Source: Watersipora subatra
Taxonomy: Eukaryota > Bryozoa > Gymnolaemata > Cheilostomatida > Watersiporidae
NCBI RefSeq assembly: GCF_963576615.1
Contig: NC_088714.1
Location: forward strand, 2,170,001 to 2,234,000
Direction: 5' to 3'
Length of the DNA stretch: 64,000 bases
Under the pieces are notes generated by a model that searched no databases, was not told the DNA's origin, and saw nothing but the letters and a program-made list of their open reading frames with translations. Of the stretch, positions 1 to 64,000 are shown piece by piece; positions within the stretch are counted from its first letter, which is position 1, and each line of letters opens with the position of its first letter. The translations under genes and the position numbers were made by a program.

Positions 1-55
1 TACACAAGTAGGCCTATCAGAGTTACAAACCTTCTAGGAAAAAAGCACAACAAAC

Positions 56-365
56 ATGTAAATACTCTCCAGCATACATGTAGATACCCTACAGCATACA
101 GGTAGATACCCTACAGAATACGCGTAAATACCTTGCAGCATACTAGTAGATATACTATAACATACCAGTAAGTACCCTGCAGCCTATATGTAGATACATT
201 GCAGAATACATGCAGATACCCTGCAGCATACAAGTTGATACACTGCAGCATACAAGTAGATACACTGCAGCATACAAGTAGATACACTGCAGCATACAAG
301 TAGATACACTGCAGCATACAAGTAGATACACTGCAGCGTACAAGTAGATACACTGCAGCACACAT
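56..365. repeat. 22-bp minisatellite
   Basis: About 14 head-to-tail copies of a 22-bp unit (GCATACAAGTAG followed by ATACACTGCA). Copies are nearly identical between 240 and 350 and increasingly diverged towards position 56. The array contains PstI-like CTGCAG in most copies. It lies beyond the last opsin exon in the window, so it is probably inside the next opsin intron. The open frames across it are repeat artefacts. Confidence 0.9.
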
Positions 366-378
366 ATAAAATACTCAA

Positions 379-672
379 GTGTCAAAGGGAATGCAGAACA
401 CAAGACAGCAGTACAGAGGGAATGCAGAACACAAGACAGCCGTACAGAGGGAATGCAGAACACAAGACAGCAGTACAGAGGGAATGCAGAACACAAAACA
501 GCAGTACAAAGGGAATGCAGAACACAAGACAGCAGTACAGAGGGAATGCAGAACACAAAACAGCAGTACAGAGGGAATGCAGAACACAAAACAGCAGTAC
601 AAAGGGAATGCAGAACACAAGACAGCAGTACAGAGAGAATGCAGAACACAAGACAGCAGTACAGAATGATCT
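379..672. repeat. 31-bp minisatellite
   Basis: About 9.5 copies of a 31-bp unit (ATGCAGAACACAAGACAGCA plus GTACAGAGGGA). It abuts the 22-bp array without unique sequence between them. Because 31 is not a multiple of three and the unit has no stop, all frames stay open and give spurious 80-160 residue open frames on both strands. It is not a gene. Confidence 0.9.
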
Positions 673-1222
673 TAAACCGAAATTATCATAAAGTAACTTT
701 TGATTAGCAAAAAATGTTAACACAGTGAAAGTAATGCAAAGTTTTTCTGCACAGCCACATCACCTGTTTTTTTAAATGTGTTGTGATTAGATGACTAATC
801 TGTAAGAATCTCATTAATGGCCATAAAAGATGTGTTATACACATTAATGTGGCAAGTTTAAAATATACAGAATGTTGATTCGAATTAATTCCATGTTAGA
901 CACCCTATTGGCTCTAATAAGATTGCATTGAGTAGGCTCAACAAGGTTATTTATCTGTCTGATTTGTTTCTTTATTAATCAGTCAAATGTTCACAGATAA
1001 ATAGCGTAATGATTTGGCTTAAACCTGCATAGCTTTTGATCATGTGACCCCTAATACTGTCAAAGTGACCATCACCTTTAGCGAGTATAACACATGATCT
1101 GACACGTAAGGGAAAGGCTCAGCAGTTTAATAATTGGGAAAAAATCTTGTAGAGTAGACCAATAAAACTATTAGAAGATTTAGCGTCTGATTGGTGAGAG
1201 ACTTTTAGAGGAATAAAATACC

Positions 1223-1280
1223 ATGCCAGATGGTATGCCAGATGGTATGCCAGATGGTATGCCAGATGGTATGCCAGATT
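1223..1280. repeat. 12-bp repeat, about 5 copies
   Basis: Perfect tandem copies of ATGCCAGATGGT. They lie just downstream (in opsin orientation) of opsin exon 4, about 50 bp past its donor site. The 670-1220 stretch to the left shows nothing I can assign. Confidence 0.85.
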
Positions 1281-1327
1281 AAATCCTGCAAAGATGTGAT
1301 TTGCTAGGTGCTGAGAACAAGCCTCAC

Positions 1328-4300
1328 CGTGTAAAAAATGACTGCATTAGTGGAGATGATGATGACTGCAGGTACAAAAAAAGATCCACAAAATATAAGG
1401 GTGTTGTAGAGTGTACTGGAGTTGTCTACTCTGTACCATTTGATAGAGCATGAGACTCTTCCCTCTATTGTGTAGCTCTGCACCCCTAAAACATCAAACA
1501 TTGTACTCGTTATTTTATGTAGCTCTGCATCCCTAACAAATATCAAATATAGCTTGTTCCCTATTCTATGTAGCTCTGCATCCCTAACAAATATCAAATA
1601 TAATTTGTTCACTATTCTATGTAGCTCTGCAACCCTAACAAATATCAAATATAGTTTATTACCTATTCTATGTAGCTCTGCATCCCTAACAAATATCAAA
1701 TATCGTTTGTTCACTGTTCTATGTAGCTCTGCATCCCTAACAAATATCAAATATCATTTGTACACTATTCTATGTAGCTCTGCATCCCTAACAAATATGA
1801 AATATAGTTTGTTCCCTATTCTATGTAGCTCTGCATCCCTAACAAATATCAAATATAGTTTGTTCCCTATTCTATGTAGCTCTGCATCCCTAACAAAAAT
1901 CAAATATAGTTTTTTTACTATTCTATGTAGCTCTGCATCCCTAACAAATATCAAATATAGTTTTTTTACTATTCTATGTAGCTCTGCATCCCTAACGGAT
2001 ACCATATGCAGATTGCTTGCTACTCTGAATGTATAGAGCACTTCATCTCTAGCAAACACCAAAACATCAAATATGCAAAACACAATATTAATTTCTATTA
2101 CAAATATAGCTAATGCAATAGTTAATGAAGGAATTACGTATATTTAGTACGCAAGATAGGAAATGAGATACATTGTATGGTGTACATTTTTCCTATATAC
2201 TATATGAAAAATAATTTAGCCTCTCACCTACAAGTGGTAGGATTGCCCAGAAGAGTCCATACATCCAGTTGAATCCAATTAAAACATTTATGTAGTTGGG
2301 GATTTTCTTGCGATTTACCATGGACCAGCGAGTGTTGCTAATTGTTATGCATCGCTCTATGGAAATGGCGGAAAGATGGGCTATGGATGTCACACCACAC
2401 CAGTACATCACCATCGCATAGAAGGTACAGCCTGTACAACAGAGATGACTAATAAGTCATAGTACTCTGCAGGAGTGCAGGCGTGACTAACAAGAGCTTG
2501 CCAAATCTGGCTCACTCGCATTGCTGTTAAACTAATGATACATTAACTCAATGATTGATTTAGCCTCTACTCATATGTACATAACTGGTCAACTAGATGT
2601 CTATGCAGAAATGAAGTGCAAACATGAATAACAGAATTATCTGTATGCTTGCAGAATATTCTAATAGACTAGTGGGTAGAGGGTAATATTCTAATAGACT
2701 AGTGGGTGGAGGGTTCTATTATAATAGACTAGTGGGTAGAGGGTAATATTATAATAGACTAGTGGGTAGAGGGTAATATTATAATAGACTAGTGGGTGGA
2801 GGGTAATATTATAATAGACTAGTGGGTGGAGGGTTCTATTATAAAAGACTAGTGGGTAGAGGGTAATATTATAATAGACTAGTGGGTGGAGGGTAATATT
2901 ATAATAGACTAGTGGGTGGAGGGTAATATTATAATAGACTAGTGGGTGGAGGGTTCTATTATAAAAGACTAGTGGGTGGAGGGTAATATTATAATAGACT
3001 AGTGGGTAGAGGGTAATATTATAATAGACTAGTGGGTGGAGGGTAATATTATAATAGACTAGTGGGTGGAGGGTTCTATTATAAAAGACTAGTGGGTAGA
3101 GGGTAATATTATAATAGACTAGTGGGTGGAGGGTAATATTATAATAGACTAGTGGGTGGAGGGTAATATTATAATAGACTAGTGGGTAGAGGGTAATATC
3201 ATAATAGACTAGTGGGTGGAGGGTAATATTATAATAGACTAGTGGGTGGAGGGTTCTATTATAAAAGACTAGTGGGTAGAGGGTAATATTATAATAGACT
3301 AGTGGGTGGAGGGTAATATTATAATAGACTAGTGGGTGGAGGGTAATATTATAATAGACTAGTGGGTGGAGGGTTCTATTATAAAAGACTAGTGGGTGGA
3401 GGGTAATATTATAATAGACTAGTGGGTGGAGGGTTCTATTATAAAAGACTAGTGGATAGAGGGTAATATTATAATAGACTAGTGGGTAGAGGGTAATATT
3501 ATAATAGACTAGTGGGCGGAGGGTAATATTATAATAGACTAGTAGGTGGAGCCATTTGAGAAATCTAATCAGATGCGAATTATCTTTCAAAATTTCAAAC
3601 ATGAAAAATTAATTAGTATCATCATGAAGCTCAAAAATTTTGCTACCTCTTCTTAAATTCACTGGTCTTTAGTCTATAGAAACTCTGACTCTCTTGAAAA
3701 CAATTATTTTTCCCATATCTGTTAATATACTAAAAGTTTTAAAATTTGTATAGCTAAAAAAGTAAAAGGAAAGGATCTTTTAGAAAACCTATAGAAATTT
3801 TGCAACAAGATTTAAAGGAAAGAGTTGCTAATACCTAATTAATGCGGGCTAATACAGCTGATATAGTTAATACAGCTGATATAGCTAATATAGCTAATAT
3901 AGCTAATATAGCTGATATAGCTATAGCTAATATAGCTGATAGTGAAAACATCACAGAGTACAAGTTGGAACTGACCTGCAGAAGAGTTACAATATAAGAA
4001 AAGCATATATATTTTATTTGGTTATAGTAGACTTATTTAAAGTTATATTGCTACAATTCCAGTGTGTATAAACTATGGGCCATCTTTGTACTTTCATGCA
4101 TGGCTAGATACAAAAGTGAACCGACCTGCCTCCGGAGGTTATACAAAACTGTGATAACTTTCTTTGGCATGTACATAGAGAATGATTGAGTAGTTTTCTA
4201 TCTTCACAAACTTACAGCAAAGTATAATAATTGTTACAAACATAATTCTATGAGTCAAACTTTCTTTCTTGCAGTAAAAAGAATTCCATTCATTTACTAT

Positions 4301-5787
4301 CATGACCACACAAATCCTATTTATTTATATTCAAGTTTGTAACGGGCTGTGCAAGCAACAAAGAACAGATGATTTAAAAACTATACCTTTTTCTCCAAAG
4401 ATCCAACGATGATGGAAGCAGTTAGTGGAAAACATGGTACCTCCAACCATAGCCATGATTCCATCACTCACAGCCAAGCTTCTCAAAAGGCGTGTTGTTC
4501 TTGTTTGAAGTGATTTGCTTTTTGTGAACAGAATTATTGCAGAGATGTTAGCGAACAGGCCGACAATAGTTAAGGCTGAGAGACATACTCCTGCAAACCA
4601 GTAGAATGTAAAGTTAGTGCAAGCTGCCTTAGTTTGAGATCTATAAGATGAGCTCGTTACAAACAAATATTAATGTGTAGGTTAAGTTTTTAGGCATAGC
4701 CTACTTGTATGTAGAGAATTTGAAGTTTTCCAGAAGCAAAATTTTTTAGAAGTTTAGAAAATCTGTGAAACGATAACATAAAATGAATAAGCCTGATGCA
4801 CCTACCAGTACAATATTGTAGTTTCACTATCATAGTCTGTTTCCCTATCATAATGCAGTTTCACTATCACATTGTCTTTTATTATCATAATGCAGTTTCA
4901 CTATCACATAATCTGTTTCACTATCACATTGCAGTTTCACTATCATAGTCCATTTCGCTATCATAATGCAGTTTCACTATCATAGTCCATTTCACTATCA
5001 TAATGCAGTTTCACTATCACATTGTCTTTTATTATCATAATGCAGTTTCACTATCACATAATCTGTTTCACTATCACATTGCAGTTTCACTATCATAGTC
5101 CATTTCGCTATCATAATGCAGTTTCACTATCATAGTCCATTTTACTATCATAATGCAGTTTCACTATCATAGTCCATTTTACTATCATAATGCAGTTTCA
5201 CTATCACATTGTCTTTTATTATCATAATGCAGTTTCACTATCACATAATCTGTTTCACTATCACATTGCAGTTTCACTATCATAGTCCATTTCGCTATCA
5301 TAATGCAGTTTCACTATCATAGTCCATTTCACTATCATAATGCAACTTCACTATCATAGACCGTTTCAGTCAATATGCTACTGAGTTCCTAACTCATAAC
5401 ATACAAACCAAACTGCTAAGCAAACTAGTGGACAAGACTTACAAGCTCAGCCAGTTCTTTCAAACCAAAAAGAGTGACAAACTCCAAATATCTATATGTT
5501 TAATGAAACAACACAAGAATGTAGAACAGTTCTTTAAACTCTCAATACAATATTGTCTAACAAGCTGGCCTCTTACTATATCATTCTCGGCTAGCATGTA
5601 CACGGACTCGTCGCTACATAACAGGTAACCATGGTAACCATTACAATCAGAATATACTAAAGGTTTTACCTAATATAATATCGGTGTAGAACTCTAATGG
5701 CGTAGTCATTAGCAGTGTGTCATTTCTTCTTGTCGCGTTACAAACAAAATTGTTTTGAGTCCAGTCACCAAAACAGTAAGAAACCAT
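1328..5787 (-). CDS. Opsin-like GPCR, 5' four coding exons (3' part off the window)
   Basis: Exons on the minus strand are 5787-5670, 4590-4387, 2431-2228 and 1485-1328. All have AG/GT borders; junction phases are 1, 1 and 1 and the last exon ends in phase 0, giving 228 residues to that point. The start ATG at 5787 has A at -3 and G at +4. Exon 1 has two N-X-T glycosylation sites (NAT, NDT). Helix 1 has GLFANISAI; helix 2 has LAVSDG with the sodium-site Asp; then HRWIFGEKGC before helix 3 with the disulfide Cys. The helix 3 end is ERC instead of D/ERY. Helix 4 is GLFWAILPLVG; loop 2 has YTIEG (Glu at the E181 position) and SCSIKW (second disulfide Cys); helix 5 follows. Loop 2 and the GLFWA motif look most like the peropsin/RGR side of the opsins (inference). 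The Schiff-base Lys of helix 7 would lie left of position 1, so retinal binding cannot be confirmed. Confidence 0.85.
1499..2035 (-). repeat. 51-bp minisatellite derived from the opsin intron 3/exon 4 junction
   Basis: Ten 51-bp copies plus a diverged one fill nearly all of opsin intron 3. The shared core GTAGCTCTGCATCCCTAAC recurs at about 1517, 1568, 1619, 1670, 1721, 1772, 1823, 1874, 1925 and 1976. Read on the opsin strand, each unit is TTTGATATTTGTTAG followed by GGATGCAGAGCTACATAGAA. The true exon 4 acceptor reads TTTGATGTTTTAG then GGGTGCAGAGCTACACAATA. The unit is therefore the last ~20 intron bases plus the first ~30 exon bases. Each copy carries a decoy AG acceptor followed in frame by a TAG stop. 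Confidence 0.9.
2652..3553. repeat. 30-bp minisatellite with higher-order pattern
   Basis: About 30 copies of a 30-bp unit containing AATAGACTAGTGGGTGGAGG. A variant with TTCTATTATAAAAG recurs mostly every fourth unit (120 bp) with some 60- and 180-bp spacings, a higher-order structure typical of unequal exchange. It lies in opsin intron 2. The 303-residue minus-strand open frame across it arises because 30 is divisible by three. Confidence 0.9.
3849..3940. repeat. Short (TAATATAGC)n-type tandem repeat
   Basis: Irregular copies of AATATAGC and GATATAGC, alternating in 9- and 18-bp periods, in opsin intron 2. No other feature is seen in the remainder of that intron (3554-4386). Confidence 0.75.
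4822..5360. repeat. ~20-bp minisatellite with higher-order blocks
   Basis: Copies of a ~18-20-bp unit around TTTCACTATCATAATGCAG, with variants (CATAGTCCA, CACATTGTC, CACATAATC) that recur in the same order, so blocks of roughly 150-180 bp are repeated at about 4855, 5005 and 5185. It fills much of opsin intron 1. Confidence 0.85.
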
Positions 5788-7360
5788 GTTTAATTACGGT
5801 TGCAGCGTTCAAATGGCAAATGGCATAATGTAATCTGATCAGCCTTAATATAGAGAAAAACCATTACTTCTAATCAATACCTGTAATTAGGTGTCATGCC
5901 TCTTGTCTATTCCCCTCAATGATGTACATTCACTAAAAAATAGTGCAATTCCCATCTGATGACAACCAGATAATTCCCATCGTAGGTAGAAGTCCCTTGA
6001 CAAATAAAGGTAGGACTTTGTAAATGTCAGCCATCAAGGGACGTTTTCTGCCTGAAAGCTTTCAGCATCACCATCATTGACCTTTTCAAATCAACAATAA
6101 TGACCTGACACCTGTACATATCTTCCAGTGTTTCATATCAAATCAACAATAATGACCTGACACCTGTACATATCTTCCAGTGTTTCATATCAAATTAACA
6201 ATAATGACCTGACACTTGTCATATCTCCCAGTGTTTTATGACTTGACAGGAACAAGATTTTGTTAAGGTTCAATTTTCACTGCACATTAACCATTTTTCC
6301 TCTGGACTTTAAATTGCTGGAGTCATATTGGGTGCGTGAAATGTAAAATTCACCTGAAGAATCACAGAGATTTGAGCTAACGCTACAGTGAGCCGTTTGC
6401 AGGTCATTGTTCTAAATATAATACATCTTACATTGTACATAACTCCTTCCCAAAGGCTAATTTTCTGGTAGTAGACATATGTTTGAGTATTGTTAGAGAA
6501 AATCGGTGTCATCTACTCATGTTGAGCAATAAAAATATTCATAAGCTCTTTGAAATTGTGTGCTGTGAGCAGATAACTTTGCTTTAGGATTTCCGCTGAG
6601 TCAGCTCTTGCACTGCTACATTAAGATACATAAAATAATAACCGGCAGCATTCTAAGATCTACAAATAAGGTGCCAGATTGATTTGGGTTTAGAGATTGG
6701 AGATCGGAACAAAGGATACGTCTAAAATAAACAGCTACAGACCAGAAAGGCATAGTACGTTATTAATATATATACACATAACTTTATTGATATTGTTTCC
6801 TTTGCGTTTAGCAAGCCAGATTGCAAAAGAGAACAAAACTCTTAACACTAAAGTTTAACTAGTTGAGATAAGAATCACAATGTGACACGTACTGGACTCG
6901 CTATTTTTACTAGACAATGATGAATGGAAATGCCAGCAGCAATAAGGTAAACATATTCGGCGTGACCAGCCTATGTAAATGAAAGAGCTGAAGAGTTTAG
7001 CCCTAACTGTTGTAGTAGTTGTCTTCCCTCGTTCCCTTACTACACTAACCCTTACTAGCCCTAACGAGTAAGATTGTTCTTTAATCACCAAGATTCTCCA
7101 AAAGGTTAAGTCAACTGTTGAGCTACTACATTGAGATAAAATAATAAGCAATAACCTTCTAAAATCTGTAAAAAAAGGCGCCAAACTGAGCGCTAATATT
7201 GAAGACAAAGGATGCCTCACAAAAAAACAACTACAAATCAGAAATATGGTATATTCTCTTTGCTACTTTAATGTTATGTTGGATTTTTGACATTTGACAT
7301 TCTGTTGACTTGTTAACAAAAGGGACTACACAACTACCTATTAACAGCGTATATAGAATA
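5788..7360. other. Non-coding stretch upstream of opsin, with a 52-bp triplication
   Basis: This is the likely 5' flank of the minus-strand opsin gene. The only clear structure is a 52-bp direct repeat (AAATCAACAATAATGACCTG at 6088 and 6140; a diverged third copy at 6192) ending near 6235. The minus-strand open frames at 6309-6512 and 6855-7220 have no recognisable domain or consistent splice context, and I do not call them genes. Confidence 0.5.
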
Positions 7361-7779
7361 CTAGCTGGATGCCCGGCGTTACCCGGGTATTAAAACTCAG
7401 CTTATAAACAATGAAAGGTAATGTTGTGGACTGCCTCTTGCCATTAGCCTGGCACATTTCAATGGATAATTTGAGTAAGTGTACAAATAAGAGCTAACTA
7501 CTTGCTCTCACTGATGAGCACGCATAAAATTACGCTATCACTCTCCATGACGCTGCGCCATCACATTGCGTCGTAATGGAGAGCGGTAGTGTATTCGCTC
7601 CCATATAGCGGCATATATCGCCTAATGAATCCATCAAGGCTGGTAGTGTGTGGCTGAATTGGTAAGGCATTAAACTGACCAACGGGAGGGTCCGAGATCG
7701 AATCTTCTGCGATACGGATTATTTATTTCAAGATTTTAATAACTAGAGCTAGACAAACACAAACAGACCAACTTTGAGA
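7361..7779 (-). mobile_element. Helitron-like non-autonomous element with internal tRNA-like segment
   Basis: Read on the minus strand it begins TCTCAAAGT and ends with a GC-rich hairpin (CCCGGGTAACGCCGGG) 8 bases before a terminal CTAG followed by T. A 5' TC, a 3' hairpin and CTRR are Helitron hallmarks. The same start, hairpin and CTAG recur at 45082-45426 and 45441-45649, and a mutated copy at 51822-52198. No Rep/helicase gene is present. A (TA)n tract (about 7781-7810) abuts its 5' end. Assignment rests on end structure only. Confidence 0.65.
7646..7717 (+). repeat. tRNA-like (Pol III A/B box) segment in the Helitron-like element
   Basis: TGGCTGAATTGG fits the A box, and GAGATCGAATC about 40 bases later fits the B box. 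An equivalent reverse-oriented segment is at about 51889-51962 in another copy of the same element. No closed acceptor stem can be drawn, so this is a tRNA-derived relic and not a tRNA gene. Nothing further is seen between 7811 and 8470. Confidence 0.55.
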
Positions 7780-7780
7780 A

Positions 7781-7814
<34 letters not shown>

Positions 7815-8487
7815 TATCTGTTACTTTTTTCAAACTAGTACACGCAATGTTATGACTTAATGAAGCCATTTTAGTGCAACTTTCCACTTGCATTCCTAAG
7901 ATGCATTTGGCAGTTCTGAGGCTATTCTAAAATCACCGAATTGAATTACATATTGTTGGATGATTAGCTAGAAAGGATAACGCCAAGCTGTAAATAATTC
8001 TGAACAGCTGGTATTCTAAATATATATGTGTATATAGTACTTTATTGGCAATAAAACAATAGATAAGGCTGTAATTTTAATAATAATAATTATAATTACA
8101 ATAATAATAATTATTAGCCCAATTGATTGGGCGTAGGAGCACCAGCACGACTGAATGATTGTATCTGGTCTATATTTGGTATTAAATATCACCATCAAAT
8201 AGCTTTGGGAGTCGTCTACACAGGTGTAGACCAAAAACCTGCATAGAATGGATTATTAGAGTTCTTCAACAACCCTTCAGTTTCAAGGCAAATGATGCGC
8301 TACAGCCACTCGCAACAACTGGCAATAGTCCTGACAAAACCTACACAAGTTGTCCCCTACAATGCTTGAAGGCAAGATAATTCCACTGACCAGAATACAC
8401 ATCAGTAGTGCTTAATTTTATCTGGCTAAAAATGCAAGCCAGTGATTACCGATAGAGCTAGATTTACATCAATTTGAGAATTACTGC

Positions 8488-9130
8488 ACGTACTCTTCTA
8501 TATGCATATACTTACACTCTTCTATATGCATATACTTACACTCTTCTATATGCATATACTTACACTCTTCTATATGCATATACTTACACTCTTCTATATG
8601 CATATACTTACACTCTTCTATATGCATACACTTACACTCTTCTATATGCATATACTTGCACTCTTCTATAGGCATATACTTACACTCTTCTATACCCATA
8701 TACTTACACTCTTTTATATGCACATACTTACACTCTTCTATATGCATATACTTACACTCTTCTATATGCATATACTTACACTTTTCTATATGCATATACT
8801 TACACTCTTCTATATGCATATACTTACACTCTTCTATATGCATATACTTACACTCTTCTATATGCATATACTTACACTCTTCTATATGCATACACTTACA
8901 CTCTTCTATATGCATATACTTGCACTCTTCTATAGGCATATACTTACACTCTTCTATACCCATATACTTACACTCTTTTATATGCACATACTTACACTCT
9001 TCTATATGCATATACTTACACTCTTCTATATGCATATACTTACACTTTTCTATATGCATATACTTACACTCTTCCATATGCATATACTTACACTCTTTTA
9101 TATGCATATACTTACACTCTTCTACTATAT
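8488..9130. repeat. 24-bp minisatellite with 11-unit higher-order repeat
   Basis: About 27 copies of a 24-bp unit (TATATGCATATACTTACACT plus CTTC). A run of variant units (CATACACTT, CTTGCACTC, ATAGGCATA, ATACCCATA, ATGCACATA) appears at about 8625-8735 and again 264 bp later, exactly 11 units. Since 24 is divisible by three, both strands give long spurious open frames of 8-residue repeats. Confidence 0.92.
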
Positions 9131-9333
9131 ATGTATGTACTTACACTTTTCTACTGTATATGCATGTAAATACCGCTAAATAAAGAAGATAAGCGCTACT
9201 GAATTCTTTCTATACCAAGAGTGAAACCCTTTTCTGGTAAATTATCAGGTTTATTTACAATTATTTCGAAGTTTCTATACAATGGCATATAAATACTAAA
9301 CAGTAATAAAAATGACTAACACGCCTCAGTTCA

Positions 9334-9890
9334 TCACTTATTCAAAGCTGCCCGGCTAGCATTGCTCGTTGAAGCGTTTGTAACACATTCTCTGAAGTCA
9401 GTGACTTCCTTTTGGCACTTTCTCCAATCCTTGGTTTCAGCATGACATTCCAGCACAGCCCAGTGCTTTTCCAAGCATCCAATCTTGCTCAACCCCGCCT
9501 CTACCGGGTCTAGCTCATTGTCATCAACCTGTGCCAAAAGTCACACCGCCCGATGAGAACATATAAAACGAGATGACGATAGCATCCACAGAGACAAAAT
9601 AAAAGATAAAAAATGGCAGATAAAAAATGATGGCAAATGGAAATTTTTGTCTTTGTTCAACAATTTGCTAGCCACAAACTTTAGTTAAACCGGCTCGTGA
9701 ACATGTTGACATTGGAAGGCAAGTGTATTATAGTAGTATCCACTCCATCATTCCAGTACCCCAATCATAAGTAATACTCATGATTAGGGTATTGATCATG
9801 AGTATTACTCAATAGATTCCACACATGATTGCAACGAGTTGACAAAGATTTTCGTAAACAGCTTACCACATTGCCAGTATTGTCACTCAT
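9334..9890 (-). CDS. COA4: COA4-like cytochrome c oxidase assembly factor (twin CX9C)
   Basis: Two coding exons: 9890-9867 (MSDNTGNV, donor GTAAGC) and 9528-9334 (acceptor GCACAG, joined in phase 0), encoding 72 residues ending at a TAA. The second exon has two CX9C motifs, CLEKHWAVLEC and CQKEVTDFREC, in one helix-turn-helix coiled-coil-helix (CHCH) fold. Spacing and the surrounding DW-x-KCQ resemble animal COA4 (CHCHD8). By family, this is a small intermembrane-space protein oxidised by the Mia40 system and needed for complex IV assembly. There is no in-frame ATG upstream in exon 2 (TGA a few codons before the acceptor), so exon 1 is required. Exon 1 is inferred from ATG, frame and donor only and is the less certain part. 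An AATAAA is visible on the minus strand just past the stop, near 9308. Confidence 0.82.
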
Positions 9891-9899
9891 AGCGGAGAG

Positions 9900-12050
9900 A
9901 TCAAGTTGCAGAATCGGTGTGTGCTCTCATAAAATGCTCCAGGTAAAACCTTCTTGTTATGAGTACAGACAACTATGGCTTGATCGAGCAAGTGGAGGGC
10001 AACTCCAGACTGTCTTCTCTTGCTTGTCGCGTAAAGACTAACAGTAACCAAATGAGCTTATATGTATTACAAAGGCCATACATAAGCACAGGAACAGATA
10101 GATGAAACTGATGATTTCATCTCGACACTATTAAAGAGCCTTTGATGGAGTAATAAAGTTAGGCGAAAATAACAGTCATCATGTTTGTTTGATGGCTGCT
10201 CAACAAACTGGGTGTTGTTGATTTCAGTCACATGAAATTAAACAAATGGCTGAATGTAACCACAGGTTGTGAATTAAATAGATGCTTCCTCTCCAACTTT
10301 TCAACTTTCTCATATTATAAGCCGAAAATGAAGAGAGGCTGTACCAGTTGAACGTTTAACAACTTCAGTTTAAATTATTATATTTGTGCATTCAAACTCT
10401 TCTGCACTACATGTTCTGTAGTTTTGCTATACAAATCCTAGTATCAACACCCGCTTCATCTTTATTTATTTGACAAATTCAGAAATAAACTATCGGCTAC
10501 CTAAAATTGATTTTGACTTTGAAACTTTACTCTCTAAGAATTATGACACAATGTCGACAGCGCCTAACTTACCTTCGGCAGCTCGCTCGATTTGTCACAA
10601 AGTACTTGCTGCCAGCCAAGCAAAATGTCGAAGCTGAAGGACTTGAGATGAGCTGAAGTTTGACACTGTTAAATTCTTCCTATGAACAAGAGTACAACAC
10701 ACAATCCATAGCCAATCGTAAACTGATCCCGGCATTTCTATTTAATATTAAGCTCTAACAATCCCTGACAATGGAAATCTATTAAAATATAGTCATACTG
10801 GCATATGACTTGAAATAAGCTAATAAAAATGTATGTGATGTGATCATATCTGTACAGATTGTTATCTACAGCCATTAAATTAATTAAATGTTCAGAATTT
10901 AGCCTTTTATAATAATTCAAAAACATAATTTTACAGCTGTTTGGTTTACATATTTGAAATCAGGACAAAATGTAGATTAATTTGCTATATAATTTATGGC
11001 TATCGATTAAATCCACAATAAGTAACAACGTTGTAAATGGGGATGTTAGTTTTCCAGTTTCCAGTTTATTTCACACAGCATTAAATAATATCTCTGTTGT
11101 AATGTAGTACTTCGGCTACCTGCCTCGTATGATAGAGCGAGCAAGCTCTCAGCAATATTTTGACAAGAGCCTACCATCAATAAGACACTATTAACTCCCG
11201 AGGTATAGTAAAAAACAATGACAACAGTCATCCACTCTTTTGGTGAGAGAGCACAACTACGTGTTTATCACTTAGTTGTTTATCTCTCTCACTCATTTGG
11301 TGAGAGAGAGCACAACTACGCGTATATCACTTCACTAGAACTTTACCTGAGTAAATTGAATTTCGGTTCCAAAGGTGTGTATTTTTTCCCCGAGCAGAGT
11401 TATCAAAACCACCGAGTCAACAAGGTCTGTCACTCTTTTAAGATATTCTATAAGAGCAGAAAGAATGCTTGTGAACATGGTACTAAAAGAGTTAGTCTGT
11501 CATCTGCCAAACAATGAATTTATTAATATAACAGTGGTTAGACCTTCTGGGAATGTGCATATAAACAAAATCTAAAATATGACTACATGTTTGCTTAGCA
11601 TAGAAATTTGTCAAAATACCATCAAAATGATATATTCTAAATCAGGGATTATCATGTTTGGTAAGCCAGAAGTCTAACCTTTTAGTATAGTAATCACTTG
11701 TAACTTATGATTAGCAGTATCAAATCTGAAGAGTTGCTATTACTCTCCAAGATTTGACCCGCATTACAAACACTGGTGACGAGCGACGAAGGTTAAATCA
11801 AGCCTTCCGATATATATAAATATATAACACTAATACCTGACCATGAAAGTCTGGCTAGGGCAAATACAATAGAAGGAATATAAATGCATCAGTAGCTAGC
11901 TAGTAAAACTGTATATAAAGTGGCAAGCATACCTTCGACTACAAAATTCCAGCTACTGTTTGATGTAATACTGTGTTCTTCCATTCATCAGATATTCATC
12001 GCCTGCCAAAACCATTATCATCTATGAACAGAATAGCTGATAAAAAACAT
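9900..12050. other. Non-coding interval upstream of COA4
   Basis: No supportable gene. A minus-strand donor-like site (GAAG then GTAAGT at about 10573) has no ATG exon attached and could be an untranslated exon of COA4. The interval contains the left copy of a ~270-bp direct duplication (10792-11062). Confidence 0.4.
10792..11062 (+). repeat. ~270-bp direct repeat, copy 1
   Basis: Shares long diverged identity with 12527-12795, for example GATCATATCTGTACAGAT, TTTTACAGCTGTT and TTTGAAATCAGGACAAAATG in the same order. The copies are 1.74 kb apart in direct orientation and flank a TIR element. Confidence 0.75.
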
Positions 12051-12057
12051 GTAAATA

Positions 12058-12478
12058 TACCGTACCTTTCGGACTATAAACCGCATTCCTATATAAGCCG
12101 CATCTGCCTTATTTTCCAAAAAACAATACATAAATAATAGATAATAAAACAATACATAGGCTGCACCTTTGTATAGACTGCACAACTCAGGGCGTTGCTT
12201 TTTAACACAGCGGCGACTTTGCCGTTTAAAACGGAACAGTGCCTAACAGCACTGTTTCATATTAACCGACGCTTTTTAACCTAGTGCCCAGCGGAACAGT
12301 ACCATTAGGCATTGTTCCGTTTTTTCTTTCACTGCTAGAGGCACACTAACCGGAGATTCCGGTTAATCCGCCCTAGCAGTGAAAGAAAAGGCCACAGAAT
12401 AGCCGCACCCTTATATAAGCCACATGGCTCAAATCATCAGAAAAAAGTAGCGGCTAATAGTCCGAAAAGTACAGTACA
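12058..12478. mobile_element. MITE with TACCGTACCTTTCGG-type inverted ends
   Basis: The left end reads TACCGTACCTTTCGGACTAT; the reverse complement of the right end reads TACTGTACTTTTCGGACTAT, and both continue to a CCGC. TIRs are about 27 bp with a few mismatches. The interior has further self-complementary stretches, including TTTCTTTCACTGCTAG and its inverse around a CCGGAGATTCCGG core, but no coding capacity. This is a ~420-bp non-autonomous DNA transposon. Confidence 0.75.
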
Positions 12479-12526
12479 AGAATGCTGAGATGTGAGGAGG
12501 TTATAACAAAAAGTCTGAGCTTTATC

Positions 12527-12795
12527 GTGCATACAACTTGAAATAGGCAAATAAAGATGTATGTGGTGTGATCATATCTGTACAGATCGTTATCTTCAAC
12601 CATTAAAAAATGAAATCTTTAGAATTTGGCCTACATAATCATTCAAAATTTAAATCTAAATCAAAAATAATTTTACAGCTGTTGGGTTTGTATATTTGAA
12701 ATCAGGACAAAATGAGGATTAATTTAATAATTTATAACTATTAACCAAATTCAGTGAATAACAATGTTGTAAATGAGAACTTTAGTTTGCCATCT
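12527..12795 (+). repeat. ~270-bp direct repeat, copy 2
   Basis: Partner of 10792-11062. The open frame at 12773-13063 begins inside this repeat and shows no recognisable domain, so I do not call it. Confidence 0.75.
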
Positions 12796-13189
12796 CGGGG
12801 GTCCAGTCTGTTTCACACCACTTCAAGCAGTTGAATGCCAATTACTATATCTTAGGCGATTTTACTACCAGTCAATTTTTATGAACTGCGATATTCGAAA
12901 CAAATATACTTGTAAAGATGGGTCTCTTGAGACCAAAATTGACATGAGTATGCCAAAACCTTCATGTCATTATGGCAGCAACAGTTACCAATGCTACAAA
13001 TATCTCTATAAGCAATTTTGTAACTTCGGTATTGCAAAAACGCAAAACTATAAACTGCCTTAAACGCCATGCAACCATTAATAGTGCCTCACTTTACTGA
13101 ATTGTAAACTTGATTGTCATACTTTTTAGTTTGAATACCTGCTACAACTAGTCTAGTGTGATATCTACAATCTTCACATTTAATAGGAA

Positions 13190-13320
13190 CCGTGTTCATC
13201 CGTTTGTCTGTTAGAGGTTGGGGTAAAATGTTGCTCCATAAGGGCTCAAGCTCATGACATTTGCCTTAGTAGCCCAACACTCTAACACCTGTACACCTGT
13301 GCCGATTGACCGCCTTCTGA
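13190..13320 (-). mobile_element. tRNA-derived SINE fragment
   Basis: On the minus strand, GTTAGAGTGTTGGGCTACTA resembles a tRNA D-arm/A box, followed at B-box distance by GAGCTTGAGCCC and then a tail with ACAGACAAACGG. This is the usual layout of a tRNA-head SINE. No target-site duplication was resolved. 13320-14150 shows nothing else. Confidence 0.5.
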
Positions 13321-14157
13321 CATTGCCTAATAATTCTGCACAGTTATTTCTTGTGCTTTATCGGCAAACCTGGCGGCCTCTCACGGCACACTAGAGTATC
13401 TGGGTACTAATATTCAATAATGTAAAAATGTTTTAGATGGATTAGTGGCTACATAGACTAACCATGCTTGTCAGATGTCACTTAATGTTTTTTTCTGAAT
13501 GAACAGCTGAAAATCAAGTTTTTTACTTAATAGATGAGTCAAATACATCTATTTTTTTGTATTTATCCGAACTGTAGGCCTGCAAGATGCATGTACAAAA
13601 ATTAAACATGCAAGTTCCGCTTCAAATTTAGCCAAAACAGAACTCCAATCAGCTTAGTGCCAGTCTGCCAGAATGATTTCATATAAATTCATAAAAATAA
13701 TGACTTTGTTCTACTTGCAAAAAATATAAAAGCTTTTTATGCAATCTCTGAATAAATTCCCATAATGTTTTGTTTAGGCATAATCAGGAGCAATAACACT
13801 CTATAATACATATCAGCTAATCAACTGTGTTCAATCAAACCCTATTAAATATGTACTATTCTTGCATTGTTTTACTCACTGATAGCTCATTATAAAATTA
13901 AACTTAAAATATTATCCTACAAAGTCTGTATATTTTATTAATATGTAATTTACCATCAGACATTAAAAATGGCATCATCAAAGCATAACTCAACATTTTG
14001 CGTTAAGATATCCAAGTTTGAATGTATGGAAACAGAGCTTTTGATGCTATATGAAATCTTACAGTTTTGGATTACACAAAAGGAAATGCAATCTGATACT
14101 ATAAGGCAAAATGGCACACTAGATGTCTATTGTTAAGTAAGCACACACAAGGGTTCA

Positions 14158-14459
14158 CAGACCTGCCAACCCTGAAGTGGAGAAAGGAGTGAGAGTCTAT
14201 TTTAGGGGCAATGAAAACGCGAGGATTTGATAAGTGGGGTAAATTTTCATAGCATATAAAAAGTTAAAAACACCACAGCGAAAAATAATATAACTCCATA
14301 TGAAAACCACATGTCGTAGAGGTGGAGGTTATTGATAGATGAGAATGCCACAAATATGTTTATACATAGTTGTTTATTAGTAGAAAGTATATGATTACTA
14401 CTTGAAGATTGGGACAAAAAACAGGTTTGCTTGGGTAAAAGGGGCAGTTGGCAGGTATG
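14158..14459. mobile_element. hAT-like MITE with 8-bp target duplication
   Basis: Ends are CAGACCTGCCAACC on the left and, reverse-complemented, CATACCTGCCAACTG on the right. Flanking octamers AGGGTTCA (14150-14157) and AGCGTTCA (14460-14467) match at 7 of 8 bases, the length used by hAT transposases. At 302 bp with no coding sequence, it is non-autonomous. Confidence 0.6.
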
Positions 14460-16260
14460 AGCGTTCACACCAGCATGTTTTCAGAACCGAAAACTGAGCA
14501 TATTTTTCTTGAATACAATTTGCTGTTTGGAAACATTTTAGAATTTTAATAGAATGACACACACATATATTAAAATCATACTAAACAAATAAACAATAAT
14601 AACTTTATTAGGTAATGTTACAATCTATTTCTCTGCAAAAATACATTCTGAAATTTTAATGGAAAATAATATTATGTTATTGTACGGATACATTAGTGAA
14701 ACCAGATACCAAAGTGGTGTAAGGCCTAAACCACGAGAAATATACGCGATGCGTGCAATCAGTAAAACTCCTAGTAAATCAAAAGATCTTCAGAAAAAAA
14801 AACAATTAAAAAGGGGTATTAACTAATAGATCAGAAAACTACCAAAGGAAATTAGAGGCATTCACAAGTACACAGATCTGTCAACCTCTACCAGACACAA
14901 CAAAAATAACAAGAGTTAGTCATTATTTCCAATCAGTACATTTCCATGGCGTACTCAAAACGAGTTCACACAAACAACAACCTTTTACGACATAAAAACA
15001 GAACTTGAGCACCTAAACAGCTTCCTACAGGCTAATATTGAGATCTATAAGTGAGAACAGCGCAAATGACTGCCTCTTTTTCTTTTGACTATAGATACTC
15101 TTTCTCTTAGAACTATCATTGCTCCCTTTAGACCGCTGAAATTGGTAAACGTACAACGAGGAGCCAAATAACATGATAGTGTGTAACATAATTCCTGCAT
15201 TTCTACACATAGCACTGTTTTACCAGTGCTGGACTTCCAACGTCTCGACACTGCCGAAATATATATTCCCGAACAGAAAGTTTTTTTAATGTTACAACTG
15301 ATCGAATATAATACGGTAAATCGAGATTAGAACAACTTATATTTTAGATATAATAAATTGAAACTAAAACAACTGATATTTTAAATATAATTAACCGGGA
15401 GTAGAACAACATATATTTTAGGACTAAAACTGTAAATTTATATTACTAGAGACGGCAGAGGTTTGAAAAAGCTACGTAATGGGTCTGCGTCAGGCCGGTT
15501 GTTCGCTTACTGAAAGGCTAACGAAAAAGACAGGAGCCTTAGCTTAACCCCGCCCAAAAGTTACCAAGTACATGTATTTAGTGACGATTAGCACTGAAAT
15601 GTACTACCCCTAAAATGGCCAAGTCTATTTATCAGCGTAACAATTTGAGCGTCATCTTGAACCATGCTACACAGTCACGCTCCCGTTATAGTAATCTAGC
15701 AACATTGTACAACATTTAATATCAATGAGCTTGTGGGTGCTTTTATCCATTCTCAATCTCAATCAACCTATATATCAAAGTCAACATAAAGACCTACATG
15801 TTCATTTAACCTATATCTCAAAGCAAAGCTAGCTAAAGATCTACATATTCATAGGCTATAAGTTTTTTGTTGTAGATGTCTATTGGCATGGTTTCAACAA
15901 TAAGCAGACAACGCTATATGGGCTCTATATAATTTGCATTTCTTATCAACAGATGTTTTCACTGGATTTAAGGGTATCATTGGCATTGCTCGCCTTACCA
16001 GCCCAGTGAACTTTAGCTTTAAAACTGATTGACTATCTAATAAGAGATCACAATAGTTGTTTACATCACCAAGAGCAGAAAACTGGCTAAAACTGTTGTA
16101 TACATTTGACTAAAATCTTGCAACCTACATTGCTTTGTTCGAAAAGTGGTTGAATTGGCCTCGAGCCTAGATTAGCTTTAGCTATTACGCTAGTAGTTTC
16201 CAACACTCAATATATCTTGATTTGTGTTATATTTATATGTGTTATTCGTTGATATAGACC
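14460..16260. other. Non-coding interval, one doubtful small open frame
   Basis: The only candidate is a minus-strand 61-codon frame at 15210-15025. It starts ATG TGT AGA with an upstream in-frame TAA, has one hydrophobic stretch (IMLHTIMLFGSSLYVYQF) and then a Lys/Arg/Ser-rich tail. It could be a small single-pass membrane protein or chance. I see no homology, splice support or repeat structure to decide. Nothing else in this interval is recognisable. Confidence 0.3.
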
Positions 16261-16261
16261 A

Positions 16262-16675
16262 AAGGCAAACTATAAAACTTAATCACAGTATTCTTGACCA
16301 CAAAATTTATTTGTGATTTAGAAAATAAATGGTTTATGCGTAGAAAACGAGCCAGGTGCTCTGATGCTAATACAGTGTCTAATAGCATTATATATAAAAA
16401 GTATATAATAAATTAAACAACTAAATGCCTTCGAACTGTACAAATTGTATGCATATATAAAGCAAACTATAAATCTTAATTACATTGTGCTTGACCATCA
16501 AATTTGTTTGTGATTCAGAAAATAAATGATCTATGCATAAAAGATTAATGAGCCAGATGCTCTGATGATCCTAATATAACGTCTAATAGCATTATAGTAT
16601 ATATAAATTATATAATATATTGAACTACTACATGCCTGCAGACTGTACAATTTGCATGCATATATATAGAGAGTC
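16262..16675 (+). repeat. Tandem duplication of a ~200-bp unit
   Basis: Two adjacent diverged copies, each containing AAACTATAAA, TTTGTGATT, GAAAATAAATG, GCTCTGATG, GTCTAATAGCATTATA and CTGTACAA in the same order, starting near 16268 and near 16465. No coding potential. Confidence 0.8.
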
Positions 16676-16820
16676 TTAAAAATAAATACTAACTTAAACT
16701 GGCTATACACAATTTATGTCACAGCGACATAACAGTTCACTGTCCTCTAAATAATTTGTTTTTGTAGCATTATGTCTGATGTTCACTTTATGTAAATCAA
16801 AGTATGTTAGTCGCTACTAG

Positions 16821-17462
16821 TTAAGCTAGTAGTGAAAAGTGATGATTATCAATTTCTACTGAAGTGTCAGTACAATGTTGCTTCAATTCAAATATATCAT
16901 AGCGTGCAATCTCTTCTTTTACACACTTCAGAATCTTGGGATATTTCAAACATTTATTTGCTGATGTAGCCGCCTTCAGGTACTTTGCAGTGCAAAGAAC
17001 AGTTGTTACAACACCATCAGAAGGAGACATCAAGCCACCATTGTTCTTAACTCTTAACAGAACATGAGTATCATAATATTTGCTAACTTCCTTAGACTGT
17101 ATTAGGGAGAGTCTACATGGTTCACAACGCAACTTTTTAAGCATTTTTTTGACAAGCCAACCAGATAAATATTCAGCAATGTTACCAAGAACATCATGTG
17201 ATGTAATGTTTAGCATTCCTTCAGAAAGCATATTTATCTGTCAATAACATCTTCAACATAATCTTCACTACCAACAGTTAGTGGCACATAGGTAGTAAGT
17301 AGAAGCTTGTAACAATGCAGTGTCATCCATAGATCTGACATTACCAGCAGGTCCTGGTGTAACACCACATCTTGTAACCAAGAGCCTAAAGATATGGAAC
17401 TGTTCTACTGATGGGTTGTTGTTCCAGCCTCCTGCAATAATAACAGTTATCCTTTGTTGCAA
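16821..17462 (-). pseudogene. P-element-like (THAP9-type) transposase fragment, broken
   Basis: Minus-strand frames 17462-17268 and 17231-16821 together resemble the C-terminal half of P-element-family transposases. The first has GGWNNNPSVEQF followed by RLLVTRCGV; the second has YLSGWLVKKMLKKLRCEPC (the AGWVVKK-type motif), then LLRVKNNGGLMSPSDGVV. The two pieces are in different frames with a stop near the 3' end of the first, so a frameshift separates them. The N-terminal THAP and catalytic parts were not found upstream. This is a decayed copy. Confidence 0.75.
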
Positions 17463-17554
17463 TTGGAAATAAAATGGGAATGGTGCTAAAATATGGACTG
17501 AATAATAATGATTTTTAAAATAAAATTGTTAGGCAGTTAAGGTATCAGCCAAAC

Positions 17555-17674
17555 TGACCCCATTACAATCAAACATACCAAGAAAAATTTTCTTGGTATG
17601 TTTGATTGTAATGGGGTCATCTATTTAATAGATTCATAGTCGAGCAGTATGGATTGCTCGACTATGAATCTATT
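17555..17674. repeat. Two consecutive strong palindromes
   Basis: The first has perfect 32-bp arms 17555-17586 and 17588-17619 around a single A (outer end TGACCCCATTACAATC). The second has 20-bp arms 17627-17646 and 17655-17674 around an 8-base loop (arm contains TAGATTCATAGTCGAGCA). They lie between the P-like transposase remnant and the 1.85-kb TIR element. No coding role is evident. Confidence 0.95.
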
Positions 17675-17713
17675 TTATCTATTGAAATCTATCATTTTTT
17701 TATTTTTTTATTT

Positions 17714-19561
17714 ACCATACAAGATGAATTTATTCGCGGAGTTATATTTTGCGAAAATTGTCTTTTCATGCATATTCGCGGATGAATTTATTCGCGACTG
17801 AAAACTTCCACTCTTTAGGAAAAGTTAACTCTATTACGTCTAGCAATAGAGTTAACCTTACGCATGCGCGGCTGCGCGCATTGCGCGGCTGCGCGCATTG
17901 CGCGGCTGCGCGCATTGCGCGGCTGCGCGCATTGCGCGTTTCGTTTTCTATTTAGCTTACAACTACGGGTGGATCGTACTAAGCTGTAAATTCTTTGTTG
18001 CGTTCAGTGGTTTTCACGAATATTCACAGATTTGGAGGCCTTTGATGAACCAACAATTTGTGGTAAGTAATGAGTTATTCACATTTACTAAATTAGTTGA
18101 ATCTTACTTTGGTTCTTCGGTAAAACGCAATATTCATGTTTTCCATCCCTACCAATTCATTATTTGTTTTAGTGTGAGAGAGAGATTTTTCATCATACAC
18201 GGAAGAACAATGATTGCAAGGGTGGTGTATGTCATTTTTAGAAGATCACGAATCATTCAGGGAAGTCTGGAAATTCAGATAGAAGTGACCGCAGCTACTT
18301 ACGAAGAGAATATATCTGATTTAAAAAAAAGAGCAAAAACGCCTTTACGAGCACAAATCTTTGGCCAGCCGGCAGAACTTTGCAATAGTAAGCTACGAGG
18401 AGAGTTCTGATGATAACTTCCTTACCAGCCATGTAGTAGCAAGAGAATCGCCTTTAACATCTACCCAAGACAGTGACAGCGATGTTGAGCCGCTATTACC
18501 AAAATAACTAGTCAGAGAGCGCCATTACACGCTAGTATTCACTTATCAAGAGTATCAGTTTCATTTTATTGCTCTACACAACCGCAATATAGACTAAACT
18601 GTTTATATTTACTCCATTCATCGTTTGTAAAATTTTATTTGTACACTCAAGTTTGTAATAAATTATAATATATCTATACATGAAATAAAATATATAATTT
18701 AATCATGTTTGCTGCAGCGATATCAAGGAGTTGTTGTCAATGAAGGGGTCTAGGTTGACTGGTTGCTTCTCTGCCAATATTCCTGCCTTGATGAATATTA
18801 CTACTTGTCTCTAGTTTTCGTAATCGGAGTAGGTTGTTTTATTCTCAATCTGCAGTAAACACAAAAAAGAAAAAAATCTTAACAAGTGTCAAAGAAGTAC
18901 AAAAACAATAGCTGAAGTATTTAATGAAAGCAATCAGTTTTTAAACAAAAGAATTAACTAATGCAGTTAATAATGAAAAAACGTATCTGCACTGCACATC
19001 AAATACATACCATAATGTCCAGATCGGAATCATGATCGTCCTCAACTTCGGTATTCGAGATTGATGGAGTTGATGTCAATGTATAAAGACTAGGAGAGCT
19101 TTTTTGCGATGATGAAGCCATGCCGAACTACTTGTAAAAACCTTGAATAATTTTGTAATGTTTGCTGCAATGGCTATAAAACTCGAACCCCGGCGAGGAT
19201 TTTAAAGAAGTTTTGGAACTCGGCTACGTTTAGTACTTCTGCCTAGTGGCTATTTTCGCTATGACGCCATTCTGCCTATCTTGTGACAACCTTGAATAAT
19301 TTTGTAAATAAATGTGATGCATTGGCAATGGTGTTAGCTCAAAGCCTAGGCAATGATTTTAAAAATGTTTTGGAACTCACCTACGTTTAGAAGTTATATT
19401 AAAAACTAGCCTAGCGACTAGTTTTCAATTTGATGCAGTAGTTATACTCCCTTGTGATAAAAAATAGAACTAATTATTCACGGAATTTAATAATTCGTGG
19501 AGTTGACTGTTCGCGAAATCGCGAATTTTTATATCCATCGGATATTTTCATCCTGTACGGT
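17714..19561. mobile_element. ~1.85-kb TIR element with decayed coding stubs
   Basis: The left end is ACCATACAAGATGAA; the reverse complement of the right end is ACCGTACAGGATGAA, and both are followed by TTCGCG-rich subterminal sequence. Flanks TTTTTATTT (left) and ATTTTATTT (right) match at 8 of 9 bases. Inside, the plus-strand frame 17898-18410 ends at a stop, but a neighbouring frame continues to 18507 with EESSDDNF and TQDSDSDVEPLLPK. On the minus strand a short ATG exon (19122 to about 19015) reads MASSSQKS to DDHDSDLDI and ends in ATG then GTATGT. Neither is recognised, and no transposase core is visible. An inverted repeat GTTAACTCTATT (17824-17835 / 17845-17856) lies near the left end. 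Confidence 0.6.
17866..17938 (+). repeat. 17-bp GC-rich tandem repeat
   Basis: Just over four copies of GCGCGGCTGCGCGCATT, strikingly GC-rich and CpG-dense against the AT-rich surroundings, inside the left part of the 17714-19561 element. Confidence 0.92.
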
Positions 19562-19864
19562 ATTTTATTTCAAAATTTTATCTATATGAATCTATCATAT
19601 CTATTGAATATGGTGTCCAGCATATGAATTCATTATATTTAGATTTTGGTGCCCATTATCTTGAAGCTTGGTGATATCATTTTTTGTATCATCCTTGATT
19701 TAGCCCACTTTATCTATTTTGCTTGAAAGCAGTGTGTGGTCTAAAAAGCTATATCCAGCAGGTGAAATCCCATACTGCAAAGCATAATATGTGCGTTTTC
19801 AGCTATACTTGTATGAGATGAATTAACAAGCACTGTACTACATACCACACCTCCGCACAGCATT

Positions 19865-20398
19865 CAAGGTTGACTTGCAACAAAATTCACATTACAGTTA
19901 TTTGATATCAAAAGATTCGCCATGTCTTACTCCGTTGTGTAGTAGGTGCCAAATATGTGGGAATGTGATTAAAAGCTCTTAAAAGCTCAAAAACGAACAG
20001 AAAATCGCAGCGAAACGAGACCGCCCTAGTTTGGATTCGTTTTCCAAAACGGCTAAAATGTGACGTATGTGTGCCAGATGGTTTATCTTTACACTTTCAT
20101 GCATCCTTATTCGTCGAACTATTTTCACAAATATACTTCACGCTTGCGATAAAAACCATGTCTATTGTTCTTACGCGTCTATTTTTCGGCATCGTAATGC
20201 TGCAACTTTGAGCACTGATATCTCAAAACATAGCATAAAAATACATTTGTATGTTTAATTTTTTAAACTTAGCTTGAACGATTGCATATCATCCTCTGAT
20301 AAAAATGATGAGCCTTTTGGTCCGCTATGATGGTCGAAAAATGCTGTAGTAGTTGGTTGCGCCATATGGCGGGAATTGTAAGTCACATGATCAGATAA
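19865..20398 (+). mobile_element. TTAA-type MITE, truncated copy
   Basis: Carries the left terminal repeat (AGGTTGACTTGCAACAAAAT onward for ~150 bp) and about half the interior of the family seen complete at 52420-53307 and 55850-56595. It stops abruptly near 20398. Its first bases are TTCAAGG instead of TTAAAGG. No gene is visible in the rest of 19562-21100. Confidence 0.8.
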
Positions 20399-21102
20399 TG
20401 TTAGTTTCAGTTCAAGTTTGATCTATCGCAAATAACAGATAAGCTTTCTCGTATTAAACTTGTTAATTTCAATTCGTCATAATCTCTAACGCGCCACATC
20501 GTGTTTGTGCAGCTGGCAAGCTGAGAAGCACCTTGTTTCTTAGCCAAGAGCAGAGAAAAGACCAGACCTTCACCGGGCGTGGAGCAACTGGGTGAAGCTG
20601 GATGTGACAAACTTTATTTATTCGCCTGCTTACTCTTACCTTTGTTTTCGCCATTTCAAAGACGACATGTTTTCTAACCTGTTTGCATACTCTACATTCC
20701 ACCAAAGCACGTGAGTAATTTGTTTTATGAATCACTTGTATTAGTAGTAGTAACTTGGGTTATTTTCTAGTATTCTCCTAATACTACTGTATTAATCTAT
20801 ATCTAATATTACAATATTAAAGTCATTTAATTGTAATATGATATTATTAGTATTTTATCTTTTTAATTACGTGTATTATTCTCATTATAATAACAAAACT
20901 AATTCATACTGCATATCTATCTGTAAAACGTAATATATTAATCTATAATTGATAAAATAATGTTATAAGTTTCACGATTAATTTCGCCAAATTTCTTAAC
21001 CCCACTCACTTATAGATATGTTATATGAAATATTTATTGTCATTTTCTGGTATCATCGTTAATAGCATATTAGTATTATTAGTTGATTATTATTAGTATC
21101 AG

Positions 21103-21453
21103 ATTATGAAGAGTTTGTGCCAACCACTGAAGACTGGGAAGAGTTTGAGTGCTATGTTGGCCAGCGTCAAACACTCTCCAATTACATGTAAGATAGAGCT
21201 GAACTTAACTAAACTTGACACAATATAAAGAATATCCATAGAGTTATTACTCACATTGTTATGTTTACAATATCATGGATTCTGATAAGGTTTTGTAAAA
21301 TCTGTGTCATGATTGCATGGCTATATTTTTATTCTTTTTCTGATCAAGCAAATATGATATAATAACAGGAAATGATGTTGTACAAATCTCATTGCAAGTC
21401 AGCTATTGTGTTGTGATTTCAGACCCGAATCCTTCAAAGAGGAGAAAATAATA
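21103..21453 (+). CDS. Two putative exons of an unidentified gene
   Basis: Exon 21103-21187 (acceptor TATCAG, donor GTAAGA) and exon 21423-21453 (acceptor TTTCAG, donor GTAAGT) join in phase and encode an acidic stretch with EEFVPTTEDWEEFECYVG then RQTLSNYIPESFKEEKII. A preceding exon ending at about 20712 (AAAGCAC then GTGAGT) joins in a compatible phase. I do not recognise the protein. The last exon ends in phase 0, the phase at which the transposase-like exon at 37519 begins, so both could belong to one gene separated by the 14.8-kb block. That link is speculative. Confidence 0.35.
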
Positions 21454-21553
21454 GTAAGTGTGACAGCACTCCAGCGACTATTTTACTGTCACGCCTGCGC
21501 CCTCCCCTGCTCATTCACGATGGTGCGAGAAGGCGGATAGGTAGAGTTCAAGG

Positions 21554-21558
<5 letters not shown>

Positions 21559-21600
<42 letters not shown>
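21559..21600 (+). repeat. (TG)21 microsatellite
   Basis: A pure TG tract, ending six bases before the left inverted terminus of the 14.8-kb block. Confidence 0.98.
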
Positions 21601-21604
<4 letters not shown>

Positions 21605-21982
21605 AACTTGTAAATGCATGCAATTGGGGACTCACACCGGAATTTAACAGACAAATTGGGGACGTTCGGAAATTGGGGACGTCCCCAATCTTTTAAACCC
21701 TTTTTTCTTATAAAAAACTAAAAAATATATAGTTTAATCCAACTCCCGACAAAATCTGAGCACTGTCCCCAATTGCCTGCAATTGTACGAGAACATCTGT
21801 GAGTGTGGGTGTGTGAAAAAATATGTAAGTCCCCATAAAGTTTGTTAAATTCTTACACACATTTGACCTGTTTCCATTTGTGAGTAGGCAAATATTTTCG
21901 GAGTTTTCTTCTCATAGAAACTTTTTACCTAACAATTGGGGACATTATACCTTATTGGGGAGCTAATTTCTACCTTGTAAAA

Positions 21983-22074
21983 ACTCACAATATTTGCGAG
22001 TTGCTACAAGAATGAAATTACAAGAGATGAAAACTCACAATATTTGTGAGTGAAAAGTCACAATATTTGTGAGT
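21983..22074. repeat. Three hairpin-forming copies of ACTCACAA-TAT-TTGTGAGT
   Basis: Copies at 21983-22001 (one mismatch), 22033-22051 (perfect 8-bp arms, 3-base loop) and 22056-22074 (one mismatch). They lie in the left subterminal part of the 14.8-kb block. 22080-23100 shows nothing else. Confidence 0.85.
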
Positions 22075-23099
22075 TTTTTTTAAATGTAGCTTCGGAAGCA
22101 AATTGAGCGTTTACACTATTTTTGAACTTATGTTTAGCTAAAGGCTATATTTGCTCTTCTGCATTACAAATGTATTTAGTAGTTTAGCATTTGCAGAGTT
22201 TTTTTACAATATAATGTATTTGGTCAGCAGTTACACACGCTCAGCAGACATTTGAAAGTGTGTCTCGTTTGCTTCCTTCAATAGTTCAGGCCTTTAATAA
22301 TCTTTGAGAGCTCTTGTACTTTTTCAAATATTCTCACATATGCATCCTTCTTTACTTACTAGCTTTTATTTTTAGTATGGTTGTAGTTTATACGCAATTA
22401 AAAAAAATTGCGCTTTATTATTCAAAAGATTTGTTTGAATTCATTACGTACATTTCTTACATAAGTTATAGCTGCATAAAATCTCAGGTTAATTTCACAT
22501 AGTCTTAAGCATAAGATCTCTGTACATGTACTTTATTGACTTCAAATCTTGATCCATTGTATGTCTTTGCAAGAACTTTACTACATCATCCTTCCTTGAT
22601 ATTTTTAGACTGAATAAAATATTAAAATAAAACATGTAGCCTCCAATGCTTTCTCTAACTCGTTTACATTTTTCCTATATCTATGAATAATAAAGGTCAA
22701 AATTCTTATTTAAAATATATTTTAAAAGTTAACTTGAATGTCTGATAATTTTGGTTCAAAACATTTAAAACAAACATTATTAAACCAATTTCAAGTGTCT
22801 CTGCAAATTTGTAATCTGAGATCTGTATGTTGTTAGAATTCAACGAAATTTTCTGTTTTTTCTTTCTCAGACCAACGGTCCATCATTGAACTTTTTTACT
22901 ATGTAGTATTCTTTCATCAGCTCCACTAAAAAACTTTTGTTGCTGTTTGACAAGGTAGTATATCTTTAGAGAATGAAACAGCTAGATGAAAAATTCTGCC
23001 ATACATTTATCGCTCCTCCTTGAAAATACTTATAGTTGTTTTAGAAAATATATATATTTCATCAAGTTTATATTTAGTATGTTAACAATACCAATCTTT

Positions 23100-23455
23100 T
23101 CATCTAAAGCTTGATTGTAATTTAACTCTTATGTCCCTATGCTTGCTTTTCATGTATGGCTTGAAAACAATGGAATTATACAAGTTTCTAGTTTAATCAA
23201 TTGCGGTTATCAATGTGTAAAACTAAGCAGCAGTGTCAACATTTAATGAATATATTTAATTCTTTTTGGCTTTTGGATTTTTGAAAAAGTGCTTGTCATC
23301 TCCTCACTTGTTCTTTTTACTTTTTTTATAATAGTTAACTCATGCTGACGCAATGTAAATATGTTGATGACTGGCATTGCTAGCAGTATAAAATGAGATA
23401 CGGCAACAAAATTAATTCAGTAACGTAATTAAATTTGTTGTCTGTTTATGTCAAT
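23100..23455 (+). repeat. ~330-bp duplicated block, left copy
   Basis: Shared in direct orientation with 35380-35706: AAGCTTGATT, CTTTTCATG, GTTAACTCATG, ACGCAATGTAAAT, ATAAAATGAGAT and GTAATTAAATTTGTTG occur in the same order with moderate divergence. The two copies enclose the 1.4-kb repeats and the satellite array. Confidence 0.75.
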
Positions 23456-24345
23456 CTCTAATGGCCTAACACTGAGTTATCCTTTGTACATCATATATGT
23501 GTATCATCATTAATAGTTCCTAAAAGTAAATTAAAAAAGTGTCATAATATGTATATTTATTACTCAACAAAGATTTCATAGACAACTATAGAACTTTTGA
23601 ACTGAGTTTGAAGTAGAAATGAAGTCATGCATAACTTTTAATAGCATAATTGTGAAAGTGTGCACATGAGATTGCACATGAAATTGTCCACCAAGCACAT
23701 GAAATTGGCAAAAAATTAAGTATACAAAAAAGCAAAGTGTTTTTGCATACTCGCAAACAATAAAAAGATTTTTTGGGGTGTTAAATGGGTGTGAAATACT
23801 GACCGCAAATAATCGTCAACATGAATGATTTTTTTAATGTTTATTTTTACTTCGTTCATGGGAATGCAACAGATTAAAATTTTTTTATTTTATTGTAGTA
23901 TTCATCATATATAATTTTAGCTGGATTTCAGTAGTGTATATATGTAAGAGCCTAATACGGTTCAGTGAATGCATGAAACTTTGTTTGTTATACGATACAA
24001 AGCCAAATGCGCTTAGCTAACGTCTCAGCAAATAAGCAATGCATACTGAAAATCTATATATAAATATCAGTGTCTTTTTGTCTTTTATTGTATGTTCATT
24101 TATAATAAGTATGCATTGTTTTAACATAACAATGCATAACTTACATGACTCTCTCATAAGCTTGATTGATATGATAAGCAAGAATATTGCAATCAGTAGA
24201 GAGCTGTAGTAGAACTGAAACAGACACAGTATAAATTACACAAATATATAAAAAGTACACAGAAATAAATGCAGTACGCAGAAATAAAAAAACACCTTCA
24301 TTTGAAACCGTCATTTTTATTACCCGTGCAAAATCGGGCAATCTG

Positions 24346-25760
24346 CTTGTTTTATATAAAGCAAGAGAGGCTGCTACCTATTTGTAAAAATTCACAACAA
24401 TAAAAAATCTAAAGAAGTTAGACCAATATAAAGAAAAACATTTTTTATAATTAAAACACAAAATGAAAGTGAAACTTCTGTTGATCACCAAAAAATACCA
24501 ACTAGTAGATCCCTGGTCAAAGATTTTCAAAATCACACTGGCAAAACTGCTAGCAATTTCTTGTTAACTGTTTTTTTAATCATTCTTGACAAAGTTATTA
24601 CTTGCGCTGTTTTAATTAAAAAAGTTTACAGGTAAACGTTTGTTATTTTGCTAATTTTAATTTTGTTCCAAAAACTTTGCAATTAATTTTTATAGATTGC
24701 ATTGTAACAAACTAATTTTAGATATCAATAGTAATAGGGCAATAAATTAATTATGGTGCTGTTGTTATTGTGATTCCTAATTTGAAGTAAACAGTTTTAT
24801 GAGAATTATTCTATAGCGGGCCATTGACTACTTCTGTTGGAAAGCTTACCTACAGTTTTAATGTTTGAAAAACCGACTCATTTAACTTTTTGTTGGTCAT
24901 AGTTGCTTGTTTTTCTAATAGTTACTTTAAAAAACTCTCACAGCATTGTTAAAATTTTCGTGCTATTTGAGATTTGTTTGAGCCAACATGTTATCGCTTC
25001 TCAACCTTTGCTTGTCATACATTTAGCCTGTAGTGTCTTGCTTATGATTATGTAACATCGCAGAACCACAAGTTAAATATAGAGAACAAAGAAACTTATT
25101 CAGTACTGCTGGTCATCTGTAATAACAAGATTATAACATTGGATGCTTTACACACCAAATCAAAGACAAATAAGATGTTTACTTCCATAAAATTTGCGCT
25201 ATACAATTTACAAATATTCAATGAGTTTATTATTTTCCATTTACTCCATTCTATAATATTCTATTGGCACAAGGCTTTATTGTTAATTAAAAACCAAGCA
25301 GATGCAGTGAGTGAGACATGTTTTTAATAAAATAGTAGCTTGTAAATTTCACAGACACTGCAAATAATTTGTCAATAATTTACCTAGGCGCGAGATTTTG
25401 AACTTCATTTGCAATATCACCCAGTTAGCCTCGAACAGAACAAATTGTATTTGTTTTGTATTAATGATACTCATGTTCACATTCACTTTAAATCACATTG
25501 TTTTTACTATGCCAATCTTTTTAAGAAAATGCGTACTTATTTGCCAATATAAATAGTTTTAAAAATGCATCAAATTACTGCTCAGGCGCCAAAGAGTAAT
25601 GTTATATGTTTTAAATAGAGAAAATAAAGTGAACCACCTGTAATAATCAAGCCGGATCATATTTTCAAAATATTACATCTGAATTGATGTTGCACACAAA
25701 GATCACTGTTATCATAAAATATACAGACATAGATCAATGTTGTCAAATATTTCCCATGGA
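24346..25760 (+). repeat. ~1.4-kb direct repeat, unit 1
   Basis: First of three diverged direct copies. Shared landmarks with units 2 and 3 are AACTAATTTTAGATATCA, ATTATGTAA preceded by GTCTTGCTTATG, GAGAACAAAGAAACTTATTC and ACAAGATTATAACATT. Short open frames inside (for example 25139-25327) are not conserved between copies, which argues against coding. Confidence 0.8.
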
Positions 25761-25796
25761 AACATCCTATTTGACATTCACAAGAATATTTCATAG

Positions 25797-26848
25797 ATTG
25801 CAGTGTAGCAAACTAATTTTAGATATCAATAGTGCAATAATTTACTTATTGTTCTATTGCTATTGTGATTGCTAATTTGAACTAATCAGTTTTATGAGAA
25901 TTATTTTATAACTGGTCATTGACAACTTCGGTTGTAAATTTTATCTACAGTTTCAATGTTTGGAAAACCCATCTATTTGTACTTTGTGTTACTGATAGTT
26001 GCTCTTTTTTCCATAATTACTTTGAAAAAGTCTCACGGCAATAGTGAATATTTGATGCTGTTTGCTATTTGTCTGACCCAACATGTTATCGCTTCTCAAT
26101 CTTTGCCTGTCATACCTTGAGCCTGTAGTGTCTTGCTTATGATTATGTAATATCTAAGAATCAGGAGTTAAATCTGGAGAACAAAGAAACTTATTCAGTA
26201 CTGCTGGTCATATACAATAACAAGATTATAACATTTGATGCTTTATACACCAATCAAAGACAAATCAAATGTTTACTCTCATAAAGTTTGCTCTTGCTAG
26301 CATATACAATTTACAAATATTTGATGAATTTAGTATTTTCTGTCTACTTTGCTCTACAGTATTCTATTCTGCGCAAAGCTTTATGGTTTGCTAAAATGCA
26401 AGCAGACTCAGCAAGTGAGAGATGGTGTAAATGCTATGGTGGCTTCAAAATCCCCAGACACTGCAAATAGTTTTTAAGAATCTACTCAGGTGCCAGGTTT
26501 TAAACTTTATTTGCAACATCACCTAGCTAGCCTCAAACAGGAAATATTACATTTGTTTTGGATTAATGATAGTCATGTTCACGTTCATTTCAGATCACAT
26601 GATTTTCACTAAGCCCATTTTTTAAGGAAATGCGTACATATTTGCCTATCTAAACAGCTTTCGCAGTGCATCAAATCACTGCATAGTTTCCGAAGAGTTA
26701 TCACATGCATCTTAAATAGAAAAAATAAAATGAACAAAAGCTAACAATCAAGACAAATCATATTTTTAAAATATTTCATCTAAACTGATGTTGTTCCCAT
26801 AGACTACTATTATCATACGCTATACTGACATAGGGCAATATTGTCAAA
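25797..26848 (+). repeat. ~1.05-kb direct repeat, unit 2 (5'-truncated)
   Basis: Begins at the shared landmark GCAAACTAATTTTAGATAT and follows unit 1 and unit 3 to the end, but lacks their first ~350 bp (the part starting AAGCAAGAGAGGCTG). 26849-27670 shows nothing recognisable. Confidence 0.8.
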
Positions 26849-27673
26849 TGATTTATTTGATAACATCATCAAAAACAAAGCGTAATATGGAACACAAATT
26901 AATTCTTTAATTGGACTATCGAATTTACAAAGAGTTGAACAGTTACATTTTAAAACAAATATGAAGGGTATTTCTTATAAAACCTTTTTCAATTTCTCAA
27001 GAGAAATTTAGTATTTTGACAATTTTAATGCAATTTAACCATGAGCAACTTATACCAGAAGAAAATTATGATAGACAATAGAATTATATCACCCTAACTA
27101 TGGAAGGTTTGAAGTCATGTATTTACTGATTTGCTTTAGTTTTTAATTTAAATTGTAATTGGAAAAAATCTTTTAAACCCAAAATGCATGATTCTCAAAG
27201 TTGATTGTTGGAATATCACACTTCCAAAGTTTTTTTCTTTTGCATCACATTAGATAGTTCGGTTGATGTACCGGCTTGCACAGCAAGAACTTAAATAGTG
27301 AGTGATTATTGCAAAGTTGTTTTCTAGTGTCGTTGTTTTTGTAATAATTTTTGTTTAATATCCGTCGTTTTGGTATACTTTCAGTGTTGGTAGAGAATCT
27401 CCTGAACCAAGTAAATATTATTACTTTCCACTTATTTTCTGCTAAACATTAAGCAGCAAGGGTCCAGGTAATCATGATGCAACATCAAACAGCAACAAGA
27501 TCTATTAATAGAACAAAGGAAATTATGCAGTACAGTTACTTGCAGGCAATAATAAGATCATATGGTTTGCGACTTTTACACAGTCTCTCATCCAGAGAAG
27601 AAATTTTTTCTTTAAAGATATGCTCTCCATAACATACTACACTTAAAAATATTTAACGGTTTTAATTACAATG

Positions 27674-29052
27674 CTAATTTTATATGAAGCAAGAGAGGCT
27701 GATAATTGCTTATAAAATTCACAATAATAAAAAGTCTGCAGGAATGATACCAATTTGCAAAAGTATTTCTGATAATTTAGACACGAAGTTAAACAAAAAC
27801 TTGTGTTGAGCACCAATAATTACCAACTGGTAGATCCCTTGTTGAAAATTCGCAAAAGCACACTTGCAAAATTGCCTGAAGATCCTTGTCAACTGTTTGT
27901 TATTACTGCTGACAAAGTTATTACTTTTGGTCTTTTACTCAAGGAAGGTCACAAGCCAAAACTCCTGTTTTGTTAATTTGTAATTTTGTTTGAAAAACTA
28001 AAGTCTTTTTAGAAATTGCATTGTAACAAAATAATTTTAGATATCATTAGCAATAGTGCAATAACCTATTTATTGTTCTATTGTGATTGAAATTTGAGCT
28101 AAACATTTTTTTTAGAATTATTCTATAGCTGGCCATTCACTACCTTTGTTGAAAAGCTTACCTATAGTTTTAAAGATTGAAAAACTCATCTCACTTTACT
28201 TTGCGTAGCTCATACATGTATATAGCCACCCCTTTTTATTAATAATTGCTTTGAGAAAGTCTCACAGCATTGATAAACTTTCTGCTCTGTTTAAGAGTTT
28301 TCTGAGCCGACATGTTTATGACTGTTGAAACTTTGCCTGTCATACATTGAACATGTCTTGTTCTGCTTATGATTATGTAATATTGAAGAAGGATCAATTA
28401 AACTTAGGGAACAAAGAGACTTATTCAATACTGCAATCAGTAAAGTTCAGCGCTGCTCATGCACAATGACAAGATTATAACATTTTCTGCTTGTACACTA
28501 AATCAAAGACAAATAAGATCCTAAACTCTTATAAAGTTTGTGCTCAATAGCATAGACGCTTTACAAATATTAAATGAACTTAGCATTTTATGTCTACGCA
28601 GTTCTATAATATTCTATTTTGTGCGCGGCTTTATGGTTAGCTAAAAACCAAACAGATTCAGTGTGTGAGACATGTTGTTAATGAAATGGTAGCTTGTAAA
28701 TCTCACAGACACTGCAAATAATTTGTCGAAAATCTACCTAGGCACAAGATTTTAAACTTTATTTGCAACATCAGATAGTCATGCTCACTTTTATTTTATA
28801 TCACATGGTTTCCACTATGCCCATTTTTTTAAAGACATGCGTACATATTTGCCAATCTAAACAGCTTTCACAATCCATCAACTTACTGCACAGTTGCCAA
28901 AGAGTTATGCCATGTGTTTTGAATCGAAAAAGTAAAGTGAACAACAGTTAACGGTAAAGGCGAATCACCTTTTCCAAATATTTCATATTATTGGATGTTG
29001 CTCACATAGATGATTATTATCATAAACAATACTGACTTAGTTAAATATTGCC
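27674..29052 (+). repeat. ~1.4-kb direct repeat, unit 3
   Basis: Full-length copy starting TATATGAAGCAAGAGAGGCT, colinear with unit 1. 29053-29700 has no clear feature. Confidence 0.8.
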
Positions 29053-29699
29053 GAAGGTTTCACGTTGAAATGTTATACTTAAAAATTTATTAAATATATA
29101 AAGAATTTGATAGTTACTGTCTAATTTTATTTACAAAAACTTCAATATGAATTAAAAGCCAAACAGGCATAGCAAGTGAAATGGGTTTGACATGTTGTAT
29201 TTTGTTTTACAGATTCTGAAGATAAATAATTCCGGCAAATACCTACTTAGCGGACAGCAAATCATCTTTAGTTGCAATATTGTCTTTTAGCTGTACGCAA
29301 ATTATATTATATTTGTATTGCATTAGTGTAGTTTTCTTGTGTATGTGTGCCAATTATAGGCTCAATAGTTTCTATCATGCAAATATTTGAAAGAAAATAA
29401 ATATTTTTTAATACACCTAATAATTTTCGTACAAGAATTGGTAAAAATCCCAAACTAATAGGTTAAATGACATTCACACCCATGATAATAATTCCAAAAC
29501 CGAATTGAGGATATATTATCGCAATGCTATTTCTATTATTTGGTTAAACTAATGTTTTCAAAATTAATCATTGAAACAACAAACACATCTCCAATTTCTT
29601 AATGTTTCATGAATATTTTATGGATGAAAGTATACTTAATTTATTCATTAATATTCTAAAAGTAATTGATGTATTTTAATTAACGGTTTTGATAATATT

Positions 29700-30935
29700 C
29701 GTAGTTATTGAAACAGCATTGAAAAATTTAATGACTGTATGTACAGTTATGATATTTGCTTTGTTTTTAAACCAATGGCCATACAAGCAAATGTTCATGC
29801 ACTGATATTTTTGCCATCAATTTGGGAACATCTTATTACAAATGTTTTGAGATTGGTGGCGACTAATTGTGCTCTTATAATCATTGTGTAATGTTCCAAA
29901 CTAATGGTTGTAATATAATAAGTATTTGTTGCGGTATTCATCTTTCCAAATTAGAGATATTTTATTCTTTGTCATCAAATGTAACAACAAACTGAAGAAA
30001 ACTTTTTGTAACATCCTTGATATGAATTAATACTATGTATGCACCAGTAAATTTTGACAATTATTTCAAACCAATGGTTAAAAGATCATGCAAACTCGTG
30101 GTTATATTTGAAGCCTCAAATTAGCAACAACATAGCACAATGGCGTTGAGATGCTATATCACTCAAACTGCTTTTGTAATAATTGCTCAATATCCCCGAG
30201 CAAATGGTTAAAAAATCATACAAGCTTTGTGGAGATAATGAAGCGAGCATTAGGGACATTTTATTACAGATACTTTGAGCTGTTGTACGACTGTGAGCGG
30301 AGTTGCATATTGGCCAACTTCCCAGAATAGTTACATAATTATAAACACTGGTGATGGTATTTTAGCATCTATTTGGGGACATCTTGTCACAATAGCTATG
30401 AGATGCTTGATCACTGTGTGTAGATTGGTAATAATTGATCAATGTATCAGTCTAATGGAAGCAAAATCATTCACAGTTGCAATATTAGTTTTAGCACAAA
30501 ATTGGTGAAGTCTTCTCACACATTCGCTTTAAGATGGTTGGCGAATAAGTGTACACTTACAATTATAGATCAATTTTTTCAAGCTAATGGTTCAAATATA
30601 ACTAAAACTTCCTGTGATATTTGTGCCATTAAATTAGAGAGATTTTTCTACAGCCCAGATGCTTTGAAATGATTAGTGACTGTAAGTGAACTTACAAAAA
30701 TTTGTAAAGTCATATGCATATGTGATAATAGTTCTGTGATCAAATTGAGACATCTTGGCATGATGAATTTACATGGCTTAAAACTGCACATTATTTTATC
30801 ATAATTGGTTAATGCGACCATACAAATGTTTAAAACAGCGTAAACATGTCTGAGATATTTGGCTGTCAAATAACGGCCATCTTACAGCAACAGTTTTTAG
30901 ATTGTTCATGTCTGTGATTTCACACATAATAATTG
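29700..30935 (+). repeat. Decayed monomeric satellite flanking the 260-bp array
   Basis: Irregular copies of a ~110-130-bp unit related to the half-monomers of the adjacent array. Each has a version of CCAAxCxAATGGTTAAAA, then ATCATAC, then a CAAATT-GGGACAT-like segment (for example around 29890, 30070, 30200, 30450 and 30580). Divergence is far greater than in the array. The small open frames at 30275-30672 are parts of these units. Confidence 0.65.
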
Positions 30936-30939
30936 TTCT

Positions 30940-33900
30940 ATGTCCCAAAATATATGGTTAAAATATCATACACACCTGTGAGAATAATTTTACCATCAAA
31001 TTGGGGACATATTGTTGCAATGGTGTTGACATTGTTTATGACTGACTGTGTTCTTTTGTTCTAATTGGTCAATGTGCTTAGAAAACTGCTTAAAAAGCAT
31101 ATTCATTAGAGTTGATATTTTTGCATTAAATTTGGAACATCGAGCAGCGATGGTATTAGGAATGATGATGACTGTGATTTCAAATAAAATAATCAGTCAA
31201 TGTCCCCAAATCAATGGTTAAAATGTCATACACACCTGTGAGAATAATTTTACCATCAAATTGGGGACATATGGTTGCAATGGTGTTGACATATTCTATG
31301 ACTGACTGTGTTCTTTTGTTATAATTGATCAATGTGCTCAGGAAACTGCTTAAGAAGCATATTTATTGGGATTGATATTTTGGCATTAAATTTGGAACAT
31401 CAAGCAGCAATGGTATTAGGAATGATGATGACTGTGATTTCAAATAAAATAATCAGTCAATGTCCCCAAATCAATGGTTAAAATATCATACACACCTGTG
31501 AGAATAATTTTACCATCAAATTGGGGACATATTGTTGCAATGGTGTTGACATTGTCTATAACTGACTGTGCTCTTTTGTTCTAATTGGTCAATGTGCTCA
31601 GAAAACTGCCTAAGAAGCATATTTATTGGGATTGATATTTTAGCATTAAATTTGGAACATCGATCAGCGATGGTATTAGAAATGATGATGACTGTGATTT
31701 CAAATAAAATAATCAGTCAATGTCCCCAAATCAATGGTTAAAATATCATACACACCTGTGAGAATAATTTTACCATCAAATTGGGGACATATGGTTGCAA
31801 TGGTGTTGACATATTCTATGACTGACTGTGTTCTTTTGTTATAATTGGTCAATGCGCTCAGGAAACTGCTTAAGAAGCATATTTATTCGAGTTGGTACTT
31901 TTGCATTAAATTTGGAACATCTAGCAGCAATGGTATTAGGAATATTCATGACTGTGATATCAAATAAGATAATCAGTCAATGTCCCCAAATCAATGGTTA
32001 AAATATCATACACACCTGTGAGAATAATTTTACCATCAAATTGGGGACATATTGTTGCAATGGTGTTGACATTGTCTATAACTGACTGTGTTCTTTTGTT
32101 CTAATTGATCAATGTGCTCAGAAAACTGCTTAAGAAGCATATTTATTGGGATTGATATTTTAGCATTAAATTTGGAACATCGAGCAGCAATGGTATTAGA
32201 AATGATGATGACTGTGATTTCAAATAAAATAATCAGTCAATGTCCCCAAATCAATGGTTAAAATATCATACACACCTGTGAGAATAATTTTACCATCAAA
32301 TTGGGGACATATTGTTGCAATGGTGTTGACATTGTCTATGACTGACTGTGTTCTTTTGTTCTAATTGATCAATGTGCTCAGAAAACTGCTTAAGAAGCAT
32401 ATTTATTGGGATTGATATTTTAGCATTAAATTTGGAACATCGAGCAGCAATGGTATTAGAAATGATGATGACTGTGATTTCAAATAAAATAATCAGTCAA
32501 TGTCCCCAAATCAATGGTTAAAATATCATACACACCTGTGAGAATAATTTTACCATCAAATTGGGGACATATGGTTGCAATGGTGTTGACATATTCTATG
32601 ACTGACTGTGTTCTTTTGTTCTAATTGGTCAATATGCTTAGAAAACTGCTTAAGAAGCATATTTATTGGGATTGATATTTTAGCATTAAATTTGGAACAT
32701 CTAGCAGCAATGGTACTAGGAATATTCATGACTGTGATATCAAATAAAATAATCAGTCAATGTCCCCAAATCAATAGTTAAAATATCATACACACCTGTG
32801 AGAATAATTTTACCATCAAATTGGGGACATATGGTTGCAATGGTGTTGACATTGTCTATGACTGACTGTGTTCTTTTGTTCTAATTGATCAATGTGCTCA
32901 GAAAACTGCTTAAGAAGCATATTTATTGGGATTGATATTTTAGCATTAAATTTGGAACATCGAGCAGCAATGGTATTAGAAATGATGATGACTGTGATTT
33001 CAAATAAAATAATCAGTCAATGTCCCCAAATCAATGGTTAAAATATCATACACACCTGTGAGAATAATTTTACCATCAAATTGGGGACATATGGTTGCAA
33101 TGGTGTTGACATATTCTATGACTGACTGTGTTCTTTTGTTATAATTGGTCAATGCGCTCAGGAAACTGCTTAAGAAGCATATTTATTCGAGTTGGTATTT
33201 TGGCATTAAATTTGGAACATCTAGCAGCAATGGTTTTAGGAATATTCATGACTGTGATATCAAATAAGATAATCAGTCAATGTCCCCAAATCAATGGTTA
33301 AAATATCATGCACATCTGTGAGAATAATTTTACCATCAAATTGGGGACATGTTGTTGCAATGGAGTTGACATATTCCATGACTGACTGAGTTATTTTGTT
33401 ATAATTGTTCAACGTGCTCAGGAAACTGCTTAGGAAGCATATTCATCGAGGTTGATATTTTGGCATTAAATTTGGAACATCTTGCAGCAATGGTATTAGG
33501 AATAATCATGACTGTGATCTCAAATAAAATAATCAGTCAATGTCCCCAAATCAATGGTTAAAATATCATACACACCTGTGAGAATAATTTTACCATCAAA
33601 TTGGGGACATATTGTTGCAATGGTGTTGACATTGTCTATGACTGACTGTTCTTTTGTTCTAATTGATCAATGTGCTCAGAAAACTGCTTAAGAAGCATAT
33701 TTATTGGGATTGATATTTTAGCATTAAATTTGGAACATCGAGCAGCAATGGTATTAGAAATGATGATGACTGTGATTTCAAATAAAATAATCAGTCAATG
33801 TCCCCAAATCAATGGTTAAAATATCATACACACCTGTGAGAATAATTTTACCATCAAATTGGGGACATGTGGTTGCAATGGTGTTGACATATTCTATGAC

Positions 33901-34620
33901 TGACTGTGTTCTTTTGTTATAATTGGTCAATGCGCTCAGGAAACTGCTTAAGAAGCATATTTATTCGAGTTGGTATTTTGGCATTAAATTTGGAACATCT
34001 AGCAGCAATGGTTTTAGGAATATTCATGACTGTGATATCAAATAAGATAATCAGTCAATGTCCCCAAATCAATGGTTAAAATATCATGCACATCTGTGAG
34101 AATAATTTTACCATCAAATTGGGGACATATTGTTGCAATGGAGTTGACATATTCCATGACTGACTGAGTTATTTTGTTATAATTGTTCAGCGTGCTCAGG
34201 AAACTGCTTAGGAAGCATATTCATCGAGGTTGATATTTTGGCATTAAATTTGGAACATCTTGCAGCAATGGTATTAGGAATAATCATGACTGTGATCTCA
34301 AATAAGATAATCAGTCAATGTCCCCAAATCAATGGTAAAAATATCATACACACTTGTGAGAATAATTTTACAATCAAATTGGGGACATATTGTTGCAATG
34401 GTGTTGACATACTCTATGAATGACTGTGCTCTTTTGTTATAATTGGTCAATGTGCTCAGGAAACTGCTTAAGAAGTTGTATATTCATTAGGGTTAATATT
34501 TTGGCATTAAATTTGGAACATCGAGCAGCAATGGTATTAGGAATGATGATGACTGTGATATCAAATAAAATAATCAGTAAGTGTCCCCAAATCAATGGTA
34601 AAAATATCATACACTCCTGC
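30940..34620 (+). repeat. Satellite array of ~14 copies of a 260-bp dimer
   Basis: The marker AAATATCATACACACCTGTG (or variant) recurs at 30961, 31221, 31481, 31741, 32001, 32261, 32521, 32781, 33041, 33301, 33561, then about 33819, 34079, 34339 and 34599. Each 260-bp unit is two related ~130-bp halves: TGGTTAAAATATCATAC to TTGGGGACAT, GCAATGGTGTTGACAT, AATTGATCAATGTGCTC; and TGCTTAAGAAGCATA to TTTGGAACAT, GCAATGGTATTAGAAATG, AATCAGTCAATGTCCC. A 778-bp (three-unit) block at 33041 is repeated at 33819. No conserved open frame. Confidence 0.95.
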
Positions 34621-35380
34621 GATAATTTTTCTACAACCAATATCGGGATTTATTTTCATGATAATATTTCTACTAATTTGTTAAACTAATGGTTACAAAC
34701 TTGTTGATTAAAATACCAAACATTCCCTTGTGTTCATATTGACCTCTAAATAGTTGATGGTGAAAAGTACAGACTCCCTATTAGACTAGCATTGAGCAAA
34801 TTTATGATATCGTGCGCACTTGTAATAGTTTGTCAATTGTACCTAAATAACTAATATACCTGTATACTAATACAAACACACTTTTCTTTTATGTTTACAT
34901 CATACATCAGAAAAGTTGTATGACAACATATTTGAGACTATTTTTACGGTTTGCAGTTACAATAACTGGCCAATTACTTCAAAAAACATTGACTGTAGTA
35001 TCATACATAATTTGGATGACGTACACGCCTTCAAATGGAACAAAGTTTATTTCAATAGTACCGAGATAGCTCAAATCAGTGTGTGCAGTGATAGTATTTA
35101 TTTAACACTCCCAAGCTAATGGTTAAAATATTTTGCATATTTTTGGTCATATCTGCACTAAAAGTTGAGTCAATCTTGTTATTAAATATTTGAATAGATT
35201 ACAATTAAATGTATGGTTTTTGCAAAGATGGGCAACTCAATATATTTTTAAGAAAATGTAATAGAAGGCAACTTTTTGGTACGGATTACACGTTTTATTA
35301 AACATAATGATAAGTTTATAAGGTAAAAGTTATTGGGCTTACATTAGGCATATTGGAGATACCAATGCTTCATTTCCAAA
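34621..35380. other. Diverged satellite edge and AT-rich sequence
   Basis: Scattered satellite-like pieces (CTAATGGTTAAAATATT near 35116; CTAATGGTTACAAAC near 34687) show the array decaying on this side too. No coding sequence is supported. Confidence 0.5.
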
Positions 35381-35706
35381 GCTTGATTCTAATATGTCTC
35401 CGCCTATGCTTGGCTTTTCATGCATGGCTTACAAACAAAGGAATTGCACAGAAGTTTAAATTAAAAGTGGCAATCATCGTGTGCAACCAAACAGAAAAGT
35501 ATGACTAAAATTAAATGTATCAAAATTTATTTGGCTTCCTGATTTAAAAAAAATTACTCACATTTGCTTGCCTGGTTATTTTTACTTTTGTTTAAAAAAG
35601 TTAACTCATGATCACGCAATGTAAATTTTCTGATAGCTGCTTTTGGTAGTGATAAAATGAGATGTAGCAAAATACTTTATCGATTATAGTAATTAAATTT
35701 GTTGCC
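35380..35706 (+). repeat. ~330-bp duplicated block, right copy
   Basis: Partner of 23100-23455, in the same orientation. 35707-36358, up to the right inverted terminus, shows no gene. Confidence 0.75.
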
Positions 35707-36385
35707 TATTCAGGGCTTAAGAGTTCTATGAAAACTATGTTAAAATGTTTACCTTGAACATACTCGCGTTAAATGTTGAAAAGTCGTAAATCTAGATAGA
35801 CATCAGCCTGCAACCCAGGCCTGGCTGTTTGCAATTCAAAACCTTAACTTGAACAGATCACCGTAAATTCTGTGAAGCAATTGATTACACTGAATTTATT
35901 ACTAAACATAAAAGTCTAAGGTCGATTCAACCTTTGCACACTATACATGTGTAGAATTAGTACTTTAAATAGGTTTAATAAAGAACTATTAAACTTCTAA
36001 GTTGATATTTGGGGAAAAATTAAGTGATGGATAACTTTTCAAGCACATTTACGAAAGTGTGGTAAAAGTATCACGTACCGACAACTCCAAAATGGTTGAA
36101 AAAAACAAAAATAAGCCAGAGTTATCTTCTCTACGCAAAAGTCCCCGTTTATTAGATAAAAAATTCATACATGTGTGTGATGTGATGTCCCCAAAGTTAA
36201 TGTTAAATTCTCATGAGCTATAACTGAAAAACGGATAAGATGACAGCTCCAAAAATCAGTGCATTTGTAAACCCAACAAAAACTGTTTTAATATGTCATT
36301 TTTTAAAGCTCTTAATGATAGATGAAAATTGTCCTCAAAGTGATGGTAAAAATATCGCGTCCCCAATTGCATGCGTTTACAAGAC

Positions 36386-36739
<354 letters not shown>

Positions 36740-36909
36740 ATTTCACCTTTAAAGATTACACAATTGAATTAATACTCGAGACAAAATATAATTAACCAAT
36801 GCGTGAAAAAATAACAATAAGTAAGAAATGATGATGGGGCCCATTGCGAAATGGCAAAGCCAGTGGTACGCGAGCCCGAGTCAGCAGCACAAAAACCAGA
36901 CCGTAACAC

Positions 36910-37100
36910 TCACTCTCCAGACTGGAGATGGTGCCTCAGTTCCACCTTATATTTACCGAGACATTTTATTGATCTTATTGAATTAGGTAGTCGATTCCAC
37001 AGCGCAGGTGTTGCAAAGTTTGAGGATCGTTGACCGGCTAAAGTTAGATGATTAGGTATGATGTGACACCTGTCACCAATCGTACACTTGGGAAACATTT
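36910..37100 (-). pseudogene. Non-LTR retrotransposon reverse transcriptase C-terminal remnant
   Basis: The minus-strand frame contains IGDRCHIIPNHLTLAGQRSS then NFATPALWNRLPNSIRS and a K-x-x-L-x-x-H-L ending. This is the typical tail of LINE-type ORF2 proteins (FSFAAPRLWNSLP-type motif) shortly before the stop. Nothing of the RT core is upstream on that strand, so it is a short dead fragment, consistent with a 5'-truncated insertion. Confidence 0.75.
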
Positions 37101-37518
37101 GTCAGGGTGAACAGAGTTCACGTCATCAACCCCCTGCTGGCAGCTGCATCACTCTTTTCTGGCGGATGCCTTACGCAGAACCTCCGTTTTCTGTCACTCC
37201 TGAACATCGCGATACCAAGCCACAGCATTTGCCTCTACCAACAAAGAGAATACTTACATGGTGTGAGTGTTAATATTTACCCATAAACTTGGAAAATGTG
37301 AGTAAAAGCTAGGCACACTAACTGAATAACGACATTTAGAAACAATTTTTTTCTTGAAATGAAAATATGTCATCCTTCAATCGAAATATATTATAATTTG
37401 AAATTCTGATTCTTCATCATAATATAACACAAAAAGGGGGAAGAGGATTCTACATTCTTAGACTAATGATAATGATACAAATTAATCTTGTATAATGAAG
37501 TTTTACAATATTTTACAG

Positions 37519-37960
37519 TGTATTGCTGAGCAGTACACCCTGCATAACGAGGGACTGATGGCAGCAATCGATTGGGAGCTTGATTTGGCAGGTGACAGTA
37601 GATGTGATAGTCCGGGGCATTGCGCACTATACGGGGCCTACACTATGATGGATCAGAGCTGCGGTTTAATAGTCAGCAGCCATCTTGTCAAGGTAAAACT
37701 TTGACAGTTTTTATTTCACAGCCTGACAAAACCCAAATTTTCTAGTAGTTATTAATACATAAACATGAAGTTGCTGATCTAGCTAAATAGTTCATTCAAA
37801 TAATGTGAAAGTGATTGTTGGTCGTAACTTTTTTACTTTGCAGTCAACGGAGACCACCAGCTCTAACGCCATGGAGCTGGAAGGCTTCAAGCGATGCCAG
37901 TCCGATCTAATTTCCCACGGCCTGAGAGTGAGGTCCATTACAACGGATGTTGTTACAAAG
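37519..37960 (+). pseudogene. Transposase-like gene fragment (DSPGH family), interrupted
   Basis: Exons 37519-37692 (acceptor TTTACAG, donor GTAAAA) and 37844-37960 (acceptor TTTGCAG) join in phase 0. They carry GDSRCDSPGHCALYGAYTMM, then STETTSSNAMELEGFKRC and ITTD. The combination of R-C-D-S-P-G-H, Y-T-x-M-D, M-E-x-E-G-x-K-R and T-D-(R-H) recurs in a multi-copy, uncharacterised, transposase-like family found widely in invertebrate and fish genomes (recognised from memory; not searched). The second exon is cut just after TTD-VVTKI by the hairpin element at 37962. I infer a pseudogene. Confidence 0.65.
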
Positions 37961-37961
37961 A

Positions 37962-38095
37962 TTGTGTGCATACCGCAAGCTTGTGTTTTGGCTTATGCCG
38001 CAAATTCGTCGCGGTGAGCGACGGCCTCTACCTGCCTGCTTGGTGTCTAAGATTTGCGGCATAAACCAAAACACAAGATTGCGGTATGCACACAA
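37962..38095. mobile_element. 134-bp hairpin MITE inserted in the DSPGH gene
   Basis: Arms 37962-38005 and 38052-38095 are ~44-bp inverted repeats (outer end TTGTGTGCATACCGCAAG) with few mismatches, around a 46-bp GC-rich centre. It begins immediately after the last colinear codon of the transposase-like exon, consistent with insertion into the gene. Confidence 0.75.
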
Positions 38096-38099
38096 CCTT

Positions 38100-41000
38100 T
38101 TCCGAGCATTTGGCGATGGCTCTCCAAATGAGAATAGATTATCTACCAAAACAATTATTGAAAAACAATAATTGCTGATCATCAAAATAATCTCATCTTT
38201 ATATAATAAAATCGTAAAACTAATACACTACAAGCCAAATATAACAATTCTCCTTGTGTTCCACTAGTTCAGAATATGTGTGTTCAACCGATGCATTAAA
38301 TGTGTAACACAAGAATTGTAGATAATGCATGACACATTAGCATAACTTTGGTGTTATTGGCATTAAATGAAAATCCAACTCACTATGATATCGCAGATAA
38401 TTATTCCACCCCAACTCAAGGGGTGGGCGCCACAAGTTCGTCCACACCAGGATGCATACACAGGCATTCATGCTCCCCGCGGTCATGGAGACGATGCGCA
38501 AACTCAGCATCATGGCAGCACAAACATTCAGGAAGAGATGGCATGTCTTGACAGCGCTTGCAGACACACCACTCTGTAGCCGGTGGTATTAGCTCCTAAA
38601 GAAATGAACAGATATGTCTATGCAACCATAGCTAATACATCAGGTCGATGTTATCCAACAGTATATCAGTGCAGCACTAGATTTAAATATTAAAATTGTT
38701 AATGTTGTCATTCGAGAAAAATCTGCAATTATTTTTTCGCAATATTGAAGCGATAATTATCATCATTAAAATCATATATATATAATTATATTCGTTCTAT
38801 CACTCTCAAGCTAAAACTATTACTACTAGCTAGCTTGGCACATAAGAGCTGGCTAGTGGCGGTGCTTACTTGCTGGGAAGTTTGATTCTGTTGAGTATCT
38901 TCTTCAGATAGAGCGTCAGGCTACAAACGCCAGGGTCTTAACTCTTCAGAATTTGACATTTTTTATGATCGCAACTTGGACATGTACACGTATGTTGAAT
39001 AGCCGGACGAAATGGCCAAGCTGAAACTGTAAAGTAGCGAGCATCTATATTTGATACGGGGTCTTCGGTAAAACCCGAAGTGTTTGTCATAAACTATTGT
39101 TACGATAAGTTTGATATTGAGCTTTTTATTGGCCTTTCAATTCACGCGAGAACATCACGTGACAAGACAATAACCAAACGGCGCGGATACGTCATCGAAA
39201 TAAAGAGATTCCAATCTACGGCGGCTTTTTGTTTTTGCGCTTTTAATCACATTCCCACATATTTGGCACCTACCACACAACAGAGTAAGACATGGCGAAT
39301 ATTTTGATACCAAATAACTGTAATGTGAATTTTGTTGCAAGTCAACCTTTAAAGAACAACTCTAGAGGGTCTTGTGAGAACTTGTACATCAGCACGTAAT
39401 CCAAATGACCAGGCTTCAGTAGCTTCTCAACTAAACCGAGCGCTACATCAACAGCACGCACCAATCCAGTAATGCAAACATGCCTACAAACGAACCACCA
39501 AAATATGTCAATACATCAACATTGTTCATTTTTTTTACAGTACATGAAGGATGCTCAAATAGCGGCCTGTGGTCACCTACTATCAAATTTAACGTGACCC
39601 ACTTTACAAGGTCTCCAAATAATTACTTTTGGCACATATTTGGAATGCAACCCATTTTAGGCTGGTTTGTAAAGCTTTATGTAGAGTATTTCTCTATACA
39701 ATGGTGCACATCTTCTTTATTCCAGATTCACTAAAGACAACTAAACATAATGTAATTGTAAAGTAATATAATATATAGAGTTATAGAAACACAATAATGC
39801 TCTTATACTCATATACAACTTCACTTCATACCATCTTGTGGCCTACCAAAACTCTCAATTAAAGATATTTGGGCACCCCTGCTGGACATCAGTATACCAT
39901 AAGTTAATGCAGGCTTATAACAATTATGCAATAATATTGCACCACACTATGATGCGGCTAGTCTAGAATACTAAAAAGCGGAACAATACACACACAAAGA
40001 TCATAAACTAGAAAAGGGAACAATAAATGAAGAATATTTAACCATAGAAACAAACTGAAATATTGTGAAAACTAGGTAATCCAATTATTAAAAAAACATA
40101 CGGATTAGGATTTGTGGTCTTATATCCAGTTATAATTAGAGAAAACCTTTAAGAAAAAAAACTGAAAGATTGACTTTCAACCTTTAAGAAAAATGTACCT
40201 TTGATGCTCAGGATGTTTTTATGTTTTAAAACATTCTTACATGTATCAATGATGTACAGCTGTTATAGCTGAAAATCATGTTTTTGAAATAGCTGTATAT
40301 TAGCGATGTTCCCACAAACGTAAATGTCAAGAGATTAGTTGATAGGTAGAAAACTTACCAGTTACAATACATTCCTACAGCATATATTATCTCCCACTTA
40401 CGGAAACAAGTATGCATCAACAACCATTGCTTACATGCTGCACACGTGTACAATATTCTTCTCATTTGATTGTGGAGTTGGAATTATCTACTCAATCCAT
40501 AGCAACACTATAGTAGGAATACAACTCCTATTCAGTCCATCCATTTATATAGAAGTAGCTTAATAGTTATATTCATTCTATATCTAGCAACTAAGGAAGC
40601 AACATCAGTTAATTGTATACTAATAGATGATCGATCAACATGTATATTGTATCATAAAATCTTACGTCTAGACTGCTATTCTAACCCCAACCCAGACTTT
40701 AGAGGGTTGGTTGGAGGTGTACATACAGTAGCGTATATATATATATGAGGCATCGTTACATGAACTATAGCATTGGATTAGCCTTGTTGTAAAACCGTAA
40801 CCTGACCATCACTAGACTACCTCTCACCTATCGGCATCGACACTCACATAGACAGGGAATAACACTATAGCACCAGCTAACCAGGGTCCTCTGCACCTAA
40901 CGGCAAACACAACTGAAGTGAAGACTCCATATATAAGGAGATTTGGACTCATACTAATACTGAAGGTAGATAGCTCATTTAGAACAAAATAAGCTACAAC
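38100..41000. other. Non-coding interval with one partial MITE
   Basis: Apart from a partial TTAA-type MITE at 39012-39353 I see no supportable gene. Open frames at 38337-38580, 39480-39734 and 40339-40563 have no domain or splice support. Confidence 0.4.
39012..39353 (+). mobile_element. TTAA-type MITE, right-half copy
   Basis: Matches the right half of the family (GTCTTCGGTAAAACCC, TCACGTGACAAGAC, ATAACTGTAATGTGAATTTT) and ends with GCAAGTCAACCTTTAA. The left half is missing. It is in the same orientation as the 55850-56595 copy. Confidence 0.8.
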
Positions 41001-41022
41001 ACAGCCCCCATGTGGGGGCTGT
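41001..41022. repeat. Short perfect hairpin ACAGCCCCCA-TG-TGGGGGCTGT
   Basis: 10-bp GC-rich arms in AT-rich non-coding DNA. No adjacent transcript is identified, so function is unknown; it does not match the histone 3' stem-loop. Confidence 0.8.
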
Positions 41023-41309
41023 ATATCATTGCATGTATCAACTAACAGAAGTTTACTTTATTGAAAAAAAATTGCTTTAGTGATAATGATAAGGATTGCA
41101 GTTACTAACAATGTTTGTTCCATGTAACTGGCATTCCCGATCTATGAGAACAGTGACTGTTGTTATTTCAATTTAGCAGCACCAGTACTGACCTACTTTG
41201 TCTCCAACACATTAATTCTAGTAAAAACAGTCAACGATAGTGATGTGTAAAATAATAAAATCAGGTAAAGGTTCACTAAAGGCTGGCTGTGAGTAATAAC
41301 AGAAGCAAG

Positions 41310-41575
41310 CTACTAACCAACTATTAGCAAGCTACTACTAACCAGTCGCTAGCAAGCTACTACTAACCAGCTACGAGCAAGCTTCTAACCAACTACTAGA
41401 AGCTACTAATCAGCTGCTAGCAAGCTACTAACCAGCTGCTAGCAAGCTACTAACCAGCTGCTAGCAAGCCACTAACCAGCTGCTAGCAAGCTACTACGAG
41501 CAAGCTACTACTAACCAGCTACTAGCAGGCATCTAACCAGCTACTAGCAAGCTTCTTCTAAACAGCTACTGCTGT
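41310..41575. repeat. ~20-bp degenerate minisatellite
   Basis: About a dozen copies of CAAGCTACTAACCAGCTGCTAG with unit lengths varying around 19-22 bp and frequent small deletions. Confidence 0.85.
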
Positions 41576-43169
41576 ACTAGTGCTACTAATGCAGGAATAA
41601 AACGTTAAACTCACCTGTGAAATAATATATCATTAACCCTCCATGCTTCAGGATTGTCGTAGTGGTAGCAATTAATGGCAAAATACTGATTTCCATCAGA
41701 TAATTGAGTTTTTTCTTGGGATAACTATGATCCACCATTTCACTAATTACAACCGGAAGCCCATGTAGCATTGATCAAGATGGGAGCCAGAGATTACGCC
41801 TACAAGTGATTGTGCCTAAAGGATATTATGCCTGCAAGTGGTTTTGTCTACAGTACTCTGAGTCTAGAGTACTCTGAGCTATGAAGGCTCATGATGGACG
41901 ATTGAACAGTTTTTCGGCCCGAAACCAAATAGGCTATGGGCTGAGCAGGCAAAAGAGCTCTAGAAATGATGTTCCGTTGGCACCCCCTTTCAGTGGCAAT
42001 TTCTGCAGTGATTTAGACTAATTTGGGTATGGAAAGTTCCAAACTGAAAAGTTGCCACAGCTGCCATTCCCACTTCTATGAGAATTTTGATAAAAATGAT
42101 ATTTTAGGACTTATCTCCCCTGTAAATAAGGTTCCTTCCATAGAAGCATCAGATTTGCAACTTTTATCATAATTATTTGGCAGTGATTTAAAATGTCAAT
42201 GGTAAAGTCAAAATTCATCTTCTATCTATTTTCGAACATTTCATATTCTACGATTGTTACACGCACATGTAAACTATATACATGTATATACGTATATGTA
42301 CATGTGTATATAATTGTATAGTTTAATAGCTTTATTTTACCAAACAATTTCAAAACACTATAATTATGTTTTATAACCTGACACTGATGAATCATAGAAA
42401 ATAATAAGATACAAGATAAGTGCATTCATGGTTTGAGCTTTGACATGACTTGTGTAGCCCACATACATAGCTCTCAAGAAATTAATTTGATAAACATTGC
42501 CTAAGCACACAGGTCAAACAGGTCAAAGGTCAAACACTTAGTCACTGTCTAGAAAGCTTGAAAAAATTTTTTTTAAATAGCTTAAAAGGCCTGTTTCCAA
42601 TGGTGTATGCCTTCAACTTGCCTGCAAGGGCTACCAGATTCACAGAACATGCTTTCTGAGACTGACTAACAGCAAAATTGAGCCTGGTAGGAGAAAACAC
42701 AGTGAGGTGAGTATTTCTTTAGACATGCGATACTTTACCACTCAAACATTTAAGGTGAGATAATGGGACTTATAATTATTGTATAAAATAATTATTATGT
42801 AATTTAAGTACATAATTAATAACCATTATTAAGATGGAAGGAATGCAGAAATTGTAATCCTTAAAAACCAGTAGTGGTTTCTACTGATCAAGATGCTTGT
42901 ATTCAGTTTGAAAAATAACTAAATTTCAATCCAGCAAGGCATTAACCATTAGTCTTGCCCTCATTTATCAAATGGACAAATAATGCATGTATTCACTCTA
43001 GTTTATTGGTTTAAGCTGACTAAGTGGTAGTGATTTCCTCAGTCAATGTTGTCCCGGCATTCATTTAGCCACATGAAAAGAGTTGGAAACCTGCTACTCA
43101 TGATACACCATGTCTAGATGAAAATGAGCTACCAAAGAAAATCACAAGATTCAATTCTGCTGTCCACTT

Positions 43170-44790
43170 ATACACATCAAGACCTACATTTAAACATGTA
43201 TGCATGATTTGTGAAAAGAAGGTGTGGTACTACTCACACAAATCAACTACATACTTGCAAAGCTGTCCTTGATGTGACCAAAACTGTGTCTGCTGGTATG
43301 TCTGTCCATCTATCCTGTAAATTAACCTAAGATATGATTTCTTCAGTTGCTTTGACTATGATTAAGTAATTGATAAGTAATTGATGAGCAGTGCCCATAA
43401 TTGTTTTGCAGACCAACTTGTACTGGTATGGCACCAATGATTGGCACCAATGATTGGCATCACATCACCCTACAAGCAATTATGGCCCCCCCAACAATTA
43501 ATTTAAACTCCTAGTGACTTCTTCAAGCATGGTTTTGTGTAAACAACTTGCTAATTTTGCGAGCGGTGCACCTGTCTACATATGCAGATGGGTTGAAGAC
43601 TGCTGCTACCATCAAACAGGAAGAACGTGTATTTTGTAGAACTTTGATCAAGATGTGGTTGCTTTAGAGGTGGCCTCTCATAACAAGTGTTTGGACAAGT
43701 ATATCTGCGTAATGCTCGATACAAAACTGCGTAATTGGTGAAAATGTTGATCAATCTTGCCTCAACAGAATCAATTAAGATTGTTCACTACTTACCTATG
43801 GTATCTTGGAACTTTTTATGTACATGTAAGGGGACAAGCAGAGAGCTGTGCCTCTAACTGCAATTTGTGGATATTACAGCCCAGATTCCTAGAGGACAAC
43901 TGAGTTAGAAACCTCAGAAGACTAGTTCATATTTATGGCAGACATGATCAAACTACCATAAATTCAGAGACTCCAAGCTGTTGAGGATGTGGGGCCATCC
44001 ATGTAGATGCCATGGCGCTTATCCAAGCTCTGCGTGCCATTGCCATTCCTTCAACATTCCGTCAACTGCTGATACCATTCTTGATGTGCTTATTGCTCAT
44101 ACTAAGAAGTACAAGGCTGCTTGTGTGGATTTTGTGGTCAAAAACTTTTGCAAGAATAGGGCTACGAAGGCTACTAAGCTCGGAGATCAACTTCCAATGT
44201 GAAAACCTCATAGGTTTGCACGATTTCTCTAGCTGTGATGCAGTTTCATCCTTTTCAGGCAAAGAGAAAAAGAGTCATAGGAAACTCATCAAAACAGAAG
44301 TCAACTTTGAGAATCATTTAAGTTTCGAGGCAACTTTATTCTCTCTGTGAGACTTACACATGCAGACTCTATGGCCAAGAAGATAGCACCCAGCAAAATG
44401 GTACAGACTTCAACTGACTAATGGACAGGCTTTTTTATGTCTAGGTCTAGGCCAGTCAGTCCCTCCCTTCAATCGCTGAAAAAACATGTACAGTGTGTCA
44501 ATTATGTAGCAGCTACCTACATGTATATAGAACGAGGCAACAACATAACTTATCAATGTACCATTTCCTTCTTTACATCGATGGATATTGGGTAAGAAAA
44601 CGATGAGTATGCAGTAAAGTGTCATTCCAGAATCATCGCCTCACCTGATATTCTACAAGCAGTTCTATGGGAGTGTCAAAGATCCAGGTGCCGAGGGAAC
44701 TGATGTGCCAGTACCATGGCAAAGCTACCTCACACAGAGCTTTGCACATGCGCGACCTAAGACAAAACTGACGCGAGAGTAGCAGAGGAT
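43170..44790 (+). pseudogene. Decayed multi-exon gene of the HxFxGCDxVSxF family
   Basis: Plus-strand fragments in different frames, with stops between them, appear in an order I recognise from a repetitive, uncharacterised invertebrate protein family: a Cys motif KHVCMICEKKVWYYSHKST (about 43192), DVVALEVASHNKCLDKYI (about 43651), LIGLHDFSSCDAVSSFSGKE (about 44208) and a Cys-rich tail near 44680-44760 (C-Q-R-S-R-C-R-G-N, then TELCTCATC). It is centrally placed between the long inverted repeats. Function of the family is unknown to me; a transposition role is inference from this placement. Confidence 0.6.
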
Positions 44791-45081
44791 GCCGATAGTG
44801 AGGACAATGACTAAGAACTCAACATATTGAACAAATGGTTAGGATATGCGATATTTTGAAATATCCTAGCTCTTTCTGTAAGACTTGATATTAGCTACTA
44901 ATAATACTGCTAATAATAATCACCATGTTCACACCGCTTGCAGCATTCTTATTATTTTCTATGATTCATCAGTGTCAGGTTATAAAACATCATTATATTG
45001 TTTGGAATTTTTTTGTAAAACAAAGCTATTAAACCATCCAATTATATACACATGTACATATATTTATCTTCTATATATATT

Positions 45082-45426
45082 TCTCAAAGTCCGTCTATGG
45101 ATCCGTCTGTAGGTTTTTCTGCTATAGCTATTATTAGAACACCTGAGCTGGACAACAATGCAGACTCAAAATCATGGTTTACCGTCATTGGAAGCCTAAC
45201 CTTATTAACTAGCTTAGTGGAATTTTTTATTGGCAATATGCCAGGCTACTAGCTTGAAAGGTAAAGTTGTTTGACAAAATTTTAAAACATTTACAGTTGT
45301 TTTTATTTTTCTCATGATATGTAGTTTGAAAGTTAGAATGGCAAATGTTGTTATATATTAAATACAAATCAATTTTTTGTCCAAATACTCTTCTATTACA
45401 CGGGCAACACCGGGTGGTACAGCTAG
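45082..45426 (+). mobile_element. Helitron-like element, tandem copy 1
   Basis: Starts TCTCAAAGTCCGTCT and ends with hairpin CGGGCAACACCGGG, spacer and CTAG followed by T. It lies inside the right arm of the 41936-47150 element, directly followed by a second copy. Confidence 0.65.
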
Positions 45427-45440
45427 TCTATATATATATT

Positions 45441-45649
45441 TCTCAAAGTATGTCCGTATGTCTGTCTGCATTCCGGCAATAGCTATTGTTAGAATAACTG
45501 TAGCTGGACAACAATGCTGATGCATTGTTACAGCAATGCTGATGCAACTAGCTTACTGAAATTACTAGCTTAGAATTAGTAAGCTTACTAGTTTACTTAG
45601 TTAACAAGCTTATTTTTAACACCCGGGCAACGCCGGGAGGCACAGCTAG
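45441..45649 (+). mobile_element. Helitron-like element, tandem copy 2 (short)
   Basis: Starts TCTCAAAGTATGTCC 14 bp after copy 1 and ends ACCCGGGCAACGCCGGG, spacer, CTAG followed by T. Head-to-tail neighbours are typical of Helitrons. It is internally deleted relative to copy 1 and lacks the tRNA-like segment. Confidence 0.65.
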
Positions 45650-45665
45650 TACGTATATACATGTA

Positions 45666-46812
45666 CAGTCAAACATGGATAACTCGTCCACGGATAGCTC
45701 GAACACATGGTTAACTCGAACGGTTTCTTTGGTCCGTTCCCATGTAATGATAAATTGCTATAGATAACTCGAACTCAACACTGTTAATTCGAACTGTTTT
45801 TTTGCCCAACGGCTACCGAAATGGTTGTTATCGCTTTAGAAAATCACTTTATTCAAAGCCATAGAGGTAAACCTCATCTTTTCGTAATTCATAAGCGTCG
45901 TTATTACCACCATCGGCAAAATAATTTTGTCAACGACTTTTCTAAAGGTTTGGTCAAATTTGATTTATACTGCTATACGATTAATAGCACGGGCTTGCCA
46001 GGTCACGCGCGCAAGGATTTTCGCCACGCACATACAAAACAAAAACAGCATGTTGTTTTATATGTGCGTGGCGAAAATCCTTGAGTGCGTGACCCGGCTA
46101 GCCCGTGACGAATAGTTTTCCGACGTTGATTCCGTGTTGAATCAACGTCGGAATGTTGAATGTTTAAAACGTCTTAAAAATTGTTTTTATTAAACGTATA
46201 CGTTTTCTTAGCTAAAAAAACTATTCATCGTTTGACCTAAACACAGAATACGTGTGTACATTCAATAAGTATCCATTCAAAAAGCGTGAGTGATATACAA
46301 TGTACCGTTAAACCTCGTAAAACTTTTAATTGAACTGCCTCGGAGTGTTGCTCTTAACGAATCCCAGGTAAAGTAAAGGATTTTTCTTTGGTAACTTTTT
46401 CTTGAAGTTGCATAAACTTCAAGAAAAATCGGCAAAATTGATCGTGGGTAAAACGCTCAAAAGAAAAAGATGTCTTTTCTTTTGAGCATTTCAACAACGA
46501 TCAAGTTTTGCCAATGTCAATCTAAAAAAACGTCCTGGCAATAACATCACCTCAAACAACAAACCAATCTCAAGTGATAGAAAAATCTCTATACTTTTTG
46601 ATAAAAACGTTTTAAACTTTACATTAGAAGTATTTAATTTGAAACAAGCCATTTGTGCTTTTGATTTATATTATAGTTTGCATATGTACATGTATCTACT
46701 AATAAATAAGTAAATACATGGACTTGTGACAGTGCTCTGATAACTTGAACGCTCTGATAATTCGAACACTTTTGCTCGGTCCCGTGAAGTTCGAGTTATC
46801 CATGTTTGACTG
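45666..46812. mobile_element. Tigger/pogo-like element (Tc1-mariner superfamily), non-autonomous
   Basis: TIRs are perfect for 21 bp: CAGTCAAACATGGATAACTC then G on the left, and the exact inverse on the right. They are flanked by TA at 45664-45665 and 46813-46814. Subterminal sequence repeats ATAACTCGAAC several times. 1147 bp. The open frames 45821-46115 show no DDE transposase. Most of the interior is inverted repeats. Confidence 0.85.
45988..46520. repeat. Series of hairpins inside the Tigger-like element
   Basis: Four consecutive inverted repeats: ~47-bp arms 45988-46034 / 46061-46107 (AGGATTTTCGCCACGCACAT and inverse, some mismatches); 13-bp perfect arms 46120-46132 / 46139-46151; 14-bp perfect arms 46396-46409 / 46415-46428; and a nested pair with inner arms GCTCAAAAGAAAA and outer GCAAAA-TTGATCGT between about 46433 and 46515. 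Confidence 0.85.
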
Positions 46813-47169
46813 TATATAGTTTACATGTGCGTGTAACAATCGTAGGACATGGAATGTTCGAAAATAGATAGAAGATGAATTTTGACTTTACCACTGACAT
46901 TCTAAATCACTGCCACATAATTATAACTAAAGTTTCAAATGTGATGCTTATATGGAAGGAATTTTATTTACAAGGGAGATAAGTCCTAAAATATCATTTT
47001 TATCAAAATTCTCATAGTGGAAATGGCAGCTGCGGCAACTTTTCAGTTTTGAATTCTCCAAACAAAAATTAGTCTAAATCACTGCAGAAATTGCCACTGA
47101 AAAGGAATGCCTACGGAAATGCAAGATAAATTGCCTCGGCCCATAGCCTAAAACTGAAAACCTTATTTA

Positions 47170-48190
47170 TAGGCGGATTTTTGATCGAACAGCACTATCA
47201 GAACAATAGATGTATCTCCATCGGACGATACATAAACATTATTAGAAAGCCAGTTTTGATGTCAACCGAACGAACGAAGGCTACTAGCATGTATGGAAGT
47301 ATGTAATGCAAGTATGTATTGAAGCAGCATTTTATGACGAGTTAACCACTACAGGAGTTGTATAACCACATCAAGCTGGTTGGTTATGATTAATGTGCGT
47401 GCACATGTATATCACCCTGGGTGACATATGTATTTTTTGCCTGTACGAGACAATGTAATGCTAATCGATGCAAATGGACTGTACGATTAACTGAGTTACT
47501 TGAGCAGCAATACTCTCGCCAGTAACCTATTTAACTGAGCGGCATCTAATAACTGAGAAATAATCTACATTTACACTCATTTTGACTCGCCTGCAAAAAT
47601 TGAAGGCCTACCAAACCGTTTAAACAATTAATGCGGCGAGACTGGTTTAGGTCCAATTTTGTATATGATACATTTTTAAACTGCATATTAAGATTCAAAC
47701 AGTGCTATATGTTCAAGTGTGTCAACAAGAAAACAAGAACTTGTCTCCTATTGCCACGAAGCGACAAGAAAGCCTATGTATTGTCAGTGTACAACATGAA
47801 GTGAGAAATTCACAAAAAATATTCATGATTTGGTAAACTCCAATAGTTCCAAAACAACTTAAACGTGTGTACTTCACAAAAAATAAATAAGCTAATTATA
47901 TGTGGCATTGCTAGATGTCGATCGGCCATTAAATTGCAACAACTAAAGCATAATCATATTCACAGGAGTCGGTAGGGGAGAAGAAAACATGCTGCGGAGT
48001 GACAATTGCCAAAAAGTTATAGTTATACAAAAAGACAATTGATATGTAATCAATCGATGCAGTGATGGGTGCTGTCTGCATGACAGCAGTGAGTTAGAGG
48101 TATGCATTGTGGGCTGTGTGCAGCGCTGCATACACTTTTATTATGATAAACCAATGCCAAGTCTAGTGTTCATTGCTGTAGACATGACCC
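47170..48190. other. Non-coding interval 3' of calcineurin B
   Basis: Contains the expected 3' untranslated region of the minus-strand calcineurin B gene next to 48195. I see no other gene; the open frame at 47943-48131 overlaps this untranslated region. Confidence 0.4.
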
Positions 48191-48194
48191 CAGA

Positions 48195-51100
48195 CTACAC
48201 GTCTACCACCATCTTCTTGTGTATATCCATGCTGCCGACCACCTGTAATATAAACATTAACATGCTGTTGTAAAGAGCAACAAAAAAGACGCGTTGAACA
48301 GTGATTATAGACCAATGGGAGTGAATTTGTCCAGTTAAATGGTGCTATAGAAACGTGGCGTTTCGAGTCGCTTAATAACCAGTTGTTATGTTACGGGTGG
48401 TTCTGGTGTGTGTGAGTGTGCAAAGTATTCCGGTGCAACTGCCGAGGATTCTTTGTTTTATACACTTGTACTGTCAATTTTACACCATGTAGAACAAAAA
48501 ACTTTTTTTTTGTCCGACTGCCTTTAACCGTTTCTCAGCTCCCTTACCACCTTATTTTTACATTTTTTAGTTTTTACAGACGTGTCAACCGGATAAGCTA
48601 GAAATTATTCCAACACATACAACATGTACACTCATAGCTGTTTACAGCTAAATGATACATCGAGTTGCTTTGTTTGCAGCGTGCATTGGCTCAAGCCATT
48701 TGTATACAGCTTTAGGTGGAAGTGATGACAATGAAACACCTCTTCATATCCTACCTCACAAAACTCCTGAAATGATATTTTTCCATCTCCATCTTTGTCT
48801 GCAAAAATAATTGTCTTGTCTACGATCTGCTGCAGCTGAGTGTCCTTGAGATTCGTGCCAACCATCATTTTAAGCACCTGGAAGAGTTCGCCATTTGATA
48901 TATAGCCGTCCTTATCCATGTCATAGATTTTGAATGCAACTGTAAAGAGAGAATAGCCTCTGTAGCAGCACTGTTATTAGCCTGTCTTGACAAACTGTTG
49001 TTTTTTGTGGAGTTGTCCCTCTGTTGAGCGGGTGAACGAAACAACAGCTTGTCACAACACGCACTGCACCTGATGCATCAGCGGCACTGAAAGGGAGTTG
49101 TTTTCTTCCGTCTATGCGGTTAAAGCATCAGACTTGTAAGGCAGGCGGCACACTTTCGGCACATTAGCATGACTTGACTTCTTAATATTTTGTGGAACTA
49201 GCGATGATAGTTGTATGAAAGAGATATTGCGAGCCACAGATCCCAAAATCAAACGGGCTTACTTTGACAATGATTCGATATGCGAGTATAGTTCTGGGCT
49301 ACATATAATTTGTATTTACACGAGGCTTGAACGTTGCACGGGAATTCTGGATGGTTAGTTAGGAACATCGTTAGCTGGCTCTACTAGTAGTAGTGGTAGC
49401 AAGCCCGTATTCCCTGGGGCGGCTGAGCCACCCCAACTTTTTAGTAATTTTTGGCGGCTCAGTACTAAGAATTGCAGTCTAAGCTCATTCACTTGGAATT
49501 TCCAACTACTAATTATTAGCGCTCATGCAACTAGCAACGAAGTAGAGAGGCTCACTAATCTAGTATTGGTTTTGCTTGCCACTAATGTGGTGAGTGAGTG
49601 ATCTTTTTCTGCATTGAAGCAAATCAAAACATCGATGAGGAGCAATATGGGGCAGGCTCGTCTAAATAATCTTCTAATATTACACATATATAAAGATGTT
49701 GAAATAGATACAGTATCAGTTGTAAAGGATTTCTGCCATGGACACATTGACAGAAGAAGAGCTATCGCAATAAAGAAGTAATAGCTCTTGTTCTATCAAG
49801 GTCCCTTGCAGAAACAACATGTGAATACAGTGTACAAATTATATGTAGCCCAGAACTATACCCGCATTTCAAATCATTGTCAAAGTAAGTCCGTGATTTT
49901 GGGATCTGTGGCTTACAATATCTCTTTCATACAACTATCATCGCTGGTTCTAGAAAATATTAAGAGGTCAAGTCATGCTAATGTGCCGAAAGTGTGCCGC
50001 CTGCCTTACAAGTCTGATGCTTCAACCGCATAGACGGAAGAGAACAACTCCCTTTAAGTGCAGCTGATGCATCAGGTGCAGTTTGCTTTGTGACAAGCTG
50101 TTGTTTTGCTCGTCCGCTTGACGGGGAGACAACCCAACAAAACAAAAATACAATGCCAACCTCCTAAACAACACAGCCCAATGTAATATTTATTAATCTT
50201 TAGAGTACCAGCAGTGGAATCACACTTTCAATACTATAGTCGTATACAACAGCCTTTACAAATATCATCAGCATGAAAGGCACTATTAACCATTCTAGAA
50301 CATATTGAGTGCGTATTACACTAGTAAAATTTAAGAGATGCTCAACTAAGATGATAAAAGACGACATGTATGTACATACATTTACTTTTTAGAAAACATC
50401 CTTTTGCGAGAAAGACAGTCTTGTGAAATCTGTGAAGTTATTGAGTTATGATATAAAAGTTGTATGGACCAATAATTTTGGTCCTGCTGGATTTGTGATG
50501 TCCTAGATCACGATGCCCCTGCTGGATTTGTGATGACCCAGATCATGATGCCCCTGCTGGATTTGTGATGCCCCTGCTAAATTTGTGATGCCCCAGATCA
50601 TGACTTGCTGGATTTGTGATGTCCCAGATCATGATGCCCCTGCTAAATTCGTGATGCCCCTGCTAAATTTGTGATGCCCCTGCTGGATTTGTGATGCCCC
50701 TGCTGCATTTGTGATGCCCCTGTTAAATCTGTGATGCCCCAGATCAAGATGTCCCTGCTGAATTTGTGATGCCCCAGATCATGATGCCCTGCTGAATTTT
50801 CATTATCGTTGGAGAAGCACTGCCAGCATATTTATTATCATATTTGCATCATCAACAATTTATGATAGAAAGCCGCATACAGATATTTGCATTGGTGTAT
50901 TTTTCCTGAAGGAAAAAACACTGCTAGTCAAAAAACCACTGCTAGTAACGATAAAAATCAGTCCAGTACAAATAAATAATGGGTTCATGACATGAATAAA
51001 ACTACATATTGGGCTTCAAAATATTTCATTACCTAAAGAATTACCTCAGAGGTTTCATAAACAGTTCCAATTTACAATAGTCGTCTTCATACATCAGGTG

Positions 51101-54100
51101 GAAGTGAGATTATCTCGGTTCATATATAAACAGTTGTTCGTGGGGAGCCCTGTTGATGTCATCATTCAAAAGTGAATTTTAAATGGAGCCAATTTGAGTA
51201 GGAAATTAATAAACTGATATTATGTTCCCTTGAATCAATGATTTCAGCCAACCACAGATCAGTCGATTTAACACCACTAACATGAGTCAAAATGAGATCA
51301 CTTCATTACACTCAAAAACTTACACTTACGATCGGGTGATTTAATAATCACGGCTGATGGGTACTCATATACAATTCATCAACCGTCCGACAGAGAAATC
51401 TGATAGAGATGAACTAAGTTTCTATACCACATGATAGCAGTACCTACTGAAGATGGCAAGTGATGAGCTGCCACGCATGATAAGTACCACGCGATAACAA
51501 TACATGATTATATTTGGACTCACATTTTAATTTCGACTCTTTGTCTCCCTTCACGCTGAATTGTGACACTCCCTCAATGAACTCTACAATACAAGTCAGA
51601 CGTCAACAGCCATTAAAAAGTAAGTGTCAGAATACAATTGTTAGATATAAATATTACGCAAATGAAGCTTTGATAGTAGCTGACCCTCGTAGCAGTTCAA
51701 CTACCACAGAAACAAAAGCTGCTTCAACAGATAATCTCCTTTAAGAAAAGGTCTAGAGGCATGAACATGACAGTAGTCCTATACGTGTACATACTTCTAT
51801 ATATATATATATATATATATTTCTCAATAGTCTGTCGTCTGTTTTCATTATGTCCAGCTATAGACATGAATATCTTGGAATAACGATTCCGTATGGCAGA
51901 AAATTTGAACTCGGACCCTCCGGTTTACCAGACAGACGCCGTACCAACTCAGACATACGAACTTGATCCCTTCACTAGCGATATATGACACTATATGGGA
52001 GCAAATACGCTACGGCTTTGCGTACTATGCACGGTGATTGCCTAACATCACCGAGAGGGTAGCTCTTATTAGTAGGCTTACTCAAATTATGCATTGGCAA
52101 TAGACCAGGCTAATAGCAAGTGGCAGGCAATTCTCATTAAATCTCATTGTTTATAAGCTGATTTTTAAGACCCGGAAAACGCTGGGTAGCGCAGCCAGTG
52201 TATTACAAAAGGAGATTTTGGAATCTAGTTTGTCCGGTATTTTTGGGCACAATGCAACAAACATAGTCCAACCTTGACATAAAATATGTTTCAAGATTTT
52301 ATTCATGCCAACAGCATTGTATGTTGGAGCATATATTCTTAGAACAACACACTGCGCTGCTCAATTCACTCCAAGCTCCAAAACTTGCTGATAAATACAT
52401 AAGGCAATTATATATAGCCTTAAAGGTTGACTTGCAACAAAATTCACATTACAGTTATTTGGTATCAAAAGATTCACCATGTCTTACTCTGTTGTGTTGT
52501 AGGTGCCAAATACGTGGAAATGCGATTGCAAGCTCTTAATAGCTCAAAAACGAAAAGCCACCATAGATTGGAATCTCTTTATTTATCTGACGTATTCATT
52601 ACAGTTTGGTTATCGTCTTGTCACGTGATGTTCTCACATGAATTGAAAGGCCAATAAAAAGCTCAATATAAACTTATCGTAGCACTAGTTTATGACAAAC
52701 ACTTCTCATTTTACCGAAGACCCCCGTATCAAATATAGATGCTCGCTACTTTACAGTTTTGTTTCGGCTTGGACTAATCGTCAAGTCGTAATCTGATCAT
52801 GTGACCCAATACTTCGCAAATAATTTTTTGCAGCACTTTTCGATTATCACAGGTAACCAACAGGCTCGTCATGATTATCAGATAATGATATGTACTCCTT
52901 CGAGCTAAGGTTAAAAAGGTTAACGATTTTTTACGGTAAGTTATAAGATATCAGTGCTAAAAGTGACAGCATTACAATGATGATAAAACAGACGTGTAAG
53001 AACAATAGACATGGTTTTATTGAATGCGCGAAGTATATTTGTGAAAATATTTCGATGAATGCGATTGCATGAAAGTGTAAACAGAAACCATCCTGTAACA
53101 ACTACGTCCCATTTGAGCCGTTTTAGAAAGCGAATCCAAACTACGGCGGTCTCGTGTGGCTACGATTTACTGTTCGTTTTTGAGCTTTTAAGAACTTGTA
53201 ATCACATTCCCATATATTTTGCACCTACAACACAACAGAGTAAGACATGGTGAATCTTATGATACCAAATAACTGTAATGTGAATTTTGTTGCAAGTCAA
53301 ACTTTAAGAGGAATAGATGGCATGAAAAATGGTTATTTAACTAAATATGTAAGAAACTGAACTAATAGATGTAATGGCAATGAAATAAGTTTTATAATAA
53401 TATCACTAGGCCTTCTTATTGGTCAGTGGGTTAGAGGTGCAGCCTTGGTGATACAGATGAGACGGAGTATATGTAGTGGTGGCTATGAAGACATGGCTGG
53501 TCTAACATAGATTACGTGAACTTTAAAGCAACCTAACTTGTTTATATATACTTCTGTATTTATATGTTACATATTTCGAAGGAGTTTTATTTTTAAATAT
53601 CATAGTTACATTGTAGCTTTTCCACTTGCACTCATTTTAGACTCTTTTCTTCACATAATTTTTATTTTCTAATAATCGATCCAATGATGTTTGCTTGTGT
53701 TTTATTATACAATCAAATACTTTTTTTTCATAAGAAAGCATTACACTTTCCATCATTCACAAATACTGCATTACGCAGAAGTCCTCTTGAACTCCATAAA
53801 TTTAAAACTATAATAGTATGATGAAATGTATTATTTGGACGGTGTAGATCCAAGCTATGTGAACTAGAACTGTGTAATCGATATAAAGATTTACAATACT
53901 GAAATCTTTTGAGACACTTTGAATGCTGCATGTTAGAAATTAATTCCAATGTTAAATCAGATGCTAACTTTTACATTCTTAAATTTTATTCTCCGTAGTC
54001 AAAGATTTAGAATGCTAGAATGCTTAGGTGATCTGAGATAATCTGGTATAGCCGTGTTCAAGTTGTGAATACTCCGTCGAAACTATAACATTGTGAGAAG

Positions 54101-55427
54101 AAAACCCTAGTGACACCATAGTTAATAGCAAGTGGGTTAGATCTCATTGGTTAGATCTCAATGATTAGATCACAGAGATTGACGAGAAGTCATCCTAACT
54201 GCAAGATATACAAACCTTTAAAATCGACCTCTCCATTGCCGTCTCTGTCAAACACATCAATGACTCTTTGTACAAGAGGGTTTTGCTGAAGCTCAGGTAA
54301 AGACATAAACTCAGCAACGCTAAGAGAACCTGAGTTATCCAAGTCCAGCTTCTTAAACCGTTTTCCCAAGCGTCTAATCTCTTCTGAATCGACTATAATA
54401 AAATTTACAATAAACCATTAAGCTACAACTGCACAGGAACACAGCTGAACAGGAAGGCTTGTGGAGGCTAGGCCTAGACCTACACACATGTATAATGATA
54501 CAAATGTAGTAGATATACTACATATAGTGATATGCACAAGATATGAGCGCACTGACAAGTTGTTTGAAGTTTTAAAAAGTTTTGCCTACATGAAAATAGC
54601 ATTACTATTATTAAATAGCATTATTATTAAAACAGAAAGTAACATTACTCCATTCCACCATCTTCATTTCTCCAGTAATATTCGTGTATCTAGACTTTAT
54701 TTGGTGCACATCCTGACATGATATTATATCAAAACATGTTTCTTTGGTCAAAGTATTTGAAGGAAGCCAATATAACCCTTTTTAGAACGCTATCTCGCTT
54801 TAATTAATCGCCTCACCTTTTTAGTTGAGACGCAATTGCTAAATAGAAACCAAATTAATCGTAGCTAAGGATATAGTATCATACCAACTATAACACGTCA
54901 ACAGTACATTCACACAAGTCACCTTCCTTTCATTCTTGAAAATAACTTATTTACGCATGAAGAGATTTTGCAACACAAACAAAGCTTGACAAAAAACCCA
55001 CAAGACTACCTTTACACTATATTTATTGTAGAGCTGAAAAACTAGCTTTTTTATTGCTGGGAATAAACTATTCTAGCAAAAAAATCTTTCCAATTGGTAA
55101 TGGCGATGTCCTAGCAAGTGAGTGTTGCCATTTTAAAGAAAGTTGCAAAAGATTATCTCAATCTGTATCATTGATCTCTACTCTAAATAAAACTTTAAAA
55201 TCTTGAAGTCTCATTGTAGCCCGCACATGATATCTACCCGATTGTCCTTATCTTGTATGACTTGAACAGCATAGAAAATGTCATGTTATGAGAGCTAACA
55301 TAGATGATTGGATAAGCCCAGTTAATAACCAACAAAGAACAAACACCTGTATGCAAACGTGTAAAATGGCAGGGATAATGCACTTACAGGTAGAAACCAA
55401 CTCCATTGAAAGCGATGCTTCGTTGCC
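48195..55427 (-). CDS. PPP3R1: Calcineurin subunit B (Ca2+-binding regulatory subunit)
   Basis: Minus-strand exons are 55427-55388, 54392-54216, 51583-51524, 48939-48755 and 48242-48195. Every junction has AG/GT borders and matching phase. With an initiator Met from a separate exon the product is 170 residues, the usual length. The second residue is Gly (GNEASLSME), the N-myristoylation site once Met is removed. Four EF-hand loops: [24 protein letters not shown] (split by an intron), [12 protein letters not shown] and [12 protein letters not shown]. The C-terminus is [11 protein letters not shown]. By family, it binds the catalytic A subunit of the Ca2+/calmodulin-dependent phosphatase. Exon 1 should be just ATG, as in other animals: 60072-60070 (ATG then GTAAGC, AAAATGG context) or 57497-57495 (ATG then GTATGT) fit; I favour the former weakly. 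Introns hold several transposons. Confidence 0.95.
49012..50130. mobile_element. Long inverted repeat enclosing a hAT remnant
   Basis: Arms of ~300 bp, 49012-49320 and 49830-50130, are diverged inverse copies (AGCATCAGACTTGTAAGGCA, CATGACTTGAC, GTTGTATGAAAGAGATATTG and TAGTTCTGGGCTACATATAA on the left, each found inverted on the right). The ~510-bp spacer contains the hAT C-terminal fragment and a TGGGGCGGCTGAGCCACCCC palindrome-like segment near 49418. It sits in intron 3 of the calcineurin B gene. Confidence 0.85.
49518..49781 (+). pseudogene. hAT-family transposase C-terminal dimerisation domain, with in-frame stop
   Basis: Plus-strand reading gives [21 protein letters not shown], a TGA stop, then [34 protein letters not shown], ending at TAA 49779-49781. 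The LPATNA-x-SERSFSALRRIKTYLRSTM-type motif is diagnostic of the hAT C-terminal domain (also ZMYM-like proteins). The TGA replaces the usual Arg of SERSFS. It is a dead fragment in the antisense orientation relative to the host gene. Confidence 0.85.
50490..50800. repeat. ~18-36-bp minisatellite
   Basis: Copies of GATTTGTGATGCCCCTGCTG alternating with GATTTGTGATGCCCCAGATCATGATGCCCCTG-type longer units. It lies in intron 3 of calcineurin B (48940-51523). The rest of that intron outside this array and the hAT inverted repeat has nothing recognised. Confidence 0.85.
51822..52198 (+). mobile_element. Helitron-like element with reverse tRNA-like segment, mutated 3' end
   Basis: Begins TCTCAATAGTCTGTC after a (TA)n tract and ends with a decayed hairpin (CCCGGAAAACGCTGGG) and CCAG where other copies have CTAG. 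It is colinear with 7361-7779, including the tRNA-like part at about 51889-51962 (minus strand) and TTTATAAGCTGA near the 3' end. Located in intron 2 of calcineurin B. Confidence 0.6.
52420..53307 (-). mobile_element. TTAA-type MITE, complete copy
   Basis: Starts TTAAAGGTTGACTTGCAACA and ends with the inverse GCAAGTCAAACTTTAA; the terminal inverted repeats are ~150 bp. The interior is non-coding. It is inverted relative to the copy at 55850. The TTAA at each end fits piggyBac-style TTAA targeting, but could equally be part of the TIR. Lies in intron 2 of calcineurin B. Confidence 0.85.
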
Positions 55428-55849
55428 CTAAAATATAACCAAAGAATGACTGGAAAATTCATCTCTTAATTAGAATGACATGAGTAATGTATGTGAATCA
55501 AGTCTTAATGAGTAGCATACAACATTTCACAACTCTTTTACCATGTACACCTTAATTTTTGGTTGGAACAACAAGCTTATGCACGCACACCCATGAGCTT
55601 ATTCTATGTTAAAAAAGACCGCTCAACTAGAAGTTTGTGCAAAGAAATTATTTTCTTTAAACCGGGTTACCTAAATAATTATAAAAAATAATCATAATTG
55701 ATAATGTAATACGTTAAAATAAAGCGTCTAGGTACAAATAATTAAAAGTAACATTTTAGTAAGTGTGGTGTGATATCTTGAATGAATAATAAGCATATGT
55801 ATAGCTATATGGACTAACTAAACCACCACTAGATAATCCAACACCAAAG

Positions 55850-56595
55850 TTAAAGGTTGACTTGCAACAAAATTCACATTTAGTTATTTGGTATCATAAG
55901 ATTAACCATGTCTTACTCTGTTGTGCTGTAGGTGCAAAATATATGGGAATGTGATTACAAGCTCTTAAAAGCTAAAAAACGAACAGTTCACCGCAGCCAC
56001 ATGAGCAACATTGTTCTTACGCGCCTGTTTTATCGTCATTGTAATGCTGTCACTTTTAGCACTGATATCTTATAACTTACCGTAAAAAATTATTAAACTT
56101 TTTAACCTTAGCTCGAAGAAGTACATATCATTGTCTGATAATCATGATGAGCCTGTTGGTTACCTGTGATAATCGAAAAGTGCTGCAAAAATTATTTGCG
56201 AAGTATTGGGTCACATGATCAGATTACGACTTGACGATTAGTCCAAGCCGAAACAAAACTGTGAAGTAGCGAGCATTTATATTTGATATGGGGTCTTCGG
56301 TAAAACCCAAAGTGTTTGTCATAAACTAGTGCTACGATAAGTTTTATATTGAGCTTCTTATTGGCCTTTCAATTCACGTGAGAACATCACGTGACAAGAC
56401 GATAACCAAACTGTAATGACTACGTCAGATAAATAAAGAGATTCGAATCTATGGCGGCGTTTCGTATTTGAGCTTTTAAGAGCTTGTAATCACATTTCCA
56501 CGTAATTGGCACCTACAACACAACATAGTAAGACATGGTAAATCTTTTGATACCAAATAACTGTAATGCGAATTTTGTTGCAAGTCAACCTTTAA
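55850..56595 (+). mobile_element. TTAA-type MITE, complete copy
   Basis: Starts TTAAAGGTTGACTTGCAACA and ends GCAAGTCAACCTTTAA. Its interior is the inverse of 52420-53307 over most of its length (for example ATCATGATGAGCCTGTTGGT against its inverse), and it is about 140 bp shorter. Lies upstream of the second calcineurin B exon, in its first intron. Confidence 0.85.
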
Positions 56596-56749
56596 GATTT
56601 TGAGACAATTCCATTTTATTTCCCTATATGGTACCATGCAAGTGGGCGATGTTGTGGGCGACCCTCGCCATACCATTCGTTCCAGTGTTGGCATCGTAAG
56701 GCGAAAGTGGCTTATAGAGGGGTATCGAAGCCCACAGTAATTATCTAAT

Positions 56750-56779
56750 GCAAACACCCCCTGGTATGGGGGTGTTTGC
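56750..56779. repeat. Perfect 12-bp hairpin
   Basis: Arms GCAAACACCCCC (56750-56761) and GGGGGTGTTTGC (56768-56779) around TGGTAT. Not associated with a recognised transcript end. Confidence 0.8.
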
Positions 56780-59717
56780 TCATCAGAATTTTATATACGC
56801 AATTTACATGTATATTAAAAATCAGTAACAAAATAATATGTTAGCCTTAGTAACTATTTTTACCTACAGTAACCTTAGTGTATTAGTGATTATGAATTGC
56901 AATAAAATGTAACATTACAATGTATTATGTACAGCATGTATTGTAGAGAGCTCTTGCCCTCGAGACAGACATATAAAATAAACGGTGAATTTAACTTAAA
57001 CGAATTTGAATAACTAAACACTTACTCATAGCTAAGTTTTAGTATGTATTTTAATAAACTTCAACTTTGACATCGGCTAAAATTTTATCACCTGCTCATT
57101 TCCAGTTATGTTTTCACTATGACGAATAATGCTAAAATGAGAGAGCAAGCATCGTATCTCTTTCATACGTTTTGGGAGGGATTTCGGCAAATAGCACATC
57201 GCCATCGTCGTTATTCCAACGCATTCAGCACACCCACTGCCAAATTTGACCATCGATATGAATTTTTGTTGATGGCTCTGTGTATATGTTGTATAAAAAT
57301 GTTGTAAGGTGAGGGCAAAACACATTGTGTTCCACATTGTGAGGGGAACAAAACGTATAGCAGGGTCATCGTAACCTGAGGGCGCATTGTATAGTCAAAC
57401 ATTGACATACGAAATTAACTTATTCCAATAATTGCTTTGTACATCGAAACTGCTGCCTTTTGGAGCTAATAACTTTATAACATCACATACATACCATAAT
57501 CTGTTGAATTTGTTCTAGAGTAAAGAAAAGGTGAATAGTTCAAAGAATTAAAAACAGCTGTATTATATAAAACTGTGTAAGAGAATAAATGTATAAACCT
57601 AAATTGTATGTTAAATTAATAAGGCAGTCACAAAAGAAAGTCATTGTTAGTTTACTCCGAAAAAAACTACTCAAACCTACGCTAGATATAATTTAAACAA
57701 ATTTAATTATATTATTTGTTACATTTTACTTTTCCTTTCCAACAGCTTTTTTTACATTTACTGAAAGCTGGGGGAAATTTCAGATAATGAAAAAATCGTA
57801 TGTAGAGGCGATCGTCAGTAGAAGCTTGACAGTATAAGGCACAACGCAAATCAATCTATAATTTGTGTATTATTAATAATCCAAATTATTTCATGGTAAT
57901 TTACTTAAAATTAATTTTATAGCTCAGCAACTTGAAATTTTTCAAGGTTGAGCACAGATGGAAAGTATCTGTGCTGCCGATGTAGGAAACAAAATATTAT
58001 ATCATGAAAGCAAATATATTTTGGAAGTAGTCCAAATAATGGCACATTAGTGGAAATCAGCATCACTATTGAAAACGCTGATATTGACAATCAATCATTG
58101 ACATGAGACAATTATGAAGTTTTAAAATTTACAATAACTTGTGTATTGATTTTTGCATGTTTTGTTATATTTAGGTAATGCTCAGCATAAAATGAAAAGC
58201 CACGAATTGTGCTATAAGTAGAATCTGACATTTTTAGTAGGCTTATCAAATAAGACAAGATGATGGTGTGTCAACTTCAGTTTGCCAGGAAACACGCATT
58301 ATCACAGCCTCTTAACGAGCTGTGGGTTTATGGTGCCCCATCACTCAAAACTTTAGTCTAGTGACATTATTTGGATTACTCAAAGTGCTTTAAACAGTTC
58401 ATTAAGCCAAGTCACATTCTTGTTGCATCTGCCATGAATCATTTTGCTTAACCATGAACAATTAAATGTTAAGCTAACTTTTGGCCTGGTATTTGACCCT
58501 AAGGAGTCAAATAGTCACCCATAGACATTAAATGTTACTTTCATTGGACTCTATGTGCAAGTCCAAGAAACGATTATAAAAGGACGGAATGACTAGACCT
58601 ATTGACTATACAGAAGCAGAGTGGTTGCATTATATATTACTATCATTTTTAGTAAGGCCACTCATTTTATATTTTTAGGTTCACAAATTTTTTCAACACA
58701 TTTTAAAGTATGTCGGTCGAAATAAAAATGTCAATGTCTGTTTTTTCTTTTTTTTAATGGAAAATTTTCAATGTCGAAATTAGAAAATAAAATAGACATA
58801 CATGCACACACACACACACATATATATACAAAAAACTATACAAATAAATATTTCTATGCAAATATAGATAATAACATAGCTCACTAAACAAACAAATTAT
58901 AGACATATACTACGTGACTAGAGCTTGTCAAGCAGATATTAAAAAAGAAACACACAAAATTACAAAAAGTTTAAATCAGCTGTTACATGTATGCAGCCTC
59001 AGAAAATCCTGAGTTGATTTCCTTGCAATGAAGTAGATGTGTTCACGTAAAAATAGTGTGAAGAAATTAGCAAGCATACTCGATATATAAGCAATAGGAA
59101 GAAAGCTGCGAACAAATTTCTTTTTTTCTTGAAAGTTTCAAGATAGTTCTAAACACGGCTGCTTCGCGCAGCGTCGATATAACAATAATAGTAATGATAA
59201 AGAAAACATTTCAAATATCATTTGCAAATTGTAATCAGTCAAGCGACTATCGTCAGAATAATTTGTCAAACTGCAATAAGGCTAGTAAAGCCAACCAAGA
59301 ATTATTCTACACGATCCCGTAATTGGCTTCGCATAACTATCAAAATATTCATCTTAAGTGGAAGTAGATGTTTTAAAAGTCCAGAATTTATGGCAGTCGT
59401 CAAAATCAAAACTCTTCGTCAGTTCAACAGCGTCTAGCACATTTCAACTTAATCGTTATCATTAAATATGTGAATCCAGAACAGACAAAACCAAAAAGTC
59501 CGTTTTCCATTCCTTTCTTAGCAGTAAAAATGGTGTCGAAATGGATTCGCTAGGTTTGCAACCACTAGTAATATTCTGAAAACGGGCTCTGCACGATACG
59601 TTCGCACCTTTCGTCCGAGCATTGTCAACACTAAACAACAAGAAAATCAACGTTTGGCCGTTCTGGGTGCTGAAATTTTGCTGCCTCATAGAACGCACTC
59701 ATAGAATTTTGCTGCCT

Positions 59718-59764
59718 CGTATTGTTCTATGAGGCAGCCAGAGGCTGCCTCATAGAACAATACG
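59718..59764. repeat. Perfect 22-bp hairpin
   Basis: Arms 59718-59739 and 59743-59764 (arm starts CGTATTGTTCTATGAGGCAG) with a 3-base loop. Partial copies of the arm (GCTGCCTCATAGAAC) lie just upstream at about 59680-59695, suggesting local inverted duplication. Confidence 0.9.
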
Positions 59765-61317
59765 GCCCTGGTTACAAGAAAGCTAACGTTACGTTTTCAA
59801 ATAACAAACATTAATCAACAAATTGCAAGTTTCGGCGGTTCAAATAAAATAAAAGTACACATAGACTTTTTATTTTTTCAGCGGTAGTTTTTATCTCGCG
59901 TCGGCGGATCCGTGAACCTGATAATCAAAAATGAGTGGCCTAATGCTAGGATTATCAAATCAGTGGAACAAATAAAGGCCACAGTCCAAATTTTACATAT
60001 ATTTATGGGTAAACAATTTAGCAAAAACAAAATATCCAAGAGTATATACTCTTCATTGCAATGGCTTACCATTTTGACTGGTGAAAATTAGTTTCTTGAG
60101 CTTCACTTTATGTAACAATCACTGATGTGACTCTAGAAGAAATGAGCACAGTGTTATCTGCAAAAATAATAAAAACTTCATCATAATATAACAGAACAAC
60201 AAAATGATTACATACCTTATAGAAAACAACAAGTATCCTAAGCAGTCAGAATGTATGTCTAGACACTAAGAGATAGCGTCACCAGCATCTGGTATAACAA
60301 AAATATAGCCTAAACAAATAACCTAGTACTTATTCTGTTAGTAAATTTAGTGATTAGTATTTGCAATATTTATTATTTCTCCTCACTGCATCTTGCTTTA
60401 TGGAAACCACCTAATGAATTGACTGAGCAAAAATTCTTGACAAACACTCTGCAGTAAATATTGCGTTTAATCTCTTTCTTGCTTTTACAAAAACAACAAA
60501 AGTCTGCCCCAGAAAACTTTCCAATTTGAACGTTGGCTGATTGACGAAATATAGTGAACAGTCTAATTTGTAATAAAGCTAAATCCTGTTACTAATCCCG
60601 AGTATACAATGAAGGATTTGAACTTTGTATTTTTCATGTGTTAATATTACTTATACTAAAGTTATGTGAGCAATCAACAACAGTACCTTGTGCAGAAGCC
60701 CTCCTAATTTCTAGCCGATTTACTGATTTCTTGACGTCATAAATTTAATTTTAAAACGTTTTAAAATATGCGCTTACTCGTAGTTACAACTCGCAAAAAC
60801 AACATTGTTAAACCGCACCTTGCCGTAAGATTGTGATCAACTTAAGATGACGAGGTAAGAAAACGGCACACACAACAACTTAATCCATTCTTGAGCTAAT
60901 ACAGCTATAGACTATTTCAATAGCGTTTACCCTAAAGTAGTCACAAGAAATATTGATTATTGAACGAAAAATATTATTTCTTAGTGTAAAGTTAAGCAAT
61001 TTAACAAACCTGAAACTGAGTATAAAATCAATCAATCAAAAATTTATTAGATCATTGTGCCACAATTAATTTATCTCATAATATAACGCAGGCAAACGTT
61101 GTTCAAAACCTAAGCAAAACGTCGAGATATTACTACAAAAATATTGTGGCGGATTGTTGCAGAACGTAGCCCAATAATATAGGATCGACCTCCTTTTACG
61201 AGATATACACCCTATGTCGCTCTACGTTGACACATAAGAAACGGCTTAACATCGAATCGCATTAGTTGTAATAATTCTACGCACATATTCTGCGCACGGT
61301 CCTTTACTTCCGACACC

Positions 61318-64000
61318 ATGGCTGCTGGTGTAAGTTTCGTGGCAAAGAAGTTAACTATTTTCATAATCAATACAATTTTACCTGTCAATCTAGCCATCGT
61401 TGGGTGAATAAAGTATTTTCATTTAGTTTTGCAGTTTATCTTCTTTTTGCGTGCATTGTTGTGAGCTAATCTACATTTGATTGCTTTCATTAGTTGTACA
61501 ATTGATTATTCATTTATCTTGTAGACCCTCTATACATACCCAGAAAATTTCAGAGCATATAAGGTGATTGCTGCTGCCAACTACAGTGGCTTTGACCTTA
61601 CTGTGGACGCTAACTTTCAATATGGGACTACAAACAAAACGTCTGAGTTTATGTCCAAATTTCCTCTAGGGAAGGTTAGTATTAACAAACTACAAAAAAA
61701 CCGGTTTTCCAATATCTTTATTTCACTTCATAATTTGTACAAGATGTCTCAGCATTCAGAATTCTAAAGTCAACACATTGTGTGATGCAAGGGAATGAGG
61801 GCCTGTAAACATTGCCTTACTACATGTGCTGTTGAGAGTTATTTCAAAACCTGTCTGATACCCAAAACTCTGATAAACTTTGAAGATGCTGTGTAAACCT
61901 GCATCTGTTCTACTAGACTAGGAGAAATGTAATGCAGATCTTAGCAGTTCTTAGCTTATAAAAGATAAAATTTTTAGGGGAAGAAATTTTGCAAACGACA
62001 ATAGTTACTATACATGGATGTACTTATGATATGTATTTTACCTCATATCCTGATACCAATTTCATGTTCAATATAAGGATTGCTTAGTGTAAATGTCTTA
62101 TTTTGTATATTTGAGAAAACGTACATATCAAACCTCATAGAAAGCATGTTGACTTCCTAAATTTGACATTGACCGTATAATGGATGCATTTATTAAAATT
62201 AATAAATGGCCATCAGTATAGTGGGATTTGACCAATTTTGTCACACATATTTCACTCATTCATTACATGACGATGTTATTAAATTTATGATCTATGTTAT
62301 TTATTCTTATGATAGAATAAACCATTTCAGTGTGATGTATCACTTTGGATAACAATTTTTGTGCTTCAGTGCCTTTTTTTCATATGTATGTCATATTTGT
62401 ACGCATGCTGTCAAAAGTAGGCTGGTTTAAATCTGCGTGTGCAATGCATACCATGTCCATATTACTTCATTTTTGTGATATTTTAATGCAATCTCAGGTC
62501 CCTGCTCTGGAGTCTTCTAATGGTGTGTGCTTGAATGAGAGTAATGCCATTGCAAGTTTTGTGGCTAACGAGAAGTTAACTGGATCCACCCCAGAAGAGA
62601 GAGCTCAAGTGATGCAATGGATGAACTTTGCTGATGCTGAGATCCTTCCAGGAGTGTGCACATGGGTGTTCCCTTGCATGGGTTTCATGCAATACAATAA
62701 ATCTGTAAGTCATCAGGTTTTTTGGCTGGCCAATTGAAAAATTTATATTCATTAATTCCCTGTCACTTTTCACGCTCAACTTGGATGGTTTGGTGTGCCA
62801 TTAACCAGGGAAATACCAAAACGACTTCCTATCGTTCCAAATTATCAATCTGATAAATTTGGTCCAAAGGTCACCAACAATAATTGTTACCAATTAGTCG
62901 TTATTTTGTCTTAGAACACAGAAAAGGCAAAAGAGGATATATGTTGCGCAATGAAGGTGTTAGATGACAAACTGGCAGGCCAGACTTATCTTACCGGTGA
63001 TCATGTGACACTGGCAGACCTCAGTGTGGCCACCAATCTTCTCCTCGCTTATGAATGGGTGATGGATCCAGCATTTAGAGCTCCATTCCCAAACACTAAC
63101 AGGTGGTTTGAGAAGGTTGTGAATGAGCCTGAAGTCAAGAAGGCATTGCCTGAATTTAAACTCTGTGAAAAGATGGCACAGTTTGATGGTATGTATTGAA
63201 TGGAATGTTTTCTTTTTTGCTGTCCTTATGTGGCTTGGGTTTCCGTAGTATTATTTTGACCAAGTGAGCAAACTAAATTGAAGCTTCATACTAAGAAGTT
63301 TTCCCTCTTATGTACAAAGGCAATAGTTATTGCACTCATAACTTTAGGAGTTATTTTGTCCCTGTTTGTAGCAATATGACTAACATGGTTATTATAATTG
63401 TTTTAGCAGTTAGGATATCAGTAGATGAATTCACCAAAAACCTCTTAGTCTCCATCTAAAATATTTGTCATGTGGCATGTAACGGGTCAGCGCAGCTACG
63501 TTTAAAAACCTAAATTCTACAAGTATTAGGTGTATGTTTTTAAAATTGCGATGTCGTATGCAGGCCATCTATATGTAGGAAATGCTCTCGATTGGTTCTT
63601 ACATGCATACTAATGCATCTAATAGTCATATTTTCTGTGGTAGTTGGACTCGGTAGTCAAGTTTAGAAACTGCCATGCTTTTGGGAGAATCAACATATCG
63701 CACAAAATTTCATCTGATTACGATCTATTGTATAGTTCGTATCCTATCATCATTATGCTATGATGCTTTTACATTGAGTTTCTTCACCTGATATCTACTG
63801 AAGACATCAAGTACTGAGCACTTACATTAGCAGCGGATGTCATTATTGAGATCCTTGCTTATTATTCACCGGTGTGTAATATTTTTGTTATAGCTAAGAA
63901 GTTCGCTGCTGCTGCTAAAAGTGGTACAGAAAAGAAAGGTGGCGAGAAAAAGGAGAAGCCTCAACCGGCAAAAGAACCTAAGGCTAAAGCTCAACCTGCT
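61318..64000 (+). CDS. EEF1G: Elongation factor 1-gamma, 5' five exons (continues past the window)
   Basis: Exons 61318-61329 (MAAG, donor GTAAGT), 61525-61674, 62498-62704, 62915-63188 and 63894-64000+, all with AG/GT borders and phases 0, 0, 0 and 1. The N-terminal GST-like domain is evident: TLYTYPENFRAYK at the start, NESNAIASFVANEKL (the ESNAI glutathione-site motif of this family), then GSTPEERAQVMQWM and TWVFP; the C-terminal helices have HVTLADLSVATNLLLAYEW and FPNTNRWF, ending KLCEKMAQFDAKKFA. Exon 5 enters the Lys/Ala/Pro-rich linker (KKGGEKKEKPQPAKEP); the conserved EF1-gamma domain must follow off the right edge. By family, it is the scaffold subunit of the eEF1B nucleotide-exchange complex. 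A pyrimidine-rich CCTTTACTTCC just upstream of the ATG (61301-61311) could be a TOP-type 5' end, typical of translation genes, but the transcription start is not shown. Confidence 0.96.

Follow-up and report, generated by a model that had tools for sequence, protein, structure and literature searches.

The window, a 64-kb stretch of DNA, carries at its left end, on the minus strand, a gene for an opsin-like GPCR. Exon 2 occupies 4387..4640 with an uncertain acceptor (an AG ending at 4641 or 4591, for an exon start at 4640 or 4590), exon 3 occupies 2228..2431 (204 nt, donor TAG|GTGAGA) and exon 4 occupies 1328..1485 (158 nt, donor GTGAGG at 1322..1327), all on the minus strand. The splice-site scores used throughout come from mammalian tables of the Shapiro-Senapathy type and serve as a guide only; on them the exon 4 donor reaches 10.2. 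The joined exon translation of 189 residues matches the Pfam model 7tm_1 with an E-value of 1.2e-26 and the related model Srsx more weakly (2.4e-06), and its best match among solved structures is squid rhodopsin (8.4e-19), before 5-HT1A (3.8e-11). By both comparisons the protein belongs to the rhodopsin-family 7TM receptors and has opsins as its best relatives. The name opsin rests on similarity, because the retinal-binding lysine of helix 7 was not found within the window, where no exons past exon 4 were found either and, judged by eye, 1-1327 shows no opsin-like frame. At 2349-2357 (minus strand) the protein reads ERC in place of the DRY of squid rhodopsin. Elsewhere in the window, translation by eye points to what we take to be a two-exon gene resembling COA4/CHCHD8 (9334-9890, minus strand), to exons presumably resembling calcineurin B (48635-54417, minus strand) and, on the plus strand, to exons that we assume to resemble elongation factor 1-gamma (61525-63196). 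A scan of the window returned no Rfam match at the gathering threshold and no tRNA.

Exon 3 ends in phase 1 (GTA G|GTGAGA), and exon 4 starts with the last two bases of the split glycine codon, followed by VQSYTIEGRVSC. The AG ending at 1486, within the acceptor region ACAATGTTTGATGTTTTAG (1486..1504, minus strand), restores the exon 3 frame (TTTTAG|GG GTG CAG AGC TAC ACA ATA GAG GGA). The join then reads LPLVG|VQSYTIEG and aligns without a gap across the junction with squid rhodopsin (GPIFGWGAYTLEG, E 8.4e-19), so that the exon end sits at the homologous place. On the strength of phase and homology we therefore place the real exon 4 acceptor at 1486. Directly after the junction the opsin-like protein has V-Q and the squid protein W-G.

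Transcript-upstream of exon 4 lies a 51-bp tandem array (1511..1996, minus strand; 9.5 copies with 93% matches by TRF). It can be divided into ten units over 1511..2020 (minus strand), each composed of 29 nt of the intronic and 22 nt of the exonic kind and each carrying an acceptor-like sequence, TTAG|GG(A/T)TGCAGAGCTACATA. The AGs of these decoys end at 1992, 1941, 1890, 1839, 1788, 1737, 1686, 1635, 1584 and 1533, in nine steps of exactly 51, and the final step, from the decoy AG at 1533 to the real AG at 1486, measures 47 nt. Mean pairwise identity among nine units is 92% (84-98%). Divergence is seen in the intronic half of the most upstream unit (1992) and at the exon-side end of the last one.

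The unit is homologous to the border of exon 4. Its consensus aligns with the true junction over 36 columns with a score of 41, a value reached by none of 2000 dinucleotide shuffles of the junction (best shuffle 24); in window tiles outside the region, on both strands, the top score of the consensus is 32. This 36-nt core takes in 19 positions of the junction on the intron side and about 15 on the exon side, the latter being GGGTGCAGAGCTACA. Its extension is significant in neither direction, with 247 of 1000 shuffles as good further into the exon and 221 of 1000 as good into the intron past TTTGATG, and 15 of the 51 unit positions fall outside the match. Taken singly, eight of the ten units score 41 to 45 against the junction with 30 to 38 identical positions, unit 1788 scores 36 with 29 positions and the outermost unit, 1992, scores 33 with 18; in units 1890, 1839 and 1584 the match to the junction reaches about 12 nt deeper into the exon. 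With at most one mismatch allowed, the 64-kb window contains the motif TGTAGCTCTGCA 11 times, where shuffling predicts 0.37, and all occurrences lie within 1471-1988, ten in the array and one in the exon. The sequence-only reading had proposed an opsin gene whose exon 4 acceptor was copied upstream in ten 51-bp units, as a minisatellite copying an exon border. Gene assignment, acceptor position, register and homology all bear this out, and chance resemblance between unit and junction, the alternative that it had set against its own claim, does not account for the alignment.

We also considered, and rejected, a dispersed repeat: the 12-nt motif has no further copy in the window, and the best other match of the unit, at 43.5-43.9 kb (score 32), is gapped and covers the linker and the intronic half of the unit, the exon part being absent. 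Beyond the outer end of the array, a possible eroded older unit (TTTGATGTTTTGGTGTTTGCTAGAGATGAAG; 2024..2075, limits approximate, minus strand) has its AG at 2049, with 12 of 1000 single-base shuffles as good.

The 51-bp array is one of seven tandem arrays in roughly the first 5.4 kb (1-5400), with units of 22, 31, 12, 51, 30, 9 and 37 bp and a combined 2681 bases. The gene is full of minisatellites, so contact between one of them and a border needs no special cause and is, in our judgement, not surprising. We compared nine array consensus units with nine exon borders (seven of the opsin gene, two of the COA4-like gene; 81 comparisons, top three scores each), taking as null the 99% point over 400 random places. 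The 51-bp unit scores 53 at the exon 4 acceptor. Three other scores at or above the 99% point were taken as chance because 81 comparisons were made: at the exon 3 donor the 30-bp unit scores 23 (null maximum 22), at the exon 2 donor the 51-bp unit scores 25 (null maximum 26), and at the 4591 acceptor the 22-bp unit scores 20 (null maximum 23). A 24-bp array between the COA4-like gene and opsin exon 2 (8492-9144, minus strand, 26.4 copies) repeats the donor-like hexamer GTAAGT, which occurs 25 times in 8490-9170 on the opsin strand and reaches 6.6 on the donor table in the four copies listed. Further into the window there are a satellite-like array of 14 copies of 260 bp (30908-34626) with a weaker inner period of 130 bp, and a perfect (GT)174 run (36389-36736).

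Spliced from exon 3, the TTAG decoys would give GMQSYIE followed by TAG in eight of ten cases (with L for M at 1635), GMQSYIEQ and TGA from 1737, and GMQSYIK and TAA from 1533; all ten meet a stop after 7 or 8 residues. The earlier statement that each decoy leads to an in-frame TAG holds for the eight but not for 1737 (CAG TGA) and 1533 (AAA TAA), and it is incomplete in that it overlooked a second, in-frame TGCAG acceptor in each unit. On the mammalian table the real acceptor appears weak, scoring 2.98 where two other acceptors of the gene reach 9.2 and 7.6 (the second uncertain), and the decoys appear weaker still, eight of them at 0.5-0.9 and two at 2.0 and 2.8. Two of the 62 AGs in the intron outscore the real site, those at 2025 (4.4) and at the TGCAG of 1627 (4.0). 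Because the real acceptor is weak and these two score higher, competition with it is conceivable.

The array acceptors might then form a ladder that competes with the real site and lowers or tunes the correct mRNA, mainly through TTAG|GG sites leading to early stops and decay. The weakness of the real site would suit such a role, as would ten near-identical acceptor copies that each soon reach a stop and a splice-site part that varies little from unit to unit. Branch-like motifs, searched with the consensus YURAY, speak on both sides. GTAAT lies 24 nt before the TTAG of 1635 and ATGAT 17 nt before that of 1737, both weaker matches, but in eight of the ten units the perfect match, TTGAT, is placed just 10 nt before TTAG, and units 1992 and 1788 have no branch-like motif within reach of it. 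A branch-point-like UAAC (1509..1512, minus strand; ATAAC, candidate branch A at 1510 as judged from the motif) stands 24 nt before the real AG and has no counterpart in the units. All ten decoys also score below the real site, and the authors who described amphioxus mirages suggest that these repeats, the border minisatellites discussed below, leave splicing undisturbed (PMC3087553, PMC3902484). We regard competition of this kind as unlikely. The suggestion of the sequence-only reading that the decoys could lower or tune splicing or yield truncated receptors is a conjecture, and what evidence there is makes a function for them improbable. Two further candidates were rejected. Tandem micro-exons would have to rely on unit donors that are weak, with the exception of TAG|GTAATA at 1662 (4.1, against 3.7, 9.1 and 10.2 for the donors of the gene), and for array RNA structure a 150-nt stretch of the array folds worse than shuffles (z 2.25) and the junction folds as an average sequence does (z 0.38).

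The second AG of each unit, TGCAG|AG, lies 8 nt past TTAG, is present in 10 of 10 units and is always in phase with exon 4. Five exon-proximal sites (1525..1735, minus strand; AGs ending at 1525, 1576, 1627, 1678 and 1729) also match the phase of exon 3 and meet no stop through exon 4, and their use would add 13, 30, 47, 64 or 81 residues; the five farther sites run into the TGA in the stretch before 1737. Among 61 AGs in 2200-1487, the nine that keep the frame open are all inside the array. In-frame insertion is a possibility written in the sequence, which is no evidence that the sites are used. If these acceptors were used at times, 13 + 17n residues would be inserted in frame after transmembrane helix 4, in extracellular loop 2, the length following the number of units. 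Each of the five sites sits 18 nt past the TTGAT motif and the one at 1627 scores 3.99 against 2.98 for the real site on the mammalian table, but the other TGCAG sites listed score 1.1-1.3, a TTAG precedes each site by 8 nt, and we estimate, rather than compute, that a one-in-three frame and an open 17-codon unit arise easily by chance. Most changes between units alter a residue in the exon 4 frame (by eye) and one is TGA; because of this we see no sign of protein selection on the units, and a coding array of 17-residue repeats was rejected on the same ground. The inserted peptide would be hydrophobic and, to our knowledge, resembles no opsin loop. We hold occasional use of these sites to be very unlikely. 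Even more doubtful is a scheme in which the five proximal TGCAG|AG sites, by adding 13 to 81 residues to the loop, would let copy number set a family of receptor isoforms and the TTAG sites of the same units would switch the message off. If such a ladder were real, selection would explain why the splice-site part of the unit varies so little.

Variation among the units is uneven. Of the 21 mismatches counted in nine units, 16 lie within one 11-nt stretch, of which eight positions lie outside the junction-like core and three at its edge; by simulation, p is 0.014 when distinct variants are counted and 0.0016 with column shuffling. Variable positions amount to 3 of 198 on the exonic and 18 of 261 on the intronic side of these units (p 0.006). 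No such clustering was found in the five other arrays tested (p 0.317 or more). The test omitted units below 80% of the consensus, namely three of 14 in the 22-bp array and four of 14 in the 260-bp array, together with unit 1992, the outermost of the 51-bp array, and kept all units of the 31-, 30- and 24-bp arrays. Because the width of the stretch was picked after seeing the data and six arrays were tested, the low variation of the splice-site part may hint at constraint and carries no further than a hint.

Taken together, we consider it probable that the array is a mirage-type border minisatellite whose copies are mostly passive. A short segment across the intron 3/exon 4 junction of the opsin-like GPCR gene would have been tandemly duplicated, and its intron-side copy then expanded to ten 51-bp units by slippage or unequal exchange, with the true junction still forming the end of the array towards the exon. 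The spliceosome would take the original acceptor at 1486, aided by the UAAC that the copies do not have, and any decoy use would be minor noise. The 15 unit positions that lack a junction match, the clustered variation, the lower variability of exonic positions, the branch-like motifs of 1635 and 1737 and the weakness of the real acceptor, which two other AGs outscore, count against this reading. Its direction could also be reversed, a pre-existing intronic repeat having replaced the beginning of exon 4 through conversion or intron sliding, and it is true that the V-Q at the exon start differs from the W-G of squid rhodopsin and that the exon start agrees with the unit. But no gap interrupts the opsin alignment at the junction, an argument for the exon as the source of the unit, and G, Y, T, E and G are kept. 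The Thr codon after Tyr is moreover intact in exon 4 only, the units having ATA, and the possible eroded outer unit matches TTTGATGTTTT of the junction (score 23, 13 of 14 positions). Reversal seems to us very improbable. The array, its register, its reading frames and its homology with the junction are established by the sequence itself; for the mirage-type reading, we infer the direction from exon to array, the passivity of the copies and the use of the branch point from features of the sequence.

The closest known relatives of the array are the mirages, the original account of which is said to be that of Canestro et al. in 2002. These amphioxus minisatellites span intron-exon borders in Adh3, the globins BflGb6 and BflGb9 and troponin C, with similar repeats in PGBD5; many of their repeats, although not all, keep splice signals, and it was proposed that new introns could arise from such arrays (PMC3087553). 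In one globin gene mirage length differs between haplotypes (PMC3087553, PMC3902484). The array described here likewise has diverged end units, and its 51-bp unit falls inside the 10-72 bp given for Adh3 (PMC3087553). Like a mirage, it adjoins the authentic border of its own gene (47 nt from the last decoy AG to the true AG), its unit holds both sides of that border, and splice signals are kept (TTAG|GG and TGCAG|AG, each in 10 of 10). Unlike the mirages described, it belongs to an opsin-like gene, no source in the junction was detected for 15 nt of its unit, and it is known from a single haplotype, as DNA sequence only. The GC content of the window, 34.9%, is below that of amphioxus. Should the species lie outside the cephalochordates, the array would show that repeats of the mirage type also occur beyond amphioxus.

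Among the literature matches listed (titles and abstract starts, with subscription papers thinly covered) there was no opsin border minisatellite, and other known systems share single traits with the array. In human IFI6 (6-16, G1P3) a minisatellite gives multiple splice donors (Turri et al. 1995, cited in PMC4526556); there, too, a minisatellite multiplies a splice signal in the transcript, but the repeats supply donors rather than acceptors, and these are used. Variable tandem repeats at exon-intron boundaries are also reported from human segmental duplications (PMC2812944). They resemble our case as exon-border minisatellites from which alternative splicing and novel introns may result, and differ in being human paralogs whose changed gene structures are supported by transcripts. 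UBC, with tandem dual-specific splice sites, offers an array with one splice signal per unit, although its AGGT sites lie in coding repeats and were shown to splice stochastically (PMC10809524); the opsin-array unit reading TAG|GTAATA (1663/1662) may be compared with them. Set beside these systems, the opsin-like array is a good example of an already known kind of repeat and clearly documents, in sequence, a minisatellite that has its unit in common with an intron-exon border. With ten graded copies beside a weak authentic acceptor, it would allow the rules of acceptor choice (branch-point distance, TAG versus CAG, frame) to be tested in one minigene.
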